Below are positions 1 through 43,907 of a stretch of 43,907 bases of DNA, piece by piece. Made by a program: the position numbers and the translations under genes. The stretch lies in NCBI RefSeq assembly GCF_030756675.1, contig NZ_JAVBXD010000038.1:1-43907 (forward strand). Reading direction: 5' to 3'. The notes beneath the pieces were generated by a model that was not told the DNA's origin, did not search any database, and was given only the letters and a program-made list of their open reading frames with translations. How positions within the stretch are numbered: position 1 is the stretch's first letter; every line of letters starts with the position of its first letter. This DNA is from Bacillus multifaciens. GTDB lineage: Bacteria; Bacillota; Bacilli; Bacillales; Bacillaceae_G.

Positions 1-1
1 G

Positions 2-48
2 TTCTGGACAAACCTGAGAGTACTTTGTCTTATTTTTTTTGTCCAGAA
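2..48. repeat. Inverted repeat, 10-11 bp arms
   Basis: TTCTGGACAA at 2-11 is the exact reverse complement of TTGTCCAGAA at 39-48, with 27 bases between the arms. The right arm is preceded by a run of T. It may be the terminator or leader stem of a gene lying left of the window, or the end of a small element. No function can be assigned from the sequence. Confidence 0.45.
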
Positions 49-77
49 AAATGCTTACACATACTTTTATACATCAT

Positions 78-117
78 CGATATATTTGAAAAGTCGCCGA
101 TATATAAGAAGGAGTTG
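78..117. repeat. Two tandem 20-bp CGATATAT units
   Basis: Two adjacent 20-bp units start at 78 and 98, each beginning CGATATAT and separated by a TCGC end. The same unit type recurs as a longer tandem run at 25437-25506, so it is a dispersed short tandem repeat. It lies just beyond the 3' end of the oxidoreductase gene. Confidence 0.6.
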
Positions 118-146
118 ATTCAAAAGACATCTATATCTTTTTTGAG

Positions 147-1367
147 TCAGATTCTTTTTAAAAACGGACGTGTTTGTCTGTATAAATCAAGATCTGAACT
201 TGATCCATTTATGAAAACATCACGAATAATTCTCGCGAACACCATGCTGTATACTAAGCCATTATCCCCATAAGGATAGATAAAATAGCAGTTAGGCATT
301 TTCTCATATATACCAATCATCGGTAGCCCATCATGTGTGCCGCCATAAAAGGCACCGAAATAAAATTCAGGTTTTACATCGATATTGGGAAACAACTTTT
401 GAAATTCTTTTAATAGTGTATCTCGTTTATGGATTAGCTTCGCATCACGTTCTTCGGCGATATCTGTATCTTCATCAAGCCCGCCGATAATAACGCGGTT
501 GTCAGCAGTGGTTCGTATATAACTATATGGACGAGCCGTTTCCCAGATAAGTGTCCGTTTGTACCAGGAAGAAAAATCAGATACAGGGGTTGTGACAATT
601 GCATAAGAACTGCTTAGTATTGCATTTTTGTCCTTTTTGAACTCTAATCCTTCATAGCCAGCAGCAATGATTACTTTTTTTGCAGTAATAGCATGACCGT
701 TTTTTGTAAAAAAAGTGACTGTATCTTTTTCTAATTTCTGCCCTGTTATTTCAGTATCTTCGTATATTTGAACTCCTTTGTCTGACGCTTGTTTGATTAG
801 GCCGTGTGTAAATTTATATGGGTTTATTTCACCATCGTTGTATGTATAAAGAGCGGCCCGTTTTTGAAAGGGATATTTTTGACCAAGCTGTTTTTCTGTT
901 AGCCAAACAGCTTTGAAACCATGCTTTTGTAAGTAATACAGTTCTTTTTCTAGTTTCTCAATATCACTTTCACAGCTGGCATAGTACAAGCTATCACGGC
1001 GAATAAAATCAGATGAAATGGGTAAATTTTGAGAAGCAGCTTCAATGTCGCAAATGGCTTGTTCGCATAATTTAAAATGACGAACTGCATGTTCTTCTTC
1101 AAACGTATTTACAAGCTCAAAAAACATTTTTTCACCTAAATATTGAATGAGTCCCGTGTTCGGCAAATTGCTACCATGTCCAACTTTTCTTTTATCAACA
1201 ACAACGACACGTAAATCTGTTTCACTTAAGAAATGTGAAAATTGTGCTCCAGAACTTCCTGCACCTATAATTAACACATCACATGTTATATCCTCTTGTA
1301 AAGAAGGATACGTGGGTGGACTAGGGAGAGTTGTCGTCCAAAAAAATTTACCTGTGTGTAAATCCAT
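147..1367 (-). CDS. FAD-dependent oxidoreductase (DAO family)
   Basis: A 406-residue protein of the D-amino acid oxidase/glycine oxidase-like fold, expected to oxidise an amine or amino acid with a bound FAD in the cytoplasm. The Rossmann dinucleotide motif VLIIGAGSSGAQ lies near residues 30-41 and is followed by a typical beta-alpha-beta acidic end (VVVVDKRKVG). The C-terminal part has the conserved GGLDEDTDIAEERD and GTHDGLPMIG segments seen in DAO proteins. The gene stands alone and is divergent from the nucleotidyltransferase gene. A weak stem (117-148) overlaps its stop codon but has no T-run, so the terminator is uncertain. The substrate cannot be read from sequence. A second, Rieske-fused relative lies at 2541-4067. 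Confidence 0.85.
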   Translation of the reverse strand: MDLHTGKFFWTTTLPSPPTYPSLQEDITCDVLIIGAGSSGAQFSHFLSETDLRVVVVDKRKVGHGSNLPNTGLIQYLGEKMFFELVNTFEEEHAVRHFKLCEQAICDIEAASQNLPISSDFIRRDSLYYASCESDIEKLEKELYYLQKHGFKAVWLTEKQLGQKYPFQKRAALYTYNDGEINPYKFTHGLIKQASDKGVQIYEDTEITGQKLEKDTVTFFTKNGHAITAKKVIIAAGYEGLEFKKDKNAILSSSYAIVTTPVSDFSSWYKRTLIWETARPYSYIRTTADNRVIIGGLDEDTDIAEERDAKLIHKRDTLLKEFQKLFPNIDVKPEFYFGAFYGGTHDGLPMIGIYEKMPNCYFIYPYGDNGLVYSMVFARIIRDVFINGSSSDLDLYRQTRPFLKRI

Positions 1368-1513
1368 TCCTATGCACCTACCTGAAAGAAAATCATACTT
1401 TCTTCTAAAGTTGCCGATTTAATGGGGTTGTATACGTATTCAAATAAAAAGAAGGAATCTTATTATATTTGTCGAATTTCCGGGGAAATGATCAGAAAAT
1501 GAGAGTGATACAT

Positions 1514-2287
1514 ATGAGAGAAAAAATTCAACTAGAATTAGAAAGAATTGAGAAAGAGAATGATGTGAAAATCTTGTTTGCAGTTGAATCAGGGAGTCGT
1601 GCCTGGGGATTTCCATCAAAAGATAGCGACTATGATGTACGTTTTGTATACGTACATCGATTGGAATGGTATTTATCAATTGAGCAAAAACGCGATGTTA
1701 TTGAGTATCCAATTAATGATGCTCTTGATATAAGTGGTTGGGAACTCCGCAAAGCACTGCAGCTATTTTCGAAATCAAATCCGGCTTTGTTAGAATGGAT
1801 CAGTTCACCGATTGTATACGCTAAGGCATCAGACCTTTCTGAGCGTTTGCAGGAGATGAGTAGTCAGTTTGATCCGAAAGCAACGGTATATCATTATTTA
1901 CATATGGCATCTAAAAACTATCGCGCATTTTTGCAAGGTGAAGAAGTGAAGTTGAAGAAATACTTTTATGTATTACGTCCGATACTGGCGTGCAAATGGT
2001 TAGAAGAGAAAGGAATATTGCCACCTGTTGAGTTTGAAAAATTAGTGAATGGACTAGAACTGGATGCGGCACTTTTACAAGAAATCGAGGAACTGCTTGA
2101 GAAGAAAAAAGCGGGTATAGAGCTGGATAGCGGACCAAGAATTATGTTACTGAATGAATTTTTAGAAGAACAGATTACCTATTATGAAGAGTACGTGAAG
2201 AGTTTAGAAAAGAAACCGGTTATAGATATTGAAAAGTTAAATGTACTGTTTCAAGATATGTTACATCAAAATTGGAAAGAGCACTAA
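1514..2287 (+). CDS. Nucleotidyltransferase-domain protein (YcgL/COG3541-like)
   Basis: About 257 residues. Residues 20-40 carry the polymerase-beta-type nucleotidyltransferase signature: ESGSRAWGF followed by DSDYDVRF, that is GS...DxD with the two metal-binding aspartates. The family transfers a nucleotide to an unknown acceptor. Members are stand-alone predicted nucleotidyltransferases, distinct from the shorter MNT toxin-antitoxin partners. The frame is open upstream to 1469, but the ATG at 1514 has the best-placed Shine-Dalgarno (GAGAGTG) and begins MREKIQLELERI, where the family usually starts. It is monocistronic and ends in a clear hairpin terminator. Family is well supported; biological role unknown. 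Confidence 0.8.
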   Translation: MREKIQLELERIEKENDVKILFAVESGSRAWGFPSKDSDYDVRFVYVHRLEWYLSIEQKRDVIEYPINDALDISGWELRKALQLFSKSNPALLEWISSPIVYAKASDLSERLQEMSSQFDPKATVYHYLHMASKNYRAFLQGEEVKLKKYFYVLRPILACKWLEEKGILPPVEFEKLVNGLELDAALLQEIEELLEKKKAGIELDSGPRIMLLNEFLEEQITYYEEYVKSLEKKPVIDIEKLNVLFQDMLHQNWKEH

Positions 2288-2308
2288 TCACGGTAGTGCT
2301 CTTTCTTA
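2279..2308 (+). terminator. Terminator after nucleotidyltransferase gene
   Basis: GAGCACTA (2279-2286) pairs with TAGTGCTC (2294-2301) and is followed by TTTCTT. The stem overlaps the stop codon. Confidence 0.8.
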
Positions 2309-2362
2309 TATGAGAGAGGAAATTTTATATATAATTATATAAATTTCTTTATCGTTATCTAA

Positions 2363-2508
2363 TTGGCGGCTATGCAAATACACCATGACCGCTACTGGCA
2401 TGCTTTAAAACCTCGCATGTGGCAGGAAAAGGTCCTGACCGTTACTATGGCACGGCCAGATGCTCTCGTCCTCCTCAAAAAAGAAAGAGGTTTTTTATGT
2501 CTTTTCTA
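2363..2508 (-). repeat. bcr-type interspersed repeat, copy 1 (reverse)
   Basis: One of about ten related copies in the window. Shared landmarks read in this orientation are GGCAGGAAAAGG, CCTGACCG, GGCCAGATGCTCTCG and AAAGAGGTTTTTTATGTC. CTGGCC and GGTCAG in the reverse reading form a short stem. Fuller copies begin CGACATAAAA and end ATGTCGAAAA, a terminal inverted repeat. It resembles the bcr elements described from the B. cereus group; the family number cannot be fixed by eye. Short open frames inside it are not genes. Confidence 0.75.
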
Positions 2509-2540
2509 ACTTCTATATATACAAGGATAAGTTTACAGCA

Positions 2541-4067
2541 TCACATATCTTCAATTCTTTTTAACGCTTCATCCGCCGGCCCTTCGATTACCTCCCCTTC
2601 AATTGAAAAACGTGAACCGTGACAAGGACAATCCCATGTACATTCGCCGCTATTCCACTCCACTTCGCAACCTAGATGTGTACAAGTCGTATCGACAATG
2701 TGAAGTTTCCCATTCTCGTCTTTATAGGCACCGGCACGTTTCCCGTTTACATTTACAACAGCACCTTCTCCGTTTTCAAGATTTTCTGGTTTCCGAAGAG
2801 CAAACTCCAGTTTTCCTTCAATTAAATGTTTTGCTACATCGAGGTTTTGTGTAACAAACGTTTTTAAATCTGGATTCGTATGGAATCGTGACGGTGCATA
2901 GAGTTCTTTATAGGGGCTATCGATTTTCATAATGGATGCTTTTAGCAATAAAGCTGCTGCAGTTCCATTTGTCATGCCCCATTTGCGGTAACCTGTTGCG
3001 ACAAAAATGTTAGGATTATTTTCATTAATGTGCCCGACATAAGGAATTTTATCGAGTGTAATTAAGTCTTGTGTTGCCCATCTGTATGGGATTTCTTCTA
3101 TGCCAAAGGTTTCTTCGCCGAATGTTTGCAGTGCTTCGTAATGGTTCATCATGTTAATGCCTTGTCCCGTTTTATGACTTTCACCGCCAATTAACACGAG
3201 TTTTTCGCCATCCATTGTCGTATAGCGGAGAGATCGTTTTGGATTATCGACGCTTATATACATTCCTCCTGGATACTCTTGCTTTGTTTTCACGCCAAGG
3301 ACATAAGAGCGTTCCGCATACATTCTTGCGAAGAAGAAGCTATTTGCATCATAAAAAGGAAAATGTGAACAAGAAATAACGTGACCGCAAGCGATTCGAT
3401 GCCCATCTTTTGTGATTACTTGTTGATAAAATCCTTTTTCTACATCAATGGCAGTTGTATTTTCATATAGAACGCCGCCAGCTTTAATAAATTGTTCGAC
3501 AAGTGCTGCTAGGTAGCGAAGCGGATGGAATTGCGCTTGATTTCTTATAACAAGTGCAGCCTTTACGGGAATAGGAAGTGGGATACTTTCTACATATTCA
3601 CCAGGGATATCTAGCTGTTTGTATGCTTCTAATTCTTCTGTTAACTTGTGTAGATTGTCGATTTCATTTGTATACAGGTAAGCATCTTCTTCTGTGAAAT
3701 CACACTGAATATTGTGCTCTTGTACGGTATCTTTTATAAATTGCAGTGCTTCATTGTTTGCTTCGTAATATAATTTCGCTTTTTCTTCCCCAAAGTGATT
3801 GATGAGCTCATTGTAAATAAGATCATGCTGTGTTGTAATCTTTGCGGTTGTATGTCCAGTTGTTCCATTTAAAATATTTCCTGCATCAATTAAAGCAACT
3901 TTGACTCCTTCTTTAGCGAGTAAGTAGGCTGTTGTGATGCCAGTGATACCCGCTCCAACAATGGCCACTTCCGTTCTTATGTTCTCTGTTAACTTTGGGA
4001 AGGTAGGCAATTGAATAGAATCACGCCAATACGGTTCTGGAAATTTTGGGAGCTGATTGTGTTCCAA
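2541..4067 (-). CDS. FAD-dependent oxidoreductase with C-terminal Rieske domain
   Basis: A 508-residue two-domain protein. The N-terminal DAO domain has the FAD motif VAIVGAGITGITTAYLLA near residues 34-51. The C-terminal Rieske domain (about 430-508) has both cluster motifs, CTHLGC and CPCHGS, which supply the two Cys and two His ligands of a [2Fe-2S] centre. Such fusions pass electrons between flavin and iron-sulphur cluster; the substrate is unknown, although the DAO half resembles gamma-glutamylputrescine oxidase-like proteins. Translation appears to begin at a TTG codon (4065-4067), preceded by AGAGGTG at proper spacing. It is monocistronic and convergent with the nucleotidyltransferase gene, with a repeat copy between them. 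Confidence 0.88.
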   Translation of the reverse strand: MEHNQLPKFPEPYWRDSIQLPTFPKLTENIRTEVAIVGAGITGITTAYLLAKEGVKVALIDAGNILNGTTGHTTAKITTQHDLIYNELINHFGEEKAKLYYEANNEALQFIKDTVQEHNIQCDFTEEDAYLYTNEIDNLHKLTEELEAYKQLDIPGEYVESIPLPIPVKAALVIRNQAQFHPLRYLAALVEQFIKAGGVLYENTTAIDVEKGFYQQVITKDGHRIACGHVISCSHFPFYDANSFFFARMYAERSYVLGVKTKQEYPGGMYISVDNPKRSLRYTTMDGEKLVLIGGESHKTGQGINMMNHYEALQTFGEETFGIEEIPYRWATQDLITLDKIPYVGHINENNPNIFVATGYRKWGMTNGTAAALLLKASIMKIDSPYKELYAPSRFHTNPDLKTFVTQNLDVAKHLIEGKLEFALRKPENLENGEGAVVNVNGKRAGAYKDENGKLHIVDTTCTHLGCEVEWNSGECTWDCPCHGSRFSIEGEVIEGPADEALKRIEDM

Positions 4068-4396
4068 GTGAATGCACCTCTTATTCTAATAAATTCTTAT
4101 TAGTTATTTTTTCCAATCAGAGGGATTTCATGTATTTAAATTGAGTTTCTATAAATTATTTTTAAATAATTTTTTTAGAGGGAGTTTTATATACAGTTTT
4201 GTATTTTAAGTGAATGGGTAGAACGTAGAATAAATAAGATAAGTATAGTATTTACCGTGAAATGAAGTAATTAGCGAAGGGCCGATGAAAAGATAATAGG
4301 AAGTATAAATGTTGGTAAATAAACGTTTTTTCTTTAGTAACATAGAAAGTAATTATAAAAGTATAACCAACTTTTATTACTAGGTCATAAAAGTTA
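4068..4396. other. Intergenic region upstream of desaturase
   Basis: AT-rich divergent spacer between the Rieske oxidoreductase and the desaturase. Apart from the Shine-Dalgarno of the TTG-started gene and the inverted repeat at 4369-4395 (listed separately), no gene or repeat was recognised. Confidence 0.5.
4369..4395. promoter_or_regulatory. Inverted repeat abutting the desaturase -35
   Basis: AACTTTTAT (4369-4377) and ATAAAAGTT (4387-4395) form perfect 9-bp arms separated by 9 bp. The right arm ends one base before the -35 hexamer, a typical position for an activator or repressor operator. Which protein binds is not known; no DesK/DesR-like pair is encoded in the window. Confidence 0.5.
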
Positions 4397-4426
4397 TTGA
4401 CAATACAGAAAGCGTACTGATATGAT
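4397..4426 (+). promoter_or_regulatory. SigA-type promoter of the desaturase gene
   Basis: Consensus TTGACA (4397-4402), 18-bp spacer, TATGAT (4421-4426). This implies a leader of about 175 nt before the start codon at 4609, unusually long and possibly relevant to cold regulation. Confidence 0.7.
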
Positions 4427-4608
4427 TCATCTTGTGGAAAGGTTGATAAAGGGTAAAAAGAGAAATGTTTTTCAATGAATAATAATTGTAAGAGTGAGTG
4501 AGCATAATTTTCTGTGAGAAAGAAAATTTATAATACTAGTTATTATCAATCTGGAAGCGATAATCGATGCAAAGTGCGTAAGCGCGGCATGAGAAAGGGG
4601 CACAAGTA

Positions 4609-5688
4609 ATGAAGGATCTTCATACGTTTGGCTGGTATGCAGCACGTGTATCACCACATTTGCCAAAAAAGGCATTTAAACCAGTCCCAGCTCGTTTGTT
4701 TGGCGGACTAGCCTACTTATTAATTACGATAGCAGGTTTTTTGGCAATTGGCTTATTCAATTTGAATGTGTGGGCCAACCTTGGAATTGCAACCGTTTTA
4801 GGATTGTGTTTTGCATCTATGGGATTTCTTGGACATGAAATTTTACATGGTACAGTAGTAAGAAAAGCTTGGTTAAGAGATTTTCTTGGAGCAATTGCGT
4901 TTATGCCATTATCAACTGGACCGAAATTGTGGAGAAAGTGGCATAATTTAACGCACCATGTGCACACACAACATGAGGAGAATGATCCGGATGCGTGGCC
5001 AACGATGGATAAGTTTAAGAAAAGCAAATTTTTACGCTGGGTATATCGCCTTCCGTTACATGTTCGCTCTTTCTTTAGCTTTTTGTCGTTAACACTTCAA
5101 TTTACATTGCATTCGTCTCGTATGTTTTTCCTTTTTATTAAGGAATTTAAACCACAGAATCAAAAATCTGTGTGGTTCCAGCTTCTTTTGCCGTGGACAG
5201 TATGGATTAGTTTATTGTTTATTATGGGTCCTGCAAAATGGTTTTTTGCTTATGTCATTCCATTGTTAATTGCGAATTTCATTGTAATGGGGTATATTGC
5301 AACAAACCATCGTTTGAATCCAATCGTTCCTGTAAACGATCCGCTTGCAAACTGTTTATCGGTAACAGTGCCGCGCTGGGTAGACGTATTACATTTTAAC
5401 TTCTCATATCATACAGAACATCACTTGTTCCCGGGTATGAGCTCGAAGTACTATCCGTTAGTAAAAGAGAAAATTAAAGAAATGTGGCCAGAGCGCTATC
5501 ATGAAATGCCGATGGAGAAAGCGTTAGCCGCTCTTTGGAATACACCGCGTGTGTATTATCAAGGTAGTGAGTTAGTTGATCCACATAAATCACATTTATA
5601 CGGCTCTTTAGGGAATGGGTTAGATCCTGCGAATATTGAATATCGTCAGGAAAATATAGAAGACTCAAAAGCTGCGAAGAACGGCTAA
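4609..5688 (+). CDS. Membrane fatty acid (acyl-lipid) desaturase
   Basis: A 359-residue integral membrane di-iron desaturase that introduces a double bond into membrane lipid acyl chains. All three histidine boxes are present: HEILH (about residues 81-85), HNLTHH (about 110-115) and HTEHH (about 270-274). Hydrophobic segments lie near 30-70, around 150-170 and 195-225. The Shine-Dalgarno AAAGGGG precedes the ATG at 4609. It is monocistronic. B. cereus is known to have two acyl-lipid desaturases (delta-5 and delta-10 specificities); which one this is cannot be decided here. Expression control probably works at the promoter with its adjacent inverted repeat and long leader. Confidence 0.9.
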   Translation: MKDLHTFGWYAARVSPHLPKKAFKPVPARLFGGLAYLLITIAGFLAIGLFNLNVWANLGIATVLGLCFASMGFLGHEILHGTVVRKAWLRDFLGAIAFMPLSTGPKLWRKWHNLTHHVHTQHEENDPDAWPTMDKFKKSKFLRWVYRLPLHVRSFFSFLSLTLQFTLHSSRMFFLFIKEFKPQNQKSVWFQLLLPWTVWISLLFIMGPAKWFFAYVIPLLIANFIVMGYIATNHRLNPIVPVNDPLANCLSVTVPRWVDVLHFNFSYHTEHHLFPGMSSKYYPLVKEKIKEMWPERYHEMPMEKALAALWNTPRVYYQGSELVDPHKSHLYGSLGNGLDPANIEYRQENIEDSKAAKNG

Positions 5689-5705
5689 AACATAAGATGA
5701 AAAAA

Positions 5706-5840
5706 TGATATGAAAGCCTCTTTTTTTAGGAGGGCGAGAGCACCTGGCCGTGTGTAGAAGCGGTCAGGGCTTTTTTCTGCCTTAAAAACAAAGAGTGAAG
5801 GGTACGTTTTGTTCTGCATAGCAACGATATATATAACTTT
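5706..5840 (+). repeat. bcr-type interspersed repeat, copy 2 (forward)
   Basis: Forward copy with the landmarks GGGCGAGAGCACCTGGCC, AGAAGCGGTCAGGGC and GCATAGCAACGAT. It lies between the desaturase stop and the shared terminator. Confidence 0.75.
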
Positions 5841-5853
5841 CATATTTAATAAT

Positions 5854-5887
5854 AAAAGCACGAGCTCGTAAAGAGTTCGTGCTTTTT
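5854..5887. terminator. Bidirectional terminator, desaturase / ABC operon
   Basis: AAAAGCACGAGCTC pairs with GAGTTCGTGCTTTTT around a GTAAA-type loop, with A- and T-runs on the two sides. It can end both the plus-strand desaturase transcript and the minus-strand ABC operon. Confidence 0.8.
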
Positions 5888-6572
5888 ACATAGGGATTTC
5901 TGTTTGTTTTGTTGATTGTGGATAATTTGTATTTTTGCGTGCCAGTCTTTTTTCAAGAAGATGTACAAAGTACGTAAATAGAAGGACAAGCGCAAGGTAA
6001 TAGACACTGACAATCATGTATGTTTCGAGCTGCTGAAAGTTTGCGGCAGCTTCAGAAAGCCCAGTGCCCCACAACTCTGACATTCCTACATAGGCAACGA
6101 GAGAAGAGTCTTTAAGGCCGATAATGAACTGATTGCCAAGCGGCGGAATAGACAAACGAAACGCTTGAGGCAAAATAATACGCCGCATTGCTAAAGGGTA
6201 TGTCATTCCTAAAGAGCGAGCTGCCTCAAGTTGGCCGCGGTCCACGGATTGAATAGAGCCCCTAAAAATTTCTGTAATATAAGCACCGTTATGAATAGCG
6301 AGAGCAATTGCACCTGCCCAAAACGGGGATAAGACAATAATAGATGTAATTCCAAAATAGAGGATCATAATTTGTACAACTAGCGGTATCCCGCGAATAA
6401 TCGCAATGTATACATGGGCAATCCCATTTAAAAGCTTGCTATTGGAAATACGAAAAAAAGCAAACAGTAATCCAATTAAGGATCCAAGTAATAAGGATGT
6501 TATTGTTAACTGTAATGTAATGACAATTGCCTTTAGGAACGCTGGATATGTAGACATGAAAATATCAATCAT
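5886..6572 (-). CDS. Polar amino acid ABC transporter permease
   Basis: About 228 residues, a His/Glu/Gln/Arg/opine-type inner membrane permease. It has about five hydrophobic segments and the EAA loop QLEAARSLGMTYPLAMRRIILPQA (around residues 130-153; only its key residues are quoted from a contiguous run) that docks on the ATPase. The frame opens at a GTG (6581), but the ATG at 6572 has AGAGGTG at ideal spacing and is preferred. It is the last gene of a minus-strand operon of ATPase, binding protein and permease. Substrate is likely a polar amino acid, with cystine or glutamine as possibilities by family resemblance only. Confidence 0.87.
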   Translation of the reverse strand: MIDIFMSTYPAFLKAIVITLQLTITSLLLGSLIGLLFAFFRISNSKLLNGIAHVYIAIIRGIPLVVQIMILYFGITSIIVLSPFWAGAIALAIHNGAYITEIFRGSIQSVDRGQLEAARSLGMTYPLAMRRIILPQAFRLSIPPLGNQFIIGLKDSSLVAYVGMSELWGTGLSEAAANFQQLETYMIVSVYYLALVLLFTYFVHLLEKRLARKNTNYPQSTKQTEIPM

Positions 6573-6614
6573 AGTTATCACCTCTATATCGGTTTATTTT
6601 ACTATGGTAACCAT

Positions 6615-6636
6615 GCCCCACTGAAAGATGTGGGGC
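6615..6636. other. Intercistronic hairpin between binding protein and permease genes
   Basis: GCCCCAC (6615-6621) pairs with GTGGGGC (6630-6636), a GC-rich 7-bp stem in the gap between the binding-protein and permease genes. Neither side has a T-run, so it is not an intrinsic terminator. It could stabilise the upstream mRNA and raise binding-protein yield over permease. Confidence 0.55.
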
Positions 6637-6652
6637 GCTATTTGTAAAAAAT

Positions 6653-7438
6653 CTATTTTTCTTTTTCACCTAGAATGTTACGACCAAACCACTTTTTACT
6701 GATTTTTTCATAGGTGCCATCTTGAATGATTTCATCTAGTGCTTTATTTAATTTTTGCAGCAATTCTTTGTCGTCTTTGCGAACAGCGATGGCCATTTCA
6801 TCAAGAGACAGTGGTTTCCCAGCATCTTTTATATTTGCTTTTCCTTCTTTCATCATGCGCAGGCCTACCATTTGGTCTGTGACAACAGCATCAATTCTTC
6901 CAGGTTCTAAGTCCATAAGAGCGGTAATATCACTATCGTATTCGGTAATTTGGTCTGTTTGTTTGGCAATAAGTGTTTTAAATGTACTTGCTTTCACAAC
7001 ACCTACTTTTTTTCCTTTTAAATCTTCAGCGGAAGAGATGGATTTATTCGTTTTTGACACGAAAATTTGGGCGCCGGAACGATAATACGGGTTTGTGAAG
7101 TTAACTGCTTTTAGACGATCTTCTGTGATGGCCATACTTCCTAAAATCACATCATATTTTTTTGCTTGCAGGCCTTGGATTAATGTTTCCCAAGGATTTG
7201 TAACAGGAACGGCCTTCATATTCATTTTCTTAGCAAGGGCTTCACCAATTTCGACATCAAAGCCGACAAGCTTGCTATTTTCTTTATAGTTAAACGGTTT
7301 ATATAAACCGCTCATTGCGTAGCGAAATTCTTTCTTTCCATCGGTTGATGAAGTACTGCTTTCTTTACTACAGGCACCTAATACTAAAGAAGCACATAAT
7401 GTAATCGCTGCAATCGCTTTAAACATTTTTCGTTTCAT
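6653..7438 (-). CDS. Amino acid ABC transporter substrate-binding lipoprotein
   Basis: A 261-residue family 3 extracellular solute-binding protein (bacterial SBP_bac_3 fold). The signal peptide ends in the lipobox LGAC with Cys23 as lipidation site, so it is anchored on the outer face of the membrane. Typical segments are FRYAMSGLYKPFNY at the start of the mature domain, WETLIQGLQAKKYDVILG in the middle and DGTYEKISKKWFG at the C terminus. Its Shine-Dalgarno is GGAGGTG. It sits between the ATPase and permease genes of the same operon. The ligand is a polar amino acid, not further defined. Confidence 0.88.
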   Translation of the reverse strand: MKRKMFKAIAAITLCASLVLGACSKESSTSSTDGKKEFRYAMSGLYKPFNYKENSKLVGFDVEIGEALAKKMNMKAVPVTNPWETLIQGLQAKKYDVILGSMAITEDRLKAVNFTNPYYRSGAQIFVSKTNKSISSAEDLKGKKVGVVKASTFKTLIAKQTDQITEYDSDITALMDLEPGRIDAVVTDQMVGLRMMKEGKANIKDAGKPLSLDEMAIAVRKDDKELLQKLNKALDEIIQDGTYEKISKKWFGRNILGEKEK

Positions 7439-7455
7439 AAAAGCACCTCCAATTG

Positions 7456-8178
7456 TTATAAAATATTTCTTAAAAATTGCTTCGCGCGCGGGTTTGACGG
7501 AGCAGTGAAAAATTGTTCTGGGGGCGCATCCTCTACGATTTGTCCGTCATCCATAAAAATAATGCGGTCGGCTACATCGCGGGCAAATCCCATTTCATGT
7601 GTGACGATAATCATCGTCATCCCTTCTTTTGCGAGATCTTTCATAACTTGTAGTACTTCTCCGACGAGTTCAGGATCGAGGGCTGAGGTAGGTTCGTCAA
7701 ATAACATAATTTTTGGATTCATTGCGAGTGCTCTTGCAATAGCAATTCGCTGCTTTTGACCACCTGATAAAAGATCGGGTGTTACGTTCGCTTTATCTTG
7801 CAATCCAACTTTTTCTAGTAATTCGTAGGCAATGTTTGTTGCGTTTGTTTTATCTAACTTTTTGACGTGAATAGGAGCTTCTATGATGTTTTCTAGTGAG
7901 GTCATATGAGGAAATAAATTGAAATGTTGAAAAACCATGCCGACATTTTCGCGGACTTTGTTTAAGTTTGTCTGTTTCGGATGAATTTGTTCTCCCTGTA
8001 TCGAAATTTCTCCATTATCATACACTTCCAGGAAGTTTAAACAACGCAGTAATGTACTTTTTCCAGAACCGCTTGCACCGATTAAGACAACAACTTCTTT
8101 TTCTTGTACGTGTAAATTGACGCTTTTTAACACGTTTAAAGAGCCAAATGATTTTGTAAGATTTTGAACTTGTATCAT
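7456..8178 (-). CDS. Amino acid ABC transporter ATP-binding protein
   Basis: A 240-residue ABC ATPase of the polar amino acid class (GlnQ/TcyC/TcyN-like). Walker [10 protein letters not shown] lies at about 33-41, the signature LSGGQ at about 137-141 and the Walker B/D-loop DEPTSALDP at about 160-168, with the H-loop in [14 protein letters not shown]. It is the first gene of the minus-strand operon, with GGAGGGGG as ribosome binding site, and drives uptake by the permease and lipoprotein encoded downstream. The gene order ATPase-binding protein-permease differs from tcyABC of B. subtilis, so cystine transport should not be assumed. Confidence 0.9.
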
Positions 8179-8344
8179 GCATCCCCCTCCAAAGAAATGT
8201 AGATGTATAAAAATAACTTATTTTTGTTAATTAGTCATAAATTGTCTAATTCCTTTATTTTTATTAAAAATTTAAAGGAGTTATAGGTCGTATGTTAATA
8301 GAAAACAGGAAAAATTGTTATCTTATATATATCCAAATTAAAAA
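8179..8344. other. Upstream region of ABC operon
   Basis: AT-rich leader and promoter region of the minus-strand ABC transporter operon. No operator or S-box/T-box structure was recognised. Confidence 0.4.
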
Positions 8345-8510
8345 ATCGACATAAAAACCTCTGTCTTTTTAGGGGAGGGCGAGAGCATCTGGCCGTGCAT
8401 AGAAGCGGTCAGGGCCTCTTCCTGCTACATGCGATGTTTTAAAACAAAGGGAAAAAGCGAGTACAGGTGGTGTTGCAGTCCGCATAACAGCAACTTATAT
8501 GTCGAAAAAT
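8345..8510 (+). repeat. bcr-type interspersed repeat, copy 3 (forward, near full length)
   Basis: One of the most complete copies. It begins AATCGACATAAAAACC and ends ATATGTCGAAAAATT, so its ends form the terminal inverted repeat TCGACATA/TATATGTCGA. The core AGCATCTGGCCGTGCATAGA and the tail TGTTGCAGTCCGCATAACAG are intact. Confidence 0.8.
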
Positions 8511-8589
8511 TAAAATTGATTTATATATCTTAAAAGTTCAAATTATGGATATGTAATATTACATAAAATAACAATAGTTTATATGGCTA

Positions 8590-8696
8590 TAATATAAGAG
8601 TAAAATGATTCCATATTGTGGATCTCATATATAACAAAATACCCTAAGATTTCATTACGGAAAGGCGAAGAATGTTTATTATTCTTCGCTTTTTTG
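8590..8696 (+). ncRNA. Candidate small RNA or orphan terminator
   Basis: A TATAAT hexamer at about 8590-8595 is followed, with no plausible open frame, by a strong intrinsic terminator at 8665-8695 (GCGAAGAAT paired with ATTCTTCGC, then TTTTTTG). The -35 region is poor. The unit would make an RNA of about 95 nt. No known family was recognised. The alternative is a terminator left over from a lost gene. Confidence 0.3.
8665..8696 (+). terminator. Stand-alone intrinsic terminator
   Basis: Perfect 9-bp stem GCGAAGAAT/ATTCTTCGC with a 7-base loop and six T residues. It lies 140 bp before the chemoreceptor gene with no gene directly upstream on this strand. Confidence 0.75.
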
Positions 8697-8838
8697 TATC
8701 CTTTACACATATTGTCATGTAAAGGAAGATCTTATAAGTTGAATTATTTATTTTAAAAATCATTATATCTATTTATAATGAAAATAGGGATAACAATATA
8801 TAGAGTGTATTTATATCATTTAGATGGGGGAGCTTGGG

Positions 8839-10131
8839 ATGGAAACAGAAAAAAGGCCTTTTTCTTTTGGGCTACGTATACAGCTAATGTTGTTTATAAC
8901 GGTATTAGCACTTATTACGTATTCAACAAGTGTAGTTTTTATTTATGTTGTACATGATTATGTTCATGAATATGTAAATCAAACTATATACAATATTGTT
9001 GTGATGATATTAGGGGTTATTTGGTCAGGGGTTTTGGCGTATTTTGCAGCGGATTTTCTTATTAAGCCGCTTCGAAAGCTTGAGGAAGCGGCTCATAAAG
9101 CGGCGAATGGGGATATTCGTGAAGATGTTTCGCTTCCAAAAGCGGATGATGAAATCCGTTCTTTAAGCGTTGCTTTTAATGCAATGCTTGGAAATTTGCG
9201 GACAATGGTGAAAAACATTGATACGACATTTACATATACAAACCACCAAGTGCAGCAAATTCGTGAGCAAACGGGAGAGGCGACGAAACAAGCACAAGGT
9301 GTATCGGAAACGCTTACTGAAATTTCTGTAGGAGCAGAGCAATCAGCTGTTTCTATTCAAACAATTGTTTCTACAGTCGATGCGACAATTTCGATTGCAA
9401 GTGAAGTAGAAGAAAAAGCGAAGCAATCTGATGAATTATCTTCACAAATGGTGCAGGCGCTCGGGCAAAGTACACGTGTTTTTGTATCGCTTATTGAAGG
9501 AATTCAAATGCTTGCGAAAGAAAATGAACAATCGATGAAAAGTGTACAAAAGTTAGAAGAACATACAAAACAAGTAGGGCATATCGTCTCGTTAGTGAGT
9601 GAGATTGCTAGTCAGACAAATTTATTAGCACTAAATGCATCGATTGAGGCAGCTCGTGCTGGGGAGCATGGGAGAGGGTTTGCAATTGTTGCTGAAGAGG
9701 TACGTAAATTGGCAGATGAAAGCGCAAATTCAGCACAAAATATTTCAAAATTGTTGCACGATATGCAAAACGAAGTGAACCGTGTTTCTATGCAAATGAC
9801 AGATCAAGTGAAAACAGCAAGGGAAGAAGCGAAACGAGGAGAAGCAACGGAGTTCACTTTGAAAGACATGACAGCGAGTATTATGGAAGTAGCAGATGCG
9901 ATTCAAAAAATTAGCGGTTATATGAAAGAACAGATGAATTATATCCATGAAACGGGTGTACAAACGAAGGAAGTGGCAGCAATTGCTGAAGAAACCTCGG
10001 CAGGGGCACAAGAAGTTGTTCGTGTAACGATGAAGCAATCTGAAAATATGATATTCATTGATCAGTTATCGAAAGATTTAGAGAAGCGGGCAGTAGAATT
10101 AAAAAGGACAATTGCACAGTTTATGGTGTAG
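8839..10131 (+). CDS. Methyl-accepting chemotaxis protein
   Basis: About 430 residues. Two hydrophobic segments (about 15-35 and 45-65) are separated by only about 12 residues, so there is no sizeable extracellular sensor domain. A HAMP region follows ([17 protein letters not shown] to about 115), then a long coiled-coil signalling domain. The conserved CheA/CheW hairpin tip includes [20 protein letters not shown] and [12 protein letters not shown]. It probably senses membrane state, energy or an intracellular signal and feeds the chemotaxis kinase. An ATG at 8824 is in frame, but the ATG at 8839 has GGGGGAG at correct spacing. A perfect terminator follows. Confidence 0.9.
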
Positions 10132-10159
10132 GGAAGAACGATGATCGTTCTTCCTTTTT
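10132..10159 (+). terminator. Terminator after chemoreceptor gene
   Basis: GGAAGAACGAT pairs with ATCGTTCTTCC, followed by TTTTTC, directly after the stop codon. Confidence 0.9.
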
Positions 10160-10224
10160 CATTTGATATATTATATAGAAAAAATAAAAATATGAACGTT
10201 TCCGTAACATTTCTCTTTATCTCT

Positions 10225-10253
10225 TTCAGATGGAAATTATAGCAAGATATAAT
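10225..10253 (+). promoter_or_regulatory. Probable argR promoter
   Basis: TTCAGA (10225-10230), 17-bp spacer, TATAAT (10248-10253). Transcription would start near 10260, giving a short leader to the ATG at 10284. Confidence 0.5.
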
Positions 10254-10283
10254 AAAGCTATAATATTAGAGGGAGTGTCTTTC

Positions 10284-10733
10284 ATGAAAAAAGAGAAAAG
10301 ACAACAACTAATTAAACAATTGGTGAGAGAGAACGAAATAGAGACACAAGAAAAATTGGTAGAGTTGTTAGAGGAACGCAATGTATCTGTTACACAAGCA
10401 ACGATTTCTCGAGATATTCATGAATTAAATTTAGTAAAGGGAGCTTCTTCAAAAGGACCCGTAATATATAAGGTTTTCACAGAAGAGAACCAGCGAGCGG
10501 ATATACAGCTAAAGAAGAAAATAAGAGAAGTTGTTATACAAATCGATTATGTAGAACAACTGACGATTATTAAAACTTTGCCTGGGAATGCCCATGTTAT
10601 TGGTGCTTTATTAGATTCTTTAGATTGGAAAGAAAAAATAGGATGTATATGTGGGAATGATACGTGTCTTATCATTTCTCCATCAAAAGTAGATAGGGAG
10701 ATTTTAAAAGGTAGATTGAATTTGATTATGTAA
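10284..10733 (+). CDS. argR: Arginine repressor/activator ArgR
   Basis: 149 residues, the exact usual length of Bacillus AhrC/ArgR. The N-terminal winged helix (1-70) contains the conserved VTQATISRDIHEL recognition helix. The C-terminal hexamerisation and arginine-binding domain contains KTLPGNAHVIGALLDSLDW and the acidic CGNDTCLII segment. ArgR proteins bind arginine as hexamers, repress biosynthesis and activate catabolism. Although the frame is open upstream to 10230, the ATG at 10284 has GAGGGAGTG at ideal spacing and gives the canonical N terminus MKKEKRQQLIKQL. Its position before arcA argues that it controls the arginine deiminase operon. Confidence 0.95.
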   Translation: MKKEKRQQLIKQLVRENEIETQEKLVELLEERNVSVTQATISRDIHELNLVKGASSKGPVIYKVFTEENQRADIQLKKKIREVVIQIDYVEQLTIIKTLPGNAHVIGALLDSLDWKEKIGCICGNDTCLIISPSKVDREILKGRLNLIM

Positions 10734-10743
10734 ATACGAATTA

Positions 10744-11220
10744 AAAAAACGACATAAAAACCCCTTTCTTTTAGAGGAGGATGAGAGCATCTGGCCATGC
10801 ATAGAAGCGGTCAGTGCCTTTTCCTGCCACATGCGAGGTTTAAAACAAAAGGAGGGAGCAAGTGCAAATCATGTTGTATTGCTACATAGCAACGATTTAC
10901 ATGTCGAAAAAATAAAATGGATTATATAGATGGATGAGAGCATCTGGCCATGCATAGAAGCGGTCAGTGCCTTTTCCTGCCGCATGCGAGGTTTAAAACA
11001 AAAGGAGGGAGCAAGTGCAAATCATGTTGTATTGCTACATAGCAACGATTTACATGTCGAAAAAATAAAATGGATTTATATAGATGGACGAGAGTATCTG
11101 GCCATGCATAGAAGCGGTCAGTTCCTTTTTCTGCTATATACGAAGTGAAAACAATGGGAGAAAATGAGTACAGGATCTTTTTTTCTACATAGCAGCAATT
11201 TATATGTGGACAAATTAAAA
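10744..11220 (+). repeat. Tandem array of bcr-type repeat (three units)
   Basis: The first unit begins with the usual CGACATAAAA end. The core unit is then tandemly repeated at 10781-10933 (153 bp) and 10934-11087 (154 bp), which differ at only a couple of positions. A more diverged third unit runs from 11088 to about 11220 and ends TATATGTGGACAAATT. The near identity of units one and two indicates a recent duplication; units two and three lack the left end. The array lies in the argR-arcA spacer. Confidence 0.85.
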
Positions 11221-11229
11221 TGAATACAT

Positions 11230-11278
11230 AAATGAGAAGGCTGTTTCTAATGAATGTTAGAACGGTCTTTTTTCATTT
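11230..11278 (+). terminator. Terminator-like hairpin in argR-arcA spacer
   Basis: AAATGAGAAGGCTGTTTCTAA faces TTAGAACGGTCTTTTTTCATTT with small mismatches and a T-run. It could stop readthrough from argR before arcA. Confidence 0.6.
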
Positions 11279-11285
11279 ATATAAA

Positions 11286-11415
11286 TTAAAAAGTCCTTTT
11301 TTTAGGTGGGCGAGAGCATCTGGCCATGCATAGGAGCGGTCAGTTCCTTTTATTGCCACATGCGAAGTTTAAACAAAAGGAGAAAGCAAGTAGCGGCTTA
11401 GATGTCGAAAAATGA
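11286..11415 (+). repeat. bcr-type repeat, internally deleted copy
   Basis: A fourth copy in the same spacer. It keeps the left part (GGGCGAGAGCATCTGGCC) and the right end (AGATGTCGAAAAAT) but lacks a stretch in the right half. Confidence 0.75.
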
Positions 11416-11624
11416 ATTGATACATAAAAGTTAACTATCCATTAGAAGGAATGTCTTTATTTTTGCGAGTACGAGAAAAAATTTTTAATCAAAAATAGAG
11501 GCTATTATACAGCCAATATACGTTATATTTTACCTTGTTAGTTAATTATGAGATGAAATATCTTATAAAAATACGATTACATATATGTTTTAAAAAATAA
11601 TTTGTGAAATATTCCACTTAGTAT

Positions 11625-11640
11625 TGTTAGCGTTTTCACA
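11625..11640 (+). promoter_or_regulatory. Fnr/ArcR-type operator of arcA
   Basis: TGTTAGCGTTTTCACA matches the Crp/Fnr consensus TGTGA-N6-TCACA with one mismatch. Its centre (11632.5) is 41.5 bp before the start predicted from the TATTAT -10 at 11662-11667, the class II activation position. The cognate regulator is probably the Crp/Fnr protein encoded at 16836, as in the B. licheniformis arc system. A second, poorer half-matching site is at 11603-11618. Confidence 0.6.
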
Positions 11641-11661
11641 AAGCGGTATGTGCATTCTGTT

Positions 11662-11667
11662 TATTAT
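11662..11667 (+). promoter_or_regulatory. Predicted -10 of the arc operon
   Basis: TATTAT at 11662-11667 with no recognisable -35 upstream (CAAAGC), as expected for an activator-dependent promoter. The leader to the arcA ATG would be about 36 nt. Confidence 0.45.
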
Positions 11668-11709
11668 GTACTTGTAGACATCAAACAAATTTAAAAGGAG
11701 GAACAACAA

Positions 11710-12942
11710 ATGAAACATCCGATCCATGTTACTTCAGAAATTGGGGAATTACAAACGGTTTTATTAAAACGTCCAGGTAAAGAAGTGGAAAACTTAACGC
11801 CAGATTATTTGCAGCAATTATTATTTGACGATATTCCATATTTACCAATTATTCAAAAAGAACATGATTATTTTGCGCAAACATTACGCAATCGGGGTGT
11901 TGAAGTTCTTTATTTAGAAACACTAGCAGCTGAGGCGTTAGTTGATAAAAAACTTCGTGAAGAATTTGTTGATCGTATTTTAAAAGAAGGACAGGCTGAC
12001 GTAAATGGTGCATATCGCACTTTAAAAGAATATTTACTTTCCTTCTCAAATGAAGAAATGATTCAGAAAATTATGGGTGGCGTACGTAAAAACGAAATTG
12101 AAGCTAGTAAAAAAACCCACCTGTATGAATTAATGGAAGACCATTATCCATTTTATTTAGATCCAATGCCAAATTTATATTTTACACGTGATCCAGCGGC
12201 TAGTATAGGTGGCGGTTTAACAATTAACAAAATGAGAGAACCAGCACGGAGACGTGAATCATTGTTTATGGAATATATCATTAAACATCATCCACGCTTT
12301 GCGAGTCACAATGTACCAGTTTGGTTAGATCGTGATTATGATTTTCCAATTGAAGGCGGCGATGAGCTGATTTTAAATGAGGAAACAATTGCGATTGGCG
12401 TATCAGCTAGATCATCAGCTAAAGCAATTGAACGCTTAGCAAAAAATTTATTTAGTCGTCAAAATAAAATTAAGAAAGTACTAGCAATAGAGATTCCAAA
12501 ATGTCGTGCGTTTATGCATTTAGATACAGTATTTACAATGGTTGATTATGATAAATTTACAATTCATCCAGCTATTCAAGATCCAAAAGGTAATATGAAT
12601 ATTTACATTTTAGAAAAAGGAGAGAGTGAAGAAGTTCTCAAAATTACGCACCGTACATCTTTAACTGAGGCTTTAAAAGAAGTGTTAGGTTTGAGTGAAT
12701 TAGTTCTTATTCCTTGCGGAGGAGGAGATGCGATTGCTTCTGCTCGTGAACAATGGAACGATGGATCCAATACATTAGCAATTGCACCGGGTGTAGTCGT
12801 TACATATGATCGCAACTATGTATCCAATGCTTTATTACGAGAGCATGGTATAGAGGTTGTGGAAGTATTAAGTTCGGAATTGTCTCGCGGTCGTGGGGGT
12901 CCACGTTGTATGAGTATGCCGATTGTTCGAAAAGATATTTAA
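11710..12942 (+). CDS. arcA: Arginine deiminase
   Basis: 410 residues. It hydrolyses arginine to citrulline and ammonia, the first step of the ADI pathway. Family motifs are in order: FTRDP (about 162-166), EGGDELIL (about 215-222), [11 protein letters not shown] (about 273-283), PCGGGD (about 337-342) and [12 protein letters not shown], in which Cys400 is the catalytic nucleophile. The start has a strong AAAGGAGG site nine bases upstream. First gene of arcA-arcB-arcD-arcC, with transcription likely needing an Fnr-type activator and ArgR. Full length, no defects. Confidence 0.97.
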
Positions 12943-12972
12943 TTTAAATACAAGAGAAAGTAGGGACGAATG

Positions 12973-13971
12973 ATGATGATGACAAAACCAAACTTAAAAG
13001 GAAGAAGTTTTCTTGCTGAAAAAGATTTTACAGAGGAAGAATTATTATACCTTATTGATTTAGCGGCAGAGCTAAAAGAGAAAAAGAAAAATGGTATCCC
13101 GCATCATTATTTAGAAGGTAAAAACGTTGCCCTATTATTTGAAAAAACTTCAACTCGTACACGTTGTGCATTTACGGTAGCATGTACAGATTTAGGGGCA
13201 AGTCCTGAATACTTAGGTAAAAATGATATTCAGCTAGGAAAGAAAGAATCGGTTGAAGATACAGCAAAAGTGTTAGGACGTATGTTTGATGGTATTGAAT
13301 TCCGCGGATTTTCACATGCAACAGTAGAATCTCTAGCAAATAATTCAGGTGTACCAGTATGGAACGGCTTAACAGACATGTGGCATCCAACACAAACACT
13401 TGCAGATTTGTTAACAATAAAAGAGCATCTCGGAAAATTAAAGGATGTTAAGCTCGTCTATGTTGGAGATGGACGTAACAATGTGGCGAATAGTTTATTA
13501 GTTGGTGGTTCAATGGTAGGAATGGAAGTACGCATTTGTACCCCAGAATCATTATTCCCAGCACAAGAAATCATTGATACTGCTAAAAAATATAGTGACC
13601 GGGTAATGGTAACGAGCAATGTAGAAGAAGCTGTTGCCGGTGCCGATGTTATTTATACAGATGTATGGGTATCTATGGGCGAAGAAGATAAATTTGCTGA
13701 ACGTATTGAACTTCTTACTCCATATCAAGTGAACATGGAAATGATTAAAAAGACTGGAAATGAAAATATGATTTTCTTACATTGTTTACCTGCATTTCAT
13801 GATGTAGAAACATTGTACGGAGAGGAAATATATGAAAAATATGGCATAAAAGAAATGGAGGTAAGTGACGAAGTATTCCGCAGTAAGCATTCAAAAGTAT
13901 TTGATCAAGCGGAAAATAGAATGCATACAATTAAATCGGTTATGGCAGCTACTTTAGGAAATATGGAATAA
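12973..13971 (+). CDS. arcB: Ornithine carbamoyltransferase, catabolic
   Basis: About 332 residues. In the ADI pathway it phosphorolyses citrulline to ornithine and carbamoyl phosphate. It shows the carbamoyl-phosphate motif STRTR (about 56-60), HPTQTLADL (about 134-142), DVWVSMGEE and the ornithine-loop [10 protein letters not shown] (about 270-279). Four consecutive ATG codons begin at 12970; AGGGA at 12962-12966 best suits the second or third, so the N terminus is uncertain by up to three residues. It follows arcA by about 30 bases. Close relatives are also annotated argF; the operon position supports the catabolic role. Confidence 0.95.
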
Positions 13972-13998
13972 AGAAGGGGGAGATTCCTCCTTCTTTAT
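13970..13998 (+). terminator. Intercistronic hairpin after arcB
   Basis: AAAGAAGGGGG pairs with CCTCCTTCTTT around AGATT, but only three T residues follow before ATCCC. It is probably a partial terminator or mRNA-stabilising stem inside the operon. Confidence 0.6.
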
Positions 13999-14011
13999 CC
14001 CTCTATTGATA

Positions 14012-14024
14012 AAAGTTTCACTTT
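14012..14024. repeat. AAAGTTTCACTTT motif, copy 1
   Basis: A 13-bp motif with AAAGT/ACTTT symmetry, found also at 16801-16813 and 17842-17854. At the other two sites it adjoins CCCGCTATTTG sequence, which suggests the end of a second small repeat family rather than a simple operator. Confidence 0.5.
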
Positions 14025-14055
14025 ATTCCTATCTGACAAAAGAGAGGTGAGTGTA

Positions 14056-15471
14056 ATGGGGGATGAAAAAAAATTAGGACTGTTTACTTTGACCGCGCTT
14101 GTTGTAGGCTCCATGATCGGTGGCGGAGCATTTAACTTAGCAAGTGATATGGCAAAGGGTGCAGGTGCAGGGGCAATTATTATTGGTTGGATTATAACAG
14201 GTATCGGAATGGTGTCACTTGGGTTGTCGTTTCAAAACTTAACAGTGAAAAGACCGGATTTAGATGGTGGAATTTTTAGTTATGCAAAAGCCGGATTTGG
14301 TAATTTTATGGGGTTTAATAGTGCTTGGGGATATTGGTTATCCGCGTGGCTCGGAAATGTAGCTTACGGTACGTTGTTATTTGCGTCAATAGGTTATTTC
14401 ATTCCAGCTTTTGAAGGTGGACAAAATGTAGCATCAATTATTGGAGCAAGTGTATTGCTATGGTGTGTTCATATGTTGATTTTACGCGGTGTGCAATCAG
14501 CGGCACTTGTGAATTTAGTAACAACAATTGCAAAGTTAGTACCTGTCTTTGTATTTATCGTTGTAGGGATATTCGCTTTTCATATTGATATTTTCTTAGA
14601 TGGATTTTGGGGACAAGGTGCTACTTTTTCTTGGGCGGATGTAGGAAGCCAAGTTAAAAGTACAATGCTTGTAACACTTTGGGTATTTATTGGGGTAGAA
14701 GGAGCTGTCGTCTTATCAAGTCGTGCAAAAAGTCGAAGTGATGTTGGGAAAGCAACTGTTATTGGATTAATAGGAACTCTCATTATTTACATTCTTTTAA
14801 CACTATTATCATTAGGAATTATGAAGCAGGCTGATGTTGCAAATTTGAAAAGCCCAGCAATGGCATATTTATTTGAAAGCGTTGTCGGAAAATGGGGAGC
14901 TATCTTTATTAATTTAGGTTTAATTATTTCTGTATTAGGTGCTTGGTTAGGGTGGACGTTACTAGCATCTGAAATTCCTTACTTGGCTGCGAAAGACGGC
15001 GTATTTCCAAAATGGTTTGCGAAGGAAAATAAAAATAAAGCTCCTGTTAATTCATTATGGTTAACAAATGGTCTGATTCAAATTTTCTTGTTAACATTTG
15101 TTGTTTCAGATCAAGCTTATCATTTTGCATTTTCGCTCGCTTCTTCGGCAATTTTAATTCCTTATGCTTTTTCAGCTTTCTATCAATTTAAGTATAGTTT
15201 GCAGTCTCAAGAGAAAGATCGTACAAAAAATATTGTCATTGGTTTAGTGGCGAGTATGTATGGGGTTTGGTTAATTTATGCAGCCGGTTTAAATTATTTA
15301 TTGCTGACTATGACACTATATGCACCAGGAATCTATATCTTTTACAAAGTTCAAAAGCAAACAAACTCAAAACAAATCTTTACTCGTGTTGAGCTTATAT
15401 CCTCAATAGTCATTGTAGCTTTAGCACTGATTGCAATTTATCAATTGGCTACAGGTAGTATTACTCTTTAA
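14056..15471 (+). CDS. arcD: Arginine:ornithine antiporter
   Basis: About 471 residues with 12-13 hydrophobic segments, of the basic amino acid/polyamine antiporter (APA) family. It exchanges external arginine for internal ornithine across the cytoplasmic membrane. The N-terminal [18 protein letters not shown] is the typical substrate-site unwound helix of this family. A GTG at 14047 is in frame but is itself part of the AGAGGTG ribosome site, so the ATG at 14056 is the start. The gene lies between arcB and arcC with a 34-bp gap to arcC. The context makes arginine/ornithine specificity very likely. Confidence 0.93.
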
Positions 15472-15505
15472 AAACTTTTGTGAAAAGGAAATGGAGGGTT
15501 ACAAG

Positions 15506-16447
15506 ATGACAAGAAAAAAAATCGTTGTTGCACTAGGAGGAAATGCAATACAATCTGGAGATGCTACTGCAAAGGCGCAACAGGAAGCGCTAGAAAGAAC
15601 GGCAGAACAACTCGTTGCGATTATAGAAAATGATGTAGATATTGTCATTGCACATGGAAATGGTCCGCAAGTAGGGAACATTTTATTGCAGCAAAAAGCA
15701 GCAGAAACTGAAAAAACACCTGCCATGCCACTAGATACTTGTGGTGCAATGACCCAAGGAATGATCGGGTATTGGATGGAAAATGCAATTGAAAAGGCTT
15801 TGAAAAAGCGGGGTATCGAAAAAGATGTAGTAACAGTGATCACCCGGGTTGAGGTAGATGAAAAGGACGCGGCGTTCGAAAATCCAACAAAACCAATCGG
15901 TCCCTTTTATACAGAAGAAGAAGCACGGAAGTTAATGGAGACAACAAAAGCTGCATTTAAAGAAGATGCAGGACGAGGCTGGCGACGTGTTGTGCCATCA
16001 CCAAAACCGGTAAGCATTCACGAACATAAAGTGATTAATGCATTAGTGGAGGACGGTGATATTGTCATTGCTGTTGGAGGCGGGGGTATCCCAGTTATTG
16101 ATTCGGAAGATGGATTAATAGGAACAGAGGCTGTTATCGATAAAGATTTTGCTGCTCAAAAATTAGCTGAATTAGTAGATGCTGATATTCTCGTTATTTT
16201 AACTGCAGTTGATTATGTGTATGTAAACTTCAATACACCAGATCAGAAGAAACTAGAGAATGTTACAGTTGCTGAACTAGAGCAATATATACAAGAAAAT
16301 CAATTTGCACCTGGCAGTATGCTTCCGAAGATTCAAGCTGCCATTAATTTTGTGAATACAGATTCAAAACGAAAAACGATTATTACTTCATTGGAAAAGG
16401 TATATGAAGCGTTAGAAGAAAATGCAGGTACTATTATTTCCAAGTAA
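15506..16447 (+). CDS. arcC: Carbamate kinase
   Basis: 313 residues, the usual length. It converts carbamoyl phosphate and ADP into ATP, carbamate and ammonia, the energy-yielding last step of the ADI pathway. Motifs are VVALGGNAI at the N terminus, HGNGPQVG (about 51-58), the [18 protein letters not shown] segment, and the C-terminal VGGGGIPV and [10 protein letters not shown]. The frame is open upstream into arcD, but the ATG at 15506 with GGAGGG seven bases before it is the real start. Confidence 0.96.
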
Positions 16448-16482
16448 GCCCTATAAATAGTAGTCAGATTATATAAGTTGAA

Positions 16483-16572
16483 AACATGACATAAAACCTC
16501 CTTTCTTTTTAGAGGAGGGGACGAGAGGATCTGGCCGTACAAAGAAGAAATTTGTATATCGGAAATTTAAAA
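16483..16572 (+). repeat. bcr-type repeat, truncated copy (forward)
   Basis: It begins AACATGACATAAAACCTCC and includes GACGAGAGGATCTGGCCGTA, but most of the right half is deleted. Confidence 0.65.
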
Positions 16573-16584
16573 TGAATTTATAGA

Positions 16585-16619
16585 AAAAGAATGAAGTGAC
16601 AGACTTCATTCTTTTTTTG
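16585..16619 (+). terminator. Terminator of the arcABDC operon
   Basis: AGAATGAAGT pairs with ACTTCATTCT around GACAG, followed by seven T residues. Perfect 10-bp stem. Confidence 0.9.
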
Positions 16620-16716
16620 TAAAAGTAAGTTCATAAAGTATTCATGAAAAAGGAAAAATTTAACGTTTTATTATGATAAGATAATTTTTGAAGGCGCTTT
16701 CTTTATGTTACATGAT

Positions 16717-16813
16717 TCCCGCTATTTGTGGGAAGCCTCACCTCAAGATTCAAAGAGAAGCGAAAAAAATAGGCGGAGGATGAAGAATCTTAAGCTGATC
16801 GAAGTTTCACTTT
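16717..16813. repeat. Second repeat family, partial copy
   Basis: It starts with CCCGCTATTTGTGGG and ends with GAAGTTTCACTTT, directly upstream of the arcR ribosome site. The same two sequence blocks lie side by side in inverted arrangement at 17827-17854. This suggests a small element whose end is AAAGTGAAACTT; its complete form is not present here. Confidence 0.45.
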
Positions 16814-16835
16814 ATAGAAAGAGAGAGGACATTTC

Positions 16836-17525
16836 ATGCAAAGAAGAAATATAGTGGAAGACTTAAAGCAATTTAAACTATTTGCTAATCTATCAAATAA
16901 GAAATTGGAAAGTCTAGCACAGTTTGTTTATTGGCGAACCTATAAAAAGGGCCAATTTTTATTTTTAGAAGGTGATTCAAGAGAAAGAATTTACTTTATG
17001 CTAGATGGATTTGTGAAATTAGAGCGAGTGAATCAAAGCGGCAATTTGTTATATGAAGATTACATAAAGCGTTTTTCTATTTTTCCTTATTGCGGTATGT
17101 TTACAGATGCGTCATATAATTATACGGCTATCGCAATGACGGACGTCGATGTGTACTATATTCCCACTTCTATTTTTGAGGATATGGTGAAGTCAAACCA
17201 AAAGCAGCTTATGTATATTGTTCAGGAGCTGTCTTCTATATTGAAAATAAATGAAAAACGCGTCCAAAACATTACCATTCCAAATGCCCAAGATCGCGTC
17301 ATACAAACATTAGGTTACTTGATGAACGATTTAGGAGAAGAGGCAGGAAAAGAAATATTAATTTCATGTCCTCTCACAACAATTGAAATTTCTAAAATAT
17401 CCGGGACATCTCGTGAGACGGTTAGCGGGGTATTAAAGCAACTAAAAAGTGATTGCATCGTCACAATTTTAGATAAAAAAATTACAATACATGATCCAGC
17501 TTATTTTGAACAAAGTTCGATGTGA
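16836..17525 (+). CDS. arcR: Crp/Fnr-family transcriptional regulator, ArcR-like
   Basis: 229 residues. An N-terminal cyclic-nucleotide-binding-like beta roll (about 20-115) is followed by the dimerisation helix and a C-terminal winged helix. The recognition segment is TTIEISKISGTSRETVSGVLKQL (about 178-200, key residues only SRETVS). The clustered C-terminal cysteines that hold the iron-sulphur cluster of B. subtilis Fnr are absent, and Glu/Arg cAMP-binding residues are not evident. That fits ArcR, which activates the arc operon anaerobically in B. licheniformis. Location directly after arcC and the Fnr-type site before arcA support this. Start has AGAGAGGA at good spacing. Confidence 0.85.
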   Translation: MQRRNIVEDLKQFKLFANLSNKKLESLAQFVYWRTYKKGQFLFLEGDSRERIYFMLDGFVKLERVNQSGNLLYEDYIKRFSIFPYCGMFTDASYNYTAIAMTDVDVYYIPTSIFEDMVKSNQKQLMYIVQELSSILKINEKRVQNITIPNAQDRVIQTLGYLMNDLGEEAGKEILISCPLTTIEISKISGTSRETVSGVLKQLKSDCIVTILDKKITIHDPAYFEQSSM

Positions 17526-17617
17526 AAAATAATGAATCGTAAAGAAATGTGAAATAAGATTAACAAAATTAATTATTAATCTTATTTATATATAAAACCA
17601 CTTTGATTTTTTAACAC

Positions 17618-17765
17618 ACAAATCGCTACTATGCAGAATACAACATGTCCGCGGCTTGCCTGATTCATTTATTTCAAACCTGGCATGTGGCAGGAAAAGG
17701 CCCTGAACGCTCCTACGCGCGGCCAGACGCTCTCTCCCCCCTAAAAGAGGGGGTTTTTCAATTTG
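17618..17765 (-). repeat. bcr-type repeat (reverse)
   Basis: Reverse copy with the landmarks ATCGCTACTATGCAGAATAC, GTGGCAGGAAAAGGCCCTGA, GCGGCCAGACGCTCTC and AGAGGGGGTTTTTC. It lies in the arcR-malL spacer and may also provide a hairpin that ends arcR transcription. Confidence 0.75.
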
Positions 17766-17826
17766 TATTTATATATGTGTATAAAGGACTTCTTTGTTAT
17801 TAAATATAAGGATTTTATAGTGGATG

Positions 17827-17854
17827 GCAAATAGCGGGATAAAAGTTTCACTTT
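17827..17854. repeat. Second repeat family, fragment
   Basis: GCAAATAGCGGG followed by ATAAAAGTTTCACTTT. This is the inverted arrangement of the two blocks that bound the partial element at 16717-16813. Confidence 0.4.
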
Positions 17855-17905
17855 GTTTCAGACTAATCATACATATATACATTTAGTAATAATGTAAAAT
17901 TTATC

Positions 17906-17955
17906 GTTACAAACTCTTTATATTTTGTTATGATAGTGTTACGAAAACGTTTGCA
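17906..17955 (+). promoter_or_regulatory. malL promoter with cre/LacI-type operator
   Basis: A probable promoter is GTTACA (17906-17911), 17-bp spacer, TATGAT (17929-17934). CGAAAACGTTTGCA at 17942-17955 overlaps the predicted start and is near the CcpA cre consensus (two mismatches) with an AAACGTTT palindromic core. It suggests repression by CcpA or a MalR-type LacI protein. No LacI-family gene is in the window. Confidence 0.55.
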
Positions 17956-17985
17956 TAAACTTGTGCAAAAAGGAGAGAAGGAGTT

Positions 17986-19650
17986 ATGAACAAAACGTGG
18001 TGGAAAGAAGCTGTAGCTTATCAAATTTATCCGCGCAGTTTTATGGATTCAAATGGTGATGGTATCGGAGATTTGCAAGGAATGATCTCAAAGTTAGACT
18101 ATTTAAAAGATCTGGGCATTGACGTAATTTGGATTTGTCCAATGTATAAATCGCCAAACGATGATAACGGCTATGATATTAGTGATTATCAAGATATTAT
18201 GGACGAATTTGGTACGATGGCAGATTTTGATGAATTATTAGCAGAAGTGCATAAGCGTGATATGAAGCTGATTATTGATCTTGTTATTAATCATTCAAGT
18301 GATGAGCATCCATGGTTTATTGAATCGCGTTCTTCTAAGGATAATCCAAAGCGTGATTGGTACATTTGGCGCGATGGAAAAGATGGAAAAGAACCGAATA
18401 ACTGGGAAAGTATTTTTAACGGATCTGCTTGGGAGTATGATGAGGCAACAGGCCAATATTACTTGCATCTGTTCTCACGTAAGCAACCAGATTTAAACTG
18501 GGAAAACGAAGAAGTGCGCCAAGTTTTATATGACACAGTGAATTGGTGGCTTGATAAAGGAATTGACGGCTTCCGTGTTGATGCGATTAGTCACATTAAG
18601 AAGGAAGATGGATTCAAGGATATGCCGAATCCGAAAGGCTTAAAGTATGTGCCTTCTTTTGATAAACATATGAATGTGAATGGCATTCAGCCGCTTTTAG
18701 AAGAGTTAAAAGCAAACACGTTTGCTAAATACGATATTATGACTGTCGGCGAAGCGAATGGTGTGAAAATTGAAGATGCTGAGCTTTGGGTTGGAGAAGA
18801 GCAAGGGAAGTTCAATATGGTATTCCAATTTGAGCATTTAAGCTTATGGGATGCAGAAAAGAAAAAAGAACTTGATGTTGTAGGGCTTAAAAAAGTGTTA
18901 ACGAAGTGGCAAAAAGGTTTGGAGAATAAAGGTTGGAATGCGCTGTATATTGAAAATCATGACAAACCGCGAATTGTCTCTACTTGGGGCGATGATAAAC
19001 AATATTGGCGCGAAAGTGCAACAGCTTTAGGGGCAATGTATTTCTTTATGCAGGGCACACCGTTCATTTATCAAGGTCAAGAAATCGGGATGACGAACGT
19101 TCAGTTCCCGCGTATTGAAGATTATGATGATGTGGCGATTAAGAACTTATATCGTCAAAAGATTGAAGAGGGAGTACCTCATCAAGACATTATGGAGATT
19201 ATTTGGGCATCTTGCCGCGACAACTCACGTACACCAATGCAGTGGAATAGCGAAGAAAATGCTGGTTTTACAACAGGTACGCCTTGGTTTGGAATGAATC
19301 CAAATTATAAAGAAATTAATGTAGACGTGCAGCAAACAGACGCAAATTCTATTTTGAATTTCTATAAAAAGATGGTTGCACTGAAAAAAGAACATGAAGT
19401 GTTTACGTATGGAACGTACGATTTACTTTTAGAAGATCATCCACAAATTTATGCATATACACGTACGTTACGTGATGAAAAAGTTGTTGTAATTAGCAAT
19501 ATATCGAAGAGTGAAGCGGTATATGAAGAGACTTCATTCGAGTTAGAATGCAACCGTTTGCTTTTAAATAACTACGAAGTAGAAGCTCATAATGCAGCGA
19601 CAACAATTACTTTACAACCATTTGAAACAAGGATTTATCGTGTTAAATAA
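17986..19650 (+). CDS. malL: Oligo-1,6-glucosidase / alpha-glucosidase (GH13)
   Basis: 554 residues, usual for cytoplasmic GH13 alpha-glucosidases. It hydrolyses isomaltose-type and related alpha-glucosides or their phosphates to glucose units. Seen are the N-terminal WWKEAVAYQIYPRSFMDSNG, the conserved DLVINHSSDEHPWF, the nucleophile region GFRVDAIS (Asp near 199), the acid/base Glu in VGEANG (near 255) and the transition-state Asp in IENHDKPR (near 327). Shine-Dalgarno AGGAGAGAAGGAG. It is transcribed alone, ending in a terminator, but the PTS gene downstream carries similar operators, so the two are probably co-regulated. Confidence 0.92.
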   Translation: MNKTWWKEAVAYQIYPRSFMDSNGDGIGDLQGMISKLDYLKDLGIDVIWICPMYKSPNDDNGYDISDYQDIMDEFGTMADFDELLAEVHKRDMKLIIDLVINHSSDEHPWFIESRSSKDNPKRDWYIWRDGKDGKEPNNWESIFNGSAWEYDEATGQYYLHLFSRKQPDLNWENEEVRQVLYDTVNWWLDKGIDGFRVDAISHIKKEDGFKDMPNPKGLKYVPSFDKHMNVNGIQPLLEELKANTFAKYDIMTVGEANGVKIEDAELWVGEEQGKFNMVFQFEHLSLWDAEKKKELDVVGLKKVLTKWQKGLENKGWNALYIENHDKPRIVSTWGDDKQYWRESATALGAMYFFMQGTPFIYQGQEIGMTNVQFPRIEDYDDVAIKNLYRQKIEEGVPHQDIMEIIWASCRDNSRTPMQWNSEENAGFTTGTPWFGMNPNYKEINVDVQQTDANSILNFYKKMVALKKEHEVFTYGTYDLLLEDHPQIYAYTRTLRDEKVVVISNISKSEAVYEETSFELECNRLLLNNYEVEAHNAATTITLQPFETRIYRVK

Positions 19651-19655
19651 TAGGG

Positions 19656-19684
19656 AAAGATGCTGATATAGCATCTTTTTTTAT
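19656..19684 (+). terminator. Terminator after malL
   Basis: AAAGATGCT pairs with AGCATCTTT around GATAT and is followed by TTTTTA. Confidence 0.85.
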
Positions 19685-19715
19685 ATGAAAATTAGCATTT
19701 TTTATAAAATTATTA

Positions 19716-19782
19716 TTGCAATATGAAAACGCTTTTATTAAAATAGATTTATGAAAACGATTGCGTAAAAAAACGTTTTCGT
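19716..19782 (+). promoter_or_regulatory. PTS promoter with two or three cre-like operators
   Basis: Promoter TTGCAA (19716-19721), 17-bp spacer, TAAAAT (19739-19744). TGAAAACGCTTTTA (19724-19737) matches the cre consensus with one mismatch and sits between -35 and -10. TGAAAACGATTGCG (19752-19765) lies at about +1. A third AACGTTTTCG block is at about 19772-19781. Strong catabolite or substrate repression is expected. Confidence 0.65.
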
Positions 19783-19844
19783 AAGGGGAGAAGCAATTAT
19801 TATTTATACATGAGGGACTAAGTTAGAAAAAGGAGGAACAAAAA

Positions 19845-21485
19845 ATGAAGAAGCTTGCATCTTTTGATTTTTGGCAAAAGTTCGGAAAAGCTTTACTAGT
19901 AGTAGTTGCGGTTATGCCGGCTGCTGGTTTAATGATTTCCATCGGTAAATTAATCGGTATGTCTGCTGGTGATGTAACTGCAGTACAAACGATTGCTAGA
20001 GTTATGGAAGATATCGGTTGGGCAATTATTGTAAACTTACATATTTTATTCGCTGTAGCAATTGGGGGATCTTGGGCAAAGGACCGTGCAGGCGGTGCGT
20101 TTGCGGCATTGCTAGCATTTATATTAACAAACCGAATTACAGGAGCAATTTTTGGTGTAAACGCTGTAATGTTAGCGGATTCAAAAGCGAAAGTCTCTTC
20201 CTTATTAGCGGGAGACTTACTTGTAAAAGATTATTTTACTTCTGTTCTTGGTGCACCAGCACTTAACATGGGAGTTTTCGTAGGGATTATTTCAGGTTTC
20301 TTAGGAGCTACGCTATACAATAAATATTATAACTATGATAAATTACCGCAAGCATTAGCTTTCTTTAACGGAAAACGTTTCGTACCATTTGTAGTAATCG
20401 TTGGTTCTACAATCACTGCTATTATTCTATCATTCGTATGGCCGTTCATTCAAAGTGGATTAAACGAATTTGGACGCTGGATTGCAGCTTCAAAGGATAG
20501 CGCACCAATTGTTGCACCATTTGTATACGGAACATTAGAACGTTTATTATTACCATTTGGATTGCACCATATGTTAACGATTCCAATGAACTATACAGCG
20601 CTTGGCGGATCGTACACAATCTTAACAGGTGCCAAGGCAGGACAAGTTGTAGCGGGACAAGATCCATTATGGCTTGCATGGATTACAGATTTAAATAACT
20701 TAATTACTAAAGGTGATATGAATGCATATCATGACTTATTAAATAGCGTTGTTCCTGCACGTTTCAAAGTAGGACAAGTTATCGGTTCAACTGCATCATT
20801 AATTGGTATCGCATTTGCGATGTACCGCAACGTAGATGTAGAAAAGCGTCATAAGTATAAACCAATGTTCTTCTCAGCAGCATTAGCAGTATTTTTAACT
20901 GGGGTTACAGAACCGATTGAATTTATGTTTATGTTTGTCGCTCCAGTACTATATGTTGTGTATGCGATTATTACTGGTGTCGCGTTCGCATTAGCAGATG
21001 TTATTCATTTACGCATCCATGCATTTGGTTTTATTGAGTTATTAACTCGTACACCAATGATCGTAAAGGCTGGATTAACAAGAGACCTTATTAACTTCTT
21101 TGTTGTATCAGCGATCTTCTTTGGATTAAACTTTACAATCTTCAACTTCTTAATTAAAAAGTTCAATTTACCAACACCAGGACGTGCTGGTAACTACATT
21201 GAGAATGAAGATGGTGCTGAAGAAGCAGCAGCAAGTGTAAAAGTAGGTTCATTAGCAACAGCGGTTATCGCATTGTTAGGCGGGAAAGACAACATTGCCG
21301 ATGTAGATGCTTGTATGACACGTTTACGTGTGACAGTAAAAGACTTAGATATTGTTGCAAAAGAAGCAGAATGGAAGAAGAACGGAGCACTTGGATTAAT
21401 TGTAAAAGATAAAGGTGTACAAGCTGTATATGGTCCAAAAGCAGACGTATTGAAATCAGATATTCAAGATATTTTAGGGATATAA
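19845..21485 (+). CDS. PTS EIICB, maltose/glucose-type (alpha-glucoside)
   Basis: 546 residues. The membrane EIIC domain (about 1-430, ten or so hydrophobic segments) has GLHHMLTIPMNYTALGG and TGVTEPIEFMFMF, typical of the glucose/maltose superfamily. The C-terminal EIIB domain (about 465-546) has the phospho-Cys motif DACMTRLRVTV. There is no EIIA domain, so a phosphate donor EIIA encoded elsewhere is needed. It imports and phosphorylates a sugar; neighbouring malL points to maltose, isomaltose or a related alpha-glucoside. Strong AAGGAGGAAC ribosome site. The next gene starts four bases after its stop. Confidence 0.88.
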   Translation: MKKLASFDFWQKFGKALLVVVAVMPAAGLMISIGKLIGMSAGDVTAVQTIARVMEDIGWAIIVNLHILFAVAIGGSWAKDRAGGAFAALLAFILTNRITGAIFGVNAVMLADSKAKVSSLLAGDLLVKDYFTSVLGAPALNMGVFVGIISGFLGATLYNKYYNYDKLPQALAFFNGKRFVPFVVIVGSTITAIILSFVWPFIQSGLNEFGRWIAASKDSAPIVAPFVYGTLERLLLPFGLHHMLTIPMNYTALGGSYTILTGAKAGQVVAGQDPLWLAWITDLNNLITKGDMNAYHDLLNSVVPARFKVGQVIGSTASLIGIAFAMYRNVDVEKRHKYKPMFFSAALAVFLTGVTEPIEFMFMFVAPVLYVVYAIITGVAFALADVIHLRIHAFGFIELLTRTPMIVKAGLTRDLINFFVVSAIFFGLNFTIFNFLIKKFNLPTPGRAGNYIENEDGAEEAAASVKVGSLATAVIALLGGKDNIADVDACMTRLRVTVKDLDIVAKEAEWKKNGALGLIVKDKGVQAVYGPKADVLKSDIQDILGI

Positions 21486-21488
21486 CAA

Positions 21489-22280
21489 ATGAAAGTATTA
21501 ACACTAAACTGTCATTCGTGGCAAGAAGATGAGCAGCTTGCAAAGATTCATTATTTAGCAAAAACGATTCAGGAAAATGACTATGATGTCATCGCACTGC
21601 AAGAGGTAAGTCAGTCAATTGCGGCTCAAAATGTATCCGGGAACATAAAAGAAGATAATTTTGTCCGTTTATTACAAGCGGAGTTGGAGAAGCTTGGCGC
21701 GGTAAAATATGACGTTGTATGGGACTTTGCTCATATCGGATACGATGTGTATGAAGAAGGTTTAGCCATTTTAACAAAGCATTCTATTAAAAAGAGCGAC
21801 TCATTTTTCATATCAGATAGTACAGACACAACGTATTGGAAAACACGAAAAATTGTAGGCGTAACGGTTTCTTATTACAATCAGCCGGTGACATTTTATT
21901 CTTGTCACCTCGGCTGGTGGAACGATGAAGAAGAACCATTTCAGAACCAAGTAGATTGTTTATTGCACCGCGCGGAGAATAACGAATTGGCGTTCTTAAT
22001 GGGCGACTTCAATAACAATGCACGTTTGCAAAATGAAGGCTATGACTATCTCATGCAAAAAGGTTTATATGACACATATCAATTAGCAGAACGAAAAGAC
22101 GAAGGAACAACGGTACAAGGAAAGATTGCTGGATGGGATGAGAATAAGCAGAATTTACGTATTGATCTTATTTTAAGCAATCAACCTGTACAAGTTACTT
22201 CTTCCAAAGTCATTTTTAATGGGATAAACCGTGAAGTAATATCGGATCATTTTGGTGTTGAGGTTCAAATTAACATGTAA
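21489..22280 (+). CDS. Endonuclease/exonuclease/phosphatase-family protein
   Basis: 263 residues with the DNase I/EEP fold. All metal and catalytic motifs are present: TLNCHSWQE at the N terminus, IALQEV (about 35-40), YSCHLGWW (about 138-145), MGDFNNNA (about 171-178), RIDLIL and the terminal SDHFGVEV. The family cleaves phosphodiesters or phosphomonoesters in nucleic acids, sugar phosphates or lipids. Its start is only four bases after the PTS gene and its ribosome site (AGGGA) lies in that gene, so the two are translationally coupled. A link to sugar-phosphate handling is likely but unproven. No signal peptide, so cytoplasmic. Confidence 0.85.
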   Translation: MKVLTLNCHSWQEDEQLAKIHYLAKTIQENDYDVIALQEVSQSIAAQNVSGNIKEDNFVRLLQAELEKLGAVKYDVVWDFAHIGYDVYEEGLAILTKHSIKKSDSFFISDSTDTTYWKTRKIVGVTVSYYNQPVTFYSCHLGWWNDEEEPFQNQVDCLLHRAENNELAFLMGDFNNNARLQNEGYDYLMQKGLYDTYQLAERKDEGTTVQGKIAGWDENKQNLRIDLILSNQPVQVTSSKVIFNGINREVISDHFGVEVQINM

Positions 22281-22284
22281 TAAA

Positions 22285-22327
22285 AAGGCAACCACCGTGC
22301 AAAAATACGGAATGGTTGTCTTTTTTA
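22285..22327 (+). terminator. Terminator of PTS-EEP operon
   Basis: AAAGGCAACCA pairs with TGGTTGTCTTT, with an inner CCGT/ACGG stem, then a T-run. Confidence 0.88.
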
Positions 22328-22498
22328 TTACATTTGATATGTAATCTTTAATATTGAACGTAAAACCAAAACGGTCATTTTGTTTGTATATTTTATTAAA
22401 GTTATCATATAATGATGTGTACAGTTTTTTAGGAAGATATACGGTTCATCACAGTAACATAGGATTGATTTTTTGAAAATGAATCATTTTTCATACAC

Positions 22499-22549
22499 TT
22501 CACTGTGAGGGGCGACTCCCGCGGAAAGCGTCCACTCGGAGTGGAGTGT
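22499..22549. repeat. GC-rich palindromic insert
   Basis: A GC-rich patch reading GGGGCGACTCCCGCGGAAAG, then CGTCCACTCGGAGTGGAGTG, in an otherwise AT-rich spacer. The segment CCACTCGGAGTGG is self-complementary. Similar GCGACTCCCGCGGAAAGC blocks are widespread intergenic repeats in Bacillaceae (recalled, not searched). No coding potential. Confidence 0.55.
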
Positions 22550-22693
22550 ACATCTATATATCATTCCTGTCTTTTGGTGATGAACTACATATGCATCATT
22601 TCAGTTAAATTTTTCTAAGAACAATGTTATAATGGCGAAATGTATGTATGAATTTTGCAGAAAGAAAAAACATATGATTAGGTGATTAATAAT

Positions 22694-25336
22694 ATGAAAC
22701 AAATATGGCGTATATATACGACAGACATAAGGAATGTAGCAAGGCACTGGGCTGCAATTGTGATCATCATAGGGCTTACGATTTTACCATCGCTCTATGC
22801 GTGGTTTAATATTAAAGCCTCGTGGGACCCTTATGGGAGTACGAAAGATGTTCCCATTGCAATAACTAATGAAGACAAAGGTGCAAATTTACGAGGGAAA
22901 GACATTAATATAGGGAAAGAAGTTGTCGATTCCTTAAAAAAGGATAAGAACCTCGGTTGGAAATTTGTTGATGAGAAGGAAGCCATACATGGTGTGAAGC
23001 ATGGTGATTATTATGCAAGTATTACCATTCCAAAAGACTTCTCAGAAAAAATTGCAACGGTATTGGATGAGAATCCGCAAAAGCCAGAAATTCAATACTA
23101 TGTAAATGAAAAAGTAAATGCCATTGCACCAAAAATTACTTCAAAAGGTGCATCTGGTATTGTTGAAGAAATAGGCAAAAACTTTGTCAAAACGGCAAAT
23201 GGTGAGATTTTTCAAATCTTTAATGAGCTTGGAATTGACTTAGAAACAAACTTACCAAGTATTGAAAAGATAAAGGATCTCGTTTTCAAACTAGAAGCGC
23301 AAATTCCAGAAATCAATAAAGTGGTGGATACAGCATTAACAGATGCTGATAAAGCACAAGGTCTTGTAACGACAGCGCAAGATACATTGCCAAAGGTTGA
23401 AAGTATTATTCAGGATGGTCAGCAGATGTCGAAGGATTTAGATTCGTTCTTTGCAGCAAATGATCAAGCGTTGGATGAGGCACCAGCGGCGATTAAGAGA
23501 GATTTAACGTATGCGAAAAAGGCTGCCGATGATGCGGCGCAGATTACGGATTTTATAAAAGATCCATTGAAAAATGTAGATAAGGAAATGATTAAAGGGC
23601 AGATAAAATCCTTGCAAAGTACAGCAAATGGAGTAAAAGACGCTTCGCAAAAGATTTCTGGTTATACAGATAAGGCGAAAGAGTATTTAAATACAGCTGA
23701 TGCAAAAGCTGAAAAATTCAAACCACTTGTTGAATACATTGAGCAAAAGTCTGCAATGGGAATTGAAGATACTAATTTACTCAAGAAACTTGTTCAAGAT
23801 TCTAACATATCTGAAAAAGATACTCTTGTAAGTGAAATAGAGGTTCTTAATAAAAAGCTTAATGAAATCAACAAAAATGCAAAATTGGCAATAGAAGCAA
23901 CAAACGATTTGAATAAGAATAAGTCGGCTATTGAAGGTTTATTAAATCAAATCGATAGTTTAGCAAAAGATGTTGAAAAAGGCTCAAATAATTTTATTAA
24001 TGGTACAAATGATTTAATAAATAAAGTTGATAATGGTATAGGTGGTAATGTAAATCTAGAACCGGCAAAACAAGGATTATACGACGTTCAATCTCAGCTT
24101 CAAAAAGGAATTAATATAATAGATGGAATTATTCCTGTATTAAATAGCGCAGATAAGCTTGCTGGTGATGCAGGAAAAACAACAAATATTCCTGAGACTG
24201 TAGCACAGTTAAATGATGCAAAAGGAAAAATGCAAAAGATAATTAATAAAATAAATAAGGCGCTTGATGTCATTAATAGCGGGAAGATACCATCAAAAGA
24301 TGATATAGATGGTATAAATGCAGCTGCTAAAGATGCATCCAACACATTAGGTAATATTTTAGCACGCTATGACTCTGAAATTGTCCCAAGTTTTAACGAT
24401 GCAATTGCGAAAACGAAAAGAATGAACAAAAATGCAGCGGATGTTTTAAATACAGCGAATCAAAGTCTACCTGATGTGAAGAAACTGCTAGAAGATGCAT
24501 CAAAAGGATTAGCCCTTGGCAAAGAGGACGTAGCTAAAGTAAAAGCAGAACTTCCTGAAGCTGAGAAGAAAATTAAAGAAATTGCTAATAAAATTCGCGA
24601 ATTTGAATCACAAGAAGATTTAAAAGACATCATTCGTTTGCTAAAACATGATGTTGAAAAGCAAAGTGATTATTTCGCAAATCCAGTAAACTTAAAAGAG
24701 AATAAATTATATCCAATTCCAAACTACGGTTCAGCGATGTCACCGTTCTACACAGTGTTAGCATTATGGGTAGGAGCATTGCTCATGGTGTCGTTATTAA
24801 CAGTAGAAGTACATGAGGAAGATGCGGAGTATAAAAGTTATCAAATTTACTTCGGCCGTTTCTTAACATTCTTAACGATCGGTCTTGCTCAGGCATTTAT
24901 CGTAGCAGTGGGAGATATATTCTTATTGGGCACCTATGTAGTTGATAAATTCTGGTTTGTTCTATTTAGCATGTTTATTGCTGGAGTATTCGTTTGTATT
25001 GTATACTCACTTGTTTCTGTATTTGGAAACATCGGTAAATCCATGGCAATCGTGTTACTTGTATTACAAGTTGCTGGTTCAGGTGGAACATTCCCAATTC
25101 AAATGACGCCAAAATTCTTCCAAGCAATTTACCCATTCTTGCCATTCACGTATGCAATTCGTCTTATTCGTGAGACAGTTGGTGGTATGCTTTGGGGTAT
25201 TGTATGGAAAGACCTTCTCGTATTATGTATATGGGTAGTTGTAATGCTCGTTATTGCTCTGGCCTTGAAAAAGCCAATTAATAAGTCGAGTGAAAAGTTT
25301 GTAGAAAACGCAAAAGAAAGTAAGTTGATTCATTAA
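22694..25336 (+). CDS. YhgE/Pip-family membrane protein (ABC-2 permease-like)
   Basis: About 880 residues. One N-terminal membrane segment (about 18-38, IVIIIGLTILPSLYAWFNI) precedes a large extracytoplasmic coiled-coil-rich region (about 45-660) with many repeats of Asp/Lys/Asn-rich heptads. About five or six C-terminal membrane segments (about 690-865) follow, ending in the ABC-2-type domain with FPIQMTPKFFQAIYPFLPFTYAIR. The family includes lactococcal Pip, a phage infection receptor, and is related to type VII secretion accessory proteins such as EsaA/YueB. The GTG at 22682 is within the ribosome site AGGTGAT; the ATG at 22694 is preferred. Own terminator follows. Exact role unknown. Confidence 0.88.
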   Translation: MKQIWRIYTTDIRNVARHWAAIVIIIGLTILPSLYAWFNIKASWDPYGSTKDVPIAITNEDKGANLRGKDINIGKEVVDSLKKDKNLGWKFVDEKEAIHGVKHGDYYASITIPKDFSEKIATVLDENPQKPEIQYYVNEKVNAIAPKITSKGASGIVEEIGKNFVKTANGEIFQIFNELGIDLETNLPSIEKIKDLVFKLEAQIPEINKVVDTALTDADKAQGLVTTAQDTLPKVESIIQDGQQMSKDLDSFFAANDQALDEAPAAIKRDLTYAKKAADDAAQITDFIKDPLKNVDKEMIKGQIKSLQSTANGVKDASQKISGYTDKAKEYLNTADAKAEKFKPLVEYIEQKSAMGIEDTNLLKKLVQDSNISEKDTLVSEIEVLNKKLNEINKNAKLAIEATNDLNKNKSAIEGLLNQIDSLAKDVEKGSNNFINGTNDLINKVDNGIGGNVNLEPAKQGLYDVQSQLQKGINIIDGIIPVLNSADKLAGDAGKTTNIPETVAQLNDAKGKMQKIINKINKALDVINSGKIPSKDDIDGINAAAKDASNTLGNILARYDSEIVPSFNDAIAKTKRMNKNAADVLNTANQSLPDVKKLLEDASKGLALGKEDVAKVKAELPEAEKKIKEIANKIREFESQEDLKDIIRLLKHDVEKQSDYFANPVNLKENKLYPIPNYGSAMSPFYTVLALWVGALLMVSLLTVEVHEEDAEYKSYQIYFGRFLTFLTIGLAQAFIVAVGDIFLLGTYVVDKFWFVLFSMFIAGVFVCIVYSLVSVFGNIGKSMAIVLLVLQVAGSGGTFPIQMTPKFFQAIYPFLPFTYAIRLIRETVGGMLWGIVWKDLLVLCIWVVVMLVIALALKKPINKSSEKFVENAKESKLIH

Positions 25337-25340
25337 TAAT

Positions 25341-25374
25341 AAAAGGTTCCTGCCGATTGGTAGGAACTTTTTTG
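25341..25374 (+). terminator. Terminator after YhgE/Pip gene
   Basis: AAAGGTTCCTGCC pairs with GGTAGGAACTTT around GATT, followed by TTTTG. Confidence 0.88.
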
Positions 25375-25436
25375 TTTGTAGAGAGCGTTAAGTGTGTCGA
25401 ACATCGTCGAAGTGTCTTTATATTGTGTCGAAGCGC

Positions 25437-25506
25437 CGATATATTGTAAAAATCGGTCGATATATTGTAAAAATCGCCGATATATTACAAAGAGCGGTCG
25501 ATATAT
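25437..25506. repeat. Tandem ~20-21-bp CGATATAT repeat, 3.4 units
   Basis: Units begin at 25437, 25458, 25478 and 25499 and read CGATATATTGTAAAAATCGG-like. Each unit has CGAT...ATCG ends. There are no spacers, so this is not a CRISPR. The same unit occurs twice at 78-117. It lies between the YhgE/Pip terminator and the topB terminator, where it would not interrupt any gene. Confidence 0.8.
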
Positions 25507-25516
25507 GGTGGGCATG

Positions 25517-25546
25517 AAAAAAAGGAGTTGGCAAGCCAACTCCTTT
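25517..25546 (-). terminator. Terminator of topB
   Basis: Perfect 12-bp stem AAAGGAGTTGGC / GCCAACTCCTTT with a two-base AA centre, overlapping the topB stop. Seven A on the plus strand give the T-run in the topB transcript. Confidence 0.9.
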
Positions 25547-27734
25547 AATCAAACTTCAACCCTTTTAATGCTTCCGCGAACGCATTATTTAGAGGTTCTT
25601 CCTGCTGCTGTTGTTGTTTCATGTATTTTTGAACGGCACGTTTATCTGCTTTGTTACCTGATTCTTTCTTACGGCGTTCTTGGAATGAAGAAAGTTTCTC
25701 ACGGTAGCCACATTTACATGCGAAGATTTGGCCTTCTCCTTCACCGCGAAGTTCTAGTTTTTTCTTACATTGCGGGCAGCGTGCGTTTGTCGTGCGGGAT
25801 ACATTTTTACGATGACCGCATTCACGATCTTGGCAGACAAGCATTTTTCCTTTTTTACCGTTTACTTCTAGCATTGGTTTGCCGCAGTCTGGGCAAGTTT
25901 TTGTGGAAATGTTGTCGTGCTTATATTTTTTATCGCTTGATTTAATTTCAGAAACAATTTCTTTTGTGTAGTTTTTCATTTCGGAAATGAATACTTCTTT
26001 TTTCAACTTGCCATTCGCAATTGCTTCAAGTTTTTGCTCCCACTCAGCGGTTAGGGTAGGGGACTTTAACTCTTCTGGTACTAAATCAAGCAACTGACGG
26101 CCTTTTGATGTAATGTGAATGTCTTTGCCGCGTTTTTCAATTAGGAATGAATTGAACAATTTATCAATAATATCAGCGCGTGTCGCAACTGTACCTAGTC
26201 CACCTGTTGATTTTAATGTGTCTGCAAGCTGTTTATTTTGTGTGCCCATATACTTTGTTGGGTTTTCCATTGCTGAAAGTAATGTCGCTTCATTAAAGCG
26301 TGCAGGTGGCTTTGTTTGCCCAGACGTCCCTGCAATTAGTTTTACATTTAATGTATCGCCTTTTTCGATGCGAGGTAAAAGCTGTTCTTTTAAGTCATCT
26401 ACTGCATCGTCATCTTCAAAGCGATTTTCATATACTTCTTTCCAGCCAGAATTCACAATTGTTTTCCCGCGTGCGACGAAGTTTTCATCACTGATTTTAG
26501 CGCGTAACGTTAGTTGTTCGTACTCGAAAGCTGGGAATAAAACTGCTAAGAAACGTTTAACAACTAAATCGTAAATTTTGCGCTCTTTATCTGTGAATGC
26601 TGAGAAGTTCACATAGCTTTCTGTTGGAATGATGGCATGGTGATCACTTACTTTACTATCATCAACAAAAGATTTGGAAGCTTTAATTGGTTTTGTTAAG
26701 ACTTTATTAGCTAAAGAACGATACTCACCAACTCCGCAAGCTTTCAGACGTTCTGGAAGTGTCCCAACGATGTCGGATGAGATATAACGCGAATCTGTAC
26801 GCGGATATGTTAATACTTTGTGCTGTTCATACAGCTTTTGCATAATATTTAACGTTTCTTTTGCAGAATAACCAAAGATTTTATTTGCATCACGTTGTAG
26901 TTCTGTTAAGTCATAAAGACCAGGAGCAAACGACTTCTTAGGTTTTTTCTCAATTTCCACTACAGTAGCATTTTGGTTTCCTAGTTTTTTCACAATCGCA
27001 TCAATTTTTTCTTTATCAAAGCTGCGGCTATTACCTTTCGCATCTTGCCAAGTTAGTTTTAATCTATCTGTTGTTTGCACTTCGATACCGTAGTATGTTT
27101 GTGTTTTGAAGTTTTTAATTTCATCTTCACGTCCTGCAATGATCGCGACAGTAGGCGTTTGGACACGACCGCAGTTTAATTGTGCATTGAATCTTGTAGT
27201 TAATGCGCGTGTTGCGTTAAGACCGATATACCAGTCCGCTTCTGAACGGGCAACAGCTGAAGCGTATAAATTGTCGTATGCTTTACCCGGCTTCAAGTTG
27301 GCAAAGCCATCTTTGATCGCTTTATCGGTAACAGATGAAATCCATAGACGTTTAATAGGTTTATTAATTCTCACTTTATCAATAATCCAACGAGCTACCA
27401 ATTCTCCTTCGCGTCCTGCGTCTGTAGCTACGATAATTTCATTTACATCATTTCGAGTTAGCTGATTTTTCACAGCATTAAATTGTTTGCCAGTTTGCTT
27501 AATCACGGTTAATTTTAAGCGTTCCGGTAGCATTGGAAGATCTTCTAAATTCCACGTTTTATACTTCACATCATAACTTTCTGGGTCTGCTAATGTAACG
27601 AGATGCCCTAAAGCCCACGTAACAATATATTTACTGCCTTCAAGATAACCATTTCCTTTTTTATCACACTTCAATACACGTGCAATATCACGTGCAACAG
27701 AAGGTTTCTCAGCAATTACAACACTTTTTGCCAT
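25545..27734 (-). CDS. topB: DNA topoisomerase III
   Basis: 729 residues. A type IA topoisomerase that cuts one DNA strand, acting in decatenation and recombination-intermediate resolution. The N-terminal Toprim domain contains VIAEKPSVARDIARVL and the DAGREGELVARW metal motif. The active-site tyrosine lies in LTYPRTDSRY near residue 310. The C terminus carries two zinc-ribbon modules: CPDCGKP with CQDRECGHR, and CPQCKKK with CKCGYRE. The N-terminal start follows GAAAGGATG at good spacing. Length and domains are complete. Monocistronic. Confidence 0.96.
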   Translation of the reverse strand: MAKSVVIAEKPSVARDIARVLKCDKKGNGYLEGSKYIVTWALGHLVTLADPESYDVKYKTWNLEDLPMLPERLKLTVIKQTGKQFNAVKNQLTRNDVNEIIVATDAGREGELVARWIIDKVRINKPIKRLWISSVTDKAIKDGFANLKPGKAYDNLYASAVARSEADWYIGLNATRALTTRFNAQLNCGRVQTPTVAIIAGREDEIKNFKTQTYYGIEVQTTDRLKLTWQDAKGNSRSFDKEKIDAIVKKLGNQNATVVEIEKKPKKSFAPGLYDLTELQRDANKIFGYSAKETLNIMQKLYEQHKVLTYPRTDSRYISSDIVGTLPERLKACGVGEYRSLANKVLTKPIKASKSFVDDSKVSDHHAIIPTESYVNFSAFTDKERKIYDLVVKRFLAVLFPAFEYEQLTLRAKISDENFVARGKTIVNSGWKEVYENRFEDDDAVDDLKEQLLPRIEKGDTLNVKLIAGTSGQTKPPARFNEATLLSAMENPTKYMGTQNKQLADTLKSTGGLGTVATRADIIDKLFNSFLIEKRGKDIHITSKGRQLLDLVPEELKSPTLTAEWEQKLEAIANGKLKKEVFISEMKNYTKEIVSEIKSSDKKYKHDNISTKTCPDCGKPMLEVNGKKGKMLVCQDRECGHRKNVSRTTNARCPQCKKKLELRGEGEGQIFACKCGYREKLSSFQERRKKESGNKADKRAVQKYMKQQQQQEEPLNNAFAEALKGLKFD

Positions 27735-27850
27735 ATTTCAAACATCCTTTCAATTTCCGTAAGTTAACTATAGCATACATCCCTTTTGGATTCAGTTATT
27801 CCGAAGATTCGAATCCGTTGTTATGAAATATAAGCGTTACATTTTGAACT

Positions 27851-27950
27851 AGTTTGCTTGTCCGTGGCAGGAAAAGGTTCTGACCGCTCCTATGCGTGGC
27901 CAGTTGCTCACGTCCACCAAAAAAGAAAGGTGTTTTTTATGTTTTTTCTT
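27851..27950 (-). repeat. bcr-type repeat, partial copy (reverse)
   Basis: Contains CCGTGGCAGGAAAAGGTTC, GCGTGGCCAGTTGCTC and AAAGAAAGGTGTTTTTTATG. First of two adjacent reverse copies upstream of the thiM promoter. The frames it opens on both strands are not genes. Confidence 0.72.
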
Positions 27951-27988
27951 CATGTAAATTTCGGCAAAGAAAATAAAATATACCCAGC

Positions 27989-28106
27989 ACTCGCTTCCTC
28001 CTTTTGTTTTAAACGTTGCCCGTGGCAGAAAAAGGCCCTGACCGCTTCTATACATGGCCGGTTACTCTCTCCCACCGAAAAAAGAGGTTTTTATATCTTT
28101 TTTCAA
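27989..28106 (-). repeat. bcr-type repeat, partial copy (reverse)
   Basis: Second of two adjacent copies. Contains CCTCCTTTTGTTTTAAACG, GTGGCAGAAAAAGGCCCTGA, CATGGCCGGTTACTCTC and AAAGAGGTTTTTATATC. Confidence 0.72.
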
Positions 28107-28107
28107 C

Positions 28108-28136
28108 TTGTTATTTCCATAGAATCAGAGTAGACT
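28108..28136 (+). promoter_or_regulatory. thiM promoter
   Basis: TTGTTA (28108-28113), 17-bp spacer, TAGACT (28131-28136). Transcription would begin about 15 bases before the TPP aptamer. Confidence 0.5.
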
Positions 28137-28157
28137 CTGAAGTAAATGAATAAGAAA

Positions 28158-28250
28158 ACACATGGGAGTTTGTGGATGCAAACTGAGAGTACGGCTAATC
28201 CGTCGTTGACCATTTGAACCTGTTGGGTAATGCCAGCGTAGGGAGAGTGT
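28158..28250 (+). promoter_or_regulatory. TPP riboswitch (thi box) upstream of thiM
   Basis: Contains the conserved aptamer elements CTGAGAG, ACC..TTGAACCTGTTGGG, TAATGCCAGCGTAGGGA, closed by P1 (ACAC with GTGT). It binds thiamine pyrophosphate and should stop expression of thiM-thiE when TPP is plentiful. A terminator follows at 28265-28298. Confidence 0.95.
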
Positions 28251-28264
28251 AAAAGCACATTTTG

Positions 28265-28298
28265 AAGACACTTTGCATGCGCAAAAGTGTCTTTTTTG
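28265..28298 (+). terminator. Riboswitch-controlled terminator
   Basis: AAGACACTTT pairs with AAAGTGTCTT, followed by TTTT. It lies between the TPP aptamer and the thiM ribosome site and is the expression platform. Confidence 0.88.
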
Positions 28299-28333
28299 CT
28301 ATATCTCCCATAATAAAAAAAGGAGAGATACAT

Positions 28334-29143
28334 ATGAAAATGAAAGATATTGCACAAGTAATTGAAACAGTACGTGAAAGAAATCCGCTCGTTCATAATA
28401 TTACAAATGTAGTGGTGACAAATTTTACTGCCAATGGATTACTAGCATTGGGTGCATCGCCTGTGATGGCATATGCAAAAGAAGAAGTAGCAGAAATGGC
28501 AAGTATTGCGGGAGCGCTCGTGTTAAATATGGGGACACTTCGCCAAGAAGAAGTAGAGGCGATGCTTATTGCTGGAAAGTCGGCAAATACGCACAATGTA
28601 CCTATTATATTTGATCCTGTCGGTGCTGGGGCAACTTCGTATCGAACAGAAGTAGCAAGGTATATTCCAAATGAAATAAAGTTGGCAGTCATTCGTGGTA
28701 ATGTCGCAGAAATTGCTAATGTGATTGATGAGAAATGGGAAATTAAAGGTGTTGATGCAGGGGAAGGAAATGGTGATGTTGCGTCAGTTGCAAAATATGC
28801 AGCTTATCAGCTCAATACTGTTATTGTTATTACAGGAAAAGAAGATGTGGTAACAGACGGCGAAAGAACGTTCATTCTTCGCAATGGCCATCCGATTTTA
28901 ACGAAAGTAACAGGAACGGGTTGTTTATTAACATCTGTTATCGGAGCGTTTACAGCAGCCGAAAACGATTATGTAAAAGCAGCTGTTGCGGCGGTAACAT
29001 TTTACGGTGTAGCAGCAGAAATTGCGGCAAGTAAAACGGCCGAACAAGGGCCGGGAAGTTTCCAAGTTGAATTTCTGAATCAATTAGCAAACATCACGGC
29101 AGAAGACGTTGAACGATATGGAAATGTCGAGGAAGTTTGTTAA
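28334..29143 (+). CDS. thiM: Hydroxyethylthiazole kinase
   Basis: 269 residues. It phosphorylates 4-methyl-5-(2-hydroxyethyl)thiazole for thiamine salvage. Typical features: N-terminal [20 protein letters not shown] (substrate site), [11 protein letters not shown] and the anion-hole and catalytic Cys region [17 protein letters not shown] near residue 195. The upstream open frame to 28262 runs into the terminator stem; the ATG at 28334 follows AGGAGAG. First gene after the TPP riboswitch and co-transcribed with thiE, which starts 15 bases after its stop. Confidence 0.96.
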
Positions 29144-29158
29144 GAAAGGATGAGAGAA

Positions 29159-29812
29159 ATGGCACGCATCGATAAGCAACACATGTCTGAATTACTACAA
29201 GTATATTTTATTATGGGCAGCAACAATTGCTGTAAAGACCCATTACAAGTTATGAAAGAAGCACTTGATGGCGGAGTTACACTTTTTCAGTATCGTGAAA
29301 AAGGTGACGGAGCGTTAACAGGAGAAAACCGCTATGCATTCGCAAAACAGCTGCAATCTTTATGCAAAGAATACAATGTTCCATTTATCGTAAATGATGA
29401 TGTGGAATTCGCACTAGCGTTAGATGCTGACGGTGTTCATGTTGGGCAAGATGATGAAAACATTCAGATCGTACGCGGGAAAATGGGGGATAAAATCATT
29501 GGTGTATCTGCTCATACAATAGAAGAAGCTCGTTTTGCGATTGAAAATGGTGCGGATTATTTAGGAGTAGGACCGATTTTTCAAACAAGCACGAAAAAAG
29601 ATGCAAAAGCGGTACAAGGAACGGCAGGATTACGTGTTTTTCGTGAAAATGGTATTGAAATTCCGATTGTCGGTATTGGTGGAATTACCGCCCACAATGC
29701 TGCTTCTGTCGTGGAAGCAGGGGCAGATGGTGTTTCTGTTATTTCAGCGATTAGTTTAGCGGATTCTCCTTATGAGAGTACGAAAAAATTAGCGGAGTTA
29801 GTAAAAAAATAA
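29159..29812 (+). CDS. thiE: Thiamine phosphate synthase
   Basis: About 217 residues, a TIM-barrel enzyme joining hydroxymethylpyrimidine diphosphate to thiazole phosphate. Signatures are FQYREK near 42-47, [21 protein letters not shown] (about 78-98; key DGVHVGQDD), the loop [12 protein letters not shown] and phosphate-binding GIGGI. The ATG at 29150 overlaps the ribosome site; the ATG at 29159, eight bases after GAAAGGA, is preferred. It forms one operon with thiM under the TPP riboswitch. Confidence 0.95.
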
Positions 29813-29826
29813 TGAGTTGATAGATG

Positions 29827-29866
29827 AAAAGACCGATTTCTCATATGCAGAAATCGTTCTTTTTTT
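29827..29866 (+). terminator. Terminator of thiM-thiE
   Basis: GACCGATTTCT pairs with AGAAATCGTTC around CATATGC, followed by seven T residues. Confidence 0.88.
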
Positions 29867-29930
29867 GTATAAAACAAATTGTATCGTTTGAAACTAAAGT
29901 GTATGAATATACTGTTTCGGAGGCGACAAC

Positions 29931-31139
29931 ATGATTACGTTACAAACGATTATAGCCGCTCATGAAAAAATGAAAGGGATTGTCCATACGACGCCGTTAG
30001 ATTATTCGAGTACATTTAGTGAGCTAGCTCATAATGAAATCTATTTAAAGCTTGAGAATTTGCAAAAGACGGGTTCTTTTAAAGTGCGTGGTTCTTATAA
30101 TAGAATGACTTCACTTAGTAAAGAAGAATTGCAAAAAGGAGTTGTGGCAGCATCGGCTGGTAATCATGCGCAAGGTGTTGCTTATTCTAGTAATATGCTC
30201 GGGATTCCATGTACCATTGTTATGCCAAAAGGAGCGCCGCTTAGTAAGGTGCTTGCAACAAAGCGTTACGGAGCGAATATCGAATTGCAAGGAAATGTGT
30301 TTGATGAAGCGTTAGCGTATGCGCTTGATTTAAAAGAACGAACTGGAGCGACATTTGTCCATCCATTTGATGATGAGCATGTGATTGCTGGACAAGGAAC
30401 AGTTGGATTAGAAATTTTGCAGCAGCTTGATGATGTTGACGCGGTCATTTGTCCGATTGGAGGCGGTGGCTTAATTGCAGGCGTTGCGATGGCGATTAAA
30501 GAACAAAAGCCATCAGTGAAAATATATGGTGTTCAGGCGCTAGCGTGTCCGAGTATGAAACAATCTTTACAGGAAAAACAAAGGGTGACGGTACAATCAA
30601 CGCCTACAATGGCCGATGGAATTGCGGTGAAAAGACCAGGTGATCTCACTTTTCAGCTTGTGCAGCGTTATGTAGATGATATTTTCTGTGTGGATGAAAT
30701 GGAGATTGCGCGGACAATGCTTATGTTATTAGAACGTAATAAATTACTTGTAGAAGGATCGGGTGCTACTTCATTAGCAGCGCTGTTATATGGAAAAGTG
30801 CCTGAGCAAGGGAAAAAGATTGTCTCTGTAATAAGTGGCGGTAATGTTGATGTTAATTTTATTTCTCGTATTATTGAACACGGGATGGTGGAAGCAGGAC
30901 GATTTGTCCATATTTCAACTATGATTAAAGATAAGCCAGGACAATTGCAGCAAGTATTACAAATTATCACCGATTTAGAAGCAAATGTTCTTCACATTCA
31001 TTTAGAGAGAATTGGATCGAAAGTATTCCCAGGTTATGCACAGCTTCATCTTTCTCTTGAGACGAAAGATAATGAGCATATTGAGCAAGTGCTAACGGGA
31101 ATGCGGAAGAAAGGATATAGTATTGAAATTATTGAATAA
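29931..31139 (+). CDS. ilvA: Threonine ammonia-lyase (threonine dehydratase)
   Basis: 402 residues. A fold-type II PLP enzyme that deaminates threonine to 2-oxobutanoate, the first step of isoleucine synthesis. The PLP lysine is Lys51 in TGSFKVRGS; the phosphate loop is CPIGGGGLIAGV near residue 175. A C-terminal ACT-like regulatory domain covers about 325-402 (VHISTMIKDKPGQLQQ). This length with one ACT domain is shorter than the two-ACT E. coli IlvA and matches Gram-positive forms, so it may be anabolic or catabolic. GGAGGCGAC ribosome site. Stands alone. Confidence 0.93.
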   Translation: MITLQTIIAAHEKMKGIVHTTPLDYSSTFSELAHNEIYLKLENLQKTGSFKVRGSYNRMTSLSKEELQKGVVAASAGNHAQGVAYSSNMLGIPCTIVMPKGAPLSKVLATKRYGANIELQGNVFDEALAYALDLKERTGATFVHPFDDEHVIAGQGTVGLEILQQLDDVDAVICPIGGGGLIAGVAMAIKEQKPSVKIYGVQALACPSMKQSLQEKQRVTVQSTPTMADGIAVKRPGDLTFQLVQRYVDDIFCVDEMEIARTMLMLLERNKLLVEGSGATSLAALLYGKVPEQGKKIVSVISGGNVDVNFISRIIEHGMVEAGRFVHISTMIKDKPGQLQQVLQIITDLEANVLHIHLERIGSKVFPGYAQLHLSLETKDNEHIEQVLTGMRKKGYSIEIIE

Positions 31140-31142
31140 ATA

Positions 31143-31163
31143 TTTAAACAAACGTTTGATTAA
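31143..31163. repeat. CAAACGTTTG palindrome, copy 1
   Basis: TTTAAACAAACGTTTGATTA, centred on the 10-bp palindrome CAAACGTTTG. Near-identical copies lie at 41219-41240 and 41264-41285, with a decayed one near 41490-41510. All are intergenic. Confidence 0.6.
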
Positions 31164-31199
31164 AAAGAGCTAGCCCTTGTAAAGGCTAGCTCTGTCTTA
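31162..31199. terminator. Terminator between ilvA and the dcu remnant
   Basis: AGAGCTAGCC pairs with GGCTAGCTCT around an 8-base loop. The T-run is best on the minus strand (terminating the dcu remnant), but it can also act after ilvA. Confidence 0.8.
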
Positions 31200-31200
31200 A

Positions 31201-31569
31201 TTAAAACATCAGTGAAACGAGAAGCATTCCAATTCCAATTGATGTAATTGTTGCAACAAGACCCGGAATCATAAAACTATAATTTTTACCGATACGCGTT
31301 GTACCCGTACGGTCAAAGTTAATTGCCGTAACAATGGTTCCATAGTTTGGAATAAAGAAATATCCGTTTACAGCTGGGAACATCGCGATTAATAGTGCCG
31401 GTGAAATGCCAAGTGTTAATCCAAGTGGTACTAACGCACGTACCGTTGCGGCTTGGCTATATAACAAGATTGATAGTACGAATAGTGCAATTGCAAATAA
31501 CCACGGTGCACTCGTTACGAGATCTTGAATAGAACCTTGAATTGTTTGTAAGTTACCATATATAACACA
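31201..31569 (-). pseudogene. 5'-truncated Dcu-type C4-dicarboxylate transporter
   Basis: The frame encodes about 122 residues matching the C-terminal part of anaerobic C4-dicarboxylate (DcuA/DcuB) exchangers: TSAPWLFAIALFVLSILLYS, then QAATVRALVPLGL, FPAVNGYFFIPNYGTIV and NFDRTGTTRIGK. The family is about 430-450 residues, so roughly the first 70 percent is missing. The open frame runs to a TAA at 31570-31572 with no start codon or ribosome site at the break. The remaining part looks intact in sequence, and its terminator survives, so the loss is a deletion or replacement rather than gradual decay. The same break point borders the orphan c-di-GMP riboswitch. Confidence 0.85.
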
Positions 31570-31654
31570 TTAAAAATGTGACTTACTCTTTTTGTTAACA
31601 TTATGTTACAAGAGGAAGAGGGTTATTTTGAAATTTTATATTTATATGTACAAA

Positions 31655-31683
31655 TAAGTGGACAAATTGATTTAGATGTTGTA
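31655..31683 (+). promoter_or_regulatory. Possible promoter of riboswitch RNA
   Basis: TGGACA, about 17-bp spacer, TAATCT. An 18-bp perfect palindrome (GAGAATTA, TT, TAATTCTC) follows at 31695-31712 near the predicted start. Moderate match only. Confidence 0.3.
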
Positions 31684-31740
31684 ATCTGTGGACAGAGAAT
31701 TATTTAATTCTCATAAAACTCCCATATCGTTCAACTCGTT

Positions 31741-31835
31741 CTCGAGAAAGGCAAACTTGTGGAAACGCAAGGTCGCAAAGCTATAGGAGCTAAGGTCAAA
31801 TAAGACTATGCTAGCCAGTTACCGGACTGATAGGG
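31741..31835 (+). promoter_or_regulatory. c-di-GMP-I (GEMM) riboswitch
   Basis: Core elements of the GEMM-I aptamer are in order: AAAGGCAAAC, a stem closed by a GAAA tetraloop (CTTGTGGAAACGCAAG), GGTCGCAAAGC, then GCTAAGG...TATGCTAGC forming the tetraloop receptor stem, and CCAGTTACCGGA. It should bind cyclic di-GMP (3',3'-cGAMP variants exist; the base next to CAAAC here is G). A strong terminator follows as expression platform, but no gene follows on this strand for 1.3 kb. Confidence 0.9.
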
Positions 31836-31842
31836 TTGGTTT

Positions 31843-31880
31843 AGGCCAATGTTTTTATAACATTGGTCCTTTTTTTTGTG
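31843..31880 (+). terminator. Terminator of the c-di-GMP riboswitch
   Basis: GGCCAATGTT pairs with AACATTGGTCC around TTTAT, followed by eight T residues. Confidence 0.9.
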
Positions 31881-31917
31881 TAAAGATATTAATAGAAAAA
31901 ATAATAAGAGTAAGAAT

Positions 31918-31947
31918 GCCGCTATCAGCAACAAATGGGATAGCGGC
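31918..31947. other. Hairpin GCCGCTATC/GATAGCGGC
   Basis: A 9-bp perfect stem with a 12-base loop just after the riboswitch terminator. No T-run. An 11-codon frame (31918 region) lies in it but has no convincing ribosome site. It may be the remains of the gene once controlled by the riboswitch. Confidence 0.4.
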
Positions 31948-31976
31948 GTGATTTTGATAAATTGCAAGTGGTGATT

Positions 31977-32014
31977 AAAAATAAAAACCTGTCGTTTTTG
32001 ACAGGTTTTTATTT
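31977..32014. terminator. Strong hairpin terminator, orphan
   Basis: AAATAAAAACCTGTC pairs with GACAGGTTTTTATTT around GTTTTT. It works in both directions. On the plus strand it would end the transcript started at the c-di-GMP riboswitch, marking the 3' end of a missing gene; on the minus strand nothing enters it. Confidence 0.85.
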
Positions 32015-32194
32015 TTAAAAGGGAATTTGTATTCTGTGTCGTATATGAAAAAATCTGTGCTATATTCTCTTTTATTTTATCTTTGCACCAGAACTGATTT
32101 TTACATACTTTCTAAAGAACTTGTTTATTTTAAATTTGCTACTCATTTGTTCAATATGTGGATTAGCAGTTAACTAATCTAATAACTTACATTT

Positions 32195-33079
32195 TTATTT
32201 AAAGTAACGCAAAAAGTAATTCTTCGCTTTCTCGTTATGGATATCAAAAATAACTCTATAGAAATGACACTCTGAGACTGGAATTTTATTCATTTGTGTG
32301 AAGAACTTTTTTACTTTTGTTTCATAGGTTGGATAATCATAATACAACCCAACCAAAATACTAATAAATTGTAACTGGATGCACAGTGTCATATTATCTG
32401 AGCCTTGAATTGCCAGTGAATACTCATTGAGTACTTCTTTTGAACTTTTTACATCGTTCAGTATCAATAAACTTTGTATTCGATTAAAAAAGAGATCCGC
32501 TAACTCTTCGAAATATACTTTGTTGTCAAATATTTCATATTTAGTTAGTTCTTGCTTTATTCTTGTAAATAGTTTATTTGACCTATCTAATTCTTTTTCA
32601 GGTATAGACAAAAGAACTAGCTTAGCTAATTTTATTTCATTTAAAGTCCACATCTTTGCATTTTCTAAATCCGCTAAAATCTCAATAAATGGGTCTCTTG
32701 AAAGTTTATGGAAATTATTATGGGTGATTAATACGAGTAAATATGCTTTTGCAGCCAAATATCGAATTTCCTTTACATGATTAGAAAAATGTCTTTCATA
32801 AATAGCAAATAACTCGTCAAATTTTCCTTTTTTGTATAATTCATCGATTTTTGCGTCTAATTTTCGACTATCAGATAAATCGTTTTGATGGTAAAAATAC
32901 ATAAACTCATCAAATGAAATATTTAGGTTTTGTAATAAGCCTTCAAATTTTTCAATACTCACGGAGTATTTACCCGCTTCAAAGTCACTGTAAAATGATT
33001 TTGACACGACACCTGTATAGATTTCTTTTTGTGTAAATTTTTTCATTTTTCTGATTTGTTTCATTGTATGTCCGTACAT
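32195..33079 (-). CDS. Rgg-like (RRNPP-type) transcriptional regulator
   Basis: 294 residues. An N-terminal XRE helix-turn-helix (about 5-60; TMKQIRKMKKFTQKEIYTGV and SKSFYSDFEAGKYSVSIEKF) is followed by an all-helical C-terminal region (about 65-290) of repeated helix pairs, as in Rgg/GadR/MutR and other peptide-sensing regulators. The frame is open to 33118, but the ATG at 33079 has GAGGG seven bases upstream. It is divergent from a CPBP protease gene with a 20-bp palindrome between them. A peptide ligand is possible by family, but no convincing peptide gene was found. AT-rich coding sequence, probably acquired. Confidence 0.8.
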   Translation of the reverse strand: MYGHTMKQIRKMKKFTQKEIYTGVVSKSFYSDFEAGKYSVSIEKFEGLLQNLNISFDEFMYFYHQNDLSDSRKLDAKIDELYKKGKFDELFAIYERHFSNHVKEIRYLAAKAYLLVLITHNNFHKLSRDPFIEILADLENAKMWTLNEIKLAKLVLLSIPEKELDRSNKLFTRIKQELTKYEIFDNKVYFEELADLFFNRIQSLLILNDVKSSKEVLNEYSLAIQGSDNMTLCIQLQFISILVGLYYDYPTYETKVKKFFTQMNKIPVSECHFYRVIFDIHNEKAKNYFLRYFK

Positions 33080-33091
33080 TCTATAACCCTC

Positions 33092-33111
33092 AATTCCTGT
33101 ATACAGGAATT
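33092..33111. promoter_or_regulatory. 20-bp perfect palindrome between divergent genes
   Basis: AATTCCTGTATACAGGAATT is perfectly self-complementary. It lies 12 bases upstream of the regulator's start codon and 64 bases upstream of the CPBP gene. Likely the operator of the Rgg-like protein for self-control and control of its neighbour. Confidence 0.65.
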
Positions 33112-33175
33112 TTAGCAAAAAACAATTATTAATTCCATGATAAATTATAGAAAATTGAATTTGGAGGAAGTTTAA

Positions 33176-33898
33176 ATGAAAAAAACATTCTATATAGAAT
33201 TAGTATTGTACAGTGTGTCTTTAACAATTGTCGTCTCACTTTTTTCGGCAATTGGTGTTATGACAAATGCAAGTGAAGATGGAATGATTCTTTATCAAAT
33301 TATGGCATTCTTGCTTATGGGAAGCATCTTTACCATATACATGAAAAAGAGTGATCCATCATTAGAAAAATTTGGTTTCGCAATTAAGAAAGTTGATTAT
33401 CGAATTTGTTTAATTATGGGCGTTATTGTTTTAGTACAACCACTAATTCTAGAAATTAATTTTTCGATTCCAGTTCCAACCATTATGTTACTAATTGTTC
33501 AAATGGTATTGGTTGGTTATACCGAAGAAACGCTATTTCGTGCAATCTATTTTGATAAGTTAAAAACAAGAAATCCAATGGTTTATATTATTTTCTCATC
33601 TATTATTTTTGGAATTTTACACAGTGCAATTGCAATCAATCCAGAAGCAACAACCATTTTAGTTGTACTTCAAATTACTAATGCTTTGTTATTAGGAATT
33701 GTTTTTTCAACGATTTATTATTTGACGAGAAATATTTACTTATTGATAGCTACTCATGCACTATTTAATATTTTAGCGTCTATCACTTTAGCTAGTTCAG
33801 TTGAAGCGAATATTTTTTCTGTCTTAGTTTTATCAGCAGTATATACAATAGCTATTATCATTCTTTATGTTCAAAGAAATAATCTAAAAAATTGCTAA
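33176..33898 (+). CDS. CPBP-family intramembrane metalloprotease (Abi/CAAX)
   Basis: 240 residues, about seven hydrophobic segments. The CPBP (formerly Abi/CAAX protease) motifs are present: EETLFR (about 121-126), FGILHSAI (about 142-149, with the metal His) and THALFN (about 199-204). Bacterial members include bacteriocin-immunity and peptide-processing proteins. Its Shine-Dalgarno is TTGGAGGAAG. It is divergent from the Rgg-like regulator and probably under its control. A peptide maturation, self-immunity or signalling role is an inference from family and context only. Confidence 0.85.
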   Translation: MKKTFYIELVLYSVSLTIVVSLFSAIGVMTNASEDGMILYQIMAFLLMGSIFTIYMKKSDPSLEKFGFAIKKVDYRICLIMGVIVLVQPLILEINFSIPVPTIMLLIVQMVLVGYTEETLFRAIYFDKLKTRNPMVYIIFSSIIFGILHSAIAINPEATTILVVLQITNALLLGIVFSTIYYLTRNIYLLIATHALFNILASITLASSVEANIFSVLVLSAVYTIAIIILYVQRNNLKNC

Positions 33899-34109
33899 AT
33901 AATAACCCCCTACTTTTTCGTTTTTGTGAAGAATGTATTTCTTAGCTTGATAGCGATGGGGTGTACCCCTAACCCTATTAAAAAAGAACACATCTCAATT
34001 ATCTTTGATAGAGAATTATTTTTTGTGAAATAATCAACCTTTATCACAGCCAGACCCGCTACAATTATCATGATTAGAAGCTCAGCCGAGACGTAATAAT
34101 TGAATGTAT
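33895..34109 (-). pseudogene. Short open frame, possible gene remnant
   Basis: A minus-strand frame without a stop from 34109 to 33895 encodes a hydrophobic stretch (SAELLIMIIVAGLAVIKVDY) then MCSFLIGLGVHPHRYQAKKY. The first ATG (34071) gives 58 codons but has no ribosome site. It looks like the 3' end of a degraded membrane protein or part of an old mobile element. The five-base overlap with the CPBP stop region makes an intact gene unlikely. Function not recognised. Confidence 0.3.
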
Positions 34110-34229
34110 GTCACTTCATACAAAGTTAAGGGATATTAACATCATATATCCCTCAAACTCTAACTCCCTACATCAACCCCGTCTGAAGAGTACCTAGAAA
34201 TAGTATTTACAGGAAAAAAATAAATTTGT

Positions 34230-34258
34230 TTGTTCATAAAAATAATCCGTGCTACAAT
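34230..34258 (+). promoter_or_regulatory. Promoter of second thiamine operon
   Basis: TTGTTC (34230-34235), 17-bp spacer, TACAAT (34253-34258). Start predicted near 34265, just before the aptamer. Confidence 0.6.
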
Positions 34259-34267
34259 GAAAACGAA

Positions 34268-34360
34268 TTGAAACAGGGGAGCCTATGTGGCTGAGAGGAT
34301 GTAACAATACATCGACCCTTAACCTGATCTGGATAATGCCAGCGTAGGGAGTTGTATCAA
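34268..34360 (+). promoter_or_regulatory. TPP riboswitch upstream of thiamine transport operon
   Basis: Very good match to the thi box: GGGGAGCC, GGCTGAGAGG, ACCCTTAACCTGATCTGGAT, AATGCCAGCGTAGGGA, closed by TTGA/TCAA. It should repress the downstream transport genes when TPP is abundant. Confidence 0.96.
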
Positions 34361-34398
34361 GAATCGTAGCGACTGTTATTCTATGATAACTTGTATAT

Positions 34399-34437
34399 AA
34401 GGCTTTCCTGCTTCGCTGCAGGAAAGCCTTTTCTTTT
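34399..34437 (+). terminator. TPP-controlled terminator
   Basis: AAGGCTTTCCTGC pairs with GCAGGAAAGCCTT around TTCGCT, then TTCTTTTT. Expression platform of the riboswitch at 34268. Confidence 0.9.
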
Positions 34438-34464
34438 TATATGAAATTCAAGGAGGAATTTAGT

Positions 34465-34785
34465 ATGTCACAGCAAGTTACAGTTTCATTTTCAGTTGTA
34501 CCACAAGCAAAGCATAAAGATGTTTATGCGGTTGTAGATAAAGCAATTGAGGTTGTTCAGCAATCAGGTGTGCGCTATGAAGTTGGCGCGATGGAGACGA
34601 CAATGGAAGGAGAGTTAGATGAACTTTTGGACATTATTAAGCGTGCGCAGCAAGCTTGCATAGATGATGGGGCAGAAGAAGTTATTACTTCTATTAAAAT
34701 TCACTATCGTCCAAGCACAGGCGTAACGATTGATGAAAAAGTGTGGAAGTATCGTGAAGATCATGAAAAAACAGAAGAGATCTAA
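34465..34785 (+). CDS. Thiamine-binding protein (MTH1187/YqgV-like)
   Basis: 106 residues of the UPF0045/MTH1187 family, a small ferredoxin-like fold found in thiamine loci and shown in related proteins to bind thiamine. Characteristic segments are VTVSFSVVPQ, VRYEVGAMETTMEG and ITSIKIHYRPS. The ATG at 34465 follows AAGGAGG; the in-frame ATG at 34441 lies before it and is not used. First gene behind the TPP riboswitch. The permease gene starts inside its 3' end (23-base overlap). Confidence 0.88.
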   Translation: MSQQVTVSFSVVPQAKHKDVYAVVDKAIEVVQQSGVRYEVGAMETTMEGELDELLDIIKRAQQACIDDGAEEVITSIKIHYRPSTGVTIDEKVWKYREDHEKTEEI

Positions 34786-35533
34786 CATAGCGATTACGAC
34801 AATTTGGCTTTTCCTTCTCATCGCAATATGGGAAGGAGCTGTTTCAATATTCCATATTGAACCGTGGATTTTGCCGAAGCCTTCTGCAATTGTACATGAA
34901 CTTATTGAAATGAAAGATTTATTACTTCCTAATACAGTGCAGACTTTACAAGAAGTTTTCATAGGATTATTTTTTGCGATTATACTCGGAACGAGCATTG
35001 CAATAATTATGGATGTAATTCCATTATTCCGTGTGTTAATAAATCCATTATTAGTGATTTCGCAAACCATTCCGATTGTTGTACTCGCACCGTTATTTAT
35101 TATTTGGTTTGGCTACGGGATGCTGCCAAAAGTAATGGTTGTGATTCTCGTATGCTTCTTTCCGATTACACTTAGTATTTTAGAAGGTTTTCAAACGGTA
35201 GACAAAGCGATGTTAAAGTTGCTGCAAACAATGCGAGCAAGCAAGTGGCAAGTCTATCAAAAAGTGAAGTTTCCAGCAGTACTGCCATACTTTTTTTCAG
35301 GATTAAAAATTGCCGTTACATATAGCGTAATGGGGGCCATTATTGGAGAATGGCTTGGGGCAAGTGAAGGTTTAGGGGTTATGCTGACAAGAGCGACGAA
35401 ATCTTTTTTAACAGCTCGGGTGTTTGGAATCGCTGCTGTTATTGCCTGTGTGACGCTACTCTTGTATTTTATTGTTGAATTTATGGCAAGACTAACAGCA
35501 CCATGGGTTTACAGAAAGGATGGAGAGAAATGA
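34763..35533 (+). CDS. thiX: ThiX-type ABC transporter permease
   Basis: About 256 residues with six membrane segments, of the BPD_transp_1 (SsuC/TauC-like) permease group. The EAA-type loop LLQTMRASKWQVYQKVKFPA lies near 145-170. With the neighbouring THI5-like binding protein and ATPase it should import a pyrimidine precursor of thiamine. The frame opens at 34730; the ATG at 34763 gives a normal N terminus MKKQKRSNIAITTI, overlapping the previous gene. Its stop overlaps the next start (ATGA), indicating translational coupling. Confidence 0.85.
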   Translation: MKKQKRSNIAITTIWLFLLIAIWEGAVSIFHIEPWILPKPSAIVHELIEMKDLLLPNTVQTLQEVFIGLFFAIILGTSIAIIMDVIPLFRVLINPLLVISQTIPIVVLAPLFIIWFGYGMLPKVMVVILVCFFPITLSILEGFQTVDKAMLKLLQTMRASKWQVYQKVKFPAVLPYFFSGLKIAVTYSVMGAIIGEWLGASEGLGVMLTRATKSFLTARVFGIAAVIACVTLLLYFIVEFMARLTAPWVYRKDGEK

Positions 35534-36522
35534 AAAAAGGGTTAAAAGCGTTATTAGCAGCTTCTTTATTATTTACATTTGCAGGCTGCTCAGCAGGGAA
35601 AACAGAAGAGAGTAAAGAGCAGAAAGTAAAAGTAGTATTAGATTGGTTTCCGAATACAAACCATACTGGTTTATATGTAGCAAAGACGAAAGACTACTAT
35701 AAAAAACAAGGCTTAGATGTAGAAATTATTCAGCCAGGTGAAAACACTTCTGCTGAACAAATGGTTGCATCGGGAAAAGCTGATTTTGGTGTAAGTTATC
35801 AAGAGAACGTAACAACAGCAAGGGTGGAAGATATTCCTGTTGTATCAATTGGTGCTGTTATTCAACATAATACATCTGCATTTGCATCTTTAAAAAAGGA
35901 TAACATCACATCTCCAAAAGCATTTGAAGGAAAACGATATGGCGGTTGGGGAGCACCAGCTGAAGAAGCTACTTTAAAAACAATTATGGATAAACATCAA
36001 GCAGACTATAATAAAGTGCAAAAGGTTGTACTTGGACAAACAGATTTCTTTAAATCTATTGGCCGTGACGCTGATTTTGAGTGGATCTATTATGGCTGGG
36101 ATGGTATTGAAGCAAAAAGAAAAGGCATTGAGCTAAACACGATTATGCTAAAAGATTTAGATCCAGCATTAGATTATTATAGTCCTGTTATTATTACTAG
36201 TGAAAAACACGCAAAACAAGATAAAGACTTTGTGAAGAAGTTTATGAAAGCAACAACGGATGGCTATAACTTTGCGATTAAGGAGCCGCAAGCATCAGCG
36301 GATATTTTAATTAAAAATGTACCAGACATTAATAAAGAGTTAGTACAAGAAAGCCAAAAATGGTTAAGTACGAAATACCAAGATGATGCGAAGGCGTGGG
36401 GAGTACAGAAGGAAGAAGTATGGACGAATTATATGAATTTCTTATATGACAATAAAGTCATTAAAAAGAAAATTGATGTGAAAGCGGCCTTTACGAACGA
36501 ATTCCTTCCGAGCGAAAAATGA
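35530..36522 (+). CDS. thiY: ThiY-type pyrimidine-binding lipoprotein
   Basis: About 330 residues. The signal peptide ends in a lipobox with Cys20 (FAGC). The mature part is an NMT1/THI5-like solute-binding protein: VKVVLDWFPNTNHTGLYVAK, GKADFGVSYQENVTTAR and FEWIYYGWDGIEA are typical of ThiY, which binds N-formyl-4-amino-5-aminomethyl-2-methylpyrimidine in Bacillus halodurans. It feeds the ThiXZ transporter for thiamine salvage. Start ATG overlaps the thiX stop; the next gene again overlaps by ATGA. Confidence 0.88.
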   Translation: MKKGLKALLAASLLFTFAGCSAGKTEESKEQKVKVVLDWFPNTNHTGLYVAKTKDYYKKQGLDVEIIQPGENTSAEQMVASGKADFGVSYQENVTTARVEDIPVVSIGAVIQHNTSAFASLKKDNITSPKAFEGKRYGGWGAPAEEATLKTIMDKHQADYNKVQKVVLGQTDFFKSIGRDADFEWIYYGWDGIEAKRKGIELNTIMLKDLDPALDYYSPVIITSEKHAKQDKDFVKKFMKATTDGYNFAIKEPQASADILIKNVPDINKELVQESQKWLSTKYQDDAKAWGVQKEEVWTNYMNFLYDNKVIKKKIDVKAAFTNEFLPSEK

Positions 36523-37268
36523 ACGGACTACAAGTAAAAGACGTTACGAAAACATTTGATGGGAAAACAGTGCTAGAGCATATGAATGTCTCGGTTCAAG
36601 AAGGTGAATTTGTTTCGTTTGTTGGACCAAGTGGGTGCGGAAAAAGTACGTTATTAAACATTATCGCTGGAATTGAACAAGCAAATGATGGAGATGTACT
36701 TTACGAAGACCAATCCGTTATGAAACGTGATATTGTTAGCTATATGCCGCAGCAAGATCTCCTGCTTCCATGGCGTTCTGCTCTTCATAATATTGTATTG
36801 CCTTTAGAAATTGAAGGGCAATCGAAAAGAAAACGATTAGAAGTTGGTATGGAAGCGCTAAGGCAATTTGGACTTGATGAATATGCAGATCATTACCCAG
36901 ATGCGTTATCAGGGGGAATGCGGCAGCGTGTTAGCTTTTTACGGACGTATTTATGTGATAAACCGATTATGCTGCTTGATGAACCCTTTGGAAAATTAGA
37001 TGCATTTACAAAAATGGAAGTGCATAGCTGGTTACTAGAATCATGGCAAAAAGGGAAACAAACAATTATTATGGTTACGCATGACTTAGACGAAGCGATT
37101 TTGTTATCAGATCGTGTTTTCATTATGTCACAGCAGCCATCAACAATTGTTGGCGAAGTGAAAGTGAACTTGTCGCGCCCTAGAACAATGGACATGTTAA
37201 CGTCAGAAGAGTTAAAAGAAGATAAAACAGAGATATTGAAAATATTAGCTCCTTATATGAGGAAATAA
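36519..37268 (+). CDS. thiZ: ThiZ-type ABC transporter ATPase
   Basis: 249 residues. Walker A GPSGCGKST (about 37-45), signature LSGGMRQRV (about 130-138), Walker B DEPFGKLDA (about 150-158) and H-loop THDLDEAILLSD. It belongs to the nitrate/taurine/pyrimidine branch of ABC ATPases and energises the ThiXY importer. Start overlaps the thiY stop. Last gene of the TPP-regulated operon. Confidence 0.88.
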   Translation: MNGLQVKDVTKTFDGKTVLEHMNVSVQEGEFVSFVGPSGCGKSTLLNIIAGIEQANDGDVLYEDQSVMKRDIVSYMPQQDLLLPWRSALHNIVLPLEIEGQSKRKRLEVGMEALRQFGLDEYADHYPDALSGGMRQRVSFLRTYLCDKPIMLLDEPFGKLDAFTKMEVHSWLLESWQKGKQTIIMVTHDLDEAILLSDRVFIMSQQPSTIVGEVKVNLSRPRTMDMLTSEELKEDKTEILKILAPYMRK

Positions 37269-37276
37269 GACATTGC

Positions 37277-37318
37277 TCCTTAACGGTTTTTGATACAATT
37301 ACTGTTAAGGGGTTTTTT
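37277..37318 (+). terminator. Terminator of the thiXYZ operon
   Basis: CCTTAACGGT pairs with ACTGTTAAGG (one G-U), followed by GGTTTTTT. Confidence 0.88.
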
Positions 37319-37345
37319 ATTATAAAAGTATGAAGGGAAAGTGTT

Positions 37346-38410
37346 ATGCAAAAGGTTGATTATGAAATTCAGTATGCAAAAACAATAAAAGAAAGTTTGG
37401 AATATAAACAGTCGCCAAAAGAAAAAAACTTCTTTTCAATTGGTGCGAGGGGTCATTATGAAAATCCTATTAGCGATATTATGGCTTTTTTTATGCATCC
37501 GAGAGAAGAACATGGATTTCAAACACTGTTTTTGCAAAGTTTAGCGAAGTGTTTAAGCATTAATATAGATGTATTGAGCTTTTTATCAATAGAAAGAGAA
37601 GTAGTAACAGATGAAGGAAATAGAATAGATATTTTAATTGAAGGAGAGGACTGGGTAATTGTAATCGAAAATAAAATTTATCATCAAGTTTTAAATCCAC
37701 TAGATGAATATATAGAGTTTATTAATAATACATACCAAAACAAATCTTGTTATTTTATACTTCTCTCTTTAGAAAAAAAGATGATTAATCATGATAATTG
37801 GATGAGTCTTTCATATGTTCATTTTATTAATGAAATTGAAAAAGGATTAGGTAAATATTTATTGAAATGCGGAACAACAAAGTGGGTGGTCTTTTTAAGG
37901 GAGTATGTAGTGAATATTAAAGCTTTAATAGGAGAAGAAACCATGGATCAAAAAATGTTGAGCTTTATACAAAATAATTATGCGCAAATCAATGAGATTA
38001 TAAAAATGAGATCACAATATTTAAATTACATATCTAAAGAAATACAAGCAATTATGCAAGAATTAGGACATGAAAAAGTTACACATAAAATTTATGAGGG
38101 ATGGGGAGAAAAGAAAGTTGGAATTAAGTTTTCCTCTAAGGAACGTTGGGGTCCAAAGACGAATATTGTGTTTGTTGTAAGAGAAGACGGAGAGTTCGAA
38201 GTAGATTATTACATATATGGCATTGAAGAAGAAGAATGGGATGCTCTAGACCAACATTTCTTGAATGAAAAATACGATGCTTGGATAGAAGGAGATACAA
38301 TTTGTGCTTATGGTTTAAAAGAAGAATATAGTTCTCTTACACTAGGACAAGGTTTACAGGAATTTAAAAGTGTGCTCCAACTAATGGATGGATTTTATAA
38401 AAATAAATGA
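37346..38410 (+). CDS. PD-(D/E)XK nuclease superfamily protein
   Basis: 354 residues. The restriction-endonuclease-like core is seen in residues 85-120: EREVVTDEGNRIDILIEGED then WVIVIENKIY, giving the D...ExK-type catalytic triad (Asp of RIDI, Glu and Lys of IENK). An early Glu/His region (RGHYENPISD, residues 35-44) is typical of the PDDEXK_4-like group. The C-terminal 150 residues have no recognised domain. Members are often found in defence or mobile contexts, but no partner methylase or helicase is present. It has its own Shine-Dalgarno and is flanked by unrelated operons. Nuclease fold likely, target unknown. Confidence 0.75.
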   Translation: MQKVDYEIQYAKTIKESLEYKQSPKEKNFFSIGARGHYENPISDIMAFFMHPREEHGFQTLFLQSLAKCLSINIDVLSFLSIEREVVTDEGNRIDILIEGEDWVIVIENKIYHQVLNPLDEYIEFINNTYQNKSCYFILLSLEKKMINHDNWMSLSYVHFINEIEKGLGKYLLKCGTTKWVVFLREYVVNIKALIGEETMDQKMLSFIQNNYAQINEIIKMRSQYLNYISKEIQAIMQELGHEKVTHKIYEGWGEKKVGIKFSSKERWGPKTNIVFVVREDGEFEVDYYIYGIEEEEWDALDQHFLNEKYDAWIEGDTICAYGLKEEYSSLTLGQGLQEFKSVLQLMDGFYKNK

Positions 38411-38466
38411 TGGTATAAATTACTTATAAGCAGGAATTTTAACAAATTTGTAGAATTTAGCATATG

Positions 38467-38499
38467 ATAGAATAAATGTATAATTTTTGTTTATTCTAT
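38467..38499 (+). promoter_or_regulatory. TATAAT box flanked by a 10-bp inverted repeat
   Basis: ATAGAATAAA (38467-38476) and TTTATTCTAT (38490-38499) are exact inverse complements that bracket TATAAT (38479-38484). The TATAAT is the likely -10 of the ABC-F leader, though a -35 is poor. The repeat may be an operator or a weak stem ending the nuclease transcript. Confidence 0.4.
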
Positions 38500-38536
38500 A
38501 TACAAATAATAATTTATAAAGAGGTGAAAGGATAAG

Positions 38537-38575
38537 ATGACTTTATCAACTGTTCTTCAAATGGTTTTGGCTTGA
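38537..38575 (+). CDS. 12-codon leader peptide of the ABC-F gene
   Basis: The frame encodes MTLSTVLQMVLA and stop. It is preceded by GAGGTGAAAGGA, a strong ribosome site. It lies about 200 bases before an ABC-F gene, and its last codons and stop overlap RNA segment 1 (TGATAAGG) of an attenuator. This is the layout of leaders on which antibiotic-stalled ribosomes control resistance genes. Too short to have a function as protein. Confidence 0.6.
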   Translation: MTLSTVLQMVLA

Positions 38576-38694
38576 TAAGGGAGTAGTCTGCCCAATTTTT
38601 GAGTAAAAGCCAACCGAAAGACAGTAGATAAAGAACCTTATTCCTTTTTTACGATAATAATTTGTAATGGATAAGGTGTGTTTGCCTTATCCAT
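38563..38694 (+). promoter_or_regulatory. Attenuator with alternative RNA pairings
   Basis: Four complementary segments: 1, ATAAGG (38575-38580); 2, ACCTTATTCC (38635-38644); 3, GGATAAGGT (38669-38677); 4, CCTTATCC (38685-38692). Pairing 1:2 leaves 3:4 free to form the terminator; pairing 2:3 would prevent it. In addition GGTTTTGGCTT at the end of the leader frame can pair with AAGCCAACC (38607-38615). A ribosome held on the leader would cover segment 1 and favour readthrough. Confidence 0.6.
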
Positions 38695-38698
38695 TTTT
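38666..38698 (+). terminator. Leader terminator before the ABC-F gene
   Basis: ATGGATAAGG pairs perfectly with CCTTATCCAT around TGTGTTTG, then TTTTA. It ends about 80 bases before the ABC-F start codon. Confidence 0.85.
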
Positions 38699-38779
38699 AC
38701 GTTTAGTAAATTGAATATTGTTTTTTTTGTACTGTTCTCTCGTTTGGCTTTAGATGTAAAGCGAAAAGGAGAGAGTAAA

Positions 38780-40318
38780 ATGAGTATGTTATCAGTTGAA
38801 AATCTTACCCATATGTATGGGGATAAAATAATCTTTCAAAATATTGATTTTCGATTACTTCGAGGTGAGCATGTTGGTCTTGTAGGGAGTAACGGAGCAG
38901 GGAAATCGACGTTACTGCGTATATTAGCGGGAGAGTTACTTCCTGATGAGGGGACGATTGAGTGGTTTCCTCATATGAAGATTGGTTTTTTGCAGCAACA
39001 TATCGATTTGCAGGCCGGCACAACGATTATGAAGTATTTACAAAGCGCCTTTGCCAGCTTGTACGATACCGAGAATAAGATGCTACAAATAGCGGAGAAA
39101 ATGGCAGCAGGTGATAATCTTGAACAATTGCTAGTGCAATACGGAGAGCTGCAAAGTGCACTAGAGCATTCTGACTTTTATCATATTGAGGAAAAAATCG
39201 AAATGGTCGCTGCAGGATTAGGAATTTTAGAACTTGGGATGGATCGTGATGTGGAACAACTAAGCGGCGGTCAACGAACAAAACTGTTGTTAGGAAAATT
39301 ATTATTAGAAGAGCCGCATGTTTTGTTACTTGATGAACCAACAAACTACCTTGATAACGTTCATATTGAATGGCTTATGGGGTATTTGAGAAATTACGAA
39401 CATGCTTATATTGTCGTTTCGCATGATGAAAGGTTTTTAAATGAAATTACGAATGTTATTTATCATTTAGAATATAGAGGGATGAAACGCTATATCGGTA
39501 ATTATCAAACATTCCTAACAAACTATGAGCAAAATAAACAGCAATTACAAGTAGCGTATGATAGGCAGCAAAGAGAAATGGAAAGACTAAAGAATTTTAT
39601 TCAAAAGAATAAAGTTCGTAAAGCGAAACAAGCAAAAAGTCGTGAAAAAGTGTTAGCAAAAATCAACCAAATCGGAAAGCCAACTTCTGCGCTGCAACCG
39701 CGTTTTATGTTTCAGGTGCATTTTGATTCTGTTAGCCGAATTTTAGAGACGAAAAATATGCAGATTGGTTATAAAGAGCCTTTATTCAGCCCAATTGATT
39801 TACAAATAAAGCGCGGTGAAAAAATTGCGATCGTCGGTTATAACGGGATCGGGAAAACAACAATGTTAAAAACATTGCTTGGGTATTTGCAGCCTTTAAG
39901 CGGCACGGTGCAAATAGGAGAGCGAGTAAACCCGGCTTATTTTGCGCAAGAAGAATTCGCCACTGAGCAAACACCGCTTGAGGAAGTATGGTCACTTCGG
40001 CCGGATATGACGCAAAAACAAATTCGGCAATCATTAGCAAGGTGTGGTTTAACAGAAGAGCATATTTTGCAGCCGCTTTGCTCTTTAAGCGGCGGGGAAC
40101 AAACGAAAGTACGTTTATGTGAATTAATGTTAACAGAAAGTAATGTACTTGTTTTAGATGAACCGACAAATCATTTAGATGTTCGGGCAAAAGAAGCGCT
40201 TAAGCAAGCTCTTATGGAATATGAAGGCACGATTTTGCTCGTTTCTCATGAACCAGATTTTTATGAAGAATGGGTGACGCAAATTTGGACGGTACAAGAT
40301 TGGTGTAAACGCGCTTAA
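38780..40318 (+). CDS. ABC-F ATPase, YfmM-like, possible antibiotic resistance factor
   Basis: 512 residues, two ABC domains and no membrane segments, so an ABC-F protein acting on the ribosome. Domain 1 has GSNGAGKST (about 36-44), LSGGQRTK and DEPTNYLD. A charged linker of about 80 residues (about 240-320; QQREMERLKNFIQKNKVRKA) follows. Domain 2 has GYNGIGKTT, LSGGEQTK and DEPTNHLD. It resembles B. subtilis YfmM. ABC-F factors rescue ribosomes stalled by drugs or nascent chains. The frame is open to 38678 through the terminator; the ATG at 38780 with AAAAGGAGAG upstream is the start. Expression is probably controlled by the upstream attenuator. Confidence 0.92.
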   Translation: MSMLSVENLTHMYGDKIIFQNIDFRLLRGEHVGLVGSNGAGKSTLLRILAGELLPDEGTIEWFPHMKIGFLQQHIDLQAGTTIMKYLQSAFASLYDTENKMLQIAEKMAAGDNLEQLLVQYGELQSALEHSDFYHIEEKIEMVAAGLGILELGMDRDVEQLSGGQRTKLLLGKLLLEEPHVLLLDEPTNYLDNVHIEWLMGYLRNYEHAYIVVSHDERFLNEITNVIYHLEYRGMKRYIGNYQTFLTNYEQNKQQLQVAYDRQQREMERLKNFIQKNKVRKAKQAKSREKVLAKINQIGKPTSALQPRFMFQVHFDSVSRILETKNMQIGYKEPLFSPIDLQIKRGEKIAIVGYNGIGKTTMLKTLLGYLQPLSGTVQIGERVNPAYFAQEEFATEQTPLEEVWSLRPDMTQKQIRQSLARCGLTEEHILQPLCSLSGGEQTKVRLCELMLTESNVLVLDEPTNHLDVRAKEALKQALMEYEGTILLVSHEPDFYEEWVTQIWTVQDWCKRA

Positions 40319-40379
40319 TAGTGAGGAGATTTTTTCCTGTTAATGGAATAAACTATAGAATAGAGGTGGTGGTGGAGTT

Positions 40380-40694
40380 ATGGAGATCTTTTCGATTCTT
40401 GCTGAGGAACGTATTCGGCAAGCGATGAAAGATGGTGAATTTGAAGATTTGCCAGGAAAAGGGAAACATCTTCAGTTAGAAGATTTATCGATGATTCCAG
40501 AAGAACTTCGTATGAGTTATAAAATTTTGAAAAATGCTGGTATGATTCCTGAAGAAATGCATCTGCAAAAAGAGATGTTAAAAATTGAAGATTTACTGGC
40601 GTGTTGTCATGATGAGGCAGAGAGAAAACAATTACAAGAAGAATTAACAGCGAAATCACTTCGTTTTCAGCAACTGCTCGAAAGACGCAAATGA
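40380..40694 (+). CDS. DnaJ-family domain (DUF1992) protein
   Basis: 104 residues of the DUF1992 family. It matches the family pattern: ILAEERIRQAMKDGEFEDLP with GKGKHL, then EELRMSYKILKNAG (about 42-55). It is cytoplasmic and helical, function unknown. In eukaryotes the domain occurs in DNAJC28. GGTGGTGGAG ribosome site directly upstream. No operon partner is evident. Confidence 0.85.
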   Translation: MEIFSILAEERIRQAMKDGEFEDLPGKGKHLQLEDLSMIPEELRMSYKILKNAGMIPEEMHLQKEMLKIEDLLACCHDEAERKQLQEELTAKSLRFQQLLERRK

Positions 40695-40951
40695 AAAGAA
40701 ACAGCTTCATTTGGTTTATACCGCGATAAGATATTTCAAAAATTTCTATAAGAGAATTTATATAATTTCAAAGTAAATAAGAGCTAACAATTGCTATCTG
40801 TACTATTAGTTTGAAATTCATCCTAATATAGGTAAAAATGTAATTTTATTAGAGGATATGGAGGGAGTTTTGGCGAAATATTTAGTTGTGATTGTTTTCC
40901 CTGAAAAATATAAATCACACTCTAGTTGAAGAGTGAAAGGGGGATTTTAGA
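40695..40951. other. Intergenic; possible micro-ORF
   Basis: A 23-codon frame at 40858-40929 reads MEGVLAKYLVVIVFPEKYKS at its start, but both candidate ribosome sites (AGAGGAT, GGAGGGAG) are too close to the possible start codons, so it is doubtful. A CACTCT/AGAGTG stem (40918-40935) lies just before the ribosome site of the next gene. Confidence 0.25.
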
Positions 40952-41173
40952 ATGGACATGGAAATGGTAGTAGGCGTTATATTTTTTGCTTTACTAGTTG
41001 CAATTATTGTAAAAGTAAATGGATCAAGTGGGAGAAAAAGGGGACGAAGCCGATACAATTCCGATTCAACGGATAGCTATAGTGCACCAATATTTTTTGC
41101 AGGATCTAGTGACAGCTCGGGAGATTGCGGAAGTTCTTTTGGCGGAGATGGTGGCAGCGGCGGTGGAGATTGA
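40952..41173 (+). CDS. Small membrane protein with Ser/Gly-rich tail
   Basis: 73 residues. Residues 5-24 form one hydrophobic helix (MVVGVIFFALLVAIIVKV), followed by a basic stretch (GRKRGRSRY) that would keep the tail inside, and a Ser/Asp/Gly tail with CGSSFGGDGGSGGGD. Strong AAAGGGGG ribosome site and a perfect terminator after it support a real gene. Similar Gly-rich ends occur in short uncharacterised Bacillus proteins. Function unknown. Confidence 0.7.
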   Translation: MDMEMVVGVIFFALLVAIIVKVNGSSGRKRGRSRYNSDSTDSYSAPIFFAGSSDSSGDCGSSFGGDGGSGGGD

Positions 41174-41177
41174 CATA

Positions 41178-41207
41178 GAAATGCGCCTGAAAAGGCGCAT
41201 TTTTTTA
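41178..41207 (+). terminator. Terminator after the Gly-rich protein gene
   Basis: AAATGCGCCT pairs with AGGCGCATTT with a GAAA loop, followed by TTTT. Confidence 0.9.
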
Positions 41208-41218
41208 TTGCTTTGAAA

Positions 41219-41285
41219 TTTAAACAAACGTTTGATTAGTTGGGGAAAAGTCTTGGAAAATGTATTAAACAAACGTTTGATTAAT
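41219..41285. repeat. Two CAAACGTTTG palindromes, 45 bp apart
   Basis: Copies at 41219-41240 and 41264-41285. The second is symmetric over 22 bp except at one base pair. Centre spacing is 45 bp. A copy with CAAACGTTTG changed to AAACATTTG lies near 41490-41510, on the far side of the next bcr-type repeat. Confidence 0.65.
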
Positions 41286-41317
41286 GGGAGTAAATCGCTG
41301 TAAGAAATTAGAGAACC

Positions 41318-41480
41318 GACATAAAAGCCCTTTCTTTTTAGATGGGCGAGAGCAACTGGCTATGCATAGAAGCGGTCAGGGCCTTTTTCTGCCACGTGCG
41401 ATGTTTAAAACAAAAGGAGCAGGCCAGTAGCGGGTATGTTGGATTTTGCATAGCAGCGATTTATGTGTTGAAAAATCAAA
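41318..41480 (+). repeat. bcr-type interspersed repeat (forward)
   Basis: Near full-length copy: ACCGACATAAAAGCCC at the left end, GGGCGAGAGCAACTGGCT, AGAAGCGGTCAGGGCC, GCATAGCAGCGATT and a decayed right end ATGTGTTGAAAAATC. Confidence 0.78.
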
Positions 41481-41548
41481 ATAGATTTGTATAAATAAAC
41501 ATTTGATTAACAAGAAACCTTAATAAAGAGATAAAGAGGGAATAGAGA

Positions 41549-41692
41549 ATGGAAAAAAAGCCGAAAGTAAAAAACAAAGGGAAAATGATTGCATTTGCTG
41601 TAGTGGCGGGTGGCGTTGTTCTATTTAAGATCGCGTTAAAAATAGGAAAACTGTATGCGATTCATAATTGGATTGATAAGATATTTTCATAA
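41549..41692 (+). CDS. Small basic single-span membrane protein
   Basis: 47 residues. The N terminus is very basic (MEKKPKVKNKGK), then one hydrophobic helix (MIAFAVVAGGVVLFKIAL, about 13-30) and a basic/aromatic tail (KIGKLYAIHNWIDKIFS). Ribosome site AGAGGGAA at good spacing and an intrinsic terminator directly downstream support expression. Too short for family assignment. Confidence 0.55.
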   Translation: MEKKPKVKNKGKMIAFAVVAGGVVLFKIALKIGKLYAIHNWIDKIFS

Positions 41693-41696
41693 ATAA

Positions 41697-41732
41697 GGAA
41701 ATTGCCTCTTGTAAGAAAGAGGCAATTTTTGT
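41697..41732 (+). terminator. Terminator after small membrane protein gene
   Basis: AAATTGCCTCTT pairs with AGAGGCAATTT around GTAAGAA, followed by TTG. Confidence 0.85.
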
Positions 41733-41758
41733 TAAAATTAGACTGAACGGTCGGTTTA
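41709..41758 (+). promoter_or_regulatory. tetR promoter and operator
   Basis: TTGTAA (41709-41714), 18-bp spacer, TAAAAT (41733-41738). GACTGAACGGTCGGTTTA at 41741-41758 covers the start of transcription. The same block, with its preceding AAATTA, recurs exactly at 42381-42404 before the MFS gene. Confidence 0.7.
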
Positions 41759-41771
41759 ATGAGGTGCAATG

Positions 41772-42356
41772 ATGAGAAAAAGTGCTGAAGAAATTAAAAG
41801 AGAAATTGCTTATAAAGCAGAACAATTATTTTCAAAAACAGGGTATGCAGCAACATCTATGGAAGACATTTGTGAAATTACTGAGCGAAGTAAAGGTAGT
41901 ATTTACTATCACTTTAAAAGTAAAGAAGAATTGTTTTTATTTGTAGTGAAGCAGCATACGTACGATTGGTTGGAAAAATGGGCAGAAAAAGAAAAGCAGT
42001 ACCAGACAAGTACAGAAAAGTTATATGGCCTTGCTGAATATTATGTCGAAGATGTCCAAAATCCAATTTCTAGTACAATTGAAGAATTTCTAACGAGTCA
42101 AGTTGTAAGGAAAGATATAATGGATGAAATGATCGCCTTAACTCGTGAATCGTATAGCATTTTTAAGAAGCTAGTCGAAGAAGGGATGGCATCAGGTGAA
42201 TTTCGCCAAGACGATGTAAATGATCTTATGTACGTTGTGAACGGTCTGTTAGCTGGGCTTGGACCATTATATTATGAAATGAATGCAGAAGAAATGACAC
42301 GGATTTATAAAAAGGCAATTGATGTTTTATTACAGGGAATGGCAGCTGGATCGTAA
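41772..42356 (+). CDS. TetR/AcrR-family transcriptional repressor
   Basis: 194 residues. The N-terminal TetR DNA-binding domain (about 8-55) has AEQLFSKTGYAATSMEDICE and the recognition part SKGSIYYHFKSKEELF. The C-terminal helical ligand domain is variable. ATG codons lie at 41769 and 41772; the second has better distance from GAGGTG. It should repress itself and the MFS exporter gene downstream, both of which carry the same operator, until an unknown small molecule (often a drug) binds. Confidence 0.92.
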   Translation: MRKSAEEIKREIAYKAEQLFSKTGYAATSMEDICEITERSKGSIYYHFKSKEELFLFVVKQHTYDWLEKWAEKEKQYQTSTEKLYGLAEYYVEDVQNPISSTIEEFLTSQVVRKDIMDEMIALTRESYSIFKKLVEEGMASGEFRQDDVNDLMYVVNGLLAGLGPLYYEMNAEEMTRIYKKAIDVLLQGMAAGS

Positions 42357-42380
42357 TATCAGCAGCTTTTCTCTTGAAAC

Positions 42381-42404
42381 AAATTAGACTGAACGGTCGG
42401 TTTA
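42381..42404 (+). promoter_or_regulatory. TetR-type operator before the MFS gene
   Basis: AAATTAGACTGAACGGTCGG followed by TTTA, an exact 24-base duplicate of 41735-41758. Identity over 24 bases in two intergenic sites of one regulator-transporter pair strongly supports operator function. Confidence 0.75.
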
Positions 42405-42420
42405 AAAAAGGGGAGATACG

Positions 42421-43623
42421 ATGAATGCTTTGTTAAAAAATCGAGTGTTTCTACTTGTAATTGCTTCTGATATTTTACAACAATTTGCGATTTGGATCCG
42501 AAATATGGCGCTTTTGTTTTTTGTTATGGAACAGACAAATAATGATCCCGTTGCTGTTTCTATATTGTCCGTTATGGAATACGCACCTATATTTATCTTT
42601 TCGTTTGTTGGAGGTGCCTTGGCTGACCGGTGGAATCCAAATCGCACGATGATTACAGGGGATATATTAAGTGCACTATCTATCGTTATGATCGTTTTCT
42701 TGTTGAATATTGGGTATTGGCAAGCGCTATTTGCTGCAACATTTGTGTCAGCGGTCGTCAGCCAATTTTCACAGCCAGCAACTTCACGCGTGTTTAAACA
42801 TCATGTCGAAGAGGAACATGTGAGTGCAGCTATTGCCATATCTCAAAGTTTACAAGCATTGTTCCTTATCTTTGGTCCAGTTGTAGGAACATTCGTGTAT
42901 ACACAGCTCGGTTTATTTGCATCACTCTACAGCTTAATCATTATTTTTGTTTTATCAGCTCTTTGTCTTTCATTTCTACCAGGATGGATGAAAGAAGTAG
43001 AGGCGCGGCAATCTTCATTATGGAATGATATAAAAGAAGGTTGGTTGTATGTGCTACGTTCGAATCCCCTGCGAATGTTGGCTATAGCTTTTTCGATTAT
43101 TGGCTTAGCGGCAGGTTTAGTACAACCGCTTGAAGTCTTTCTCGTTGTGGAACGATTAGGAATGGAGAAAGAAGCTGTCCAATATTTAACTGCAGCCGAT
43201 GGCATTGGGATGTTAATTGGGGGCGGTGTGGCAGCTGTTGTTTCTAAAAAAGTAAAGCAGAAACATTTACTCGTTTTTGGGATGATCATTTTAGCTGTTT
43301 CATTTGTTGTAGAAGGGTTTTCGACTTCGTTTTGGATTACAGTGTGCATGCGTTTTATAACAGGTATTTGTTTAGCTTGTGTAAATATCGTAATTGGAAC
43401 GTTTATGATTCAACTTGTAGATGAAAACATGATTGGCCGGGTAAATGGAACGGTATTACCGCTATTTATGAGCACGCTGTTAATCGGTGTTTCGCTAGGA
43501 GGGGTATTGAAGGAGACAACTTCGCTCGTGATCGTATTTAGCATAGCGGCGGTATTAGGATTAGCAGCTATTTTACCAGTACTTCGAATGAAAATGACAC
43601 AAAAACAAGGAGGAGTCTGTTAA
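42421..43623 (+). CDS. MFS transporter, probable drug exporter
   Basis: 400 residues with about 12 membrane segments. The motif A-type loop between helices 2 and 3 reads GGALADRWNPNRTMI (about 60-74). It belongs to the MFS_3/enterobactin- or macrolide-exporter-like group. Ribosome site GGGGAGATACG. With the adjacent TetR gene and shared operator it forms a regulated efflux pair. Substrate unknown. The frame after its stop continues into the transposase fragment, by coincidence in the same phase. Confidence 0.88.
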   Translation: MNALLKNRVFLLVIASDILQQFAIWIRNMALLFFVMEQTNNDPVAVSILSVMEYAPIFIFSFVGGALADRWNPNRTMITGDILSALSIVMIVFLLNIGYWQALFAATFVSAVVSQFSQPATSRVFKHHVEEEHVSAAIAISQSLQALFLIFGPVVGTFVYTQLGLFASLYSLIIIFVLSALCLSFLPGWMKEVEARQSSLWNDIKEGWLYVLRSNPLRMLAIAFSIIGLAAGLVQPLEVFLVVERLGMEKEAVQYLTAADGIGMLIGGGVAAVVSKKVKQKHLLVFGMIILAVSFVVEGFSTSFWITVCMRFITGICLACVNIVIGTFMIQLVDENMIGRVNGTVLPLFMSTLLIGVSLGGVLKETTSLVIVFSIAAVLGLAAILPVLRMKMTQKQGGVC

Positions 43624-43790
43624 CTCAAAGAATTCATTCGACACAACAAAACAATCCATCAATATACCACGACATTTAAGCGCATTCGGATTCTAGATTC
43701 TACAACATTGCAGCTTTCAGATAAGTGTTTTCTTCACATTATCAAGGTACAGGGGGAAGTAGCCATACAGTAGGAGTTAAAATACAATGA
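43624..43790 (+). mobile_element. IS4/IS231-type transposase fragment, frameshifted
   Basis: Frame one reads IRILDSTTLQLSD (43684-43722 region), the conserved block around the first catalytic Asp of IS4-family transposases. After a shift near 43722-43735, a second frame reads YQGTGGSSHTVGVKIQ (43740-43787), the next conserved block of IS231-type proteins. Both ends are missing, there are no inverted repeats, and the frame ends at TGA 43788. It is a dead internal fragment of about 55 codons. Confidence 0.75.
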
Positions 43791-43814
43791 GCCGTCATAT
43801 GGACGGCTCATTTA
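43786..43814 (+). terminator. Terminator-like hairpin after MFS/IS fragment
   Basis: AATGAGCCGTC pairs with GACGGCTCATT around ATATG. Few T residues follow. Probably the functional end of the MFS transcript. Confidence 0.65.
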
Positions 43815-43907
43815 CATAATTCTCGAAAGCGGAAGTTAAATCGTTGGGTCCGTTAGGTATCAGAATTTGTATTAAGTTTCAAATGCTTATCACCTAAAAT
43901 AGTAATG
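43815..43907. other. Right edge; possible C-terminus of a minus-strand gene
   Basis: A minus-strand frame is open from the window edge to a TAA at 43853-43855 and reads ITILGDKHLKLNTNSDT. It may be the end of a gene lying to the right, but 17 codons are too few to decide. Confidence 0.25.

What the first reader, a model, noticed from the sequence alone, without database searches (positions are those of the whole stretch)
38467..38800. Leader-peptide attenuator in front of an ABC-F ribosome-protection gene
A 12-codon frame (MTLSTVLQMVLA) with a strong ribosome site is followed by four RNA segments that can pair 1:2 plus 3:4 (terminator formed) or 2:3 (terminator blocked). Segment 1 overlaps the leader stop codon, where a stalled ribosome would hide it. 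The terminator (38666-38698) is a perfect 10-bp stem before the ABC-F start at 38780. This predicts induction of the ABC-F factor by ribosome-targeting antibiotics. Attenuation is known for other ABC-F genes (for example vmlR), but I know of no description for this YfmM-like gene and leader.
Basis: partly seen in the sequence, partly recalled or inferred. Interest (0 to 1): 0.85.

Follow-up and report, generated by a model that had tools for sequence, protein, structure and literature searches.

The report
Probable antibiotic-sensing RNA switch
A short RNA stretch in front of a gene for a ribosome-binding protein encodes a tiny peptide and can fold in alternative ways, and because the same stretch also sits in front of probable drug-pump genes in related bacteria it may be how these cells sense certain antibiotics, although nobody has tested that here.

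Summary
The leader is real and belongs to a family I found no description of. The 12-codon frame (38537-38575) and terminator are present; the region folds far better than shuffles (z -6.5). The leader precedes 36 ABC-F genes, window included. Its peptide core MxxS(V/T)V(L/F) is kept. Both pairings are kept by matching changes in 17 leaders (z -7.4, -7.2; 0 of 20,000 permutations each). Equilibrium folding does not show switching in the window itself. Leader-bearing ABC-Fs separate from leaderless YfmM-like ones (100/97). The same leader precedes MFS transporters in five genomes, three of which also carry it before the ABC-F, which favours drug sensing. Induction, inducing drug and resistance are untested. 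It works like vmlR and tlrB; peptide, RNA family and gene set differ.

The parts
38520..38531 (+). purine-rich ribosome site of the leader peptide
   Evidence: sequence; pairs with 38635-38650 (-10.3); SD x anti-SD complementarity kept across 17 leaders (z -3.0), though in the window its own value (-10.3) is no better than with other species' partners (-11.3)
38537..38575 (+). leader peptide MTLSTVLQMVLA with stop; also RNA segment 1
   Evidence: R1 hit 90 bits (the window is in the model, so by construction); peptide core conserved in 40 leaders
38579..38600 (+). small GGG/CCC hairpin with U-run right after the stop codon; possible pause hairpin (role inferred)
   Evidence: helix 4 paired in 96.4% of cells in 28 leaders; letters of 27 leaders
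38598..38632 (+). segment 2, the switching strand: complement of the peptide-coding segment and, in its core 38605-38629, of segment 5
   Evidence: -24.5 with 38541-38575 and -23.1 with 38728-38752; permutation z -7.4 and -7.2 over 17 leaders
38634..38644 (+). possible antiterminator strand / anti-SD of the leader peptide
   Evidence: -11.0 with terminator 5' arm; weak covariation z -2.8
38666..38698 (+). intrinsic terminator (predicted)
   Evidence: a terminator-like hairpin found by script in 26 of 27 leaders (none in L098; L001's re-placed by hand; no chance control run for this script)
38732..38752 (+). segment 5: anti-SD arm that hides the ABC-F ribosome site, complementary to segment 2
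   Evidence: segment 5 x SD -18.8, z -4.0; segment 2 x segment 5 z -7.2
38766..38771 (+). ABC-F ribosome site AAGGAG
   Evidence: sequence; inside stem 38732-38778
38780..40318 (+). ABC-F protein, 512 aa
   Evidence: NCBIfam NF000355 414 bits over cut-off 380; Pfam ABC_tran and ABC_tran_Xtn; trees

Best explanation
It is a ribosome-sensing attenuator with two layers. At rest the leader peptide is made and released, its coding segment pairs with segment 2, the terminator forms, and any longer transcript keeps the ABC-F ribosome site shut in the segment 5 stem. When a drug-bound ribosome stalls within the first eight or nine codons, segment 2 is freed; it pairs with segment 5 as that emerges, which opens the ABC-F ribosome site, and the freed strand beside it can hinder the terminator. 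The ABC-F then protects the ribosome. Shown by comparison: conservation of the peptide core, of both mutually exclusive pairings, of a terminator-like hairpin and of the gene link, and use of the same leader before MFS genes. Inferred: stalling and its position, that a drug causes it, antitermination, opening of the ribosome site, and resistance.
For: Leader before 36 ABC-F genes incl. the window and 5 MFS genes. Permutation tests on 17 of 27 leaders: peptide segment x segment 2 z -7.4, segment 2 x segment 5 z -7.2 (0 of 20,000 each), segment 5 x SD z -4.0; of six other pairings tried as controls five lie between z +0.4 and -1.6 and one (segment 2 x terminator arm; segment 2 as cut there overlaps the anti-SD stretch) at z -2.7. 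Stem covariation on the MAFFT alignment of 14: 6 of 21 pairs with changes on both sides (0 of 500 shuffles); on 28 leaders 14 of 21 (1 of 500), score 0.305 against 0.187 (0 of 500, alignment fitted to the model). Third-position excess of variation at codons 4 and 12 (entropy 1.53 against 0.82/0.34; 1.60 against 0.55/0.45), also at 6, 7, 10, 11. Protein-only search of 398 genomes, 30 best loci tested: 12 of 13 clade members have the leader, 0 of 17 YfmM-like loci. One of the MFS genes is Mef(A)-like, 132 bits, cut-off 675. A ribosome block at codon 8 raises mean SD exposure 0.24 to 0.43, control blocks 0.28 (27 leaders).
Against: In the window the equilibrium model shows no opening of the SD on stalling (0.23 to 0.23); L107, L098 and L099 also do not respond and L097, L110, L104 and L095 go the wrong way. 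The completed terminator is not melted by stalling at equilibrium in 25 of 26 leaders (window 0.90 to 0.89; only L023 responds; L001's hairpin was misplaced in that run). The antiterminator has weak covariation. In the two MFS leaders tested the segment 2 x segment 5 pairing is weak or absent (L098 z -1.8, L099 z +1.8). Codons 2, 3, 5 and 8 show no third-position excess. The C-terminal half of the peptide is lost in near relatives (MILSTVLLRD). One clade member, L115, lacks the leader peptide. No expression, drug or resistance data were seen for this gene.
Confidence: 0.72

Rival explanations
1. Same switch, but no drug: the leader peptide is an intrinsic hard-to-translate stretch that the ABC-F itself relieves, so the ABC-F sets its own level (housekeeping feedback).
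For: Conserved hydrophobic core in the peptide; nearest clade is of housekeeping type. B. [quoted passage not shown]
Against: The same leader precedes MFS genes in 5 genomes. 10 of 13 leader genomes also carry a leaderless paralog. Patchy occurrence: at least 13 clade members among 398 genomes (a protein cut-off that misses divergent members).
Confidence: 0.13
2. Purely translational attenuator: the hairpin at 38666 is a constitutive partial terminator and only the ribosome site is regulated (a sub-case of the best explanation).
For: Strong covariation for the SD-opening swap, weak for the antiterminator; terminator stable on stalling at equilibrium. For cplR a figure-legend title says that uORF stalling but not premature termination is essential for induction (PMC10201436, passage).
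Against: Before the terminator 3' arm is made, its 5' arm is held upstream more often on stalling at codon 9 (window 0.53 to 0.80; mean of 26 leaders 0.40 to 0.56). vmlR and tlrB use both layers (PMC9226507 abstract and section 18; PMC6851288 passages).
Confidence: 0.35
3. Amino-acid attenuator sensing shortage of a charged tRNA (Val, Leu or Ser).
For: Val at codon 6 in 37 of 40 leaders, Leu or Phe at codon 7 in 36 of 40, Ser at codon 4 in 32 of 40.
Against: No run of one amino acid; the genes behind 41 of 42 leaders are ABC-F or MFS, the 42nd (L152) is unclear.
Confidence: 0.04
4. The leader stem binds a small molecule or protein (riboswitch-like).
For: The hairpin after the stop codon is conserved in loop letters too; no Rfam family matches.
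Against: Third-position variation at several codons of the frame is not explained by an aptamer.
Confidence: 0.05

Closest known systems
vmlR leader of B. subtilis (Takada et al. 2022, PMC9226507; abstract and section 18 read)
   Same: uORF inside the first stem, intrinsic terminator, SD-hiding stem before the ABC-F, freed strand predicted to open that stem; transcription plus translation attenuation
   Different: vmlR uORF is the tripeptide MIN; here 8 to 22 codons, mostly 12, with core MxxS(V/T)V(L/F); another ABC-F clade; here also before MFS genes; no sequence relation was looked for beyond the peptide
tlrB/yxjB leader of B. subtilis (PMC6851288, passages)
   Same: short leader peptide, terminator plus SD-hiding stem
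   Different: [quoted passage not shown] controls an rRNA methyltransferase; pausing shown there, not here
msrDL and mefAL/mef(E)L leaders (PMC10314930 and PMC4335068, passages)
   Same: short peptides before an ABC-F and an MFS pump; MsrDL (MYLIFM) is likewise hydrophobic
   Different: mefA and msrD lie in one operon with two different leaders; here one leader family at separate places; msrDL is described as transcriptional attenuation with the stall at the stop codon
cplR, vmlR2 and lsaA uORFs (PMC10201436, passages)
   Same: uORFs before ABC-F resistance genes
   Different: uORFs MR(I/M), MK(L/Q), MAGN; different ABC-F types

Membership tests
ribosome-mediated (leader-peptide) attenuators | short frame conserved at peptide level | tested here: met
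   40 leaders, third-position excess at codons 4, 6, 7, 10-12 (not at 2, 3, 5, 8); translation itself not shown
ribosome-mediated (leader-peptide) attenuators | mutually exclusive RNA pairings, one of them involving the peptide-coding segment | tested here: met
   z -7.4 and -7.2 over 17 leaders; not supported in the MFS leader L099
ribosome-mediated (leader-peptide) attenuators | inducer-dependent stall on the leader | not testable with these tools
   needs toeprinting or reporters
vmlR-type two-layer attenuator | intrinsic terminator between leader and gene | tested here: met
   26 of 27 leaders by script, prediction only
vmlR-type two-layer attenuator | antiterminator kept by compensating changes | tested here: inconclusive
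   z -2.8, 65 of 20,000
vmlR-type two-layer attenuator | SD-hiding stem opened by a freed upstream strand | tested here: inconclusive
   covariation strong, mean model response present but none in the window
vmlR leaders by uORF | uORF MIN | tested here: not met
   peptides
named ARE ABC-F families of NCBIfam (Vga, Msr, Lsa, Sal, OptrA, CplR, CarA and others among the 25 best of 196 shown) | score above the family's curated cut-off | tested here: not met
   159-307 bits against cut-offs of 680-1450
NCBIfam NF000355 ribosomal protection-like ABC-F | score above cut-off | tested here: met
   414 against 380; a broad model, other ABC-Fs of G082 pass it too
YfmM subfamily | groups inside the YfmM-like clade | tested here: not met
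   on the other side of a branch, 100/97. The label YfmM for the leaderless clade is recalled; B. subtilis YfmM itself was not at hand
ARE ABC-F (function) | confers drug resistance | not testable with these tools
   no phenotype data
Rfam 15 RNA families | gathering score | tested here: not met
   no match over the leader in the window or in 12 relative loci

The most novel reading that the evidence does not exclude
A whole clade of ABC-F proteins, sister to housekeeping YfmM and not found described as resistance factors, is an inducible resistance family, switched on by a new drug-dependent arrest peptide (MxxS(V/T)V(L/F)) whose leader works as a portable sensor placed before both ABC-F and MFS pump genes in several lineages of Bacillota; the inducing drug may be one for which no such sensor is known.
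Probability: 0.45. Interest if true: 0.78.

Novelty: new variant of a known kind. Interest (0 to 1): 0.62.

Why it matters
It would add a drug-sensing leader family and a probable resistance clade beside a group treated as housekeeping. Because one sensor precedes two unlike kinds of gene, it predicts a shared inducer and gives a direct handle (reporter plus toeprint) to find it. The leader can also serve as a marker for further genes of the same response.

Tried and rejected
Stop-codon parking as the trigger: no effect in the window model. Equilibrium folding as proof of switching: fails for the window; kept as evidence against. Antisense R1 hits (window 38546-38638 minus; others): the stem is nearly self-complementary; dropped, and kept out of A4 by the E-value limit. 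Alignment A3 held four antisense rows and was not used. ncr1241, RT-14 and mir-29 Rfam hits lie far below gathering scores. Phage and plasmid DNA searches with the leader gave only short matches at E 0.3-0.9; the viral-contig protein search gave no relative. L152 (43.5 bits): downstream gene unclear; not counted. L146 left out of the peptide table as near-identical to L145. In one search, short matches elsewhere in the leader query in G135, G078 and G100 were not followed. In one search, 82 genomes matched but only the 30 best loci were tested. B. cereus-group relatives: none among the six of genome contigs, so conservation was tested in other Bacillota only.

Full report
What is there. The window carries, at 38537-38575, a 12-codon frame MTLSTVLQMVLA behind purine-rich ribosome sites, then a terminator-like hairpin at 38666-38698, then an ABC-F gene at 38780-40318. 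The stretch 38510-38785 folds at -82 kcal/mol, z -6.5, 0 of 200 shuffles. The protein is 512 aa with ABC domains and the ABC-F linker; it passes the broad NCBIfam ribosomal-protection model (414 bits, cut-off 380) and none of the named resistance families among the 25 best shown. Its best solved relative by sequence is YbiT.

Relatives. No whole genome is held for the window, and genome contigs gave six relatives, none titled as B. cereus group. A DNA search of 299 genomes of one order gave matches in 74, mostly to the gene, and in ten of these over the peptide and stem part of the leader at 72-90% identity; BLAST over the fetched loci added L001, L027 and L029. I aligned 14 leaders (A1, A2), built a covariance model (R1) and searched further: 16 of 397 genomes of the order of G082, 9 of 299 of the class of G003; with a second model (R2, 28 leaders) 9 of 26 genomes of the family of G338 and 2 of 338 of the phylum of G004. 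The samples overlap, and large searches used stricter filters. Altogether 36 ABC-F loci (window included) and 5 MFS loci carry the leader, plus one unclear weak hit (L152). The weakest counted (L147, L149, L150) score 39-40 bits.

The peptide. Over 40 leaders the core is M-x-x-S-(V/T)-V-(L/F): Ser at codon 4 in 32, Val at codon 6 in 37, Leu or Phe at codon 7 in 36, Ala at codon 12 in 35. Codon 4 uses all four TCN codons and codon 12 all four GCN codons. Third positions vary most at codons 4, 6, 7, 10, 11 and 12, but not at 2, 3, 5 and 8, so selection on the peptide is clear only for part of it, and RNA pairing constrains the same bases. The second half is lost in several leaders, among them close relatives of the window (MILSTVLLRD in L103-L105, 73-74% ABC-F identity), which places the likely stall within the first eight or nine codons (inference). 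Lengths run from 8 codons (L097) to 22 (L099).

The switch. In the window segment 2 (38598-38632) pairs with the peptide-coding segment (-24.5) or, through its core, with segment 5 (38728-38752; -23.1), while segment 5 otherwise pairs with the ABC-F ribosome site (-18.8). In 27 leaders the segment 2 by pre-SD duplex averages -35.1 against -23.9 with other species' partners; L099 is an exception (-14.3, z +1.8), and L098, L111, L095 and L106 are weak against shuffles (z -1.6 to -2.6). On 17 of the 27, chosen by me to thin out near-copies and without the two MFS loci, permutation tests gave: peptide segment x segment 2 z -7.4; segment 2 x segment 5 z -7.2; segment 5 x SD z -4.0; leader SD x anti-SD z -3.0; anti-SD x terminator 5' arm z -2.8; segment 2 x terminator 5' arm z -2.7; five other control pairings between z +0.4 and -1.6. 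These tests do not correct for kinship beyond the thinning. Pair counts agree: 6 of 21 stem pairs with changes on both sides in 14 leaders, 14 of 21 in 28 leaders, the latter on a model-fitted alignment. The pairings of L144, L148 and L151 were not tested.

Modelling the ribosome. Blocking 32 bases around codon 8 raises mean SD exposure from 0.24 to 0.43 over 27 leaders, against 0.28 for blocks elsewhere; but the window does not respond (0.23 to 0.23), three others neither, and four go the other way. The completed terminator is unaffected at equilibrium in 25 of 26 leaders. If the transcript ends before the terminator 3' arm, the 5' arm is held upstream more often on stalling at codon 9 (window 0.53 to 0.80; mean of 26 leaders 0.40 to 0.56) and hardly with the ribosome on the stop codon (window 0.53; mean 0.42). 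So the strongest evidence is comparative, not energetic, and any antitermination would have to be kinetic.

The gene clade. A tree of 65 ABC-Fs held 22 of the 25 leader-bearing ones then known (three cut off or split in the fetched DNA left out). They lie on the other side of a branch (100/97) from 22 leaderless YfmM-like ones; that they form a clade of their own against the outer rows has weaker support (87/43; SH-aLRT 95 in the quick tree). Part of that set was found by its leader, so I searched 398 genomes by protein alone (82 with a match at 1e-175) and tested the 30 best loci: of the top 15, 12 have the leader; L125 and L126 lie in the leaderless clade, so 12 of 13 clade members have it. 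The exception is L115, where the peptide part is replaced while, by eye, the terminator and SD stem remain. None of the 17 leaderless-clade loci tested has it. Ten of 13 leader genomes also carry a leaderless paralog.

Pumps. The leader also precedes MFS transporters in G338, G041, G768, G763 and G1073 (L098, L099, L144, L148, L151). All five hit MFS_1 in Pfam. L151 is nearest to macrolide pumps (Mef(A) 132 bits, cut-off 675); L098, L099 and L144 reach Mef models at 21-59 bits; L148 reaches none of them. G338, G768 and G763 have a second copy of the leader, elsewhere, before the ABC-F. Sharing of one sensor by a ribosome-protection-type gene and pumps is what a drug response would show, and is hard to square with a housekeeping feedback.

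Comparison with what is known. The design (peptide frame in the first stem, terminator, SD-hiding stem opened by the freed strand) is that of vmlR (PMC9226507, abstract and section 18) and close to tlrB (PMC6851288, passages). MsrDL and MefAL (PMC10314930, PMC4335068, passages) show such leaders before an ABC-F and an MFS pump in one operon. Published uORFs for other ABC-Fs are MIN, MR(I/M), MK(L/Q) and MAGN (PMC10201436, passages). Murina et al. list YfmM among ABCF subfamilies and take patchy occurrence within genera as a sign of a resistance factor (PMC6723617, passages). Eight paper searches (open-licence PMC only) showed me no description of a leader before this clade, judged from listings and the passages read. 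Naville and Gautheret 2010 (PMC2965389, one section and passages) show ABC leaders in bacilli, one before a gene of unknown specificity whose identity I could not check, as supplements are closed. Rfam 15 has no matching family.

Verdict. A real, widely kept attenuator of known design, with a peptide and RNA family I found undescribed, an ABC-F clade beside YfmM, and use before MFS genes. Induction by drugs is likely but unproven.

Noticed in passing
window 38579-38600: The hairpin just after the leader stop, GGG..GAAGTCTGCCCATTTT, is among the most conserved stretches of the leader, loop letters included; neither coding nor the partner swap explains it.
   Followed up: partly
L115 (G589), upstream of its 73% ABC-F: The usual leader peptide is replaced by a His-rich frame (MNRTMPNQLHQLHHHHKQR) with, by eye, its own terminator-like hairpin, while the ABC-F terminator and SD stem seem to remain: perhaps a swapped sensor. 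No Rfam match at gathering level.
   Followed up: partly
window 28152-28261 and 34265-34367; 31740-31826: Two TPP riboswitches and one c-di-GMP-I riboswitch above gathering score.
   Followed up: no
window 41769-42356 and 42421-43623: A TetR-like frame (by look, not searched) and an MFS transporter (TIGR00900-like), third and fourth likely genes behind the ABC-F; no leader copy in front of the MFS gene.
   Followed up: partly
L006 (Bacillus sp. MUM 116): A broken copy of an ABC-F relative: matches in several pieces with a stop in one. Described only.
   Followed up: no
G265: L029 and L070: The leader-bearing ABC-F is split in two pieces about 4 kb apart, as if something were inserted. Described only.
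   Followed up: no
L148 (G763): The MFS gene behind this leader has no Mef-type match, unlike those in L098, L099, L144 and L151, so the leader stands before unlike transporters.
   Followed up: partly
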